This document shows, one piece after another, positions 1 through 39,007 of a stretch of 39,007 nucleotides of DNA (position 1 is the stretch's first letter; the number at the start of each line of letters is the position of its first letter). The translations under genes and the position numbers were made by a program. The notes beneath the pieces are model-generated. The model saw only the letters and a list, made by a program, of their open reading frames with translations, had not been told where the DNA came from and ran no database searches. The stretch covers positions 1 through 39,007 of the IMG/VR virus record IMGVR_UViG_3300017989_000039; one strand, 5' to 3'. This DNA is from a virus.

Positions 1-103
1 GGAAACGATGTAAGCGATGAGCAGCCTTCCCATGCTAAACTAAAATTCGTCCCACTTGATGTGTCGATCAGAGGAAATGACGTGAGTGATGAGCAGCCGC
101 GCC
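1..103. repeat. Terminal direct repeat, left copy
   Basis: Bases 1-103 are identical to bases 38,905-39,007. One open reading frame continues in phase across the joined ends, so this is the overlap of a circular or circularly permuted genome and not a biological end repeat. It lies inside a tandem-repeat gene, which is probably why the assembly opened here. Confidence 0.95.
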
Positions 104-230
104 ATGCTTGACTAAAATTCGTCCCACTTGATGTGTCGATCAGAGGAAATGACGTGAGTGATGAGCAGCCGCGCCATGCTTGATTAAAACTCGTCACGCT
201 GGATGTGTCTATTTTATCGCTGAAGCTTGT
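1..230 (-). repeat. 72-bp tandem repeats of the LRR gene, left part
   Basis: The 72-base (24-codon) repeat array of the adhesin gene continues here from 38,322-39,007. Two neighbouring units are so alike that 73 bases are identical (39-111 against 111-183). The true copy number may therefore be higher than assembled. Confidence 0.9.
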
Positions 231-581
231 TAAGCTGCTGCATCCATAAAAACCGTTATTCACAGCATCAAACACCATCGAGCCATCAACAGCAGTCAAT
301 GCTGCTTTGTCGCCACCATTATTAAATTTGATGTTTGGAAAATCACCGGTGATGGTTACATCATAACTGCCAGCGGTCGTATATTCATGAGCAAGGTCGG
401 CATCGTTATATGCCGTAATCGCAACAGGAGATGAACCATCACCCCAATCAATTTGAGCATCAAACGTGCCGACATTTTGACAAGGGATTGTAATCGTCTG
501 CGGTGAGCTGGTCGTAGTAAAGGACAAGATCAATCCTTCGGCTCCGCGTTTCACCCCCGCGATGATTCGCCGTGCCATCAT
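1..581 (-). CDS. BspA-like leucine-rich-repeat surface protein, N-terminal part (gene crosses contig ends)
   Basis: This is the first 193 codons of a gene that continues in frame from 38,904 down to 38,139; the joined product is 448 residues. The start ATG (579-581) overlaps the stop of the upstream gene as ATGA and has GAGG about 8 bases before it. Residues 1-110 include a WGDG motif (46-49) followed by a HEY...GSYDVTITG stretch, the beta-sandwich typical of the N-terminus of BspA/DUF285-type bacterial surface proteins. From residue 118 there are 24-residue repeats of the form TSFPLIDTSSGTNF-xx-AW-xx-CSSL. There is no signal peptide, so it is probably a virion fibre or adhesin and not a secreted protein. 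The gene is visibly more AT-rich than its neighbours, suggesting separate acquisition. Receptor binding is inferred from family and position only. Confidence 0.85.
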   Translation of the reverse strand, partial: MMARRIIAGVKRGAEGLILSFTTTSSPQTITIPCQNVGTFDAQIDWGDGSSPVAITAYNDADLAHEYTTAGSYDVTITGDFPNIKFNNGGDKAALTAVDGSMVFDAVNNGFYGCSSLTSFSDKIDTSSVTSFNQAWRGCSSLTSFPLIDTSSGTNFSQAWRGCSSLTSFPLIDTSSGTNFSLAWEGCSSLTSF

Positions 582-1123
582 GCCGTCGCCCTCAACTCTG
601 CATCGGCGTGGATATTACCCGCCGGATCGGTGTAGAGCGTCAGTCGGTATAGTGCGCTGTTGGTGTCGAATGCTTCAGCAGTGCCATCGGGCCAGTACCA
701 GCCAGCAGGGACGCTCACCGTCTTTGCAGTGGCGTCCTGCGTGATGTAGATCACAGCCGAACCGCAAAGCGGAGCAGTTGGTGCGCTAGTTGTGAGTAGA
801 TCGACATCCTGGGTCAGCGTCACCTGATAGATTTTGCCATCCAGCGGAATCGTCACTGAATAGGTGCTGTCGCCGTCATCGACGACAGATAGCGTTGCGC
901 CGGTTTCGGAGTACGCATCAAGTGTTGAGTCATCAATCGTCTTGTTGGTCAGCGTGGCAGTGGCGCTGTTTTTCGTTGCGTCGGACGTGTTGTCGACGTT
1001 ATCCAACGACAAGTCGCTCTTGAGATCAGCCAGCGCACGGTACCCGAGATCGTCCGCAGTGTCTGTCCCCGTCGATCCGAGCACATGCGTCGGCGTGATA
1101 GCTTGGCGCACTTGTTTAGTCAT
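578..1123 (-). CDS. Tail/head fibre-like protein
   Basis: This is a 181-residue protein. The segment LSLDNVDNTSDATKNSATA (about residues 39-57) is a motif that recurs in phage tail-fibre shafts (LGLxNVDNTSDxxK). The rest is rich in Thr, Ser, Asp and Val with little helix potential, as in beta-structured fibres. The ATG has GGGAG upstream and overlaps the stop of the small gene before it as ATGA. Its own stop overlaps the ATG of the LRR adhesin, so the two are translationally coupled. I infer that it forms the base or partner of that adhesin. No enzymatic motif is visible. It could also be a capsid-attached fibre, since it follows the capsid gene. Confidence 0.6.
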   Translation of the reverse strand: MTKQVRQAITPTHVLGSTGTDTADDLGYRALADLKSDLSLDNVDNTSDATKNSATATLTNKTIDDSTLDAYSETGATLSVVDDGDSTYSVTIPLDGKIYQVTLTQDVDLLTTSAPTAPLCGSAVIYITQDATAKTVSVPAGWYWPDGTAEAFDTNSALYRLTLYTDPAGNIHADAELRATA

Positions 1124-1290
1124 TCTGGAGTCTCCCAGACAATGGGTTCATCATCCCATTGCATTTGCTTATCTTCCCAACCCAGAGCATTTTCACTCAC
1201 AGGCTCTTCCGCCTTCCGATCCCGCCGCCGCTTCTGCGCGTACCACCACGCAAACTCGCGGCTGCCAGGGACGGCGTATTTGCGAGCCAT
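1120..1290 (-). CDS. Small hypothetical protein, 56 aa
   Basis: A short open frame with basic and aromatic residues at the start (MARKYAVPGSREFAWW) and an acidic, Trp-rich tail (WEDKQMQWDDEPIVWE). The ATG (1288-1290) overlaps the preceding TGA as TGATG and the stop overlaps the next ATG as ATGA, so it is embedded in a chain of coupled late genes. I do not recognise a family. Position between the capsid and fibre genes suggests a small virion or assembly factor. Confidence 0.65.
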   Translation of the reverse strand: MARKYAVPGSREFAWWYAQKRRRDRKAEEPVSENALGWEDKQMQWDDEPIVWETPE

Positions 1291-1451
1291 CAGTCAGCCT
1301 TCCTCGGTCGACCGCGACGCTTGACCGGCGCTGGTGCTGGTTCCACCACCGGCGCGACCTTCGGCGGAACCGGCTTGCGCTGTACCGGCTGGCGCACTTC
1401 GCCCCGTGCGATCCGGTTTGCTTCTTCGATCAGTTCTTTCTGTGTTCTCAT
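1290..1451 (-). CDS. Small Pro/Ala-rich protein with AT-hook-like tail, 53 aa
   Basis: The N-terminus (MRTQKELIEEANRIARGE) should form a short amphipathic helix. The middle is a Pro/Val/Ala linker (residues about 21-43) and the C-terminus KRRGRPRKAD contains the RGRP core of an AT-hook. GAGG lies 9 bases before the ATG, and the stop overlaps the next start as TGATG. It follows the capsid gene. AT-hook tails bind the minor groove of DNA in other proteins, so a role in capsid-DNA contact is possible but is inference. A simple basic linker peptide is the alternative. Confidence 0.65.
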   Translation of the reverse strand: MRTQKELIEEANRIARGEVRQPVQRKPVPPKVAPVVEPAPAPVKRRGRPRKAD

Positions 1452-1506
1452 GCTGTCTGCCTCAAAACTGCGGGACGTCCATGTCCCTGCGTCAATCCAT
1501 GCTTGA

Positions 1507-2508
1507 TCAGTTGGTGATCAAGAAAGCCAGCGGGACGTTCTTCCGCTCAACCACACGATCCCAGGTCGCAGCAGCCTCCAGTTCCGCCAGCGTGTAGGAC
1601 GTGGCAGCAGGAGTGCCGGTGTCCTTGAAGCCGAACGGATGCAGCAGGTAGGTCTTGCGCGAGAACAGAATCTCCACGCCGCCGCCGTTGCCCTGTGCAG
1701 GCTGGCGATCCACTTCCACCGGATTGGCCGGAGTGCCTTCGCCGAAGCCGACCGCGCCAGCGCCGAAGATAACGCTGGTGTACTTGGTGCTGTACACGCT
1801 GTCAGTCTCGACCGGCAGGCCGTCGTCGACGATGACCCGATGACCGAGGAAGGTCGGGATGGTCATGTTGCCCTGGCTATCCGGGATAAAGTCAATGTCG
1901 TCGTTATCGACCATCCGCTTGTACACCACCGAGTGAACCGCAATGGCGGTCAGCTCGTCGTAGGCATCGCCCAGGGTAAAAGCAGCCGAGGTGAAGTTCG
2001 ACCGGGTGAAGCCGCTCGCGGTCGTGGCGGTATCCAGCGAAGCGTCATACACCATGTCGCCGCTGTCGTTGGCGATGTTGTCCGCCAGTACGCCGTTCAT
2101 GGTGGCGATGAGCCGACGCTGCCACTGACGCCGCCAGTAGGTGTCGGTGCGGGCACGAATGCGGGTCATTGCATCGCCGCCGAGCGCCAGTTCGGACGCC
2201 AGATCGGTCTCGGACCAGGACTGGTTCAAAAACGCCTTCCGCCCGATCTGCTCGCCCTGCACGATCTTCTGTGCGGTGGACGTGACGTTCGGATCGTCCG
2301 AGGTCAGGTTGGGAGCGACAGTGGAGTCGAGGTCTTTCCAGAACGGCAGCTCGGCGGTCTTGCCCGCAGCGGACGCGACCTGGTCGAGCAGCGCATTGCG
2401 GATGACGACGCCGGAGTCGTAGAAAGCGGTTTTCTCAGGACCGTCGACCGGAGGCAGGTCCTGGAATACGGTGACATCGATGATGTCAGAGAGTCGTACA
2501 GTAGCCAT
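1507..2508 (-). CDS. Major capsid protein
   Basis: A 333-residue protein that begins MATVRLSDIIDVTVF and ends in the region VERKNVPLAFLITN. Its length, the N-terminal VRLSDII...VF pattern, the middle segment with a Trp/Arg-rich helix (YWRRQWQRRLIATMNGVLADN, about residues 124-144) and the late GFGEG and LHPFGF turns fit the major coat protein of siphophages with DUF4055 portals. It follows the portal, MuF and scaffold genes in the canonical order. A potential sigma70 promoter and two tight hairpins lie just upstream (2,581-2,663), which would allow capsid to be made in excess of its neighbours. The HK97-like fold is inferred from family, not seen directly. Confidence 0.85.
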   Translation of the reverse strand: MATVRLSDIIDVTVFQDLPPVDGPEKTAFYDSGVVIRNALLDQVASAAGKTAELPFWKDLDSTVAPNLTSDDPNVTSTAQKIVQGEQIGRKAFLNQSWSETDLASELALGGDAMTRIRARTDTYWRRQWQRRLIATMNGVLADNIANDSGDMVYDASLDTATTASGFTRSNFTSAAFTLGDAYDELTAIAVHSVVYKRMVDNDDIDFIPDSQGNMTIPTFLGHRVIVDDGLPVETDSVYSTKYTSVIFGAGAVGFGEGTPANPVEVDRQPAQGNGGGVEILFSRKTYLLHPFGFKDTGTPAATSYTLAELEAAATWDRVVERKNVPLAFLITN

Positions 2509-2580
2509 GTGTGATCACCCTTGTGAGTAGTGCCGGGTGACCAAAAAGGCCCACGCCCCGGCGATAGAAAATCCACCGTT

Positions 2581-2617
2581 AGGCCGCAGGCCTTGATCGT
2601 CCGCTCCCGCAGGGAGC
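2581..2617 (-). promoter_or_regulatory. Tandem GC hairpins in capsid leader
   Basis: Two perfect inverted repeats with three-base loops: AGGCC-GCA-GGCCT at 2,581-2,593 and GCTCCC-GCA-GGGAGC at 2,603-2,617. They lie between the putative promoter at 2,634-2,663 and the capsid ATG at 2,508, so they would form in the 5' leader of the capsid mRNA. No T-run follows closely, so a strong terminator is unlikely. RNA stabilisation or processing is more plausible. Confidence 0.6.
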
Positions 2618-2633
2618 CTTCAACCGTTCAATG

Positions 2634-2663
2634 CTTATACCGGTTGACAGCCGATTCTGTCAA
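2634..2663 (-). promoter_or_regulatory. Putative sigma70 promoter for the capsid gene
   Basis: On the minus strand TTGACA (2,658-2,663) is followed after 18 bases by TATAAG (2,634-2,639). The -35 box overlaps the scaffold stop codon. The same bases form a perfect inverted repeat, TTGACAG-N6-CTGTCAA (2,644-2,663), which could be an operator. Read as RNA, the repeat could instead be a weak stem after the scaffold gene. Confidence 0.55.
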
Positions 2664-3355
2664 TTGTTCCGGTTGTAGTACTCGTCGCGGATGCGAATGT
2701 AGGTATCGGGATCGGCCCGCTTCAATTCGACAAGCTCGCTGCTGCTGTACTCGTTGAAAGCCTTAATCTTTGGCTTTCCGCCATCCGACCGCCCGGTACC
2801 GCCTGCGCCATTCGCCTTGCTGCCAGCGAGGATTGGCGCAAAAAGCTCGGTGCCCATGATCTCTTTCCGCAGATCATCCACGGTCATGGCAGACGGCGTG
2901 CCATCGCGGTCCAGTACGCGGACGGTGGGCTTGCCATCCCTGATCTCGGTCTTCAGACGTCCGGCAATGTGAGGCATCAGCAGATCCGCATGGCCAGGCA
3001 GCGCCAGGTCAGCCGCCAGCCGTCGTGCCTCGGCACCAGACGTGATCGAGGCCAGCATCTGCTCGTATTGCTTGATCTCAGTCCGCAGTTCCTGTTCGGT
3101 GGTCTCGACCTTCTTCTGCCACGATTTCTCCAGCGACTCTAAGTCCCCGGATTTCTTCGCGGCTTCGAGCGCGGCCTGCTCGGCTTCCTTCTTTGTGCGG
3201 GCTTTCTCTTCGAGTAGTTCACGATTCTTCGCCTCCAGCTTGGCTATCGATTCCTGCATTGCGGCAAATGCCGCCGGGTCAATACCGGGTGCGCTTTCCG
3301 TCTGCCGGGTATCGGTATCGGTGGTGCTGTCGTCGTGCTGATCTTCGTCTGCCAT
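2660..3355 (-). CDS. Scaffolding protein (DUF4355-like)
   Basis: A 231-residue, highly charged protein. An acidic N-terminus (residues 1-25) is followed by a long predicted coiled coil with many Glu, Lys and Ala residues (about 30-105), then a globular part and a Gly-rich linker (GANGAGGTGRSDGG-like, about 190-203) before the C-terminal YSSSELVELKRADPDTYIRIRDEYY. This arrangement matches phage scaffolding proteins of the DUF4355 type. The ATG is preceded by AAGGTGAG. It lies directly before the capsid gene, as expected for an internal scaffold that guides prohead assembly. Confidence 0.8.
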   Translation of the reverse strand: MADEDQHDDSTTDTDTRQTESAPGIDPAAFAAMQESIAKLEAKNRELLEEKARTKKEAEQAALEAAKKSGDLESLEKSWQKKVETTEQELRTEIKQYEQMLASITSGAEARRLAADLALPGHADLLMPHIAGRLKTEIRDGKPTVRVLDRDGTPSAMTVDDLRKEIMGTELFAPILAGSKANGAGGTGRSDGGKPKIKAFNEYSSSELVELKRADPDTYIRIRDEYYNRNN

Positions 3356-3376
3356 ATCGTCTCACCTTTGCTGTCT

Positions 3377-4465
3377 TCAAAGTCCTGCCCGTTCAAATAC
3401 GACCGGGTTTTTCTCGCGCATCTCTTGCAGCGTCAGCGGCTCGAACCGCCGTCCGAGCTGTAGGTCAGCGAAGCCCCGCGAACTCAAGCCGCCATCCCGC
3501 AGCAGTTTGCCGCGTGTCGGCCCGATCGCTGCGTCCTGGAATGACGCTGGCTGGCGAAGCAGCCAACTGTAGTAGTCGAGCCTGGCTGGCACGTAATCGA
3601 TCTCCCGGCGATCCGCCGAGGTCCGCGCCGCCCGCGTCGCACCGCGCTCCAGCACATCGAATGGCGGACGCAGGACCGCCACCGTCGTGCTTCGGCACCG
3701 CACATGGATTGGCGGTCGAGGTCCGGAATCAATCGGGAACTCGCGCCCGTCGAGCGACGCGCACTGATCTGTGGTGCGGCTGTCCAGCGTCGAGACCCAC
3801 CGCACGCGGTCGATGATGTCTCTGTTGGCATCCCAAGTCGCCTGCCTCGCGGTCTGCGACACATGCTGAACGCTGGTGCGGACGATAGCATCCGCGTCGC
3901 GGCGGATGCGCTCCATGGTCCCGTCGGTACGATTCGCCGCCACGGTGCCACGGATCGACCGGATGATGTCGGCATTGGGCAGGCCTTGCGCTGCGCCAAG
4001 CGTAACATCAGCCGTGATCCGGTCAATGGCGGACTGCTTGAAGCCGTCGAAGAATGTTTCCAACAGCGCGTCGCCAGTCGCCCCGCGCACTTGCAGCGGT
4101 GTCGAGAATGCCGCCGCCGCGACTTGCTCCGGCACTGGTGCCAGGAACGTCACGCCGGTATCCAGCGCCCGCAGCGCCTCAAGCTCAAAGTCTGCTTCGT
4201 TGATCGCAATCTCTCTCAGCGCCGCGATCCACGCTTCGCGCATCCGTTCGATCGGCAGGTCGATGATCCGCCGCAGGATGGCGCGATTGCGCTCTAGCTG
4301 GAACATGGACATTTCCGACAGCTCGTCGAAGATCGCAATGCGAGCCGACACGTCGATCTCCAGCTCTTGCACGAACTCGCGCAGCCGATTCCACTCGCCG
4401 CTCTTCAGCCGCTCCAGCATCACCTGGTGGCGCGTGACGACCTCGGTCAGGTAAAAGTCAGCCAT
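3377..4465 (-). CDS. Phage head morphogenesis protein (MuF / SPP1 gp7-like)
   Basis: A 362-residue minor head protein. The helical N-terminus (about 1-130) precedes the MuF core, recognised by WVSTLDSRTTDQCASLDG (about 223-240) followed by PPIHVRCRSTTV. In MuF proteins this D-x-R-T-x-x-x-C...H-x-x-C-R pattern is conserved. Related proteins (SPP1 gp7, Mu gpF) sit in the procapsid near the portal and help DNA delivery. The gene follows the portal and a small protein, overlapping the latter by 8 bases, and precedes the scaffold, which is standard order. The C-terminal 90 residues carry no recognised domain. Confidence 0.85.
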   Translation of the reverse strand: MADFYLTEVVTRHQVMLERLKSGEWNRLREFVQELEIDVSARIAIFDELSEMSMFQLERNRAILRRIIDLPIERMREAWIAALREIAINEADFELEALRALDTGVTFLAPVPEQVAAAAFSTPLQVRGATGDALLETFFDGFKQSAIDRITADVTLGAAQGLPNADIIRSIRGTVAANRTDGTMERIRRDADAIVRTSVQHVSQTARQATWDANRDIIDRVRWVSTLDSRTTDQCASLDGREFPIDSGPRPPIHVRCRSTTVAVLRPPFDVLERGATRAARTSADRREIDYVPARLDYYSWLLRQPASFQDAAIGPTRGKLLRDGGLSSRGFADLQLGRRFEPLTLQEMREKNPVVFERAGL

Positions 4466-4622
4466 CGTCCCCGGCCATGACTTGCGCCTTGATCGCCTCC
4501 AGAATGCCGACCATCTCCACCACGCTCAGTCCATCCGCGCACTCGTTGATGGTGTCCACCAGCCGCTGGTAGACGATATTGCGCTGGCGCGTTCCAAAGT
4601 CGACCACATTGTCAGCCTGCAT
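4458..4622 (-). CDS. Small hypothetical protein between portal and MuF, 54 aa
   Basis: Start ATG (4,620-4,622) lies inside the end of the portal gene and the stop lies inside the start of the MuF gene. The product, beginning MQADNVVDFGTRQRNIVYQRL, is mostly helical and acidic near its C-terminus. A longer frame reaching 4,895 is open but its N-terminal part is Arg/Ser/Thr-rich shadow sequence of the portal gene, so I chose the internal start. No family is recognised. Confidence 0.6.
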   Translation of the reverse strand: MQADNVVDFGTRQRNIVYQRLVDTINECADGLSVVEMVGILEAIKAQVMAGDDG

Positions 4623-6012
4623 TGGGCAATCCGCCCGTCTCCAGCATGTCGGCGTACTCCTCCGCTGTCCGCTCGCCGTCGAAACGCCCGATCCGCTGCA
4701 TGTAGCGCACGTAATCGCTGATCGGAATGCTGCCCTGCACGAAGCCCGCCACCATGGCCTGGATGTCCTGCGGCGTGGCGTCTGGCGACACAAAGTCCTG
4801 ATTGATCTGGTAGTCGATCGCGTCCATCTCGCCATCGCCAACGCCCATGTAGCGTCCAGCCCACTGGAGCGCCTGCGTGTAGGCTTCGGACGCATTGGCG
4901 GCGATCAGGGACAGGATCGAGTGCTGTGCTTCGCGGATACCGGCGACCTCGGTTGCTGTCTTGGCCGCACTGCCCGGCTGCATGAGCCGTGCGCCGAGTT
5001 GCAGCATCATCTCGACCTTGTCCTGCATCGCCTGGCGCACGATGCTGTTCGGTGGCGGTGCGGCGAACTGGAACTGCCCGCCTTCCGGCACAGCCAGCAG
5101 ATTGCGGCTGCCGACGTACATGCCCTGTTCTTTCAGCATCTCCAGATAGCTCTCGGTCACGCCAGACATCCACGGCTGCGCCTGGCCGACGTACCAGACC
5201 GAGTCTTCCCAGTCCGCGCTGTTGCGGTAGTGGCCGATGTTCAGATCGACCAGCGGCAGCATGACGGGCCTGTCGACCTTCGGGTCGTTGTTCTCCGCGC
5301 CCACGAAAATGAACGGGATTTCGTACCACGGCTGACCGGCTGCATCGGTCGGTGTGATCTCGTCCACCACGCGCAGTGCGCCGCCCTCGTCCGACCAATG
5401 GCGCTCTTGGTATACGCCCTCGTCGTCCAGGTACAGCTCCCGCAGCGTCATGTACTCGTCAGTCGTGTACTGGTCGGTCTTTTCGCGGTATTCGCGGATG
5501 ATGACGAACTTGAGCCGCGTCTGGCTGCCCCGCGTCTCCGTCCGCCAGTTGATGATCTGCTCAGGCTCCAGCCGCTGAATGGTGGCAACGTAGCGCCCCT
5601 CCACCATGTCGCGCATCGACACCGCGCCTTCGGTCGGTGGAAACGACACGTACAGCCCAGCCCGGCTCTTGCGGATCACGTCATCGCACAGCCCCTGGCT
5701 TTGCTGGTACAGCGAGACGCCTGCGCCGTCCGCATTGCGCTCCATGTATTCCAGCACCGTGGGCAGCGCCAGCTTCGGATCGCGCCGGAACATCGTCCCG
5801 AGCATCCCCTGCACCGTCTGCGCTGCGACAGCGTAGAAAATCGCCCGCTGCTTGTACGCCCGATTGCGGGAGCGGTTTTCTTCGCTCGTATCGTGCGGAT
5901 TCAGTTCCAGCAGGTAACTGTCGAGCATCCGCAGCCTGGTGATGTGTTCGATCTTCCGCCAGTCCGGCAGCTCGATGGCGTAGTCCTCATGCGGCGTGTC
6001 GACGTTGCTCAT
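4612..6012 (-). CDS. Portal protein (DUF4055)
   Basis: A 466-residue protein with the features of the DUF4055 portal family: an N-terminal helical region with AVAAQTVQGMLGTMFRRDP (about 62-80), a central block with ISYRAEQIINW-like content (RLEPEQIINWR, about 149-159), and a C-terminal helical stem/crown. It forms the dodecameric DNA channel at one capsid vertex and docks the terminase. Its start overlaps the stop of the last glycosyltransferase gene (ATGA), so the sugar cassette and the head genes form one transcription and translation unit. The usual terminase-portal neighbourhood is interrupted by that cassette. Confidence 0.85.
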   Translation of the reverse strand: MSNVDTPHEDYAIELPDWRKIEHITRLRMLDSYLLELNPHDTSEENRSRNRAYKQRAIFYAVAAQTVQGMLGTMFRRDPKLALPTVLEYMERNADGAGVSLYQQSQGLCDDVIRKSRAGLYVSFPPTEGAVSMRDMVEGRYVATIQRLEPEQIINWRTETRGSQTRLKFVIIREYREKTDQYTTDEYMTLRELYLDDEGVYQERHWSDEGGALRVVDEITPTDAAGQPWYEIPFIFVGAENNDPKVDRPVMLPLVDLNIGHYRNSADWEDSVWYVGQAQPWMSGVTESYLEMLKEQGMYVGSRNLLAVPEGGQFQFAAPPPNSIVRQAMQDKVEMMLQLGARLMQPGSAAKTATEVAGIREAQHSILSLIAANASEAYTQALQWAGRYMGVGDGEMDAIDYQINQDFVSPDATPQDIQAMVAGFVQGSIPISDYVRYMQRIGRFDGERTAEEYADMLETGGLPNAG

Positions 6013-6713
6013 GGCCTGCCCTCCGGATAGTACGCCTCGATGACCCTATCAATCCCGTGGCGGTGGTAGTTCCACGGCTTCGTGCTTCCATTGAAAAACA
6101 GAATCTTTGTCTGATCCCAGACTGGACGGAATCGGCGGTAATATACCACGCCGTCGTTCTTCCGAAACTTGGCCTCGTTCGGCCCCAGGATTTCAGCGTA
6201 CCACGCTTGATCGGAACCGAGATGATCCTTGCTGGCTGCGATCTGGCGTTTCGGCGTCCACTGGTCGTAGACCTGCGGTCGTGCGCCTGCTGTCATCAGC
6301 ACCATTCCGCCATTGTACGGACGATGCTCCATGCTCGATCCATTGATCACCACATCCTCCGGACGGCTCAGGATGTGATCGATATTGCCCAGGATCGCGC
6401 AGTCGATGTCCATCATCAGGAACCGCTCGCCGTAGGTCTCGGCAGCATCCGCCCGCCACATGTCGATGCGCCGATGGCACTGCGGTCGGCCCTTCGACGT
6501 CGGCCAGTTCGGATTGACCACATCCGGCCAGTCTGGCAGCGGGATAATAGCGATACCCTCATCGATCCCTTCCGGCTGATCGGTCACGCAGGAAATGCGG
6601 TGCGGCAGCGTCACGTTGCGCCGGATCATGCTGGCCCACCGGTTGACGTGTTCCGCCGTGTATTGTGCATAGCATTTCGGGTCACGCCACAGCCAGCACA
6701 GAATGTTGATCAC
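6009..6713 (-). CDS. Glycosyltransferase-like protein (DxD motif)
   Basis: Read from a GTG at 6,711-6,713 that overlaps the preceding TGA (GTGA), giving 234 residues. The sequence ERFLMMDIDCAILGNIDHI contains a DxD motif (DID) in the context typical of GT-A glycosyltransferases that bind nucleotide-sugar with a metal ion. GGMVLM and a later DQAW segment also match the GT8-like/core-GT style. It is the last gene of the sugar cassette and overlaps the portal start. Donor and acceptor cannot be deduced. A longer upstream extension of the frame is shadow sequence of the next gene. Confidence 0.7.
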   Translation of the reverse strand: MINILCWLWRDPKCYAQYTAEHVNRWASMIRRNVTLPHRISCVTDQPEGIDEGIAIIPLPDWPDVVNPNWPTSKGRPQCHRRIDMWRADAAETYGERFLMMDIDCAILGNIDHILSRPEDVVINGSSMEHRPYNGGMVLMTAGARPQVYDQWTPKRQIAASKDHLGSDQAWYAEILGPNEAKFRKNDGVVYYRRFRPVWDQTKILFFNGSTKPWNYHRHGIDRVIEAYYPEGRP

Positions 6714-7396
6714 AGGACGCGCTCCCAGTCGAAGTTTAGCCGCCGCACTGGCGGCAGGCTCGCGCCTCGGCACGGCAGGGAGCGCAGGTGGTATTGACTG
6801 CCCTTGCGCCCGTAGTCTGTCGTGCTTGCATCCGGCTGCACCTCGCGCTGGTACAGCCACAGGTCGACGTCGATTCCGCCAGCAGGACCGAGGCTGCGAT
6901 CCAGCTCCTTTCGGAATGTCGCGTCCGTCCCGTAGTAGCCACAATATCGCTCGTCGTAGCCGCCCGCCTGCCAGTAGTCGACAGCGCGAATCAGCCAGGT
7001 GTTCGGATGCGGCTTGTAGTACTGGTTGGTCGCTGCCCGGATTCGATGCGGTCGGTAGTAGCGTGCTGGCCCGCCGTCCAGGTCGATGCCCTGCAATCGC
7101 TTGGCATCTCGCGCTGGCAGCAGATGATCCATGTCAGTCAGCAGACACCAGCCGCTAGCGTGCGTCATACCGAGGTTGCGGGCACCGTTTTGATTCCAAG
7201 CCCGGTCGGTGGTGATGCGGTATAGCTCGATCTCGATGCCAACATCCCGAATGTGCGGCAGTGCCGGATCGCGCTTGCTGCAATCGTCCACCAGGATGAC
7301 GCGCCAGCAGTCTTTGCGCTCGTACCGCTCCCATTCCTCAAGGTGCAGGTCGAGCATCCCGCCATTTTCAAAGTACGCCATGACGATTGTAATCAC
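6710..7396 (-). CDS. Family 2-like glycosyltransferase
   Basis: GTG start (7,394-7,396) in a GTGA overlap with the gene before; 228 residues. The N-terminus VITIVMAYFENGGML and RVILVDDCSKRDP form the Rossmann-like nucleotide-binding half of GT2 enzymes. The segment NLGMTHASGWCLLTDMDHLLP provides the expected DxD (DMD). The second half is rich in Tyr and Trp, as in acceptor-binding regions. This is a soluble enzyme with no membrane helix. It acts with its neighbours on an unknown acceptor. GT2 membership is strongly supported by motif order, substrate is not. Confidence 0.8.
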   Translation of the reverse strand: MITIVMAYFENGGMLDLHLEEWERYERKDCWRVILVDDCSKRDPALPHIRDVGIEIELYRITTDRAWNQNGARNLGMTHASGWCLLTDMDHLLPARDAKRLQGIDLDGGPARYYRPHRIRAATNQYYKPHPNTWLIRAVDYWQAGGYDERYCGYYGTDATFRKELDRSLGPAGGIDVDLWLYQREVQPDASTTDYGRKGSQYHLRSLPCRGASLPPVRRLNFDWERVL

Positions 7397-7959
7397 TTGC
7401 GGACCTCGCGCCGCTTGATGTCGAGCGTTACGTCCTCGCCCTCGATCCACGACTCCTGACGGTGCTTGGCGTGATAGACGTACAGCCCGTCGATCCGCAC
7501 GATGGCCCATCCCTTGCGCCGTAGCTTGGCGCAGAACTGCCAGTCCTCTCGGAACATCCCGACGCCTGGGAATCCGCCGACCTCGCTCCATGCCTGCTTG
7601 TTCACCAGCATGAAGAAGCCCGACGCCTTGTCCAACCCGGTCACGGTGTAGCCGTACTGACTGTGGACGTTGCGAGCAATCTGCCGGTGTTCGTCCATCG
7701 TCTCCGCACCGCTGATCCACTGCTGCCCGGTGTTGGAATGCGGTGCATTGGTCCAGCAGGTCGCCAGTCCGAACCGATGCGACTCGATGGCCTTCTGGCA
7801 CAGGTGGTACCAGTGCGGATTGAGCGCCAGCAGGACATCGTGGTCGAGGAACAGCACCCACTCGCACGGCGTCGTCGCCATGATCCGGTTGTAGTCCTCG
7901 CCAAGCCGTCCGCCCGGCTCGTAGGGTATGCGGACGTCTATCTTTGGGCCATACACCAT
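7393..7959 (-). CDS. GT-A fold glycosyltransferase
   Basis: Start ATG at 7,957-7,959, preceded by GAGGTGAT, an excellent Shine-Dalgarno; 188 residues. The sequence NRIMATTPCEWVLFLDHDVLL carries the DxD motif (DHD) near residue 40, followed by GFFMLVNKQAWSEVGGFP and FREDWQFCAKLRRKG. This is the acceptor-side pattern (GGF..F.EDxDF) common to GT2 and GalNAc-T-like enzymes. It lacks about 30 N-terminal residues of the usual nucleotide-binding strand, so it is compact. A longer open frame upstream overlaps the next gene but has no better start. Donor sugar unknown. Confidence 0.75.
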   Translation of the reverse strand: MVYGPKIDVRIPYEPGGRLGEDYNRIMATTPCEWVLFLDHDVLLALNPHWYHLCQKAIESHRFGLATCWTNAPHSNTGQQWISGAETMDEHRQIARNVHSQYGYTVTGLDKASGFFMLVNKQAWSEVGGFPGVGMFREDWQFCAKLRRKGWAIVRIDGLYVYHAKHRQESWIEGEDVTLDIKRREVRK

Positions 7960-8687
7960 CGGATCACCTCTGCTGCTTTCTCGTCCTGATCCAGCCATTC
8001 GCCCATGATGACAGCCCGCAATTGCTCGCGTTCGGCACGCGCTTTGTCGATCTCGGCCTCGCAAGTCGCAATGCCAGGGTACGGAAACACACCGCCAATC
8101 GGCTCTGGCACGATCACGTCGCAGCCGCAGAGTGCGGCCTGTACGGCGAGGAAACTCGCGCCATCGTAGCAGACGAACCGCTCGTGCTGATTGAAAATGC
8201 TCGCCAGTGGTTCCGGCGGCATTCCACGCGGTATCTCGGTGCCGCGCTCCTCGATGTGTTCACGCCGGATGCCCTGACGCCCTGCCTTGCGGTAGGCCCA
8301 GCAGGTGCCCTTGCGCGGCTCGCGGTGATCCCAGAATAGATCAAGACGCGGATCGGTCACGCGGAGATACGGCCCCGGCCCGAACTGTTCGCTGTAGTAC
8401 AGCAGGATGCCGTCGGTATCTCGCGTCGGCGTGTATAGCATCCACCGTGCGAAGTGTCGCGCATCCCAAGGGTTGCCGCTGATGCTGTTGTGATAGATCA
8501 CCAGGTCGTCAGGCAGGCAGTGATCCGTGACCTGGCTGTAGTAGCGGTCACAGGTCGCCCAGTGCTTCTGGTGCGGGCGCATGTAGGCGTCGATGCCCTG
8601 GCGCAGCAGGCTGTCACAGAGCTTGTGCAGGACGATGTGTCCGCCCTTCGTTTCGTTGTAGCCACGTGCCGAGATCACAACGCGCAT
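7938..8687 (-). CDS. GT-B-like glycosyltransferase
   Basis: A 249-residue protein beginning MRVVISARGYNETKGGHIVLHKL, which resembles the N-terminal Rossmann domain of GT-B enzymes (a GG-x-x-x-LHKLC segment). The C-terminal half has ERFVCYDGASFLAVQAALCG followed by VIVPEP. This is like the donor-binding part of GT-B transferases, where a Glu contacts the sugar-nucleotide. It is shorter than a typical 350-400 residue GT-B. The stop overlaps the next ATG by about 20 bases and its start overlaps the acyltransferase gene. Assignment rests on motif pattern and neighbours. Confidence 0.6.
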   Translation of the reverse strand: MRVVISARGYNETKGGHIVLHKLCDSLLRQGIDAYMRPHQKHWATCDRYYSQVTDHCLPDDLVIYHNSISGNPWDARHFARWMLYTPTRDTDGILLYYSEQFGPGPYLRVTDPRLDLFWDHREPRKGTCWAYRKAGRQGIRREHIEERGTEIPRGMPPEPLASIFNQHERFVCYDGASFLAVQAALCGCDVIVPEPIGGVFPYPGIATCEAEIDKARAEREQLRAVIMGEWLDQDEKAAEVIRWCMAQR

Positions 8688-9139
8688 GACAAGCCCTCAC
8701 ACCGCGTGTCCCGATGACCGATCACGCGCCCGCGATCCACCACAATCGTCCAAGGCTCGACGTCTCGACGGATGAACGCGCCCGCTGCGACTGCCGCCCC
8801 TTCGCCAATCGTCACGCCCGGCATGATGACGGCATTGGCTCCGATGATCGCATGACGCCCGATGTCGATCGGTGCCTCGTGAACGCGGGTAAACCGCTCC
8901 GGAACCGTCGGATTGGTCATCCAGGCTCCGCTGTAGTCGTCGCTCTTGGCGTACAGTCGCACACCGCCAGACAGGCCGGAGAACTCGCGCAATCTCACCT
9001 GCCCGATGATGCTGCAATGGCAGGCGACGTGAACGTATCGCTGGATGCTGATGTTGCCAGACAGCACGGCGAAATCGTCGACCCTGGCTGTCTCATGGAC
9101 AATCAGCCGACCGTAGACGCTGGCACGGCGTGAAATCAT
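8675..9139 (-). CDS. Left-handed beta-helix O-/N-acyltransferase (WbbJ/LbH family)
   Basis: A 154-residue protein with imperfect hexapeptide repeats. The clearest run is HAIIGANAVIMPGVTIGEGA, followed by AVAAGAFIRRDVEPWTIVVDRG, the typical end of LbH sugar acetyltransferases such as WbbJ and maltose acetyltransferase. HEAPIDIG before it aligns with the segment preceding the final coil. These enzymes move an acetyl group from acetyl-CoA to a sugar. The start overlaps the preceding aminotransferase stop (ATGA). Next to an aminotransferase, N-acetylation of an amino sugar is a reasonable inference. Confidence 0.8.
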   Translation of the reverse strand: MISRRASVYGRLIVHETARVDDFAVLSGNISIQRYVHVACHCSIIGQVRLREFSGLSGGVRLYAKSDDYSGAWMTNPTVPERFTRVHEAPIDIGRHAIIGANAVIMPGVTIGEGAAVAAGAFIRRDVEPWTIVVDRGRVIGHRDTRCEGLSCAL

Positions 9140-9759
9140 CGGTAGGCCTCGTGCAGTCTCAAGTCAGGATACGGCAGGCACAGGTCTGGCAGATCGATGC
9201 CCAGCCCGTTGGCGTCGAAGAACTGCGGCATCAGGTGCAGGCCCTGTGCTGCGATGCTCGGCAGCATCCAGCAGTTCCAGCCGATCTGGTCGAACGTGTC
9301 GATGTGATAACTGATCGGATTCCTGCCTGACATTCGCGCTCGGCGGAACCAGGCGTCCGCCAACGGATCATCGTGCAGGATCGCGCCGCCCTTGCCCAGC
9401 TTCAGCCGCTTGTGCGGCCCGGTGAAGCTGACGCACTGGATTTGCTGCGGACGATACATTCCGGACGTGAACCGCAGCGCACAATCCCAGACCGGCGTCG
9501 GATCGAGCCGGTACGCGCCGGTCAGGTGGTCGGAGCCGATGTCATAGAAGGATACCTTCCCACCAGCCTGGATAATCGTACACGGGACGCTCATGTAGGT
9601 CCGATTGGGAATGGCGATGGTGTAATCCTGAATGTCCACCCAATGCAGCGCGAGCATGAGCGCACTGGTGCAGGAATCGACCGCCACCGCGTACCGAGCG
9701 CCGGTGTACTCGCACAGCGCATCTTCAAAGTCCCGCGTGACATCGTGCATGTTCTTCAT
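9136..9759 (-). CDS. Half-length DegT/DnrJ-type sugar aminotransferase
   Basis: ATG at 9,757-9,759 overlaps the terminase stop (ATGA); 207 residues. It opens with YTGARYAVAVDSCTSALMLAL, the PLP-phosphate-binding start of DegT/DnrJ/EryC1/StrS aminotransferases, then IAIPNRTYMSVPCTIIQAGG. SFTGPHKRLKLGKGGAIL is the segment in which the catalytic Lys forms the internal aldimine. Full-length relatives have about 370 residues; here the C-terminal domain is missing, with no frameshift visible. It may be a minimal form, need a partner, or have lost activity. Full members transfer an amino group to a keto-sugar nucleotide. Confidence 0.7.
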   Translation of the reverse strand: MKNMHDVTRDFEDALCEYTGARYAVAVDSCTSALMLALHWVDIQDYTIAIPNRTYMSVPCTIIQAGGKVSFYDIGSDHLTGAYRLDPTPVWDCALRFTSGMYRPQQIQCVSFTGPHKRLKLGKGGAILHDDPLADAWFRRARMSGRNPISYHIDTFDQIGWNCWMLPSIAAQGLHLMPQFFDANGLGIDLPDLCLPYPDLRLHEAYR

Positions 9760-10985
9760 GCCACACCTCGAATGCCTTTCACCACCGGACGGCTGATCGG
9801 GAAGCGACGGTGCAGGAAATACCCTGCGCTGTCGCACCAGTCATCGATGGCCGGGTGCTGGTCGAACTTTTCCGGCGATCCATCGCTGGCGTAGCCTTGC
9901 ATCTCCAGAGCGTCGGCCAGCTCAGGACAGCGGGCAGCGTTGACCCTGATCTTGTCGTGTGCGAACAGCCCGTTGACGGCATTCACGCGATCACGGATCG
10001 CTGGATTCGCTCGCGGTGCATCGACGCGGAATCCCGCCTGCTGGATGATGTCGAGGTCAGATTCGGCGGCATTGGTCCGCTGCGCCTTCCCACTGGCGTC
10101 AGGGTAGACCGTGATCGGATGATCCCGGTACCGCGCCAGGCGCGTGCAGAAGTCGCGGGTGTCTTTGCTGACGAACTCACCGACCGCCACCGGCGTCCGC
10201 CCATCGATGACCCAGACCGTCGCGCAACAGCCACCGATGTTAAAATCAATCCCGACGTGCAGCCGCTCGCCGGGTGAAGGCTCGCGGTCGGTGTCGTGCT
10301 TGATCCGGTCGTAGGCGTGATACACCTTGTCGCGGGTGAAGCTCACGAACTCGCCGCGCAGGTAGGCGTCCACCAGAACCGGATCGTACTGCGCCACCAG
10401 GCTGGCGGCGTAGTCTTCCGGCAGGAAGGGATTGTCGTAGGTGCTGGCGCGGATCAGCAGCCAGTCAGCGTCGGTGGACTTGCCCCATCGCTCGAACGTG
10501 AAGCCGTTGACGCCCTGGTCTGGCGTGGACACATTCCCGATGGAATTGCCGCGTTGCGTTTTCTGGCGCGTGCGCTCGACCGCTTTCTGCCAGACAGCGC
10601 GTGCTTTCTCACGCGGTAGCGTATCCAGCTCATCCATGATCGTGTGCGCTGACTCAAACGCAATCCACCGGCCCGGATTGTCGTAGCTGCGGAAATAGAT
10701 TTTCCCGAAGCCGTGAATCTGGATCGACCATTCGGATTTATTCAGCGTGTAATCCAATCCGATCTCGGTCAGGTCTGCTTCAACGCCCGGAATGGCCCTC
10801 AGGCGCAGCAGGTCATACGTCGGCATTCCCAGCAGCGTATTGATGCCCGGTTCCGTCACCATCAGATACACCAGCCGAATTGTGGCGGCTTTCGTCTTGC
10901 CGGAACCGTAGCCGCCGACGATGGCCGGATACCGCGCCTGACTGGCAACGAACTGCATCTGGTGTGCCAGCAGCGTAATGTTCAT
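9756..10985 (-). CDS. terL: Terminase large subunit
   Basis: A 409-residue packaging motor. The ATPase half has Walker A GGYGSGKT (24-31) and Walker B TIMDEL (115-120). The nuclease half has HVGIDFNIGG with Asp 247 and YPDASG with Asp 296, which are the metal-binding acidic residues of the RNase H-like fold. It translocates DNA through the portal and cuts concatemers. The start overlaps the small subunit stop (ATGA). At 409 residues it is on the short side for TerL. The headful-type grouping is only inferred from the circularly permuted-looking assembly. Confidence 0.9.
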   Translation of the reverse strand: MNITLLAHQMQFVASQARYPAIVGGYGSGKTKAATIRLVYLMVTEPGINTLLGMPTYDLLRLRAIPGVEADLTEIGLDYTLNKSEWSIQIHGFGKIYFRSYDNPGRWIAFESAHTIMDELDTLPREKARAVWQKAVERTRQKTQRGNSIGNVSTPDQGVNGFTFERWGKSTDADWLLIRASTYDNPFLPEDYAASLVAQYDPVLVDAYLRGEFVSFTRDKVYHAYDRIKHDTDREPSPGERLHVGIDFNIGGCCATVWVIDGRTPVAVGEFVSKDTRDFCTRLARYRDHPITVYPDASGKAQRTNAAESDLDIIQQAGFRVDAPRANPAIRDRVNAVNGLFAHDKIRVNAARCPELADALEMQGYASDGSPEKFDQHPAIDDWCDSAGYFLHRRFPISRPVVKGIRGVA

Positions 10986-11311
10986 TCCGGCAGGTGGAAG
11001 TTGATGCTCATCGGCGTCTGTTGCGGATCATCCGCCCGATCCGTCTCGCGCCAGCGTGCGCGTGTCTTCATCCAGAAGATCATCGCGGCGGTGTCGCCAC
11101 CGAGCGCCTTGCTGTAAAGCGAACCGGCAATCACCGCGTTTGCCTTCGCCAGCGATTGATCCAGCTCCTCGCGGTAGTGCTTGCGGAGCGTCTTGGGATC
11201 AATACCCAGAATGTCAGCGATCACCTCCTGGCGAGTGCCGACAATCGCATGAGACGAGACAATATCCCGATTCTCGTCAGTCGGAACGTGAACGCGCCTT
11301 CTAACCGCCAT
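10982..11311 (-). CDS. terS: Terminase small subunit-like HTH protein
   Basis: A 109-residue protein with a helix-turn-helix in the first half (TRQEVIADILGIDPKTLRKHY, residues 26-46). It is followed by a helical region (AKANAVIAGSLYSKALGGD) and an aromatic/charged stretch (TAAMIFWMKTRARWRE) found in many small terminase-like proteins next to terL. It would recognise the packaging start and hand DNA to TerL. GAGG lies 6 bases before the ATG, and the stop overlaps the terL start. A TATAAA-like box lies upstream (about 11,323-11,332) without a convincing -35. Confidence 0.8.
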   Translation of the reverse strand: MAVRRRVHVPTDENRDIVSSHAIVGTRQEVIADILGIDPKTLRKHYREELDQSLAKANAVIAGSLYSKALGGDTAAMIFWMKTRARWRETDRADDPQQTPMSINFHLPE

Positions 11312-11338
11312 CGCAGCCTCGGATTTTATAATCGGGAA

Positions 11339-11974
11339 TCAAGGCACCAGCACTCCCCAGGACACCGGAAACAGCGGCGATAGTATCACACTGACCTGCT
11401 CCGCAAGCTCGCGCACCTCGGCCTGTGCGTGATCGTCCAGTCTTTGACCACAGGCACGGGCAAAATACGCCAGACTCCCGGTCTCGATCCACTCGGTCAT
11501 CATCGACTGCGGGAGAATCGATCGTGCCTGCTCCGGCGCGACGCCCTGGGCAATGAGATTGTCGTACAGCAGGCGGCATTGGTTCTCGGCCTCGCTGACC
11601 TTCCGCTTGATCGCAAACTGCTGGTGCGGATCGAGCGACCCACCACTGCCTTGCTTGATCGACCCGGCAGGCCTGCGCCGCCAGGTCTCGATGCGGTAGA
11701 ACGACGGCGCATCGTCGACGTAGCGGCGTGAGACCTCATTGCGAGCAACGCCCACCTGATGACGCCACCACTGCCGAGCGACGAACACCGGTGCGCTGAT
11801 GCGGAGCGTTACCTGCGGATGGCTGAACGGCGACCAGTGGCCGTGCTTCGCCAGATACTGGATCAGCCGCTCGTCGGTGTCGTCGAAGTCGAACTTGTAC
11901 TTGGCGAACGATACGCGAGCCGCGTTCACGACCGCCAGATCGTCGCCCATGTGGCTCAGGTATTCGGCGTGCAT
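11339..11974 (-). CDS. thyX: Flavin-dependent thymidylate synthase
   Basis: A 211-residue ThyX, which makes dTMP from dUMP using FAD, NADPH and methylene-tetrahydrofolate. The signature region is RQWWRHQVGVARNEVSRRY (68-85): RH at 71-72, then Gln 73 where the textbook motif has Arg, and Ser 82 after eight residues. This KHQ/RHQ-type variant also occurs in other phage ThyX proteins. HGHWSPFSH (44-52) and the C-terminal RLDDHAQAEVREL match the family. The ATG directly follows the dcd stop (TAA-ATG), so the two nucleotide genes are co-expressed and lie just ahead of the packaging genes. Confidence 0.9.
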   Translation of the reverse strand: MHAEYLSHMGDDLAVVNAARVSFAKYKFDFDDTDERLIQYLAKHGHWSPFSHPQVTLRISAPVFVARQWWRHQVGVARNEVSRRYVDDAPSFYRIETWRRRPAGSIKQGSGGSLDPHQQFAIKRKVSEAENQCRLLYDNLIAQGVAPEQARSILPQSMMTEWIETGSLAYFARACGQRLDDHAQAEVRELAEQVSVILSPLFPVSWGVLVP

Positions 11975-12514
11975 TTACTCCACCCCCTTGCTCGGCTGCG
12001 GCGCTCTCTGGCCGTTGTATCGCCCTCTGGCGGCGTATGACGCCTCGGACGGCACCGGCTGGCCAGACCAGAACACCATCTGTCCGATTGGCATACCTTG
12101 CCTGATCCGCAGGCTCGTGCCTCGCGTGATGTTGATCAGTTCCAGCGTCAGCGTCGCACCGTGCCAGCCCGGATCGCACCAACCTGCTAGCAGATGTTGC
12201 AAGCCTGACCGCGCCAAGCTCGACTTGAGCTTGTACTCCGCCGCCACGTTGTCCGGCAGGTTGAACACTTGCTCGGTGCTGGCAAGCACGAAATCACCAG
12301 GATGCAGAATCCACGATCCGTCCGGCTCGCGCTCCAGCGGTCGCAGTCTCGGCGCCTCTTTGCGCGTCAGGTCGCAGACACTCGGGACGTCTTCCACCAG
12401 GACAATCTCACCGAGCGTGATGTCGATGCTGGCGGCGTTGATCTGCTCTGGCTTGACGTTCTCGATCACGCCGCGCTCCACCAGCGCCAGCAGGTCGTGG
12501 TAGGTCATGAGCAT
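11975..12514 (-). CDS. dcd: dCTP deaminase
   Basis: A 179-residue trimeric dCTP deaminase/dUTPase-fold protein. KLKSSLARSGL (96-105) is the nucleotide-phosphate-binding motif, and GWCDPGWHGATLTLELIN (111-128) contains the catalytic Glu 125. A late IGQMVFW segment is the usual beta strand. It converts dCTP to dUTP. No dUTPase is encoded nearby, so either the host hydrolyses dUTP to dUMP for ThyX, or the enzyme is bifunctional. AAGGAGGT precedes the first ATG by about 7 bases. The start overlaps the small gene upstream. Confidence 0.88.
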   Translation of the reverse strand: MLMTYHDLLALVERGVIENVKPEQINAASIDITLGEIVLVEDVPSVCDLTRKEAPRLRPLEREPDGSWILHPGDFVLASTEQVFNLPDNVAAEYKLKSSLARSGLQHLLAGWCDPGWHGATLTLELINITRGTSLRIRQGMPIGQMVFWSGQPVPSEASYAARGRYNGQRAPQPSKGVE

Positions 12515-12672
12515 TGCCGCACCTCCTTATCCCGCACCTCGGTCCACTCGACTGCCTCAGCCTGGCGCACAGCCTCGAGGTAGTCCACCGCCGAACCGCG
12601 TCCAACGATACCACGGACGTGGTGGTGCACCTCCCACGTGTAGCCCAAATCCTTCCTTTCGATGACGATCAT
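12505..12672 (-). CDS. Small hypothetical protein, 55 aa
   Basis: ATG at 12,670-12,672 is chosen because GGAGG lies five bases before it; an upstream in-frame ATG (12,693) has no such site. The product (MIVIERKDLGYTWEVHHHVRG...) has a beta-like N-terminus and an acidic helix (DYLEAVRQAEAVEW). Its stop overlaps the dcd start by 10 bases. It is the first gene after the AT-rich gap at 12,673-12,976, so it probably opens the leftward late transcript. Function unknown. Confidence 0.65.
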   Translation of the reverse strand: MIVIERKDLGYTWEVHHHVRGIVGRGSAVDYLEAVRQAEAVEWTEVRDKEVRQCS

Positions 12673-12976
12673 GAGTGCCTCCAAATCGGGCATGTAAACC
12701 AGTAACCAATGTAACTACGTTCCCTATACTCCTATATACCCCCCTTTTAAGGTGTATATTTGTGTACTATATTTCTTTAATACCCTTAAATAACCCCTAT
12801 ACAGCTAAGTTAGATATTCTAGTTACTTTAGTTACAAAGTGTCTTTTCTGTTGCGCCTTCAATCACTTAAGGTGTAACTAGCAGTGTAACTAGCCCGGTT
12901 TTCTGGTTACGTTGGTTACAATCGCTGGTTTACAAACCGAGGCTAGTTACAATTCTAGTTACACGATTTGACGCCC
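12673..12976. promoter_or_regulatory. AT-rich intergenic region with paired GTAAC iterons; candidate origin / late control region
   Basis: This 304-base gap holds no gene. It is much more AT-rich than the genome and contains ten GTAAC/GTTAC pentamers arranged as five same-orientation pairs: 12,702/12,711, 12,822/12,831, 12,874/12,886, 12,906/12,915 and 12,946/12,958. Pair spacings are 9, 9, 12, 9 and 12 bases. Extended copies read CTAGTTACA or GGTTAC. An AT-rich core with TATA-like runs lies at 12,721-12,800. The vapE primase-helicase gene ends at its right edge. Iterons plus an AT-rich stretch beside a replication initiator gene are typical of origins. A promoter for the dcd-to-head transcript may also be here, but I cannot fix the boxes. 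Confidence 0.6.
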
Positions 12977-15334
12977 TCAGAACGGCACGTCGTCGTTGTC
13001 GCAGTCCGTCTTGCCCCAACCACGCTGGACGCCGTAGCGGTCGCCGAACCGCATCACTTTGCGCCGTTCCCAACCCGGCATCCGGTCCATGATCGCAGCG
13101 ATCCGGTTGCTGTCCTGACGCCGACATCCCGACCGTTCGCCCAGGCAGTCCTGCCAGATTTCAGCAACGCAGACCTTATCCCGAGTGCCCATGTCTTCGA
13201 CCATGCTGTCGGTCAGATACCGGTTGCGGTCAGCCTTCTTCGCCAGCCATTCGGCGATGACGCCTTCCCACTGATCGGACTCGCGCTTGTCGTCTTGCAG
13301 GCCGCGCACGATTGCCTTCGCCTCGTCGTCCAGTAAGGTCGACTCGCCCAGCAGGTATCGTGCATAGGCTTCCGCCCAAAGCTGATCGACCTCGGCCCGA
13401 AGACCGTCCAGGTCGATCTCTCCACCTTCCGCAATGCCCGACTCAATCGGCCACCAGCGCCGGTTGCCAGTCGAATCCTTGAGATACTCCGCCTGGTTCG
13501 TCGTGGCGATGAACACGCACTGACGCTTCATCTCGATCGGGTGTCTGGCATAGGCCATGCGGACGGTCGTTGACGTTGCGGAGATAAACGCCTTCTGCTG
13601 TTCCAGTTCGGACCGGTTGGTCGCGCCCAGTTCGGTGATCTCCATCACCCAGCGCCCTTGCATCTCCTCGGCTGCGATCTTGTGATCGAAGCTGGAAAGC
13701 TCGCCGTACCATCGTCCGCCCAGAATCGCCACGAAGGTGCTTTTCCCGATGCCCTGACGCCCACCGAGGACCGGCACGTAGTCGAACTTGTAGCCCGGTT
13801 CAAATGCCCGAGCGACCGCCGCGACCATCAGACACTTGGCGGCCTGACGGGTATAGATGTTGTCCTCGGAGTGAAGCCAGCGAACAAACAGAGTATCGAT
13901 ACGCTCGACACCATCCCAAGCCAGCGACTCGATCCAGTCACGCACCGGATGGTAGGACTGTGTGCGAGCGCGATGCGCGATTGCGTGTTCGATCTTTGCC
14001 TCCGGAAAGTCCACCTGATACTTGCGCCCGACATAGTGGCGCAACGGCAGAGAGTGCTTGTCGTTCCACAGATCACCATCGACATGCTCGACGCGCTCGG
14101 CCAGCAGGTTGTAGCGCATGACATCGCGGATGTGGCTGTCGTGCTGCAAGATCAGCACCGCATTGGTGAAGGTGGTTTTGATCTCGCCGGTATCATGGAC
14201 CTGAAGATGCGCGAGCCACTCCCGGTCATCGTCGCCCTGGTCGTCGAACTCGTCGGCTGTGATCTCCAGCCCCGCCGCGATCAGGTCTTCTTTGACGCCC
14301 GACTGTTCCCGTGCGAACTCGTCCATTGCGGCGAAGCTGGGCAGGCGATGGGATGGAGTGTCCGGCTTGGCGTCATCGTCCAGATGCCCGAACTTGTGGA
14401 TGCGAAGCAGATCGAAGGCATTGCAGGTCTGACCGAACGCCGGATCGGACTCATGGTTTGAGTAGACGAACCGGTCATCGTAGACCACTACGCCTTTCGT
14501 CGTTGTGCCTTCGTTGTAGGTGTAGCGGTTGCGGCTGTCCTGCGTATACGCGCCGGTCATCGTCAGCGCCTTGTGGATGTCCACACTGCGGCAGAACGCG
14601 CCGACGATACCTTTCTTCGATAGCGGATCGGCCTGACGCTTGACGCGCAGACTGAGCCGCTTGTTCTCCCGATCGCTCTGTGGCCATTCGGTCACGTCGC
14701 GCCAGTCGGTGTACTCATCCAGAATCGTCTGCACAGCCAGCGGAGGCGCGTCGTTGTGGCGGAACACGAACTCGCCATCGGCAGGCGTCGATGGCCAATA
14801 CATCAACCGGTTGATGTCGTAAGTGCTGGCGTCCATCGACTCAATGCCGACTTTCTCCGCGATCTTCCGCATGGTCGGCTGATACTGCTCAGGCAGCATC
14901 GGACTATCGGCATAGACCACCAGGCGCAGACGCGGACTGTCTGGCTTGTGCTTGTGCGTCGAATAGATCGTGTAGCAGCAATGCCCGAGCGCCTTCTCGA
15001 CGCGATCCACAAAGTCGGTTGTTGCGTGATCGGCATCGAAGGTCATCATCGACCGGTTGGCGACGGTGTGCTTGAGCCGTCGACCGCCCTTCAGCAGTCC
15101 GCCGACGTAAGCCCCAACATCCTTGATGTTGTCCTGTTCGGCCTTCGGCATCGCGTGATACTCATCGACGCTCTCGACGGTGCGAACCGTGCGCCCCAGC
15201 TTGCGGACGAACTCGGACAGGTCCATCTGCGAGTTGCGCCAGTTGGCGGCATTGCGCCCTGACGCCGTGGCGACCTGGACCGTAAAGTCATGCTTCAGGC
15301 GCGTCCCATCGTCCATCTCTTTAAGCAGCATCAT
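12977..15334 (-). CDS. VapE-type primase-helicase
   Basis: A 785-residue replication protein. The N-terminal third looks like an archaeo-eukaryotic primase domain: SMMTFDADHAT (about 96-106) supplies FDAD, followed by YSTHKHKPDSPRLRLV and DINRLMYWPSTP. The C-terminal half is the virulence-associated E (VapE) SF3-like ATPase with Walker A GGRQGIGKST (524-533), Walker B VMEITEL (563-569), sensor CVFIATTN (about 606-613) and TGNRRWWPI. It likely primes and unwinds phage DNA. I chose ATG 15,332-15,334 because GGGGG lies 6-7 bases before it. It overlaps the cro-like gene by 14 bases, so both are expressed leftward together. Confidence 0.85.
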   Translation of the reverse strand: MMLLKEMDDGTRLKHDFTVQVATASGRNAANWRNSQMDLSEFVRKLGRTVRTVESVDEYHAMPKAEQDNIKDVGAYVGGLLKGGRRLKHTVANRSMMTFDADHATTDFVDRVEKALGHCCYTIYSTHKHKPDSPRLRLVVYADSPMLPEQYQPTMRKIAEKVGIESMDASTYDINRLMYWPSTPADGEFVFRHNDAPPLAVQTILDEYTDWRDVTEWPQSDRENKRLSLRVKRQADPLSKKGIVGAFCRSVDIHKALTMTGAYTQDSRNRYTYNEGTTTKGVVVYDDRFVYSNHESDPAFGQTCNAFDLLRIHKFGHLDDDAKPDTPSHRLPSFAAMDEFAREQSGVKEDLIAAGLEITADEFDDQGDDDREWLAHLQVHDTGEIKTTFTNAVLILQHDSHIRDVMRYNLLAERVEHVDGDLWNDKHSLPLRHYVGRKYQVDFPEAKIEHAIAHRARTQSYHPVRDWIESLAWDGVERIDTLFVRWLHSEDNIYTRQAAKCLMVAAVARAFEPGYKFDYVPVLGGRQGIGKSTFVAILGGRWYGELSSFDHKIAAEEMQGRWVMEITELGATNRSELEQQKAFISATSTTVRMAYARHPIEMKRQCVFIATTNQAEYLKDSTGNRRWWPIESGIAEGGEIDLDGLRAEVDQLWAEAYARYLLGESTLLDDEAKAIVRGLQDDKRESDQWEGVIAEWLAKKADRNRYLTDSMVEDMGTRDKVCVAEIWQDCLGERSGCRRQDSNRIAAIMDRMPGWERRKVMRFGDRYGVQRGWGKTDCDNDDVPF

Positions 15335-15524
15335 CCGTGGCCCCCACAATGTCCCGCGCACGGAACCGACCCTCGGTCATGCGCTCGATCTGTATCGCCC
15401 GTCGTGCGGGCAGTCCGTACCGCAGCCAATGCGAGACGGCTGCGCGTTCAACGCCCAGCGCCTCGGCCAGTCTGGCCTTGCCCCCGAAGTGTTCGATGAC
15501 CTCCTGCACTTGACACCCTCCCAT
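15321..15524 (-). CDS. Cro/YdaS-like helix-turn-helix regulator
   Basis: A 67-residue protein. VQEVIEHFGGKARLAEALGV-ERAAVSHWLRYGLPARRAIQIERMTEGRF matches the YdaS/Cro family: a helix-turn-helix (KARLAEALGVERAAVSHWL, 16-34) followed by the P-x-x-R-A-I-Q-I-E-x-x-T-x-G-x-F recognition tail. It is transcribed leftward just ahead of vapE. The ATG has no Shine-Dalgarno and lies about 10 bases from the predicted transcript start, so it may be leaderless, as lambda cI is from PRM. It probably binds the palindrome at 15,532-15,548. No second repressor gene was found. Confidence 0.8.
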   Translation of the reverse strand: MGGCQVQEVIEHFGGKARLAEALGVERAAVSHWLRYGLPARRAIQIERMTEGRFRARDIVGATDDAA

Positions 15525-15570
15525 TGCTACTGTTAAATGCAGCTTAACACCCTGAAGCACGATACAGCAA
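15510..15570. promoter_or_regulatory. Overlapping divergent promoters
   Basis: Rightward: TTGACA (15,510-15,515), 17-base spacer, TTAAAT (15,533-15,538). Leftward: TTGCTG (complement of 15,565-15,570), 17-base spacer, TTAAGC (complement of 15,542-15,547). Both -10 boxes fall inside one 17-base palindrome, so a single bound dimer could block both directions. The boxes are my reading from spacing and consensus and are not experimentally supported. Confidence 0.55.
15532..15548. promoter_or_regulatory. Operator palindrome O1
   Basis: GTTAAATGCAGCTTAAC has GTTAA/TTAAC arms seven bases apart; one more flanking base on each side (T/A) extends the symmetry. It lies between the divergent cro-like and rightward replication genes. 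A near-identical palindrome occurs at 17,092-17,108. Binding by the Cro-like protein is inferred from position. Confidence 0.7.
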
Positions 15571-15582
15571 ATGGAGATAAAG

Positions 15583-15972
15583 ATGACGATCGAGAAAGAC
15601 CTGCAAGACCTCACCGCCAGCGTCCGGGAACTGACACGGTTGCTGGACCTTGTAATCCTGAACGCCGAGCAACGCGAGGAACGCGCCGCGATGCGCGAGC
15701 AGGACAATCCTCCGAAGCAACGCCATCCCGATCCGGTCATCCCACCGGAAGGCGATCCGGCGCTAGACACTGCGCCGCCAGCAGCGCCAGCCGAGACGCA
15801 GGCCATTACAAAAAACGAGTTGATGCAGTGGGCGCTCGCCCAAGTTCGTGAGAATCCAGCCTTCAAGCAAACGCTGGTGGAAGTGCTCAAGGACTACAAC
15901 GTCAAGACCATCAACAAGCTGGACGACGCGGACGTGACGGCAGTCTACTCCGCCCTCGGAGGTGGACGATGA
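15583..15972 (+). CDS. Hypothetical protein leading the rightward replication operon
   Basis: I start it at the ATG at 15,583, because GGAG lies about 7 bases before it; an ATG at 15,571 is also in frame. The 129-residue product has a helical, possibly coiled-coil start (IEKDLQDLTASVRELTRLLDLVI), a Pro/Ala-rich linker in the middle, and a compact C-terminal helical part (NPAFKQTLVEVLKDY...LDDADVTAVYSAL). I recognise no named family. Similar short proteins with a C-terminal LDDADV-type end often come before recombination genes in phages. It overlaps the DUF2800 start by 4 bases. Confidence 0.65.
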   Translation: MTIEKDLQDLTASVRELTRLLDLVILNAEQREERAAMREQDNPPKQRHPDPVIPPEGDPALDTAPPAAPAETQAITKNELMQWALAQVRENPAFKQTLVEVLKDYNVKTINKLDDADVTAVYSALGGGR

Positions 15973-17096
15973 GCGCACACGCGAAACTCAGCGCGAGCGG
16001 CGCACATCGTTGGATGGCTTGCCCTGGTAGCATCGCTGCCGAGGCAGGACTGCCTGACCGCCCATCAATCCATGCGACCGAAGGAACGGTCGCCCACTCA
16101 CTCGCCGAAGAGTGTCTGCTTGGCTATCGCAATCCCTTCGATTTCGTCGGCAAGATCGCTTTCGGCGAAGGCATCGAGATCACCGCAGAGATGGCGTCCG
16201 CAGTCGAACAGTATCTTGATTACATCGCAGAGCATGTGCCCGGCGAAGTCGAGTTCGAGCAGCGCGTTCGGTATGACCGTTGGGTGCCAGGTGGCTTTGG
16301 CACCGTCGACACGGTGAGCGTTCACGATGGCACGATTTACGTTGTCGACCTCAAGTATGGCAAAGGAGTGCGCGTCGAAGCCGAGCGGAACAAGCAGTTG
16401 ATGCTGTATGCCCTCGGTGCCTACGACGAGCGACACCTGCTGGACGACATCACCGAGGCCGTGCTGGTGATCGTGCAACCGCGACTGGATCACATCAGCG
16501 AATGGCGGATCACTATTGACGAGCTACTGGCCTTCGGGAAGGAAGCACGGCAGGCAGCCAAACGCGCTTTGGAACGCAACGCCGAACGCATCCCAGGTGA
16601 GGCACAGTGTCGATTCTGCAAGGCCAAGGCCACCTGTCCCGCGTTGCTACAGTTGACGCACGACGTTATCGCTGACGACTTCGACGCGCTGCCTGACATC
16701 CAAGCACTGGACGACGAGCGACTCGGTCTGGTGCTGACGCACAAGTCGATGATCCTCGACTGGCTAAAGGCGGTTGAAGATCACGTGACCGAGCAACTGC
16801 TGTCCGGCAACGCTGTGCCTGGCTGGAAGCTGGTCGAAGGCCGATCGTTGCGCCAGTGGTCGAACGAGCCGGACGCCGAGGCGATGCTGGAAAGCCTGAT
16901 CGGTGACAAGGCATGGGAGCGCAAGCTGCTGTCGCCAGCGAAAGCAGAGAAGGCCGTCGGCAAAGCGAAGGCGCAACTGCAAGACCTGATCGTCAAGCCA
17001 GCGGGCAAACCGACGCTCGCGCCCGAGGCCGACAAGCGCAAGGCAATACAACCGACAGGAGGTGACTTCGACGATTTGACGCAGATTGAAGGTTAA
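15969..17096 (+). CDS. DUF2800 protein, Cas4/RecB-like Fe-S nuclease
   Basis: A 375-residue protein of the DUF2800 family, part of the PD-(D/E)XK nucleases. Cys 18 (RWMACPGS) together with CRFCKAKATC (Cys 214, 217, 223) is the four-cysteine pattern that holds a 4Fe-4S cluster in Cas4 and AddB. The nuclease centre is suggested by His 43 (TVAHSLAEE), Asp 114 (GTVDTV) and VVDLKYGKG (Asp 127, Lys 129). It would resect DNA ends during replication or recombination with the single-strand-binding-like protein downstream. The stop codon TAA lies inside operator O2. Confidence 0.8.
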   Translation: MSAHAKLSASGAHRWMACPGSIAAEAGLPDRPSIHATEGTVAHSLAEECLLGYRNPFDFVGKIAFGEGIEITAEMASAVEQYLDYIAEHVPGEVEFEQRVRYDRWVPGGFGTVDTVSVHDGTIYVVDLKYGKGVRVEAERNKQLMLYALGAYDERHLLDDITEAVLVIVQPRLDHISEWRITIDELLAFGKEARQAAKRALERNAERIPGEAQCRFCKAKATCPALLQLTHDVIADDFDALPDIQALDDERLGLVLTHKSMILDWLKAVEDHVTEQLLSGNAVPGWKLVEGRSLRQWSNEPDAEAMLESLIGDKAWERKLLSPAKAEKAVGKAKAQLQDLIVKPAGKPTLAPEADKRKAIQPTGGDFDDLTQIEG

Positions 17097-17108
17097 AGTA
17101 CGCTTAAC
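17076..17108 (+). promoter_or_regulatory. Operator palindrome O2 with possible promoter
   Basis: GTTAAAGTACGCTTAAC (17,092-17,108) matches operator O1 at 13 of 17 positions, with identical arms and spacing. TTGACG (17,076-17,081) followed after 17 bases by TACGCT (17,099-17,104) is a weak promoter candidate. The site includes the stop codon of DUF2800 and lies 22 bases before the DUF2815 ATG, so it could give that gene its own regulated transcript. Confidence 0.6.
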
Positions 17109-17129
17109 TCTCATCCCACAGATAGGACG

Positions 17130-17651
17130 ATGAAGATGAAAATCAAGATGCAGAATGTTCGACTGTCGTTCCCCTCGCTTTTCCGCAAGGCCGTGTTCAA
17201 CGGTGAGGAAACCAAGTTCGAGGCAAACTTCCTCATCGAGAAGGACAGCGAGTTGGCAAAGACCGTCAAGGACGGCATCGCCAGCCTCATCAAGAACGAG
17301 CTGAAAGGCCAGAAGCTCGGCTCTGACAAGCTCTGCATGAAGGACGGCGACGAGCTGACCTATGACGGCTGTGCTGGTCACTGGTCCCTCAAGGCCAGCA
17401 ACGCTAAGCGTCCGCTGGTGATCGACAAGGACAAGACACCGCTCACCGAGGAAGATGGACGCATCTACGCTGGATGCTACGTCAACGCCATCGTGGAACT
17501 GTGGGCGCAGAACAACGCCTATGGGAAGCGCATCAACGCAAAGCTCATGGGTGTGCAGTTCGCAAAAGACGGCGAACCCTTCGGCGACGGCGAGCGCGTC
17601 AGCGTCGACGACTTCGATACACTGGAGGACGACGAAGACCCGTTCGGTTGA
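17130..17651 (+). CDS. DUF2815, single-strand DNA-binding-like protein
   Basis: A 173-residue protein. The start VRLSFPSLFRKAVFNGEETKFEANFLIEK is characteristic of DUF2815. YGKRINAKLMGVQFAKDGEPFGDG and the acidic tail (DDFDTLEDDEDPFG) resemble SSB proteins, whose acidic end recruits partners. Two Met codons (17,130 and 17,136) could start it; AGGA lies 4 and 10 bases before them. It sits between the Cas4-like nuclease and the DNA polymerase, as in many phages. An upstream operator copy and an intrinsic terminator immediately downstream suggest it is made in larger amounts than the polymerase. Confidence 0.8.
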   Translation: MKMKIKMQNVRLSFPSLFRKAVFNGEETKFEANFLIEKDSELAKTVKDGIASLIKNELKGQKLGSDKLCMKDGDELTYDGCAGHWSLKASNAKRPLVIDKDKTPLTEEDGRIYAGCYVNAIVELWAQNNAYGKRINAKLMGVQFAKDGEPFGDGERVSVDDFDTLEDDEDPFG

Positions 17652-17659
17652 CCATCCCA

Positions 17660-17689
17660 GGGGCGCAGCAATGCGCCCCTTTTCTTTTT
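17660..17689 (+). terminator. Rho-independent terminator between DUF2815 and DNA polymerase
   Basis: GGGGCGCA-GCAA-TGCGCCCC (17,660-17,679), an eight-base-pair stem with a GNRA-type tetraloop, is followed by TTTTCTTTTT. It lies inside the replication operon, so it would attenuate polymerase, VRR-NUC and helicase expression unless read through or antiterminated. Confidence 0.9.
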
Positions 17690-17702
17690 GAGGCTACTCC
17701 TC

Positions 17703-19475
17703 ATGATCATAATCGACTGCGAAGTCTACCGGGATTATTTCCTTTTTTCTGCGCTCCACAGCGCCTCTGGGCGCGTCATCTCGTTGGAGCAATACCCAGA
17801 CAAGCCGTTTGACGCCAGCGTCGCCATGGCGATGCTGACGCGGCATACGTCCGTTGGTTTCAACAGCGCATCGTTCGACCTTCCCATCATCGCAGCGGCA
17901 GTTTCTGGCGCAGACTGCGAGCGGTTAAAGACCATCGCTGACAAGATCATCGGCACCAAAGGTTCGCCTTGGCGAGTGCTGCAAAGCCTTCGCATCAGCG
18001 TTCCGCAATCATGGGACCATATCGATCTGATCGACGTGGCACCCGGCAAATCGTCGCTCAAGATTTACGGCGGTCGGCTGCACTCGCGGCGGATGCAAGA
18101 CCTCCCGATACCGCCGGACGCCAGCATTGCGCCCGAGCAACGCGCTCTGCTGCGCGAGTATTGCGAGAACGATCTACGCACGACGCTTGATCTGTACCGG
18201 GCGCTGGAAAAGCAGATTGATCTGCGCGTCAGCATGTCCGAGCAATACGGCATGGACCTGCGCTCAAAATCGGACGCGCAGATCGCGGAGGCTGTCATCC
18301 GCAGCGAAGTGACGAAACGCACCGGCATTGAATACCGGCGTCCTGACATCGATCAGGAGCGGTTCCACTACCGCGATCCGGGCATTGTCGAGTTCCACGA
18401 CCGGCAATTGCGCGAAGTGTTCCAGCGCATGAAGACCGAACCGTTCGCGCTGGCAGCGAACGGCGGTATCCAGATGCCCGACTGGCTGGCAAAGCGAAGC
18501 GTGATCATTGCGGGAAAAGAATACCGGCTCGGCATTGGCGGACTGCACTCGTGCGAGTCGCGCCGCACGATCCGCAGGCAGCCAGGCGAGATACTCCAAG
18601 ACTGGGATGTCGCCAGCTACTACCCTTCCATTGTCCTGCACCAGCGCCTTGCGCCGGAGAGCATGGGTGATGACTTCCTCAAGGTGTACCAGTCCATCGT
18701 CACCAGACGACTTGAAGCCAAAGCCAGCGGCGACAAGGTGACGGCGGACACGCTCAAGATCGCCATCAACGGTTCTTTCGGAAAGCTCGGCAGCAAGTAT
18801 TCGGCGCTGTACGCGCCGCAGCTATTCCTTCAGGTGACGATCACCGGGCAACTGTGTTTGCTGATGCTCATTGAGATGATGGAGCGCCGAGGTGTCAGTG
18901 TCGCCAGTGCGAATACCGACGGCATCGTCATCCACACGACGGAGAGCAACCGCGATGTGGTGGACGAGGTGACGTTTGACTGGATGATGCGGACCAGCTT
19001 TGCGCTGGAGTGCAGCGACTATGACGCGCTGATCAGCCGCGACGTCAACAGCTACCTGGCTGTCCGGCATGACGGCAAGATCAAAGGCAAAGGCATCTTC
19101 GGTGAACCAAGCCTCATGAAGAACCCGGACCTGCAAATTGTGACGCAGGCCGTTGCGGAGTACGGCGCACACGGCATACCGATTGAGCAGACGATCCGCA
19201 ATGCTCGGGACGTGCGCGATTTCCTGAGTGTGCGGCAGGTGAAGGATGGCGCGATCTGGCGAGGCCAGCTTCTCGGCAAGGCTGTCCGGTTTTACTACTC
19301 GACGGCGGTTCGATCCGACGAGTGTATCCACTACGTCAAGAACGGCAACCGGGTTGCGAAGTCGGCAGGCGCAAAGCCGCTGATGACACTGCCCGACACG
19401 CTCCCGAATGACATCGACTACGCGGCCTATATTGAGGCCGCAGACAAGCTCAAAGCAGAGGTGGGACTATGCTAG
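17703..19475 (+). CDS. Family B-type DNA polymerase
   Basis: A 590-residue polymerase with proofreading. ATG 17,703 has GAGG nine bases upstream. Exonuclease motifs: DCE (Asp 5, Glu 7), GFNSASFD (Asn 54-Asp 59) and YCENDL (Tyr 153-Asp 157). Polymerase motifs: A DVASYYPS (302-309), B KIAINGSFG (352-360), C ANTDGIVI (403-410). Motif C has Asn instead of the first Asp of DTDS; Asp 406, equivalent to the essential second Asp, remains. It is far shorter than typical family B enzymes (about 800-900), with only a minimal thumb. It would replicate the phage genome with VapE. Confidence 0.88.
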   Translation: MIIIDCEVYRDYFLFSALHSASGRVISLEQYPDKPFDASVAMAMLTRHTSVGFNSASFDLPIIAAAVSGADCERLKTIADKIIGTKGSPWRVLQSLRISVPQSWDHIDLIDVAPGKSSLKIYGGRLHSRRMQDLPIPPDASIAPEQRALLREYCENDLRTTLDLYRALEKQIDLRVSMSEQYGMDLRSKSDAQIAEAVIRSEVTKRTGIEYRRPDIDQERFHYRDPGIVEFHDRQLREVFQRMKTEPFALAANGGIQMPDWLAKRSVIIAGKEYRLGIGGLHSCESRRTIRRQPGEILQDWDVASYYPSIVLHQRLAPESMGDDFLKVYQSIVTRRLEAKASGDKVTADTLKIAINGSFGKLGSKYSALYAPQLFLQVTITGQLCLLMLIEMMERRGVSVASANTDGIVIHTTESNRDVVDEVTFDWMMRTSFALECSDYDALISRDVNSYLAVRHDGKIKGKGIFGEPSLMKNPDLQIVTQAVAEYGAHGIPIEQTIRNARDVRDFLSVRQVKDGAIWRGQLLGKAVRFYYSTAVRSDECIHYVKNGNRVAKSAGAKPLMTLPDTLPNDIDYAAYIEAADKLKAEVGLC

Positions 19476-19735
19476 AACAAGCCATTGAACAGGCGCTGAT
19501 CGCCCGTGTGCGCGATCTGGGCGGCACATGCGAAAAGTTCACCTCACCCGGTCGGCGGTCGGTTCCGGACCGGCTGGTGACGCTACCCGGTGGGCGGATC
19601 ATCTTCGTTGAGTGCAAACGCCCAGGCGGTATTCCGACGATCAAGCAGGCGCTCGACCACGACCGCCGTCGGACGCTCGGTTGTGACGTGCGCGTGATCA
19701 GCACCATCGAGCAGGCTCATGCGTTCCCGGACTGA
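19469..19735 (+). CDS. VRR-NUC domain nuclease
   Basis: An 88-residue protein consisting of one VRR-NUC domain, a PD-(D/E)XK relative. GGTCEKFTSPGRRSVPDRLV supplies the acidic PD, and GGRIIFVECKRPGG supplies the ExK pair. A following basic helix (KQALDHDRRRTLG) fits the family. In phages this stand-alone nuclease often lies beside a SNF2 helicase and is thought to process Holliday junctions or flaps. The ATG overlaps the polymerase stop (ATGCTAG) and its end overlaps the helicase start, so the three genes are coupled. Confidence 0.88.
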   Translation: MLEQAIEQALIARVRDLGGTCEKFTSPGRRSVPDRLVTLPGGRIIFVECKRPGGIPTIKQALDHDRRRTLGCDVRVISTIEQAHAFPD

Positions 19736-21053
19736 CTTGCACCCGTACCAGCGCCGAGCGGTCGACTACATCGTCAGCCGCCCGGCCTGCGCTCTCTGGC
19801 TGGACCTCGGCCTCGGCAAGACGATCTCGACACTGACCGCACTGGCAGACCTGATCGACGGTTGTATTGTCGAGCGGGCGCTGGTCATTGCGCCATTGCG
19901 CGTATGTCAGACCGTATGGGCGCAGGAGATGGGCGCATGGGCGCACACACGCCACCTCAGAGCCTCGCGGATACTGGGCAGCAGGCAAGCCCGCTGCGAG
20001 GCTCTACGCGCCCCTGCGGACGTCTACATCATCAACCGGGAAAACATCCCGTGGCTGGTCGATCACTACCGCGACCGCTGGCCGTTCGATTGCGTCGTCA
20101 TCGATGAAGCGTCGTCGTTCAAGTCGTCGACGTCGAAGCGATGGAAGGCGCTGAAGAAGGTACGCAAGCACATCGATCAGATGATCGAACTCACCGCCAC
20201 ACCGGCCAGCAATGGTTTGGTCGATCTCTGGGCGCAGGCGTACCTGCTGGATGGCGGCGAGCGGCTCGGACGCACGAAGACATCCTATCTCCAACGATGG
20301 TTCGACGCCGACTACTGGGGTAGGCAGTGGACACCACGACCGGGCGCAGACGCCGCGATCCGCGAGCGGCTCTCGGACATCGTGCTGTCGATGCAGGCCA
20401 GCGACTATCTCGACATGCCCGAGCGCATCGATCTGCGGATTCCTGTGGCCCTACCGGCAGAAGCACGGGCGCAGTACAGCGAACTGGAGCGGACGCTGGT
20501 GCTGGCGCTGGAGGAAGAGGTGGTCGACGCCACGAACGCGGCGGTATTGGCGGGCAAGCTCATGCAGGTCTGCAATGGCGCGATCTACACCGAGACCAGC
20601 ACCGAGGTCTTGCACGACGCCAAGCTCGACGCGCTCGCAGAACTGCGCGAGGACAGCGTAGAGCCGATGCTGGTGGCCTACACCTACCGGCACGACCTGG
20701 AGCGCCTACAGCGCCGATTCTCGGACGCTGTGGCGATCACCGAACCGGACGCCATCGACCGTTGGAATCGCGGAGAGATTGCGATGCTGCTGGCGCACCC
20801 GGCCAGTGCAGGCCATGGGTTGAACCTCCAGCGAGGCGGCAGCCTGGTGGTCTGGTTCGGCCTCACGTGGTCGCTGGAACTCTACCAGCAGCTCAACGGC
20901 AGACTGCACCGGCAAGGTCAGACGCGCCCGGTGCGGATCGTTCACCTGGTCGCTGATGGCTGCATCGATGAGCGCGTCCTGGGGGCACTGGGAGCGAAGC
21001 ACGACGTGCAGCAGTCGCTGGTCGAAGGCCTGAAAACTATTTTCGGAAAATAG
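19719..21053 (+). CDS. SNF2/DEAD-type helicase
   Basis: A 444-residue superfamily 2 helicase. LHPYQRRAVDYI (7-18) is the Q-motif-like region, LDLGLGKT (28-35) Walker A, and VVIDEASSF (126-134) a DEAS Walker B. GRLHRQGQTRPV (394-405) is the SNF2 motif VI. The product is compact and lacks accessory domains. It is probably a DNA translocase helping replication fork or recombination processing with the VRR-NUC partner. The gene ends the replication operon; a new promoter follows at 21,075. Confidence 0.88.
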   Translation: MRSRTDLHPYQRRAVDYIVSRPACALWLDLGLGKTISTLTALADLIDGCIVERALVIAPLRVCQTVWAQEMGAWAHTRHLRASRILGSRQARCEALRAPADVYIINRENIPWLVDHYRDRWPFDCVVIDEASSFKSSTSKRWKALKKVRKHIDQMIELTATPASNGLVDLWAQAYLLDGGERLGRTKTSYLQRWFDADYWGRQWTPRPGADAAIRERLSDIVLSMQASDYLDMPERIDLRIPVALPAEARAQYSELERTLVLALEEEVVDATNAAVLAGKLMQVCNGAIYTETSTEVLHDAKLDALAELREDSVEPMLVAYTYRHDLERLQRRFSDAVAITEPDAIDRWNRGEIAMLLAHPASAGHGLNLQRGGSLVVWFGLTWSLELYQQLNGRLHRQGQTRPVRIVHLVADGCIDERVLGALGAKHDVQQSLVEGLKTIFGK

Positions 21054-21074
21054 GTAAAAACTTGCACCTAGGGG

Positions 21075-21115
21075 TTGACGCGTCTACCCACTGCTGTAGA
21101 ATGGGAACCGTAGAC
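21075..21115 (+). promoter_or_regulatory. Sigma70-like promoter for the small-gene operon
   Basis: TTGACG (21,075-21,080), 16-base spacer, TAGAAT (21,097-21,102). An inverted repeat GTCTAC (21,082-21,087) / GTAGAC (21,110-21,115) flanks the -10 box and could be an operator unlike O1/O2. The first gene starts at 21,146 with AGGAGA upstream. Confidence 0.65.
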
Positions 21116-21145
21116 CACAACAACGCAATCACCAGGAGAACGACG

Positions 21146-21352
21146 ATGACCACAGGCACCCGCTTTGAAGTAGTCAACAAGTGTGAAGTGAAGGGAGCGT
21201 CAGTTGGTTTCTTCAAGGGCCTCGTGCCCTATACAAGGCTGTACTGGGCTGTAAACAATCCTGAAGGCTACGAGGTTGCGTACTACCGCAACGCCAAAGA
21301 GGCCGAACGGCACGCGGCGGAGCTGAACGAGATGTTTAAGCACCAGCTCTGA
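21146..21352 (+). CDS. Small hypothetical protein, 68 aa
   Basis: Start ATG 21,146 preceded by AGGAGA; an upstream frame extension overlaps the promoter and is rejected. The product has a beta-like core (RFEVVNKCEVKGASVGFFKG, YTRLYWAVNN, YEVAYYRNAKEAERHA) and a helical C-terminus. First gene after the promoter at 21,075. No recognised family; an early host-takeover role is possible by position only. Confidence 0.7.
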   Translation: MTTGTRFEVVNKCEVKGASVGFFKGLVPYTRLYWAVNNPEGYEVAYYRNAKEAERHAAELNEMFKHQL

Positions 21353-21366
21353 AACCCACACCAACC

Positions 21367-21382
21367 GCGCCAGGGACGGCGC
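21367..21382 (+). repeat. Intergenic stem-loop, copy 1
   Basis: GCGCC-AGGGAC-GGCGC, a five-base-pair stem just before the ribosome site of the gene at 21,403. The sequence, with one further base, is repeated at 21,612-21,629. Both copies lie between a stop codon and a GAGGAGA Shine-Dalgarno. Confidence 0.75.
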
Positions 21383-21402
21383 TACCAACGAGGAGAACGA
21401 CG

Positions 21403-21603
21403 ATGACCAACCCCTTCATGCAGTACCTGGTCGACGACATCCGCAAAGAAATCGGCGACGCCGATCAGTTCGTGTACGGCAAGGTCGAGAACCCGCTTGG
21501 CATGGCGCTCATCCGGGCCGCCGAACTGGCCGGCCTGAAGGCAACCGCCGAATGGAACGCTCCGGCGTTCCGGACGATGAACGTAATCATTCGTCAGGGA
21601 TAA
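21403..21603 (+). CDS. Small hypothetical protein, 66 aa
   Basis: Start ATG with GAGGAGA upstream in the repeated leader. Acidic N-terminal helix (MTNPFMQYLVDDIRKEIGDADQF) and an alanine-rich second helix (LGMALIRAAELAGLKATAEW). No transmembrane segment and no known domain. Lies in the early train of small genes. Confidence 0.65.
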   Translation: MTNPFMQYLVDDIRKEIGDADQFVYGKVENPLGMALIRAAELAGLKATAEWNAPAFRTMNVIIRQG

Positions 21604-21611
21604 CCACCACC

Positions 21612-21629
21612 AGCGCCAGGGACGGCGCT
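21612..21629 (+). repeat. Intergenic stem-loop, copy 2
   Basis: AGCGCC-AGGGAC-GGCGCT, a six-base-pair stem with the same loop as copy 1 at 21,367-21,382, again just ahead of a GAGGAGA ribosome site (gene at 21,648). Confidence 0.75.
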
Positions 21630-21647
21630 CACTGAGGAGACACCACC

Positions 21648-22070
21648 ATGCAGCAGCTCATCATCAACGCCGACATGTTCGACGGCATCTTCCCCCGCAA
21701 GGGAGAGAAGTCGGTGCGGGTCAACGATCCGTGGTCCGGCACCCGCTGGATTCCGACCAACGGTCGGAAGGTAGTAGTGGCGCGGCAGCGTCACTGTTCG
21801 CAAGGGTACGTCCCCGCCGAGTGCCTTCCGCAGGCGTTCCTTGAAACCCTCAAGGACTGGCAAATCTGGATCGGCCAGACCGGCGGCTACTTCGTGTGGC
21901 TGCGTGATCTGCCCGCCACAGGGATTCGCCTGGTCAAGGACTGGCCGTCATACGTCTGCAACGGCGGTGATGGGATTACCCGCTTCACCGTCCCCGCCGG
22001 GACGCTCATTATCCCCGGCGAGTCCGGCAGCCCAGCCCAGGCTGGGTATCACTGGGAGGTGGCAGCATGA
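21648..22070 (+). CDS. Hypothetical protein, 140 aa
   Basis: Start ATG after GAGGAGACACCACC. Mixed beta-rich sequence with many aromatic residues (WSGTRWIPTN, DWQIWIGQTGGYFVWLRDL, WPSYVCNGGDG) and two or three Cys; no signal peptide or membrane segment. Stop overlaps the next ATG as ATGA. I do not recognise a family. Confidence 0.65.
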   Translation: MQQLIINADMFDGIFPRKGEKSVRVNDPWSGTRWIPTNGRKVVVARQRHCSQGYVPAECLPQAFLETLKDWQIWIGQTGGYFVWLRDLPATGIRLVKDWPSYVCNGGDGITRFTVPAGTLIIPGESGSPAQAGYHWEVAA

Positions 22071-22258
22071 GCGCCTCCAGCATCATCGCGGTTATCGTCC
22101 TGGCGATGTTTTTCGCCCTCGTTCTGTTCCTCGGAAACGAGGACTTCAAGGACGCTCAGCAGTCACGCTCGCTGTACTGCGAGATGGTGCAGGCATGGCA
22201 CCAGTCCGGCGGCGAGTTCGGCTGGCCGCCCTTCCAGGGAGAATGCAGCGATGATTGA
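22067..22258 (+). CDS. Small single-pass membrane protein, 63 aa
   Basis: An N-terminal hydrophobic helix (SIIAVIVLAMFFALVLFLG, residues 5-23) is followed by a soluble tail with YCEMVQAWHQSGG and GWPPFQGEC; two Cys could form a disulphide. The N-in/C-out arrangement is inferred. Coupled by ATGA to the previous gene. The C-terminal YCxMV..W..SGG..GWPP..G.C pattern recurs in small phage proteins of unknown function. Confidence 0.65.
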   Translation: MSASSIIAVIVLAMFFALVLFLGNEDFKDAQQSRSLYCEMVQAWHQSGGEFGWPPFQGECSDD

Positions 22259-22526
22259 GGTCAGCGCAGAAGTGGACGGGCAGGACTGCACGGCAGTCCT
22301 CGTCCACTACGAGGCTCCCGAACCGCACCTGATCCGGTGCGGATTCGGATTCGGACCAGGCGACGCCATCGAAGGCCACGCGGGTGAGGTGCAGTTCTAC
22401 CTCACCGTTGCAGACCAGCCAGCGCCCTGGCTGGAGGATTTGATGACGGACGCCGAGATCAACGTCATCGAGCAGGCGTTGATCGCAGCCGTGGAGGAGG
22501 CGTATGCCGAATCACTGCTGCCCTGA
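22251..22526 (+). CDS. Hypothetical protein, 91 aa
   Basis: A beta-strand-rich N-terminus (MIEVSAEVDGQDCTAVLVHYE) with a Gly/Pro loop is followed by an acidic C-terminal helix (MTDAEINVIEQALIAAVEEAY). Overlaps both neighbours by several codons, as is normal in this operon. No known domain. Confidence 0.6.
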   Translation: MIEVSAEVDGQDCTAVLVHYEAPEPHLIRCGFGFGPGDAIEGHAGEVQFYLTVADQPAPWLEDLMTDAEINVIEQALIAAVEEAYAESLLP

Positions 22527-22752
22527 GTGGATTACGGGCAATCCGCACGTCGACCTTCTCCGCTGCTGGCCGTCGCTGTACGCGGCGGCGAAGGAGACCG
22601 GACTGCCATACGCCAACCTGAAGCGATGGGCGCGGGAAGGGAAGATTGCTGATCCGTCAGCCTGGCGAGTGATCGCCGAGAAGGCTGGCATGGACGATCC
22701 CGACGCTTGGATCGTCATGCTGGCGAACAGTTGGAACCGGGAGGAAGGATGA
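22504..22752 (+). CDS. Small protein with possible helix-turn-helix, 82 aa
   Basis: GGAGGAGG lies just before the ATG, which is inside the preceding gene. The middle, LYAAAKETGLPYANLKRWAREGKIADPSAWRVIAEKAGM (about 26-64), reads like a helix-turn-helix of the XRE/YdaS type with the following arginine/alanine helix. It could be a second small regulator. The assignment is weak because key hydrophobic spacing is only partly kept. Stop overlaps the next start as ATGA. Confidence 0.55.
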   Translation: MPNHCCPEWITGNPHVDLLRCWPSLYAAAKETGLPYANLKRWAREGKIADPSAWRVIAEKAGMDDPDAWIVMLANSWNREEG

Positions 22753-22937
22753 AGGCACAGACAATCGAGGAGTTCCGTTACGACCTGCACAAGATCGCCA
22801 ACAGAGCGGCGGTCGGACTGACCACAAAAGACGACGCCGAACGGCTGCGGTCGATCAGCAGCAGCTTGGTTGAGCTGGAGCTGATGTTGGAAAAGCAGCA
22901 GAGCAAGTGGCATAACCAGCAGGAGACAGTGAAATGA
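22749..22937 (+). CDS. Small coiled-coil protein, 62 aa
   Basis: ATG 22,749 in the ATGA overlap, with GAGGAAGG before it. A longer frame upstream is rejected. Predicted to be almost entirely helical with heptad-like Leu/Ile spacing (LRSISSSLVELELMLEKQQ). No family recognised. Confidence 0.6.
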   Translation: MKAQTIEEFRYDLHKIANRAAVGLTTKDDAERLRSISSSLVELELMLEKQQSKWHNQQETVK

Positions 22938-23122
22938 TCGACGACGAACCGAGAGCAGCAAAAATGTCGCTCCGAGACTTCTTCGCGGCCATGGCAATGC
23001 AAAGCCTTGTGATCAAGTATGGCGATGCAATGGATGATATTGATCTGGCTAATTCGGCGTATGACATGGCGGAATTCATGTTGACTGAGCGCAATGCCAG
23101 AGAGCAGGAACCAGAGGCGTGA
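22934..23122 (+). CDS. Small hypothetical protein, 62 aa
   Basis: Acidic, helical product beginning MIDDEPRAAKMSLRDFFAAMAMQSLV and ending ...NAREQEPEA. The pattern SLRDFFAAMAMQSLV...A..AY.MA..ML..R is a common signature of small early phage proteins of unknown function. Coupled by ATGA to the previous gene, and its stop overlaps the next GTG. Confidence 0.7.
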   Translation: MIDDEPRAAKMSLRDFFAAMAMQSLVIKYGDAMDDIDLANSAYDMAEFMLTERNAREQEPEA

Positions 23123-23361
23123 CAGCCGTCATCCTCCGCGACCTCACGACGCAGGCCGAATGGGCCTGCGCGTGCGTGGCGGTATCCAACTTCAAGCACG
23201 ACGAGAGCGGCAAGGTCGGGCGCAGGTATGGCCTGACGTACACGCTCGACGCACCAGGCGAGCCGGACATCACGCTTGAGGTCTGGCGCAGTCAGCGTGG
23301 CGTAGAGGTGCGGCGGATTCGGCAGGTCGAGGATGAGGTGCGCCATGCCCTCGGAGATTAA
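23119..23361 (+). CDS. Small hypothetical protein, 80 aa
   Basis: GTG start (23,119) overlapping the preceding stop as GTGA, with GAGG upstream. Beta-rich, beginning MTAVILRDLTTQAEWACACVAV, with repeated charged strands (LEVWRSQRGVEVRRIRQVED). No known domain. Its C-terminus overlaps the DUF1289 start. Confidence 0.6.
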   Translation: MTAVILRDLTTQAEWACACVAVSNFKHDESGKVGRRYGLTYTLDAPGEPDITLEVWRSQRGVEVRRIRQVEDEVRHALGD

Positions 23362-23569
23362 GTCCAATTATTTGAACCGGGATTCAATTCCGGTTCAATC
23401 ACCGCGGACTCAAGTTCAATCCCCCTGCATCAAGGTCTGCCGGGTTGCCGACGGTGTGTGCGTCGGCTGCGGCAGGACGCTGGACGAGATCAGGCGATGG
23501 AGTAGGATGGATGAAGACGAGCGGGCGGCGGTTGTTGCTCGTGTTGAAGAGGAGAAGGGACATGAGTAG
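23345..23569 (+). CDS. DUF1289 small cysteine-rich protein
   Basis: A 74-residue protein. SPCIKVCRVADGVCVGCGRTLDEIRRWSRMDEDER contains the DUF1289 pattern with Cys 28, 32, 39 and 42, probably a metal or Fe-S site, followed by the conserved RTLDEI-x-x-WS segment. The N-terminal 25 residues are not part of the family and are encoded over a nucleotide inverted repeat. DUF1289 proteins are widespread in Proteobacteria and occasional in their phages. Function is unknown. Confidence 0.8.
   Translation: MPSEIKSNYLNRDSIPVQSPRTQVQSPCIKVCRVADGVCVGCGRTLDEIRRWSRMDEDERAAVVARVEEEKGHE
23372..23398 (+). repeat. Inverted repeat within DUF1289 N-terminus
   Basis: TTGAACCGG-N9-CCGGTTCAA: nine-base perfect arms around GATTCAATT. 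Further TTCAAT elements follow at 23,393-23,415. The mRNA could fold into a stem just downstream of the DUF1289 start; a protein-binding site is another possibility. Confidence 0.7.
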
Positions 23570-23846
23570 ATACACAGAAGGCCCATGGCGAGCGGCACCA
23601 GCCGGGAGAGTCATCGCGCAGGACGGCGAGTGGAGACTGCAAGTCTGCAAGGTCGGTGCGTTCGATGATCCGGAAATGCTGCGGCACAGCAAGTCCCGCT
23701 GGGAAGCAGACACTCACCTGATCGCAGCCGCGCCGGAGATGCTGGATGCGCTTGACAAAATGCTATCCAGGTACGGATACGAAACTTGTGAATATGTGCA
23801 GCTTGCAATAGCGGCCCTTGCCAAAGCAAAAGGAGACAAGGCATGA
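23562..23846 (+). CDS. Conserved small phage protein, 94 aa
   Basis: ATG 23,562 lies inside the DUF1289 end with GAGGAGAAGG before it; a longer upstream frame is shadow. The product starts MSRYTEGPWRAAP and contains WEADTHLIAAAPEMLDALDKML, a signature of a common small phage protein family (HTPGPW...AD..LIAAAPxLL). The function is unknown. Coupled to the next gene by a 4-base overlap. Confidence 0.75.
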   Translation: MSRYTEGPWRAAPAGRVIAQDGEWRLQVCKVGAFDDPEMLRHSKSRWEADTHLIAAAPEMLDALDKMLSRYGYETCEYVQLAIAALAKAKGDKA

Positions 23847-24088
23847 GTGAGGAACGCCCGCAGTACTTAAACCCAAACACGCTGATCGAACAACTACGAG
23901 GCATGGCCAGGTACGAGAACAGCGACTTCAGTCTTGGCGACGACGCCGCCGACGAGATCGAAGCCTTGCGCCGCGAGGTCGAGCAGTTGCGCGACGCGCT
24001 GGAGGTCGCATCAAACACTTTCGCGGACATCCAGCTACAGGCATCCATCGCTGCGCGAGCCGCAGTCAAACAGATACAGGGAGACTAG
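23843..24088 (+). CDS. Small coiled-coil protein, 81 aa
   Basis: Begins MSEERPQYLNPNTLIEQLRGMARYENSDFSLGDDAADEIEALRREVEQL and continues as a helix with heptad-like spacing (LRREVEQLRDALEV). The D-AA-DEIEALRREVEQL segment is often seen in phage ead/ea22-like early proteins. No enzymatic motif. Confidence 0.65.
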   Translation: MSEERPQYLNPNTLIEQLRGMARYENSDFSLGDDAADEIEALRREVEQLRDALEVASNTFADIQLQASIAARAAVKQIQGD

Positions 24089-24090
24089 CC

Positions 24091-24267
24091 ATGCACCACG
24101 TTTGCGAAGGAGAACGCGTCATCTGGGATTCCGCCATGGCAAGTATCGTCGGGCGCGTCCGAGCGATCGAAGGCCGCCTAGCGGTATTGGAAGTCCACGG
24201 CAGGCTTTGGTGGGTACCAGTGCGGCAGTTGAAGGCCGCACCCACACCGTCGGACGTCCGGCTGTGA
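24091..24267 (+). CDS. Small hypothetical protein with SH3-like beta pattern, 58 aa
   Basis: A short gene with ATG 24,091 after GGGAGACTAGCC. The sequence (GERVIWDSAMASIVGRVRAIEGRLAVLEVHGRLWWVPVRQL) alternates hydrophobic and polar residues like an SH3-type beta barrel; it may bind nucleic acid or protein. Stop overlaps the next GTG as GTGA. No family recognised. Confidence 0.65.
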   Translation: MHHVCEGERVIWDSAMASIVGRVRAIEGRLAVLEVHGRLWWVPVRQLKAAPTPSDVRL

Positions 24268-24482
24268 TCGCTCAGATGCTGGCTTGGGCGCTGGCGGCCT
24301 GCATCGATGGTCGCGCAACGTGTCGGCACGATGTCCTGCCGAATGGCATCGAGAATCTGTACATCTGCGGCGCGACGCACCCAGACAGGGACATGCTGCC
24401 AGACGCCACTTGGTCATCGTATCTGCGGACCTACGACGGCATCGTAGCGATCCACATCGCGGGCAGGTGTTATGAAGGGTAA
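24264..24482 (+). CDS. Small hypothetical protein, 72 aa
   Basis: Reads from GTG 24,264, overlapping the preceding stop (GTGA); an ATG lies at 24,276. The start is helical (MLAWALAACIDGR), then a Cys-containing loop with NLYICGATHPDRDMLPDATW and a beta-like C-terminus (GIVAIHIAGRCYEG). The upstream portion of this frame belongs to a shadow frame of other genes. No family recognised. Confidence 0.55.
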   Translation: MIAQMLAWALAACIDGRATCRHDVLPNGIENLYICGATHPDRDMLPDATWSSYLRTYDGIVAIHIAGRCYEG

Positions 24483-24509
24483 AAGAAAGCCCGGCGGGAT
24501 ACGCCGGGC
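24481..24509 (-). terminator. Leftward Rho-independent terminator
   Basis: GCCCGGCG-GGATA-CGCCGGGC (24,489-24,509), an eight-base-pair stem. Read leftward it is followed by TTTCTTTT (complement of 24,481-24,488). Nothing T-rich follows on the plus strand. It probably ends the late transcript, about 475 bases after the last late gene. Confidence 0.85.
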
Positions 24510-24619
24510 AAAGGCACTACAGGAGGAGGAGGAACCACAACTCAACAAACACGCAACAACATCAAGGAGGAGTGTCACTTCCAGGTGACGCCTCCAGTAT
24601 AGCTACGGGAGAGATTATT

Positions 24620-25024
24620 GTGCAAGTCTGGAACCGCTGGACAGAAGACAACGAGATGGACACCAGCGATCCGCTCGACAGCGAGCGTCGGTTGCTGGCG
24701 TCGATGCTGATCGAGGCCATGCGCGATTACGTCGGAAAGTTCGACACACCAGAGCGGGAAGGCGCACGGCGCTGGATCGCCAGCCGCTCGCAAGCGCCTT
24801 TCGGTTTCGAGTGGTGCTGCGACATCCTGGAGATCGACCCGCAGCGAATCCGGCTGTTACTGGAGCAGCGCGGCGGGCACGTGTACCGATCGCTGTTCAA
24901 TCGAAAGAAAATGGCCGCAGACGAGCGCGACATGATCCGCACTCAAGAAAAGATCAATCTGCTGGAAGCCGAGGCCGCCAGGCTACGGGCGGCGATCCAA
25001 GGAATCGGCAATTCGAGTCATTAG
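24620..25024 (+). CDS. Small phage protein, possible late regulator, 134 aa
   Basis: I start at GTG 24,620 because GGGAGAG lies about 7 bases before it; an in-frame GTG at 24,572 sits too close to its AAGGAGG. The core MDTSDPLDSERRLLASMLIEAMRDY...REGARRWIASRSQAPFGFEWCCDILEIDPQRIR belongs to a common phage pattern (ARxWI....PFSF.WIC.ILDxDP..IR) found between early and late regions. A late control role is suggested by position only. The C-terminus is a coiled coil. Its end overlaps the convergent gene by 42 bases. Confidence 0.6.
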   Translation: MQVWNRWTEDNEMDTSDPLDSERRLLASMLIEAMRDYVGKFDTPEREGARRWIASRSQAPFGFEWCCDILEIDPQRIRLLLEQRGGHVYRSLFNRKKMAADERDMIRTQEKINLLEAEAARLRAAIQGIGNSSH

Positions 25025-25270
25025 TGAGTGCATCCCGTCCAGACGCTCCTCAATCCTCGCCAGCCGGGTGGCCTGATCCTGGCTGGCGGATTGCATGGAG
25101 ATGACCTGGCGGTCGAGACGGTCGAGGTCGATCTTGGTCTGATCGACATCTGACGCGAGCTGTGAGAAGAACCAGATTGCGGCGATGAGCTGGCCGACCA
25201 GTGTCACGATGAACGCGACCGGCACCGACTTTGACAGGTGCCATTCTTCCTTCACCGCCTCGCGTTCCAT
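24983..25270 (-). CDS. Membrane-anchored coiled-coil protein, holin or spanin candidate
   Basis: A 95-residue protein. One hydrophobic helix (VPVAFIVTLVGQLIAAIWFFSQL, about 16-38) is followed by a charged coiled coil (DLDRLDRQVISMQSASQDQ...RLARIEERL). This fits a single-span holin-like or inner-membrane spanin-like topology. It is the last gene of the late transcript and ends inside the convergent plus-strand gene. The lipoproteins upstream could be outer-membrane partners. A structural phage protein with the same topology cannot be excluded. Confidence 0.6.
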   Translation of the reverse strand: MEREAVKEEWHLSKSVPVAFIVTLVGQLIAAIWFFSQLASDVDQTKIDLDRLDRQVISMQSASQDQATRLARIEERLDGMHSLMTRIADSLDRRP

Positions 25271-25641
25271 GCTCGCTTGCCTCCGATCCGCACTCCGAGA
25301 AAGTGGAACACCGCCCAGATCAACGGCACTCCGAATGATCGCATCGCGTCCCAGTATGCCAGATCGGCCTCAAGACGGGTACACATTGGCGGATCGACGC
25401 GGTACAGGTAGTCATGCAGACACGGCGCACGCAGCCCACTGCGGCCCTTGAAGAGCAGGTACAGGATCGGCAGGCGCGGGACGGAATCCAGATCGAACTC
25501 GAAGCCAGCGGGCACCGTAAAAGTGCGTTGCATCCGGTGGACTTTGACTTCCCACGGCTCGCTGACAATCCGCGTCTCTGCCGACGTGCCAGCCGTCGTC
25601 ACCAGATCAGTGATCTGCTGCACCGGATACTCGTAGATCAT
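25252..25641 (-). CDS. DUF1353 protein
   Basis: A 129-residue protein starting at ATG 25,639-25,641 in an ATGA overlap. VPAGFEFDLDSVPRLPILYLLFK and APCLHDYLYR (about 43-82) form the DUF1353 signature. In phages this family sits near lysis or tail genes and its role is unclear. A C-terminal hydrophobic segment (VPLIWAVFHFLGV, about 105-117) may associate with membrane. Upstream of this ATG the frame is shadow sequence. Confidence 0.75.
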   Translation of the reverse strand: MIYEYPVQQITDLVTTAGTSAETRIVSEPWEVKVHRMQRTFTVPAGFEFDLDSVPRLPILYLLFKGRSGLRAPCLHDYLYRVDPPMCTRLEADLAYWDAMRSFGVPLIWAVFHFLGVRIGGKRAWNARR

Positions 25642-25826
25642 CGCGTGTCCTCCGGGCAGTACACCACGTGAGGCAAGCCGAACCGGTCGCGGATCGCTGC
25701 GCGTTCGTCCTCGGTCTTCGCCTCGCAGTACAGAATCTTGCCGACAGAGATAGCAGTCGGCAGGTACGCGCTCATCTGAGCGCAGCCGGTCAGCAGCAGT
25801 GCTGCGGCAATGATTGCGTATCTCAT
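25638..25826 (-). CDS. Small lipoprotein, 62 aa
   Basis: Start ATG 25,824-25,826 in an ATGA overlap. Signal peptide MRYAIIAAALLLTGC with lipobox LTGC; the Cys is residue 15. The mature part has one further Cys pair region (ILYCEAKTEDERAAIRDRFGLPHVVYCPED). As a small outer-membrane lipoprotein near a coiled-coil membrane protein it resembles an o-spanin, but its length and the extra Cys residues leave this uncertain. Confidence 0.7.
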   Translation of the reverse strand: MRYAIIAAALLLTGCAQMSAYLPTAISVGKILYCEAKTEDERAAIRDRFGLPHVVYCPEDTR

Positions 25827-26203
25827 GGCGTCGCCTCCATCTTCCGCCAGACACCCGGCTCTGACAGCAGCATTGACTTGTCCCAGCGATACGGAAGCAG
25901 CCACCACGCTATCACGTGCCGCTGGCGATTATCGAGCAGCATTTCGCCGATGATCGCCACGCAGTGGTACTGACCGGTTTCGACGTGACAGGTCGCCAGG
26001 CGGATCAGGCTTTTGTCGGTGCCGGTCCTGAACGCCAGCTCCGCACAGGTCATGGCGAACCCGTCGCAGTCATCGCGGATGATCTCGCCGCGCTCGATGG
26101 CGTCCGCGTGACTGGTCCAGTGTTCCGGGACACCGTACTGCTCTTGATCCGGTGTCCAGATGAACCGGCTGAGTACCTGGCGGTGGATAGCGTGCGGCGT
26201 CAT
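25823..26203 (-). CDS. Bacterial transglutaminase-like cysteine protease (BTLCP)
   Basis: A 126-residue protein. RGEIIRDDCDGFAMTCAELA carries the nucleophile Cys 46; QYHCVAIIGEMLLDNRQ carries His 80 and Asp 91, the papain-like triad of the BTLCP family. This domain normally cleaves peptide or isopeptide bonds, for instance in LapG-type periplasmic proteases. In this lysis/tail context it could trim peptidoglycan cross-links during infection or lysis. No signal peptide is visible. Linked to neighbours by ATGA overlaps. Confidence 0.75.
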   Translation of the reverse strand: MTPHAIHRQVLSRFIWTPDQEQYGVPEHWTSHADAIERGEIIRDDCDGFAMTCAELAFRTGTDKSLIRLATCHVETGQYHCVAIIGEMLLDNRQRHVIAWWLLPYRWDKSMLLSEPGVWRKMEATP

Positions 26204-26361
26204 GGGCAGAACACACTCTCAGGCTCGCGGATACAGTGGACAGTGTATCCGCCTGGCTCTGTGACCACCGCACCATCCTCGATCGGTACCGGTGGTGGCG
26301 CATCGAACGCGGCGCAGCCAGCCAGCATGAGCGCGACGGCGGCGAGGAAGACCCGGATCAC
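26200..26361 (-). CDS. Small lipoprotein, 53 aa
   Basis: GTG start in a GTGA overlap with the gene before, with GGAG about 8 bases upstream. Signal peptide MIRVFLAAVALMLAGC with lipobox LAGC. The short mature part is Pro-rich (APPPVPIEDG) and then has a Cys-containing tail (VHCIREPESVFCP). It is too small for enzymatic work; a role as lipoprotein partner of the lysis system is inferred. Confidence 0.7.
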   Translation of the reverse strand: MIRVFLAAVALMLAGCAAFDAPPPVPIEDGAVVTEPGGYTVHCIREPESVFCP

Positions 26362-26891
26362 GGCGTCGGCTCCAGACTGATCCGCTCAATCGTCGCCAGC
26401 CCTGCCCGTGCCGTGTCACGCACCGCAGCCGCACCAGCAGCACCCGCAGCGCCAACGCCCGAGATACCAGCCGTGCCTAGGCCGACGAACGCGTTGTTCG
26501 TGCTGATCGACACGTCCCGGTTCGCAGCTATCTGGTCGCGGCTGACGCTCGCTTGGATACCTGCAATGCCCAGATTCGCCAGCGGCCCAGCGGTGATCGA
26601 CAGAACGTCCAACCAGATCGGACGCATCGGCTGCGGCTCGACTACGCGGCTGCCTGGCGACATCGCCAGTGCCATTGCGGCTGCCATCGCAGCGGTCGAA
26701 TCACCCGACGCGGCTAGTTCCGTCAGTGCGGCGTACCGCGCCTGCTCAGACTCAGCGATCCGGGCATTGGCTTCGGCAATGCTGGCGTAGTACTCCGCAT
26801 GTCCGGCGCAGCCGACCAGGCCAGCCGCAGCGAGGATCAGCCCCGCCAGCCGTACCGCCGCAGCTTGTCCAGATAGCCTTGATTGACCCAT
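26358..26891 (-). CDS. Lipoprotein, 177 aa
   Basis: ATG 26,889-26,891 with an AAGGAGG ribosome site seven bases away. Signal peptide SGQAAAVRLAGLILAAAGLVGCAG with lipobox LVGC (Cys near residue 28). The mature part contains an alanine-rich helix (EYYASIAEANARIAESEQARYAALTELAASGD) and a Gly/Ala-rich C-terminus (GLGTAGISGVGAAGAAGAAAV). This resembles small phage lipoproteins of tail or lysis type. An earlier frame start (27,020) overlaps the transglycosylase and is rejected. Confidence 0.75.
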   Translation of the reverse strand: MGQSRLSGQAAAVRLAGLILAAAGLVGCAGHAEYYASIAEANARIAESEQARYAALTELAASGDSTAAMAAAMALAMSPGSRVVEPQPMRPIWLDVLSITAGPLANLGIAGIQASVSRDQIAANRDVSISTNNAFVGLGTAGISGVGAAGAAGAAAVRDTARAGLATIERISLEPTP

Positions 26892-27322
26892 GATCCGTCC
26901 TCCTTGCGCCGTGGTGATCCTGCATTGTAAGACACCGCTGCGGCTTCCCAGTTTCCGTACCGCTTGCGATAGCCGATCAGATGTAGGCAGCCGTAGCGCA
27001 TCCCGATGTCCACGCGGCACAGCTCAGAGAGAAACCGCCCGTCGAAGCCGAGTTCCCGCGCCACCGCGCCCATGACCTGCATCGGCCCCCAGGACGTCAT
27101 CTGCGCCATGCGCTCGGTGTCGCGGCTGACGCCCGCTGGTGCAGGGAACAGATCTGGCGTCTTGCTGGAGTACGGTCGGTTGCGCTTCACATCCCACAGC
27201 CAGCGGTAGCGCGGCTCGTGGCGGATGGCGAGCGGATCGCCGCCGGATTCGGTCATCACAATCGCCTTGAGAAGGTCGAGCGGGATGCCGTGCTGGTGGC
27301 TGAATCGGCTGTAGTCGATCAT
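26837..27322 (-). CDS. Lytic transglycosylase (SLT), probable endolysin
   Basis: A 161-residue SLT-fold enzyme. VMTESGGDP contains the catalytic Glu 25; TSWGPMQVMG (76-85) and NWEAAAVSYNAGS are the other family motifs. It cleaves the glycan strand of peptidoglycan. There is no signal peptide, so it needs a holin or acts from the tail. It lies directly after the tail fibre genes and before the lipoprotein genes. Its start is 3 bases from the preceding stop. Confidence 0.85.
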   Translation of the reverse strand: MIDYSRFSHQHGIPLDLLKAIVMTESGGDPLAIRHEPRYRWLWDVKRNRPYSSKTPDLFPAPAGVSRDTERMAQMTSWGPMQVMGAVARELGFDGRFLSELCRVDIGMRYGCLHLIGYRKRYGNWEAAAVSYNAGSPRRKEDGSWVNQGYLDKLRRYGWRG

Positions 27323-27324
27323 GC

Positions 27325-27849
27325 TCAGGTACCGAACACCGCAGCGGCCAGTTCATCGAGCGCGGCCTTGACGTCTGTTGCGCTCATGCCGGACGTGCTG
27401 TTGTCGTATGCAATTCCGTTTGCATCTGACAATTCATCAATCGCATTTTGCACGTCTGTCGAAGTCAGGCCACTGACGTAATTGTCATAGGTGATTAAAT
27501 CAGCCCCGGCATCAAGAGCGATCGTCCGATTCGCCGACAGATCACCGCCGCCAGACAACCCAGTGCCTGCTGTAATCGTCCTGGCATTCGGCACCTTTCC
27601 GTCCTGGAGAATTTTCCCCTGTGACGCCGCCAGAGGCAGGACGTCACTGGTGGATGTCAGGCTGGTCACGAGGTCTGCGCTGTCGAACTTATTGTCCTCC
27701 AGCGCCTTGCCCTGCGCCGCTGACAGCGCCTTGTCCGTGTCGGTGGACGTCAGGTTGTTGATGATGTCAGCAGGCTGGAGCGCCGTCTGTGCATCGTCGA
27801 TCCCGTCGTCGATCTCTGCGCCGGTGTGGCGGCTCTGGTAGTCAGTCAT
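27325..27849 (-). CDS. Tail fibre protein
   Basis: A 174-residue protein with fibre-type repeats: two related blocks in the first half (NNLTSTDTDKALSAAQGKALED; SLTSTSDVLPLAASQGKILQD) and two in the second half (GLTSTDVQNAIDEL; GMSATDVKAALDEL). A middle GTGLSGGGDLSANRTIAL segment is typical of trimeric fibre shafts. Likely part of the distal tail fibre. Sits between the collar-fibre gene and the transglycosylase. Confidence 0.75.
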   Translation of the reverse strand: MTDYQSRHTGAEIDDGIDDAQTALQPADIINNLTSTDTDKALSAAQGKALEDNKFDSADLVTSLTSTSDVLPLAASQGKILQDGKVPNARTITAGTGLSGGGDLSANRTIALDAGADLITYDNYVSGLTSTDVQNAIDELSDANGIAYDNSTSGMSATDVKAALDELAAAVFGT

Positions 27850-27859
27850 CGGTCAGCCC

Positions 27860-28675
27860 TCACAGTTTCATGATGTAGGCAAGCGCGTAATACGGAGGAA
27901 GGTTTTTGTCGGTCCCCGACACACCCTCAGAATCAACGGTGCCAGATACCGAGTGGGTGTGCGACCCGGCGCTGTTGATGCTCAAGCTATGGCTGTGACT
28001 GCCAGCACTGTTTGTCGAGCGTGACTGCAACCCGACCCACGCGAACGTGCCACCGGGCTGAACCGTACCAGACCCGACGCCTTCGTTGATCGTGTGGCTG
28101 TGGCTGCCAGCGGTATTCGTTGAGCCTGAGTGGCTGTGGCCTCCTGCGCTGTCGGTAGACGCAGAAAACGAGTGGTCATGCGACACGACAACAGCGTCTT
28201 TGCTGCCGCCCGTCGCATCGACAGCATAGGAACTGCCCGCACCAACAACAAACCGATCCCGCAGGTCCGGTGTGCCGTTTGTGCCGTCGCACAGCGACCA
28301 TCCGTCAGGAACACTTGCAACGCTTCCTGACCACATTGTGATGATGCCCGTCGGAATTGTCTCTTGCAGCAATGCCTGCCAGTTCGTGTCCGGCGGCTCC
28401 TGCGTATTCGATCCGGTCAGTGAGATATAGAACAGACCATCGTTCCGCACCACATCGCCGATGTCGTAGCTGCCCGCTGACCAGTCGCCTTGGTACGCAT
28501 TAAACTGCACCAGCGCACCGGCCAGCGCACTATTGATCGCGCCGACGGTGGTGTTTGTTTCGCTGACCAGTGTGGATAGCGCAGCAACAAACGTGTTTGC
28601 GCGATCCGAAAAGACGGTCGGCGTGTCTGTGACCTGCGGTGCCGTCGGCAGTGCGGAAATCGTTGGGACGCTCAT
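27860..28675 (-). CDS. Tail fibre with tail-collar domain
   Basis: A 271-residue protein. GDWSAGSYDIGDVVRNDGLFY (about 64-84) resembles small carbohydrate-binding modules of the CBM5/12 type. DGWSLCDGTNGTPDLRDRFVVGAG (about 123-146) is the phage tail-collar motif. The second half has HxH elements (GGHSHSG, GSHSHTI, GSHSHSL, GSHTHSV) like those that bind iron in T4-type fibres. It is a strong candidate for a receptor- or sugar-contacting fibre. Coupled by ATGA to the gene before. Confidence 0.85.
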   Translation of the reverse strand: MSVPTISALPTAPQVTDTPTVFSDRANTFVAALSTLVSETNTTVGAINSALAGALVQFNAYQGDWSAGSYDIGDVVRNDGLFYISLTGSNTQEPPDTNWQALLQETIPTGIITMWSGSVASVPDGWSLCDGTNGTPDLRDRFVVGAGSSYAVDATGGSKDAVVVSHDHSFSASTDSAGGHSHSGSTNTAGSHSHTINEGVGSGTVQPGGTFAWVGLQSRSTNSAGSHSHSLSINSAGSHTHSVSGTVDSEGVSGTDKNLPPYYALAYIMKL

Positions 28676-29685
28676 AAGCCCTCCAGTTCAATCAAGCCGC
28701 TGGAGTTGACTTCATCCACCAGCAGAATCTCAAAGTCGGAATAATAGCCGTACAGAATCAGCTCAGTGTGTATCTGGTCCGGGCAGAATAGACACGCTTT
28801 CTCGGAGCCAATATACACCGTCGGCGTTGCGCGAACCGACGCTAGCGCCTGCTGCACCGTCGCCACTTTCGCCGTCTCAATGTAGGCTTCGACTTCCGCA
28901 CGCTTGGCGAATCGACGCTGCACGACCGTAAAATTGCCGAACGTGTCGACCTCTTTCGTGCTGAAGTCGCGGATGCCGACCGAGGTACCGTAGATGCCCA
29001 CGCCCAGCCGCTCCTGACGCCCGACCACCAGCAGTCCGACGCGGACGGTACCACCAGGCCGGGAAAAGATGACGTCAATCGTCGGCTCGAAGAATCCCGG
29101 AATGCCGAGCACGACATGATCGCGTGATGTTTCGCTGACGCCAATAACGGAGCCGAAGAACCAGCTCCACCAGTTCGACTCGCCCGCCTCAAGAACAAAT
29201 ACAACCTCTTCATCGTATGCGACGTCACCGTTCTTGCTGACGATGACGCGGATTGACGACGCATCCACATTGAACATGGCAAGCGCATTGGCGAATCCTG
29301 ACGGCTTCAACCGAATGGAAATCTGCTCGCTGTCGCTGGTCAGCGTCGAAGTACCGCCGTCGAACATTCTCCAGCGATTCGTGGCACCGAGGTCGAGCCA
29401 TTCTGTCGGACTGCTCGTCGGATCGTTACCCGTATTGTAGTCGGTCAGGCTTTCGTACCGGCGCTGTGTGCTGCCCAGCACCGTGACAATATCGCCTTCG
29501 TCGTAGGTGGTGCCCGACTCCCAGACATCCTCGCCGTAGTCGACCGGATCAACCGACGAGTACATGATGCCCTCGCCGAACACGTAAACCTGATCGCTGT
29601 TGAAGTCGAGGAAGTTCTCGCTGGCGCTGTCGATCAGCTTGTCGCCAAGTCCGGGAGAGACTTCAATCGGTCGAATGATGATCAT
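28672..29685 (-). CDS. Tail tip / baseplate-like protein
   Basis: A 337-residue protein directly after the tape measure. The region VWESGTTYDEGDIVTVLGSTQRRYESLT...PTEWLDLGATNRW (about 54-104) is a small carbohydrate-binding-like domain that recurs in phage tail-tip proteins. The middle is beta-rich. Two Cys occur near the C-terminus (ACLFCPDQ). There is no lambda J-like gene in the window, so this and the next fibre gene may make up the whole tip. Start overlaps the tape-measure stop (ATGA). Confidence 0.7.
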   Translation of the reverse strand: MIIIRPIEVSPGLGDKLIDSASENFLDFNSDQVYVFGEGIMYSSVDPVDYGEDVWESGTTYDEGDIVTVLGSTQRRYESLTDYNTGNDPTSSPTEWLDLGATNRWRMFDGGTSTLTSDSEQISIRLKPSGFANALAMFNVDASSIRVIVSKNGDVAYDEEVVFVLEAGESNWWSWFFGSVIGVSETSRDHVVLGIPGFFEPTIDVIFSRPGGTVRVGLLVVGRQERLGVGIYGTSVGIRDFSTKEVDTFGNFTVVQRRFAKRAEVEAYIETAKVATVQQALASVRATPTVYIGSEKACLFCPDQIHTELILYGYYSDFEILLVDEVNSSGLIELEGL

Positions 29686-32600
29686 GTCGTCCGCTCCGGC
29701 GGCAGCCCTTCGATGTCGAACTTCTCCAGAATATCACGCGACCGCTTCGCCTGGCGCACCAGTTGCATCTGCGTCTGGCGCTGGTCGGATCGCAGCCCGC
29801 GCACCTCTTCGCGGAGTGCCTGGATTTCCTGCACCGATCCGCCGCTGATTGCGGACATCAGATCACGGCTGCTGAGGATTCGACTCGGCCCCGTGGCTTC
29901 CAGTTCCGGCCCGCGTTCGCCGACCAGCCGCAGACCGCCCATGTGGATGCCGCCCTCGGCGAAGCTTGGAACGCCGCCCGCGTTCCGCACCTGCTGGCGT
30001 AGGCTTTCGATCTGGCTTCGGCTGGCGTAGCTGCGCGAGCCGAGATTGATGCCGACGTCCCGCAGTTGCGCCAGTTCAGTCCGCGTCCAGGTATTCTCTT
30101 CACCCAGCGCCAGCGGCCCGCGTGCTGCGAGCTGTCCAGCGGCCTGTAGCTTGCCGACCTCTGGCCCGGATGGTGCTTCTGCACCACCACCGATCGCCCC
30201 GCCAGCCGGTGGCCCGCGAGAGATCAAGCCAGCCAGCAGCGACTCCATCGAGGATAGCTCACCACGAGCCGCAGCCAGCCCACCGATAGCTGCGCTCAAT
30301 CCTGAGATTGCTTCCTCAACCGACTTCACGCTGTTGTCGATGCCGAAGGCTGCGTCGACCATCCGCTGCGCTTCTTCCAGCTGCTGGCGTCCGATGTCGA
30401 TCTGCTCGTCGATCTTGGCGATCTGATCCGCCGCGATCTGCTCCTCGACAGACAGCGCGAACTCGGCGTCGGTCTTGATCGACTCCAGCGTGTTTTGCGT
30501 CTTGACGAACTCGCGGGCGTAGTCAACAAAGCTGGCGAACAGCGACTCGCTCGGCGACGCCACGACATCCAGCGCCTGGCGCAGCGTGTCCTCGTCCACG
30601 GCATTGATGCCGGACGTGCGAGCCACCTCCAGCACGGCCTTGGCCATCTCGCGCTCGGCAAACGGCGTCATGGCGGAGCCGAGATTCGACCGCATCCGCT
30701 CCAGCGCGGAGTCGAGCATGTCGATGCGCGTGGTGAACTGCTGGTCAAGCTCGCGCTGACGATCCTCGATCTCCCGCCGCTGATCCAGCAGGTCTGCTTC
30801 CTGCGCCTCGACCGCACGACGCACCGCGTCGAAAGCCCGCGTGACGCGCTGCTCGGCTTGTGAGACGCGATCCTGAGCCGCTGCGACGCGCTCCTGCGCG
30901 TCTTCGACAGCGTAGATATACCGCAGGATGCCGCGATTCGCTTCCTCCGTCTGAGCAAGCTCACGACGCCGTAGGGACGCGGTATCGCCGATCAGGCGGA
31001 ACGCCCGCTCTTCCAGTGACCGCCGCTCGCGGGTGATTCGGATTTCATCCTCCAGCGCGTACACGCGCTCCTGAATCTCGCGGTTGGCGGGTGACAGCTT
31101 GTCCAGTTCGCGCTGGCGTTGCAGCGTCAGGTCTTCCAGCCCATCGATGCTGGCGAGCTGGACTTTCAGTTCTTCCTCACGCGCTAGGATTTGATCCCGC
31201 TGTGCCCGCTCCTGCTGGCGCTTCTTCGACCCGCCGAACAGCCCGCCCAGCAGCGCGAAAGCCCCGATCCCGAGCGCGATCGGTCCAGCGGCGGCGGCCA
31301 GGCTGGACATGATCCCGCCGCTAGCAGCGGCAGTGCCCGCACCAGCGATTGACGTGGCACCGCCGAACAGCGGGATAGACGGCGCGGCAAATGCCGCTGG
31401 TGTCGCTGCCGCAGCAGCCGGTGCGCCGAAGCCGAGCAGATTCTTGAGGCCTTCGCCAGCGACTGATCCGACGATCTGGCCGCCGATCGATCCACCACCA
31501 CCAGCGCCACCGCCCAGCACATTGCCCAGCGCCTTGCCGATCTGTGCTTTGGCAAACTCCGTGATGATCTCAGCCACCAGCCGCTTGGTGATGCCCATCA
31601 CCGCGTCGGCGAAGCTGTCGAAGTCATCCATCCCATTGACCAGGAAGTCGGTGAACGCCGACTCCAGCGACGACATCGCCGATCCCCATGCGTCAGAGAA
31701 CGGATCGGCCTGCGCGGTGGCCTCGGTGAACCGGTCTTTGGTCTGCGCCAGCAGCGCATCGAACTCGCCCTGGCCGATGACGCCAGCCTCCAGCGCGGTG
31801 GTGATCGTCTGGATGCTTTCGGCGTACTCTTTCGCTTCCGGACTGATCTGCTGGAGCGAGACGCGGAGCGCGTCGAGGTCAGACGCTACCTGCTGCTCGC
31901 GGGTGCGCTGCTCGCGGATGCGCGATTGTGCATCCAATTGCTGCTGCGTGGCGGTGAGATTGGCGCGGATCGCCTCAGTCTGTTTGCCGATGTCATCGGC
32001 ACCAGCCGCCGCCAGCGCATTGATCTGCTCTTGCACGATCGCATTGATGCGCTGCTCGTTCGATAGCTGGCGATAGGCTTCCTCTGACTCGCGCAGTGCG
32101 GCGGTCAGCGCCTCCTGATTGCGGAACTCTTCATAGGACTCTTGCATGACCCGCGTGACCTGATCGATCACTTTGGCCAGTTCTTTTTCGGCGTCGCTCA
32201 GTTCGGTTGTCGCCACCGCCGCCTGCTCAGTGCGCCCGGTGTGCTGATCCAGCGCGTTGGTCAGCCGCTCAAGCTCCACCTCTTGGCGCTCAATTTCAAC
32301 CGTCAGCGCGGCTTGGCGTCGCGTCTCTTCTTCGATGCGCTCGGCCTGCGCTTCACGCCCGAGGCTTCCGCCGCGCACTCGCTGGCCCTGCATCTGCTCC
32401 AGCCGCTGCTCCGAGGCCTCAATCTCAGCCCGCAGTTGCTCGATAGCACTGGTGCGCCGTTGAATCGCGGCAGGCAGCGCGACGCTCAGGTATTCCTTTT
32501 CGGCTTCGGTCAGGTTTCCGATCTTGCCGATCAGCTCATCGAGCGATCCGCTATAGCCGTCGGTGGCTTCTGCCGCGCTATCTGCTGCGCTCCGGAACAT

Positions 32601-33680
32601 CGCCAGCAGGCTGACCACACCGAAGATCAGGCCAGCAGGCCCACCGAGGATGGTCAGCCCGCGAGACAGCAGCGTCGCACCAGCCGCAGCACCACGCAGG
32701 CCGAGCGCCAGTTGTCCGAGCGCCACCGCGCCACGGGTTGCCCAGCCAACCAGATTCATCGCCACCAGCAGCCCGACGACGCGCACCAGGTTGCCGATGA
32801 TCTCGGTATTGTCCGCAGCGATCCGCAGCAGGTCAGTCAGCAGGCGGACGAACGCCGTCATCTCCGGCAGTAGCTGCGTGCCGACGCCGGAGCCGAGTTC
32901 AAACATCTGAGTCTGAAAACGCCCGATCTCCGCCGCCAAACTATTGGCCGCGTCCTGTGCGCCCTGGCCGAAGGCTGTCCGCATCTCAACCGCCAGCTTC
33001 GGCAGCAGGTCTTCGGCAAGAACTTCGCCTTGCTCCAGCATCTTGTTCAGTTCTTGCGTGGTGACGCCCATGGCGCGAGCGGCCATATTGAACGCACCAG
33101 GGATTCGCTCACCGAGCTGTCCGCGCAGTTCTTCCGCCTGTACGTTGCCCTTGCTGACCATCTGCTGGAGCGCGTTCAGAGCGCCTTCGGTCTGATCAGA
33201 CGACAGGCCCAGCGCCCGCGACGCTTCCGCCACACCAATGAACACTTCGCGTGCGGCTTCGCCTTCCAGCGCAGTGCCCTTCGCCGCAGCGGCGAACTGC
33301 CCGAATTGCTTGCCGACCACCTGAAGATTAAAGCCCAGCCGGTCGGCCTCTTCGCGGAGAAAGTTCATCTCGGCAGCAGCACCGGCTGTGCTGCCGGTGG
33401 CGACCTTGAGCACGTTTTCCATCGCCTGCATCTGCATCGTCATCTGCGCCATTTCGCGGATGACGAGCGCCACGCCGAGCGATGCGAAGGCATTGCGAAG
33501 TGCGCCAAGCTCTGTGCCGAGGCCCTTGGTGGCTCGCTTGGCCTTGTCGGTCTGAGTCTGGTATCGGTTGAGGTCTGATCCGGCCTTCGCACCAGAGCGG
33601 CCCAGGCGGTCAAGATCGCGCGACGCCTTAACGACTTGGGTCGTGTCCGCCTTGATTCTGACACTGTTTAAATCAGCCAC
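29682..33680 (-). CDS. Tape measure protein
   Basis: The largest gene, about 1,332 residues if started at GTG 33,678-33,680 (AGAGAGG about 8 bases upstream); a GTG at 33,687-33,689 also is in frame. The N-terminus VRIKADTTQVVKASRDLDRLG is the tape-measure N-terminal motif. Several hydrophobic stretches around 280-370 and 700-800 and long coiled coils (about 400-650 and 850-1,050) are standard. It sets tail length and helps DNA entry into the cell. It overlaps the gpGT end by a few bases. Confidence 0.9.
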   Translation of the reverse strand: MADLNSVRIKADTTQVVKASRDLDRLGRSGAKAGSDLNRYQTQTDKAKRATKGLGTELGALRNAFASLGVALVIREMAQMTMQMQAMENVLKVATGSTAGAAAEMNFLREEADRLGFNLQVVGKQFGQFAAAAKGTALEGEAAREVFIGVAEASRALGLSSDQTEGALNALQQMVSKGNVQAEELRGQLGERIPGAFNMAARAMGVTTQELNKMLEQGEVLAEDLLPKLAVEMRTAFGQGAQDAANSLAAEIGRFQTQMFELGSGVGTQLLPEMTAFVRLLTDLLRIAADNTEIIGNLVRVVGLLVAMNLVGWATRGAVALGQLALGLRGAAAGATLLSRGLTILGGPAGLIFGVVSLLAMFRSAADSAAEATDGYSGSLDELIGKIGNLTEAEKEYLSVALPAAIQRRTSAIEQLRAEIEASEQRLEQMQGQRVRGGSLGREAQAERIEEETRRQAALTVEIERQEVELERLTNALDQHTGRTEQAAVATTELSDAEKELAKVIDQVTRVMQESYEEFRNQEALTAALRESEEAYRQLSNEQRINAIVQEQINALAAAGADDIGKQTEAIRANLTATQQQLDAQSRIREQRTREQQVASDLDALRVSLQQISPEAKEYAESIQTITTALEAGVIGQGEFDALLAQTKDRFTEATAQADPFSDAWGSAMSSLESAFTDFLVNGMDDFDSFADAVMGITKRLVAEIITEFAKAQIGKALGNVLGGGAGGGGSIGGQIVGSVAGEGLKNLLGFGAPAAAAATPAAFAAPSIPLFGGATSIAGAGTAAASGGIMSSLAAAAGPIALGIGAFALLGGLFGGSKKRQQERAQRDQILAREEELKVQLASIDGLEDLTLQRQRELDKLSPANREIQERVYALEDEIRITRERRSLEERAFRLIGDTASLRRRELAQTEEANRGILRYIYAVEDAQERVAAAQDRVSQAEQRVTRAFDAVRRAVEAQEADLLDQRREIEDRQRELDQQFTTRIDMLDSALERMRSNLGSAMTPFAEREMAKAVLEVARTSGINAVDEDTLRQALDVVASPSESLFASFVDYAREFVKTQNTLESIKTDAEFALSVEEQIAADQIAKIDEQIDIGRQQLEEAQRMVDAAFGIDNSVKSVEEAISGLSAAIGGLAAARGELSSMESLLAGLISRGPPAGGAIGGGAEAPSGPEVGKLQAAGQLAARGPLALGEENTWTRTELAQLRDVGINLGSRSYASRSQIESLRQQVRNAGGVPSFAEGGIHMGGLRLVGERGPELEATGPSRILSSRDLMSAISGGSVQEIQALREEVRGLRSDQRQTQMQLVRQAKRSRDILEKFDIEGLPPERTT

Positions 33681-34487
33681 GGCGGACACCTCTCTGCTGC
33701 TGGCGGCGCTGCTGGAACGCCCGGAACTGGCTCAGAATCTTGCGGCCCACGCCTTCGCGATCGACGTGATCGGGATCGACCCACGGCGGCGGGCAGGTTG
33801 CTGCCTTGCCGCGTTCGTACTGATCGACGTAAGCCAGCGACAAGTCCCTCACCGCCTGCGCCTCGAACGGGTCAAGACTGATGCCCACGGCGTCCTGCCA
33901 CGCCAGCAATTCCGCCCAAGATAGCGGCGAAAAGCCCATCCCAGAATGCTCGACCGGCCCAGCGGCGAACAGATATTCCACCAGCTCCGGCATTGGCCCC
34001 ATCGGCGGGAGAGCGCCGACGTAACGCTTCCCCCGCTGCTCCCGCCCCTTCTCTGGCGTGCTGTCTAGCCATGCTCGGAACCTGACCCAGATTTTCGCGG
34101 CTTCGACGCCTTCACGATAAAAAAAGACCGATCCGCCTGGTGTTCATCGACTTGCTCCGCGATCCACGGGAACCGCTCGTAAAGCATCCGGGCATTGTCC
34201 TCGCTGAAGGCCAGCGTCTTGCCTTCCAGCTCGATATTGCCCCAGTCCAGCGTCTTCGCCACGCGGGAATCCATGGCCATGGCTTCGATCTCGTCAAAGT
34301 CGATTGACTGCTTCCCAGCCTGGCGCAGCTTGCGCCGCATGACTGACTGGCGCTGTTTGGCGATCTTGCTGTCAGGACCGGCTGACTTGATCCACGCGTC
34401 CATCGGCTCGCCAGTGCCCGGGTGCTTCAGCGTCAGAACCGCGCCCTGATCGGAACCTGCAATGCTGTCGAGTTCGTCTAGTTTCAT
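33673..34487 (-). CDS. Tail assembly chaperone, frameshifted long form (gpGT-like)
   Basis: A -1 frameshift at the T7 run (34,119-34,125) joins the first 123 codons of gpG to an open frame from 34,119 to 33,673. The 148-residue extension (total 271) has no stop codon in between and runs through YREGVEAAKIWVRFRAWL into MGPMPELVEYLF...LSWAELLAWQDAVG. As in lambda, it would bring the tail tube and tape measure together. Frameshifting is inferred from sequence; no translation data. Confidence 0.8.
34065..34487 (-). CDS. Tail assembly chaperone, short form (gpG-like)
   Basis: A 140-residue zero-frame product beginning MKLDELDSIAGSDQGAVLTLKHPGTGEPM. The beta-rich N-terminus (TLKHPGTGEPMDAWIKSAGPDSK) is typical of phage tail-chaperone (GpG-like) proteins. 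After the slippery site it continues only 17 residues to a Gly/Ser tail. AAGGAAA precedes the start. It lies between tail tube and tape measure, the standard place for this pair. Confidence 0.85.
   Translation of the reverse strand: MKLDELDSIAGSDQGAVLTLKHPGTGEPMDAWIKSAGPDSKIAKQRQSVMRRKLRQAGKQSIDFDEIEAMAMDSRVAKTLDWGNIELEGKTLAFSEDNARMLYERFPWIAEQVDEHQADRSFFIVKASKPRKSGSGSEHG
34119..34125 (-). promoter_or_regulatory. Slippery site for -1 frameshift
   Basis: On the minus strand the codons TCT TTT TTT form the T TTT TTT heptamer in the correct phase (X XXY YYZ). After slipping, translation continues TAT CGT GAA. Only this position joins the two frames. Confidence 0.85.
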
Positions 34488-34585
34488 GCTGTCGTTTCCT
34501 TTGCTGTCGGTGCTGTCAGTGTACAGGAAAAGAGCGGGACAGCGCGGCGACAGCGGACCGCGCCATCCCTACCGGCCAGGCCGGA

Positions 34586-35041
34586 TTAGGTCGCCGCCAC
34601 TTCCACGATGTCGGTGGTGATTTCGATCATGACGCTGGCGCTCGTGATCTGATCGACCGATCCGACGTTGGTGGTGTAGGACATCACGACACCGGCAAAG
34701 TACAACGTGGTGCCGTCCTGAAGCACGATCTCGAAAGCCACCGGATCGTCAGAGTCGAGCGCGGTGATGATGTCGGCCTGCCCGGTGTCGGTCGGGACGC
34801 GGGCAACAGTCATGGCCACCTGGCCGTCGTTGTAGCTGCCCTTGCGCTTGACCGTGCGGCGTGCGCCCAGCGGGTTGTGCGTGACCAGCGCGTATTCGCG
34901 GCCAAATTCGCCCAGGTCGGTGACTTCGCCGACAGCCGAGTAGGACAGCGCCCCGTAGCCGCTGGCGTCATAGGTGGCCGGGAGAGTGCTGCTGATGCCG
35001 ATCGTCGTACCGGCAGACGTAAATGCTCCAGAAATGCTCAT
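34586..35041 (-). CDS. Major tail tube protein
   Basis: A 151-residue beta-rich protein (MSISGAFTSAGTTIGISSTLPATYDASGYGALSYSAVGE...) with the usual tail-tube profile: many Thr/Ser/Val, LGEFG near residue 43, a LGARRTVKRKGSYNDG block, and ...ASVMIEITTDIVEV at the end. Placed between the tail terminator-like gene and the chaperones. Forms stacked hexamers of the tail tube. Start overlaps the preceding stop (ATGA). A 98-base gap follows, containing a CCGGCC-T-GGCCGG stem (34,572-34,584). Confidence 0.85.
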   Translation of the reverse strand: MSISGAFTSAGTTIGISSTLPATYDASGYGALSYSAVGEVTDLGEFGREYALVTHNPLGARRTVKRKGSYNDGQVAMTVARVPTDTGQADIITALDSDDPVAFEIVLQDGTTLYFAGVVMSYTTNVGSVDQITSASVMIEITTDIVEVAAT

Positions 35042-35451
35042 GATGAATTACCTCGCGCGAGTTTTGCTCGATAGCCGAGCGTAATGACGACAGAATACCA
35101 GCCGTCCTGTGCGGCCCCAGGTTGCCGCTGTTGGCTGGCAATGGTCGCTGCTTGGCCGTCGTATTCCACCAGCGAGCCAATCGGGAAAGCCCGGAATATC
35201 TCCTCAGCTTTCGTTTTCGCTGCAATCGCGCCAGTCCCGACCGGGTAGCGCAGGATTGCCTGAAATATGCCGTCGGTGATGTCACGGCTGCTCAAATCGT
35301 AGCCGGTCACGTCATTTGCCAGCGTGGACAGTTCGACGTAGGCGGTGCCCGTCGTCGGCGTGTAGGCGATATTCTCGTGTGCAATCGGCAGGCCGAACGC
35401 ACCGTCAATGAACGCCTGCACGAACGCCTGGTCGATCCTAACGGCGGACAC
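35038..35451 (-). CDS. Tail terminator-like protein (DUF4128)
   Basis: A 137-residue protein. VRIDQAFVQAFIDGAFGLPIAHENIAYTP and the later AYVELSTLANDVTGYDLSSRD match the DUF4128 family of tail-completion/terminator proteins. It likely caps the tail tube and joins it to the head. Overlaps both neighbours, in the order gp10-like, terminator, tube, as in other siphophages. Confidence 0.8.
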   Translation of the reverse strand: MSAVRIDQAFVQAFIDGAFGLPIAHENIAYTPTTGTAYVELSTLANDVTGYDLSSRDITDGIFQAILRYPVGTGAIAAKTKAEEIFRAFPIGSLVEYDGQAATIASQQRQPGAAQDGWYSVVITLGYRAKLARGNSS

Positions 35452-35836
35452 GACGCGCCTCCTGCTCCACGGTGCGCTCCAGCCGTGCGATATTCCGCCG
35501 CGCCATGCCGTCGCGTTCTTCCCAGACCTCGGCGTAGGGAAGGTTGTTCGACAGCCAGTTCACGCGCCCTGCTTGCACAGTCGCCAGCACATCGGCTTGC
35601 GCTGATCCACCTGGCGATCCCTGCGGCACAGTGTCCAGACGGTCGGTCTGCGTCGTCACCGGGTTGTCGAGTGAAACCTGCCAGTTTCCTCGCAGTCGCC
35701 CGGTATCAACGCGGGTGTCCCGGATGATCCCGTTGAACAGCTCCACGATGACTGCCCGTGTCACGGTGTCGAGGTCTTGCTTCAACGCCTTCGCGAACCG
35801 CTCGATGTCAGCTTGGAAAAGCTGCGGCGTACTCAT
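35438..35836 (-). CDS. HK97 gp10-like neck protein
   Basis: A 132-residue protein. QLFQADIERFAKALKQDLDTVTRAVIVELFNGIIRDTRVDTGRLRGNWQVS with the VDTGRLR-x-x-W motif (about 42-52) and NLPYAEVWEE (about 98-107) is the HK97 gp10 family signature. It joins head and tail. The start overlaps the preceding stop (ATGA). Confidence 0.85.
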   Translation of the reverse strand: MSTPQLFQADIERFAKALKQDLDTVTRAVIVELFNGIIRDTRVDTGRLRGNWQVSLDNPVTTQTDRLDTVPQGSPGGSAQADVLATVQAGRVNWLSNNLPYAEVWEERDGMARRNIARLERTVEQEARRVRR

Positions 35837-36189
35837 GCCCGCACCCTCACAAAGTGCGCAAGGTCGGTGCCCGCTGGACTGCTGGTCTGCACCTCTTGAA
35901 TGGCATACGTCGCACCGTCGATCGTCACCGTATCGCTCAATCGCGGCTCGATCTCGGTGGCGCGGATGACCAGTTCGCGGTCTGTGGACTGAATCCGCGT
36001 CCCGTCGATCAGGCTGTTCGGATACCGGCGCAGTGTGCCGACGGTTTCAATCGTGGTGGTGGTCTGCGTGCTCACGCCAGTCACCGGATCGATACCGCCA
36101 CCGGTGATGCGGGTGAACGTGACCGTCTGCCCGAACCGCTCCAGCAGGTCAGACGCCACGCTTTGCATCCGATCGTAGAACGCGCTCAT
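35833..36189 (-). CDS. Head-tail connector (closure) protein
   Basis: A 118-residue beta-rich protein (QTVTFTRITGGGIDPVTGVSTQTTTTIETVGTLRRYP...) typical of head-tail closure proteins that follow the adaptor and precede gp10. Coupled by overlaps on both sides. Named by position and profile; no catalytic residues are expected. Confidence 0.7.
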   Translation of the reverse strand: MSAFYDRMQSVASDLLERFGQTVTFTRITGGGIDPVTGVSTQTTTTIETVGTLRRYPNSLIDGTRIQSTDRELVIRATEIEPRLSDTVTIDGATYAIQEVQTSSPAGTDLAHFVRVRA

Positions 36190-36659
36190 GACCGCTCCAG
36201 CACGATAGCCTGGCCACGGGTGATCTGTCGGATCAGCGCCATGGCCTGTGACTGGATGACGCGCTCGCCGACAACGGTCGGCTCGGCATACGCCACCTCG
36301 ACAGCGCCATCGACCCGCTCCCGCGTGATGTGCTGGCGGTCGGTCCTGTTGTACAGGTCAACGCCACCGTTCAGATCCAACACCAGTTCCTTCTGTACCT
36401 GCTCGACCAGCGCCGGTACGGTCTCGTCGTCCGCCTCGTAGCCGCGAATGATTGCACCAGAGCGCGGCCATGCGAGCGCCTGGTCGGCGTCGGTGCGCGT
36501 GCCTCGATACCGGCCTTCCAGCGTCTCCATGTAGTCGGTGGCCTTGATCAGCAGCACGTCGGTGGCCGCCGTATCAGCGAGCGTCACACCACGCTCCGCA
36601 GCGTAGGCAATCGCGGCAGCGCGGGTGATGTAGCTGTTCGTTCCGACTGTAATCGTCAT
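36186..36659 (-). CDS. Head-tail adaptor (DnaT-like fold family)
   Basis: A 157-residue protein from ATG 36,657-36,659 (ATGA overlap). TNSYITRAAAIAYAAERG (about 8-25) and ALLIKATDYMETLEGRYRGTRTDADQALAWPRSG (about 35-68) are the pattern of the phage DnaT-like/head-tail adaptor family, with a WPR turn. It sits on the portal and starts the connector. The frame extended to 36,980 is antisense-like sequence in the gene before and is rejected. Confidence 0.75.
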   Translation of the reverse strand: MTITVGTNSYITRAAAIAYAAERGVTLADTAATDVLLIKATDYMETLEGRYRGTRTDADQALAWPRSGAIIRGYEADDETVPALVEQVQKELVLDLNGGVDLYNRTDRQHITRERVDGAVEVAYAEPTVVGERVIQSQAMALIRQITRGQAIVLERS

Positions 36660-37213
36660 GCCCGCTGCTCCCATCGTGCCCGGAATAGGCCTTCCGCGTC
36701 CGCCGTGTTGATGCTGTTGATGCGGATATAGTACGTGCCCGCAGGGAAGCCCAGCGGCAAATCCTCGCTGGCGCTGATTTCGTTCGCCTGCGTTGCCGGG
36801 CTGCCTGCGTTCAGCAGCAGCACATCCACCACCGTTCCGCCGGTGTGCGTACCGCCAGCCGCCATGGTGACGCCAGCGGCAACGCTCGGTGCCTCGCTCA
36901 TGCCGTTGGCTGGCAGGATCGGCAGTGGCGTGCTGAAAGTACCGCCCTCGGTACCGCCGACCACAAGCTCGATGCTGCACTCGCCGAGAATCAGCACAGC
37001 GCCGAACGTCTGCACGATGGTGTCACCAGTCGCCACTACCTTGATGACCTCGGTGGCGTCCGGCGCAATGTCGAACTGCCGGAACGTGTAGAACTCGCGG
37101 CCCTCGTAGAACGCCGTTGATCCCACGTCGGTCTTCAGCCGCCGCGTACCCTGACGCTCGCTCGTCAGCATGTCTGACGGCGTTCCAGGCAGCGTGTACC
37201 AGTCAGCGACCAC
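36656..37213 (-). CDS. Hypothetical virion protein, 185 aa
   Basis: Starts with GTG (37,211-37,213) after GGGGG. Begins MVADWYTLPGTPSDMLTSERQGTRRLKTDVGSTAFYEGREFYTFRQF and then is beta-rich with many Gly/Thr residues (GGTEGGTFSTPLPILP). Similar proteins next to capsid and connector genes are described as virion decoration or minor head proteins, but I do not recognise a name. Overlaps the small gene before it by 11 bases. Confidence 0.6.
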   Translation of the reverse strand: MVADWYTLPGTPSDMLTSERQGTRRLKTDVGSTAFYEGREFYTFRQFDIAPDATEVIKVVATGDTIVQTFGAVLILGECSIELVVGGTEGGTFSTPLPILPANGMSEAPSVAAGVTMAAGGTHTGGTVVDVLLLNAGSPATQANEISASEDLPLGFPAGTYYIRINSINTADAEGLFRARWEQRA

Positions 37214-37346
37214 GATAGCCCCCAGCGCGGATAGCGCGGCCCTGGCGTTCAGCCTTCGCCTTGGCTCCCGGCCCGGTGTAGCAGGCTCCAGACTGGCCCC
37301 ACTTCCAGCCGCGCTTTCCGCCCTTCTGGCATCGCTGTGCAGGCAT
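37203..37346 (-). CDS. Small conserved phage Cys/Trp protein, 47 aa
   Basis: The pattern MPAQRCQKGGKRGWKWGQSGACYTGPGAKAKAERQGRAI is recognisable as a small phage protein found repeatedly in other genomes (x-RCxKxGKxGWKWGxSGxCYTGxxAKxKAxxQGxAI). Two Cys residues and basic tail; possibly a mini zinc or nucleic-acid-binding fold. Start and stop overlap both neighbours (TAATG before it). Function unknown. Confidence 0.7.
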   Translation of the reverse strand: MPAQRCQKGGKRGWKWGQSGACYTGPGAKAKAERQGRAIRAGGYRGR

Positions 37347-37642
37347 TAGTCAATCGGGCTAGGCCCGTCCTCCCTGCTGGTGGCTCCAACGCAGTGCCAA
37401 TCCGCACGCGCCAGATCATTCGGTGTCAGTCGATCCCGAGCGCCGGATGCAATGCCAGCGGATCGAGCGCAATACGCATTGCCAGCCTCGGTGCCAGGCC
37501 TGACGGTTGCGCCCTCTTGGCCGAAGTTGATCACGCGGCCCTCGGCAGTGACCGCAGCCTTTTTCTTGCCCTGTGCGTTGCTGGAGCGGATCGTGACGAT
37601 CTGGCCCTTGATCCGGTAACGCTTGCCGATTTCGAGTGGCAT
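37346..37642 (-). CDS. Hypothetical protein, 98 aa
   Basis: Starts at ATG 37,640-37,642 in a TAATG overlap with the gene before and ends in another TAATG. The N-terminal half (MPLEIGKRYRIKGQIVTIRSSNAQGKKKAAVTAEGRVINFGQEG) reads like a KOW/SH3-type beta barrel. The C-terminus has two Cys. Located between fibre-related and connector genes. Family not recognised. Confidence 0.6.
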   Translation of the reverse strand: MPLEIGKRYRIKGQIVTIRSSNAQGKKKAAVTAEGRVINFGQEGATVRPGTEAGNAYCARSAGIASGARDRLTPNDLARADWHCVGATSREDGPSPID

Positions 37643-38139
37643 TAGGATTGCTCCGGGTCTAATGGCGACTCGATCCCGAACAGCGCGTCCATCTGCTCGT
37701 CAGTGTAGCCCATCGCCTCACCAAGCTGAATCAGGTCTGGGTGCATCCGATCAAACGTGCTGCTGTCATCCCACATGATCTGGATGTTCCGAGGCCACGA
37801 TGGATACGCGGCTTCGATGTCGTCAAGGTACCCTGCGGCGAGAAGCGCCAATTTGAACTGCGCCCGAGAAAGACTGGCGGCAGCGCGTTGGTTTTCCTTT
37901 CGAGCAACCTCGCGCTCTTCTGGAGTGCCAGCCGGTTTGCGGGTGTATTGGGTTCCGTCGAATTGCCAGTCGGTATAGCCGAGCGGCGCATCGCCTGATG
38001 CCGTGACGTGCGGATAGATGCCAAGCACTGCGAGCGCGGCTGTGTCTTCGCGCTTGATCAGCGGCGCTGTCGGGGTCAGCATCCCGTCATGCTGGACGTG
38101 GCGCGGCGGGGTTTTGTGAGATTGGGTAAGATATTTCAT
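37642..38139 (-). CDS. Hypothetical tail-fibre-associated protein, 165 aa
   Basis: ATG 38,137-38,139 overlaps the LRR gene stop (TAATG), with GGAG about 10 bases before it; an in-frame ATG at 38,172 is inside the LRR gene and is rejected. The C-terminal half contains LSRAQFKLALLAAGYLDDIEAAYPSWPRNIQIMWDDSSTFDRMHPDLIQLGEAMG, a pattern common in small phage proteins beside tail fibres. It could be a chaperone for the adhesin. Compositionally AT-richer at its start, like the LRR gene. Confidence 0.65.
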   Translation of the reverse strand: MKYLTQSHKTPPRHVQHDGMLTPTAPLIKREDTAALAVLGIYPHVTASGDAPLGYTDWQFDGTQYTRKPAGTPEEREVARKENQRAAASLSRAQFKLALLAAGYLDDIEAAYPSWPRNIQIMWDDSSTFDRMHPDLIQLGEAMGYTDEQMDALFGIESPLDPEQS

Positions 38140-39007
38140 TATTGCGCCACTCCGTTTAATGTGATTGTCCACCCGCGAGACTTAAGATTCGTAACCGCTG
38201 TCGATACCGATGGCGTACCCGTGCCTGCGTCATAATCGATTGTGATGTCAACGCCAGAAGCAGGGGCAGACTGACCTGATGTGTCAAGGCTATTTAGGAT
38301 GTTCTCTACCGATGTGGCGGTGAGTGATGAACAACCGTCCCATGCGTTTACGAAACAGTTATCGACAGGTGTACCTGTCCAGCTATCAAAGAAGTTAGCT
38401 GGGAAAGATGTAAGCGATGAGCAGTTGCGCCATGCTGCCTGAAAATACGTCCCACTGGATGTGTTAATTAGAGGGAATGATGTGAGTGAGGTGCAGTTGA
38501 GCCATGTTTCTTTAAAATTCGTCCCACTGGATGTGTTAATCAGAGGAAACGATGTGAGAGAGGAGCAGCCGTCCCATGCTTGAACAAAATTCGTCCCGCT
38601 GGATGTGTTAATCAGAGGAAAAGATGTGAGTGACGAGCAGTCGCCCCATGCTAAACTAAAATTCGTCCCACTTGATGTGTCGATCAGAGGAAACGATGTG
38701 AGTGACGAGCAGGCTAGCCATGCTCGACTAAAATTCGTCACGCTGGATGTGTCTAGCAGAGGGAAAGAGGTGAGTGAGGTGCAATTGCGCCATGTTTCTG
38801 TAAAATTCGTCCCGCTGGAGGTGTCGATTAGAGGAAATGACGTGAGTGAGGTGCAATTGCGCCATGCAAAAGAAAAACTCGTCCCGCTGGAGGTGTCGAT
38901 CAGTGGAAACGATGTAAGCGATGAGCAGCCTTCCCATGCTAAACTAAAATTCGTCCCACTTGATGTGTCGATCAGAGGAAATGACGTGAGTGATGAGCAG
39001 CCGCGCC
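38139..39007 (-). CDS. BspA-like leucine-rich-repeat surface protein, C-terminal part (joins 1-581)
   Basis: Continuation of the gene that starts at 581; unique sequence is 38,139-38,904. Read from 38,906 it keeps the same frame as the left part. It carries most of the 24-residue repeats: nine regular units in the joined product, one longer variant at each end. The last repeat (TSFPANFFDSWTGTPVDNCFVNAWDGCSSL) is followed by a 60-residue non-repeat C-terminal cap ending in LNGVAQ. Variable positions are the pair before AW and the pair before C, for example SQ-AW-RG, SL-AW-EG, SF-AW-RN, TE-TW-RN, KE-TW-LN. The remaining residues are nearly fixed. Confidence 0.85.
   Translation of the reverse strand, partial: RGCSSLTSFPLIDTSSGTNFSLAWEGCSSLTSFPLIDTSSGTSFSFAWRNCTSLTSFPLIDTSSGTNFTETWRNCTSLTSFPLLDTSSVTNFSRAWLACSSLTSFPLIDTSSGTNFSLAWGDCSSLTSFPLINTSSGTNFVQAWDGCSSLTSFPLINTSSGTNFKETWLNCTSLTSFPLINTSSGTYFQAAWRNCSSLTSFPANFFDSWTGTPVDNCFVNAWDGCSSLTATSVENILNSLDTSGQSAPASGVDITIDYDAGTGTPSVSTAVTNLKSRGWTITLNGVAQ
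38322..39007 (-). repeat. 72-bp tandem repeats of the LRR gene, right part
   Basis: Main portion of the 24-codon repeat array. Units are recognisable by the recurring plus-strand sequence TCGTCCC-CTGGA/T-GTG before a variable block. The repeats are AT-rich compared with the rest of the genome. Joined to 1-230, about eleven units in total; copy number is uncertain because of assembly in near-identical repeats. Confidence 0.9.
38905..39007. repeat. Terminal direct repeat, right copy
   Basis: Identical to bases 1-103; see the left copy. The right copy is redundant for gene counting. Confidence 0.95.

Follow-up and report, generated by a model that had tools for sequence, protein, structure and literature searches.

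The window analysed is a phage contig of 39,007 nucleotides from IMG/VR, whose bases 1-103 are identical to bases 38905-39007. This exact 103-bp overlap of the contig ends lies inside a repeat array, and the contig thus closes to 38,904 bp. On the minus strand, an open reading frame running from 581 to 1 is extended in frame by 38904 to 38139, which makes a protein of 448 residues plus stop, called here the adhesin. The join matches the gene order of relatives, in which the genes of the major capsid protein (MCP), g98 and the connector are contiguous. Since overlap, in-frame join and gene order agree, the original prediction of a single 448-residue protein split by the contig ends is upheld.

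The adhesin is composed of: (i) a PKD-like N-terminal region; (ii) eleven leucine-rich-repeat (LRR) units; (iii) a C-terminal cap. The 5' part of the gene (1-581, minus strand, ATG at 581-579) encodes the PKD-like domain and the first repeats, the 3' part (38139-39007, minus strand) the remaining array and the cap. The array occupies 1-242 and, in 72-bp units, 38322-38904 (both minus strand); one unit has 25 residues, nine have exactly 24 and one has 30, after which comes the cap. About eleven BspA-like repeats had been announced: eleven units are counted, and an LRR protein of BspA-like type is supported. The cap (38139-38321, minus strand) comprises a helix and strands in the structural model and matches phrog_34853, a family of unknown function whose profile matches the adhesin over five stretches (E=3.5e-56).

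The PKD-like motif region (residues 39-78; 348-467, minus strand) reads WGDG...HEY...G.Y.V.I. WGDG and H-Y motifs are present, and the PKD_4 match (E=0.0053) lies below the cut-off (17.2 bits vs. 27); the relative L120 is likewise below the cut-offs (20.6 bits for PKD_4, 19.8 bits for PKD). The motif region is kept in L009, L013, L120, L229, L230, L233 and L234. By inspection, the adhesin has no evident signal peptide.

The capsid-connector slot

The adhesin gene is the middle one of a three-gene cassette, g181-adhesin-g176, situated between the capsid and connector genes. Its upstream neighbour is the MCP gene (1507-2508, minus strand; phrog_247, E=4e-104). Downstream are g98 (37346-37642, minus strand), a small conserved gene which sister phages devoid of the cassette have immediately after the MCP region, and the head-tail adaptor Ad1 (36186-36980, minus strand; phrog_477, E=1.4e-34), which marks the downstream edge of the slot. 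Within the cassette, g181 (578-1123, minus strand) is weakly similar to tail-fibre families (phrog_35419 and phrog_4549 «tail fiber protein», E around 1e-3; phrog_3030, E=1.3e-7) and is a possible fibre or anchor subunit; a search for its homologues elsewhere gave only short local matches, at 12 loci. g176 (37642-38139, minus strand) matches phrog_6034, of unknown function (E=1.6e-14), and possibly plays a role in assembly or as a chaperone, a weak assignment. The adhesin start codon overlaps the g181 stop (ATGA) and the g176 start overlaps the adhesin stop (TAATG), thus the cassette genes are probably co-translated.

Two sister phages, L014 and L015, have a capsid protein 96% identical to that of the window phage and nearly the same neighbours. 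Only about 340 bp separate their capsid gene from g98, and g181, adhesin and g176 are absent; no recognisable copies of the cassette genes were found in more distant relatives either. The GC content of the adhesin gene is 48.2% vs. 60.9% for the genome (57% for g181, 59% for g176). Absence from the sisters and low GC content indicate that the adhesin gene was probably gained recently, in agreement with the acquisition first proposed from its AT-richness.

The window phage also has ordinary tail genes, among them a tail collar fibre gene at 27860-28675. Beside this gene and the tape measure gene, 28672-29685 has a weak match to a carbohydrate-binding module (CBM_5_12, E=5e-4, below cut-off). 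A glycosyltransferase-like gene (6009-6944; phrog_1962, moron class) adjoins the portal gene.

In relatives, the capsid-connector interval is a slot for accessory genes. It contains members of the virion structural family phrog_1645, phrog_13935 proteins and, in some relatives and by inspection, glycosyltransferase-like genes; in L040 and L043 it holds virion structural proteins. It must be noticed that several slot proteins (among L040:3414-4718, L043:1431-2693, L046:1339-1938, L050:6239-6790, L021:6632-7384 and L024:8662-9276) share a motif of the type GPSDLL or PGxPSDLL at the N-terminus. When 112 neighbours of adhesin homologues were scanned, the recognisable ones were mostly tail, tail-fibre, head, packaging and lysis genes; the homologue of Synechococcus phage S-SKS1 adjoins the prohead protease and the MCP.

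From gene context, domains and homologues we infer that the protein is displayed on the virion and has a binding function, hence its name. It could instead be made in the cell, as a host-surface, exclusion or anti-defence moron, since morons typically have a low GC content and were inserted recently, and PKD-LRR proteins of cells occur in Planctomycetota. We regard this as improbable: the genes overlap, are probably co-translated and lie within a structural operon, relatives fill the same slot with virion structural genes, homologues adjoin tail and head genes, and inspection revealed no evident signal peptide.

Predicted fold and variable columns

The array plus cap (288 residues), modelled with AlphaFold2 from 34 sequences, is a predicted LRR solenoid (pLDDT 93.4, pTM 0.89). 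The VIA Z values are 18.6 to the LRR of plant RPP1 (rmsd 2.7, 259 aligned), 18.2 to the BspA-like 4fs7 (rmsd 3.0, 252 aligned) and 15.9 to the hagfish variable lymphocyte receptor (VLR) A29. Sequence matches were also obtained with RPP1 (E=9e-12) and, weakly, with VLR O13 (E=0.0043). The best match among viral models is M4QPG4, the PKD-LRR protein SWZG_00142 of phage S-SKS1. The model of the N-terminal 193 residues is a beta-rich domain (pLDDT 86).

Variation gathers in unit columns 19, 20, 23 and 24, i.e., in F-xx-AW-xx-C. The variable pairs named in the original prediction are all correct, except that the first one strictly stands before Ala/Thr-Trp. That variable sites are restricted is borne out by the counts: of the differences between units of the window, the four columns account for 71% of the non-synonymous but 17% of the synonymous ones, and no other of the 10,626 possible four-column sets ranks higher. 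For the backbone of these units, pN is 0.051 and pS 0.385 (pN/pS 0.13). With pS so high and pN low, the scaffold is under purifying selection and not freshly copied; simple recent duplication of units is ruled out by the high synonymous divergence between them. At the variable columns, pN (0.60) exceeds pS (0.44). Over four disjoint pairs of units, N:S is about 19:5 in the variable columns vs. 7:18 in the backbone (Fisher p=5e-4).

In order to avoid circularity, the columns were re-derived from 55 non-redundant phage relatives (351 units), the window being left out. Columns 19, 20, 23 and 24 are again the most variable, while W22, C1, F18, F7, P8 and L4 are near-invariant. Each of the 55 proteins has a higher pN at the variable columns than across its backbone (median ratio 4.5). 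Pooled over the relatives, the variable columns have a pN of 0.57, at 85% of the random-codon value, and a pS of 0.49, at only 60% of the random pS. These values point to diversifying selection at the variable columns of the relatives, a reading weakened by saturation: synonymous sites of the array are partly saturated, thus pN > pS is no strict proof of positive selection. The other polar positions of the unit (Thr, Ser and Asp) are conserved.

In the alignments with RPP1 and VLR, F-xx-AW-xx-C falls on the LRR strand motif LxxLxLxxC/N. This register suggests that the variable residues would lie on the concave face; the usual BspA register would place them elsewhere. A location on one face of the solenoid, as first proposed, would fit the predicted LRR model.

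Variation restricted to fixed positions of a surface protein could also be made by a diversity-generating retroelement (DGR), and one of the 50 array-bearing contigs of relatives, L125, does have one. The original prediction had excluded a DGR because no reverse transcriptase was seen, and this holds: the window record gave no RVT_1 match and no separate copy of the array that could be a template repeat, and its variable codons (including CGC, GGC, CTC, GTT and CAG) are not restricted by adenine. Reverse transcriptase is missing from the other 49 array-bearing contigs, many of which are fragments. The DGR of L125 has a reverse transcriptase, a template repeat and an Mtd-like variable protein; 18 of the 20 changes between template and variable repeats are at A, and the target is this separate Mtd-like gene, not the array. 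The probability that a DGR makes the variation is therefore practically nil, and it was rejected as its source: the window has no reverse transcriptase and that of L125 serves another gene. In L125 the LRR-array gene is located 2.4 kb downstream of the DGR, so that two routes of diversification stand side by side (coordinates concerned: 25-864, 725-845, 1256-1376, 1530-2513 and 4965-7103).

Array composition among near-identical phages

The clearest case comes from two cultured Nonlabens phages, P12024S (L239) and P12024L (L240), whose compared genes show 96.9-100% identity. Their gene 10, a putative tail fibre gene (L239 6549-8216; L240 6549-8147), is identical over the first 690 nt, beyond which as many as 26 of 69 bases are different; exactly one 69-nt unit was gained or lost and every variable pair differs. 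Both phages carry ERF and YqaJ recombination genes. They differ in some accessory genes too.

In metagenomic relatives, too, the array changes much faster than its flanks. For L120 and L167, identity is 99.7% in the 2.5 kb upstream, still 98.8% in the N-terminal part and 85.8% in the array, with 6-17 mismatches per 72 bases. Between them, pN and pS are 0.57 and 0.25 at the variable columns, 0.055 and 0.15 in the backbone (Fisher p=2e-5). L167 has units that L120 lacks; its alternating GY/GL units are duplicated, which is a sign of unit duplication, and one of them is identical to an L120 unit at 71 of 72 positions. L209 has an additional three-unit block with reference to L120 and one unit missing. 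All 14 differences between the compared sequences of L010 and L012 fall in 108 bp of the array, the remaining ~3.3 kb being free of them, and L011 is identical to L010 over 3.7 kb; a search within the array found no perfect donor for gene conversion between L010 and L012. The pairs L180/L212 and L203/L214 also diverge more in the array than in the flanks. On the contrary, arrays are identical within other near-identical sets (L100/L182, L137/L169, L144/L166/L204, L188/L208 and the L168 group), which may come from one site sampled more than once. A fixed array among relatives, which according to the original prediction would have spoken against it, is thus not the general case.

Such differences could be chimeras made by short-read assembly of repeats: both assemblies of the window phage break inside the array, and L010, L012 and L209 are metagenomic contigs. 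The clonal isolate genomes P12024S and P12024L behave alike, however, and this pair removes metagenome assembly as a general explanation; moreover, L167 has units not present in L120 and the column pattern is common to the 55 non-redundant proteins. Chimeras are thus given very little credence, less than a cellular moron.

For the window phage itself, the only other copy, L006, shows 1 difference in 4,540 bp and none in the part of the array it covers; a search with a 30-base exact pattern gave no further copies. The proposal that recombination between repeats reshuffles them is therefore supported in relatives, including the two cultured isolates, but not in the window phage. The sequences of L006 and of the window break off at one and the same base of the array, and no exact repeat of at least 76 bp was found in the closed contig. 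This shared stop suggests a hidden array variant or additional units in the source sample, thus the count of eleven units is provisional. The window phage also encodes a PD-(D/E)XK exonuclease and a single-strand binding protein. Recombination as the engine of diversity, and turnover of the window phage's own array, are what we infer from these comparisons.

The variable columns may be merely exposed and unconstrained, i.e., the protein would be a spacer or stiff fibre that drifts neutrally and the gain and loss of units tandem-repeat noise. Exposed positions of repeat proteins do drift, the pooled pN of the relatives is not far above their pS, and Roske et al. 2010 (PMC2996958) count neutral accrual among the options for PARCEL repeats. 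Nevertheless, pN exceeds pS at the variable columns of the window and is 2.2 times pS in L120/L167; non-synonymous change is nearer saturation than synonymous change, the other polar positions are conserved, and near-identical phages have whole arrays replaced. Neutral drift is thus rather unlikely, although less so than the other alternatives.

It is probable, on balance, that the adhesin is a binding protein displayed on the virion and owes its diversity to units being duplicated, lost and exchanged, together with diversifying selection and with no reverse transcriptase. In detail, the three-gene cassette would have been gained recently at the accessory slot between capsid and connector genes. 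The protein would sit on the virion as a head fibre or decoration, or as a side fibre, tethered by the PKD domain, probably with g181. The LRR solenoid would offer four variable residues per repeat, i.e., a modular ligand-binding surface. The 72-bp units would be duplicated, lost and exchanged through ordinary homologous recombination, diversifying selection would then act on the four columns while purifying selection holds the backbone, and reverse transcriptase would play no part.

Relation to known families and systems

Accounts of how phages diversify their receptors in a targeted way centre mostly on DGRs, phase variation and swaps of tail-fibre genes. What appears new here is a phage LRR adhesin family whose diversification would be independent of reverse transcriptase and restricted to columns. 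A literature search, of incomplete coverage, returned no account of fixed hypervariable columns or of LRR array turnover in phages.

The nearest described family is PARCEL/DUF285/TIGR02167, for which conserved hydrophobic and variable polar positions, variable numbers of units and horizontal spread have already been noted (PMC2996958); phage is mentioned only once in that paper, in a reference title. Both families have tandem LRR-like units, a hydrophobic backbone that is kept, variable polar positions, a variable number of units and horizontal spread, whereas the adhesin unit has 24 residues with Trp and Cys and the canonical PARCEL unit 25. The adhesin is below the curated cut-offs (20.8 bits vs. 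25 for DUF285, 15.6 bits vs. 30 for TIGR02167). Its array contains only two 9-nt quasi-palindromes, none repeat-wide, as found by a method other than the MEME of the PARCEL paper. L013 has a PKD domain as in the adhesin and passes the TIGR02167 cut-off; it thus links the two and makes the adhesin and the PARCEL/TIGR02167 family relatives.

Among phages, S-SKS1 SWZG_00142, S-CBWM1 gp93 and P12024S/L gp10 have the same LRR type and cap as the adhesin, and the S-SKS1 protein also has a PKD domain. Phage members of the family are annotated as BspA, PKD or tail-fibre-like; of the homologues just cited, two have a tail or tail-fibre-like annotation, all functions being putative. Virion proteomics of S-CBWM1 reportedly exists.

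Three other systems can be compared. (i) The VLR of lamprey and hagfish, like the adhesin, combine an LRR solenoid as fixed scaffold with few hypervariable positions per unit; the adhesin has no somatic assembly and varies between phage lineages, thus homology is that of LRRs only and function is compared by analogy. (ii) DGR variable proteins of Mtd type are, as the adhesin would be, phage surface proteins with hypervariable residues at fixed places, but the adhesin record has neither reverse transcriptase nor adenine restriction. (iii) T4 Hoc (PMC10385173) is, as the adhesin would be, an accessory virion protein with an Ig/PKD-like domain and a variable binding part; Hoc is a string of Ig domains whereas the binding part of the adhesin is an LRR and its attachment to the capsid is putative.

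One short pattern of the array has at least 118 stretches in IMG/VR vs. 9 loci in 84,980 prokaryote species genomes, and the array family is thus widespread in environmental phages. Tentatively, and with less confidence than the mechanism proposed above, this large and mainly phage-borne family of LRR binders could be a VLR-like diversification system free of reverse transcriptase: specificity would reside in four columns per 24-residue unit, arrays would be re-composed among near-identical phages, and recognition of the host or another surface would be changed. If so, receptors would be diversified by another general route, in which an LRR scaffold keeps its variable columns fixed and turns its units over rapidly. 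P12024S and P12024L, which were cultured on one host and differ in their array, offer a direct test system.

Cellular relatives of the phage adhesin are also found: L229:3994-9420 and L230:799-7641 encode very large Planctomycetota proteins with repeated blocks of PKD and LRR array (open frames of 1,808 and 2,280 residues).

Follow-up and report, generated by a model that had tools for sequence, protein, structure and literature searches.

The cluster of short repeats that adjoins vapE in a phage contig of 39,007 bp (hereafter, the window, i.e., the whole stretch of DNA that was analyzed) is, judging from its sequence and from that of its relatives, very probably the site at which this phage starts replication, and it appears to be an origin of the SaPI/PICI type. 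A candidate replication origin had been proposed here in an earlier note on the same DNA, and the proposal gains support from an arrangement conserved 3' of vapE, from covariation between the iteron letters and VapE, and from the homology of VapE to PriRep1. As far as these comparisons reach, what is new is a fixed layout with changing letters, in complete phages. An earlier description of a PICI-type origin in VapE phages was not found in the open-licence literature.

The array (12701-12963) lies directly 3' of vapE, whose stop codon is at 12977, and comprises ten GTAAC/GTTAC pentamers arranged as five same-strand pairs with spacings of 9 or 12 (Table 1). All of these pentamers, as well as the end of a VapE-type gene at the border of the gap, were found where the earlier note had placed them. 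The same note had described a 304-base AT-rich gap. Its AT-richness is borne out, since positions 12703-12852, at 31% GC (61% for the contig), have the highest AT content of any 150-bp stretch; its extent needs a small correction, since the small ORF on the far side may begin at 12693, which would put the true gap at about 12694-12976. At 10/10 sites, the match can be extended around the pentamer core to an octamer, [T/A/C]GTAAC[T/C]A (NGTAACYA), with a motif register that was set by rule, is uncertain for GTAAC-type iterons, and is ambiguous by one base in the window itself.

Table 1. Coordinates of the putative origin, of vapE, and of neighboring genes in the window.
Feature	Position	Strand	Details
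Iteron pair, layout pair 4	12701..12717	+	Pentamers 12702/12711, spacing 9, AGTAACCA + TGTAACTA; the single pair beyond the AT-rich spacer, seen from vapE
Iteron pair, layout pair 3	12820..12836	-	Pentamers 12822/12831, spacing 9
Iteron pair, layout pair 2	12873..12892	+	Pentamers 12874/12886, spacing 12, TGTAACTA x2
Iteron pair, layout pair 1	12904..12920	-	Pentamers 12906/12915, spacing 9
Outer iteron pair	12944..12963	-	Pentamers 12946/12958, spacing 12, TGTAACTA x2; adjoins the vapE stop; position less constant among relatives
AT-rich spacer	12718..12819	.	102 bp, 33% GC, between pairs 3 and 4; candidate melting region
Putative origin region	12694..12976	.	AT-rich gap, from the vapE stop to the next small ORF
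vapE, primase-polymerase/helicase, proposed initiator	12977..15361	-	794 aa; Pfam VapE-like 7.9e-75; phrog_256 1e-262
C-terminal winged-helix domain of VapE, proposed iteron reader	13010..13273	-	Residues ~697-784; AlphaFold2, fold search, covariation
VapE wing residue 769	13055-13057	-	
Small ORF beyond the gap	12505-12693	-	May begin at 12693
Terminase	9756-10985		
Cro/YdaS-like regulator	15321-15890		

In the remaining 38.7 kb of the window, GTAAC occurs 11 times in total and is unclustered. Shuffles of the gap that preserve dinucleotide content contained a mean of 1.8 GTAAC/GTTAC, with at least 10 copies in 0/20,000. If the search is opened to the best pentamer of any kind, 10 copies are reached in 1.2% of the gap shuffles, which could be taken to favor chance clustering in AT-rich DNA. 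However, the window attains the maximum score of 9.0 in the template test of the layout described below, a value matched by 0/500 window shuffles, none of which rose above 6.0, and the layout is conserved in unrelated letters in many relatives. Chance is refuted by these comparative data, and we assign it a negligible probability.

A single VapE protein used to query viral and genome contigs returned almost nothing, and alignments were needed. Six alignment-based scans yielded over 400 loci, and 169 non-redundant vapE 3' regions were analyzed. The commonest hexamer in each of these regions occurred 6.3 times on average, compared to 3.2 elsewhere in the loci and 3.3 in shuffles, and at least six copies of one hexamer were present in 57% of the regions vs 0.6% elsewhere and 0.9% in shuffles (n = 169). 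Same-strand distances in the 169 relatives peak at 9 (135) and 12 (55). In a held-out set of 65 new non-redundant relatives, 77% had at least six copies, and 60% passed a similar threshold for the layout. Other repeats occupy this place, next to the same kind of VapE, in Clostridioides phage phiCDKH02 (GTCAAC), Staphylococcus phage QT1 (GTCCC/GGGAC), and Corynebacterium phage Lederberg (TTGTCCC/GGGACAA); GTTACC is an iteron in yet other phages. In addition, a scan of viral contigs with a 16-letter pattern returned 43 contigs, of which one (L041) was shown to be a true relative, with the same GTAAC-type array between vapE and VRR-NUC; most of the 43 look like chance matches. The GTTAC repeats with 9/12 spacing in another contig (L028, 4661-4745) were rejected as a coding coincidence in an unrelated phage, as they lie inside a very large coding ORF rich in Asn-Val-Thr.

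The letters of the iterons behave differently within and between phages: 86-95% of the copies agree at the central positions within a phage, whereas between phages the commonest letter at these positions reaches only 40-77%. The earlier note had held that iterons not conserved in relatives would speak against an origin; what the relatives conserve is the geometry, not the letters. In one pair of phages (L056 and L065), the VapEs are 83% identical outside the C-terminal domain, and the iterons differ throughout (GGATACA vs GGGTACA), a contrast which suggests that dispersed iteron copies change together.

Read from vapE, the layout runs 9 (->->), 21, 12 (<-<-), 44, 9 (->->), ~100 bp of AT-rich DNA, and 9 (<-<-); with the sites aligned on one pair, it is -86+,-77+ / -56-,-44- / 0+,9+ / ~110-,~119-. 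A rigid 9/12 template placed only 17/73 regions above every shuffle, since spacings can differ by 1 bp and a pair may lack one of its mates, and a tolerant template was adopted instead. With this template, a layout score of at least 6 was obtained for 55% of the relatives, compared to 1.2% of shuffles and 0/169 other stretches. Of 62 relatives, 85% have a higher AT content in the spacer that separates pairs 3 and 4 than in the iteron block (mean 28% vs 38% GC). In about 40-45% of the relatives, no clear layout is seen 3' of vapE, especially where little room follows the gene (the layout is present in 21% of relatives with a gap of <60 bp and in 69% of those with a gap of at least 200 bp), so the site is either not universal or located elsewhere in those phages. 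Croceibacter phage P2559Y, a cultured relative, is one in which vapE is followed by no gap. Two loci have a layout-like array at a distance and none at the vapE 3' end (L064, ~2.6 kb after vapE, GTGAAC; L073, ~2.0 kb, TATCCA), and these arrays are possibly displaced origins. The 9/12 spacing had initially been thought unusual; across the regions compared here, it is the fixed grammar of the family and not a peculiarity of this phage.

Which part of VapE would read the iterons is indicated by its predicted structure and by covariation. In AlphaFold2 models, residues 697-784 of VapE follow the order helix-strand-helix-helix-strand-strand, i.e., that of a winged helix, with a putative recognition helix at 748-760 and a wing at 764-784. 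A fold search with this domain alone returned the C-terminal domain of PriRep1 as the best match (Z 9.6), followed by winged-helix DNA binders (Z 5-6). Over residues 380-788, VapE aligns with both the helicase and the C-terminal domain of SaPI-type PriRep1 bound to dsDNA (7pds; Z 31.5, 394 residues, 34% identity), and the profile match of VapE to 7pds is 3e-123. The two differ in that the VapE chain also includes a primase as its N-terminal half, whereas the solved 7pds chain covers the helicase part (477 residues), and the C-terminal domain of VapE has diverged from that of PriRep1 (19-22% identity).

Across 80 phages, with the remainder of VapE controlled for, identity in its C-terminus predicts iteron similarity (partial Mantel p = 0.003), with modest partial correlations (r 0.15-0.23), and the remainder does not once the C-terminus is controlled for (p = 0.45). 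Neither VRR-NUC nor PolA identity correlated with iteron similarity. The best 40-column window for iteron similarity was VapE 743-783 (p = 0.006 after taking the maximum over windows). These tests at the level of the domain and of 40-column stretches were the only significant ones, as single-column association by pairwise identity was not; nearly invariant columns with a high z in whole-protein mutual information (e.g., 85) were disregarded as small-count effects. For an initiator that would read its iterons via a C-terminal domain, both covariation and a winged-helix fold are seen here. The earlier note had suggested VapE or its N-terminal half as the binder; VapE is retained as the predicted binder, whereas the evidence favors its C-terminal domain over the N-terminal half.

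Within the wing, Lys769 occurs with C at iteron position 6 in 14/14 phages of the discovery set. In held-out loci, which share ancestry with the first set, Lys/Arg769 is accompanied by C at position 6 in 5/5 cases vs 1/32 for other residues (p = 1.4e-5), under a rule that was picked after the data had been viewed. On the tree, the trait shows ~8 changes, and of 7 independent pairs, 5.3 agree and 0 oppose (p ~0.06). The C at position 6 would be explained if a basic side chain at 769 faced the guanine of the C:G pair. More than a hundred related phages retain the spacing of the repeats but spell the repeat differently, apparently so that it suits the DNA-reading end of the helicase that each encodes.

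The same covariation bears on the possibility that the pairs are operators for a transcription factor, such as the Cro-like regulator of the phage, that controls the genes beside vapE. A Cro/YdaS-like regulator gene is indeed present (Table 1), the array contains one weak promoter-like match, and in the canonical gene order it precedes the next gene. However, promoter-like matches in the array are at chance level, and the array stands at the vapE 3' end whichever gene comes next, having moved with vapE in this phage. Moreover, in a comparison that covered VapE, VRR-NUC, and PolA, the iteron letters track the C-terminal winged helix of VapE and not VRR-NUC or PolA. We therefore consider operators an unlikely explanation, and an origin read by VapE is preferred.

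Gene order in this phage is informative about the link between vapE and the array. The usual place of the array is between vapE and VRR-NUC. Here, vapE is on the strand opposite to the genes for DUF2800, the ssDNA-binding protein, PolA, VRR-NUC, and SNF2, with the array again at the 3' end of vapE; there is no gap between PolA and VRR-NUC, two genes that abut. From this arrangement, the array seems to have gone with vapE, as if vapE and the origin had moved as one unit. The five genes on the + strand keep their usual order (region 12977-21053). Directly beyond the origin are genes for a ThyX-type thymidylate synthase and a dCTP deaminase-like protein (11339-12514), followed by the terminase region. 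The terminase gene is not far away on the contig, as might be expected if the array were a DNA-packaging (pac/cos) or recombination site. In relatives, though, the array follows vapE in the replication module and not the terminase genes, and its letters covary with VapE, which makes such a site highly improbable.

GC skew, proposed earlier as a check on the origin, was of little help: the detrended minimum is at 15,816, ~3 kb from the array, where gene orientation flips, and since the skew is dominated by gene direction, its minimum says little on the origin. No Rfam families or tRNAs were found in the window. The contig has an exact 103-bp terminal repeat, and a 72-bp tandem repeat region is present at both of its ends (1-230 and 38329-39007), overlapping an ORF (38139-38741; phrog_34853, unknown function). 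These ends mean either that the genome is complete and circularly permuted or that the assembly broke within the repeat.

In phage P4, short iterons are bound by the C-terminal winged helix of the alpha protein, a primase-helicase, and there are two separate arrays, ori and crr, which lie about 4.5 kb apart. The earlier note had taken P4 as its model. In contrast to P4, the window has one cluster of GTAAC, with no second (crr-like) array in its 39 kb. P4 is not the best model, both because this second array is missing and because the closest relatives are PICI origins; the nearest model is the SaPI/PICI origin.

PICI origins are located immediately 3' of rep, with two iteron sets that flank an AT-rich region, and pri-rep plus ori segments of PICIs support plasmid replication (PMC6092414). 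Like those of SaPIbov1, SaPI1, and EcCICFT073 (PMC6092414), the site in the window is 3' of a homologous (primase-)helicase gene and has two iteron sets around an AT-rich region, and the iteron sequence differs between elements. Two Streptococcus satellites (L362 and L364) share with the window the 9-AT-9-44-12 spacing, which is complete in L364. The array in the window is lopsided, with four pairs on the vapE side and one on the other, whereas that of L364 occupies both sides of the spacer. A satellite has no full set of virion structural genes; the window, in contrast, encodes the major head protein, portal, terminase, tape measure, tail chaperone, and head-tail adaptor, and represents a complete phage that has head and tail genes of its own. 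Given the homology of VapE to the PICI Rep, the location of the array 3' of vapE, and a spacer flanked by iterons, we infer an origin anatomy and an initiator of the PICI type.

SaPI Rep and SCCmec Cch2 read iterons with their C-terminal domain (PMC7581432), and relatives of PriRep1 bind iterons in an origin directly downstream of their own gene (PMC7581432, PMC6092414). Cch2 (AAGTG iterons) resembles what we propose for VapE in that the C-terminal domain suffices to bind short iterons, which lie downstream of the gene; unlike VapE, it belongs to another helicase family and has three iterons only, and 9/12 pairs are not reported in the available part of the text (PMC7581432).

An array bound by VapE might instead be a partition or incompatibility site, or one for copy-number control, and not a start site. 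Plasmid iteron arrays can serve partition, incompatibility, or copy-number roles, and VapE would still be the reader. However, PICI origins, which replicate plasmids together with pri-rep (PMC6092414), have this layout of an AT-rich spacer flanked by inward-pointing pairs, the window has no second array to be the origin, and the families searched yielded no partition gene. We regard this possibility as quite unlikely and a start site as the better reading.

Taken as a whole, it is highly likely that the site is an origin of the SaPI/PICI type, in which the iterons would be bound via the C-terminal winged helix of VapE and the spacer melted. VapE, an AEP-like primase fused to a superfamily-3-type helicase, would bind the octamers NGTAACYA through this domain, and the same-strand pairs, at 9 bp (one at 12), would position neighboring VapE subunits. 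The pairs that flank the ~100-bp AT-rich spacer both point inward and may seed two helicase rings, which would melt the spacer, and the N-terminal primase of VapE would then prime synthesis.

The finding provides a rule by which origins can be located from sequence alone in many phages that are otherwise uncharacterized, and it implies that complete phages commonly have a type of origin that had been described as unique to PICIs. We lean, with some reserve, toward a broader proposal: VapE phages and PICIs may use one origin grammar, a fixed geometry in which pairs of 9 and 12 bp surround a melting spacer, all iterons of a genome changing together and tracking a small specificity patch of the wing, with Lys/Arg769 selecting C:G. 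Origin specificity thereby becomes testable, as swapping one wing residue or one iteron letter should switch the working initiator. The evolutionary question is also raised of how dispersed copies, eight to fifteen in number, come to change in concert. If true, the shared grammar would be a code, readable in part, that assigns phages and satellites to replication-compatibility groups.
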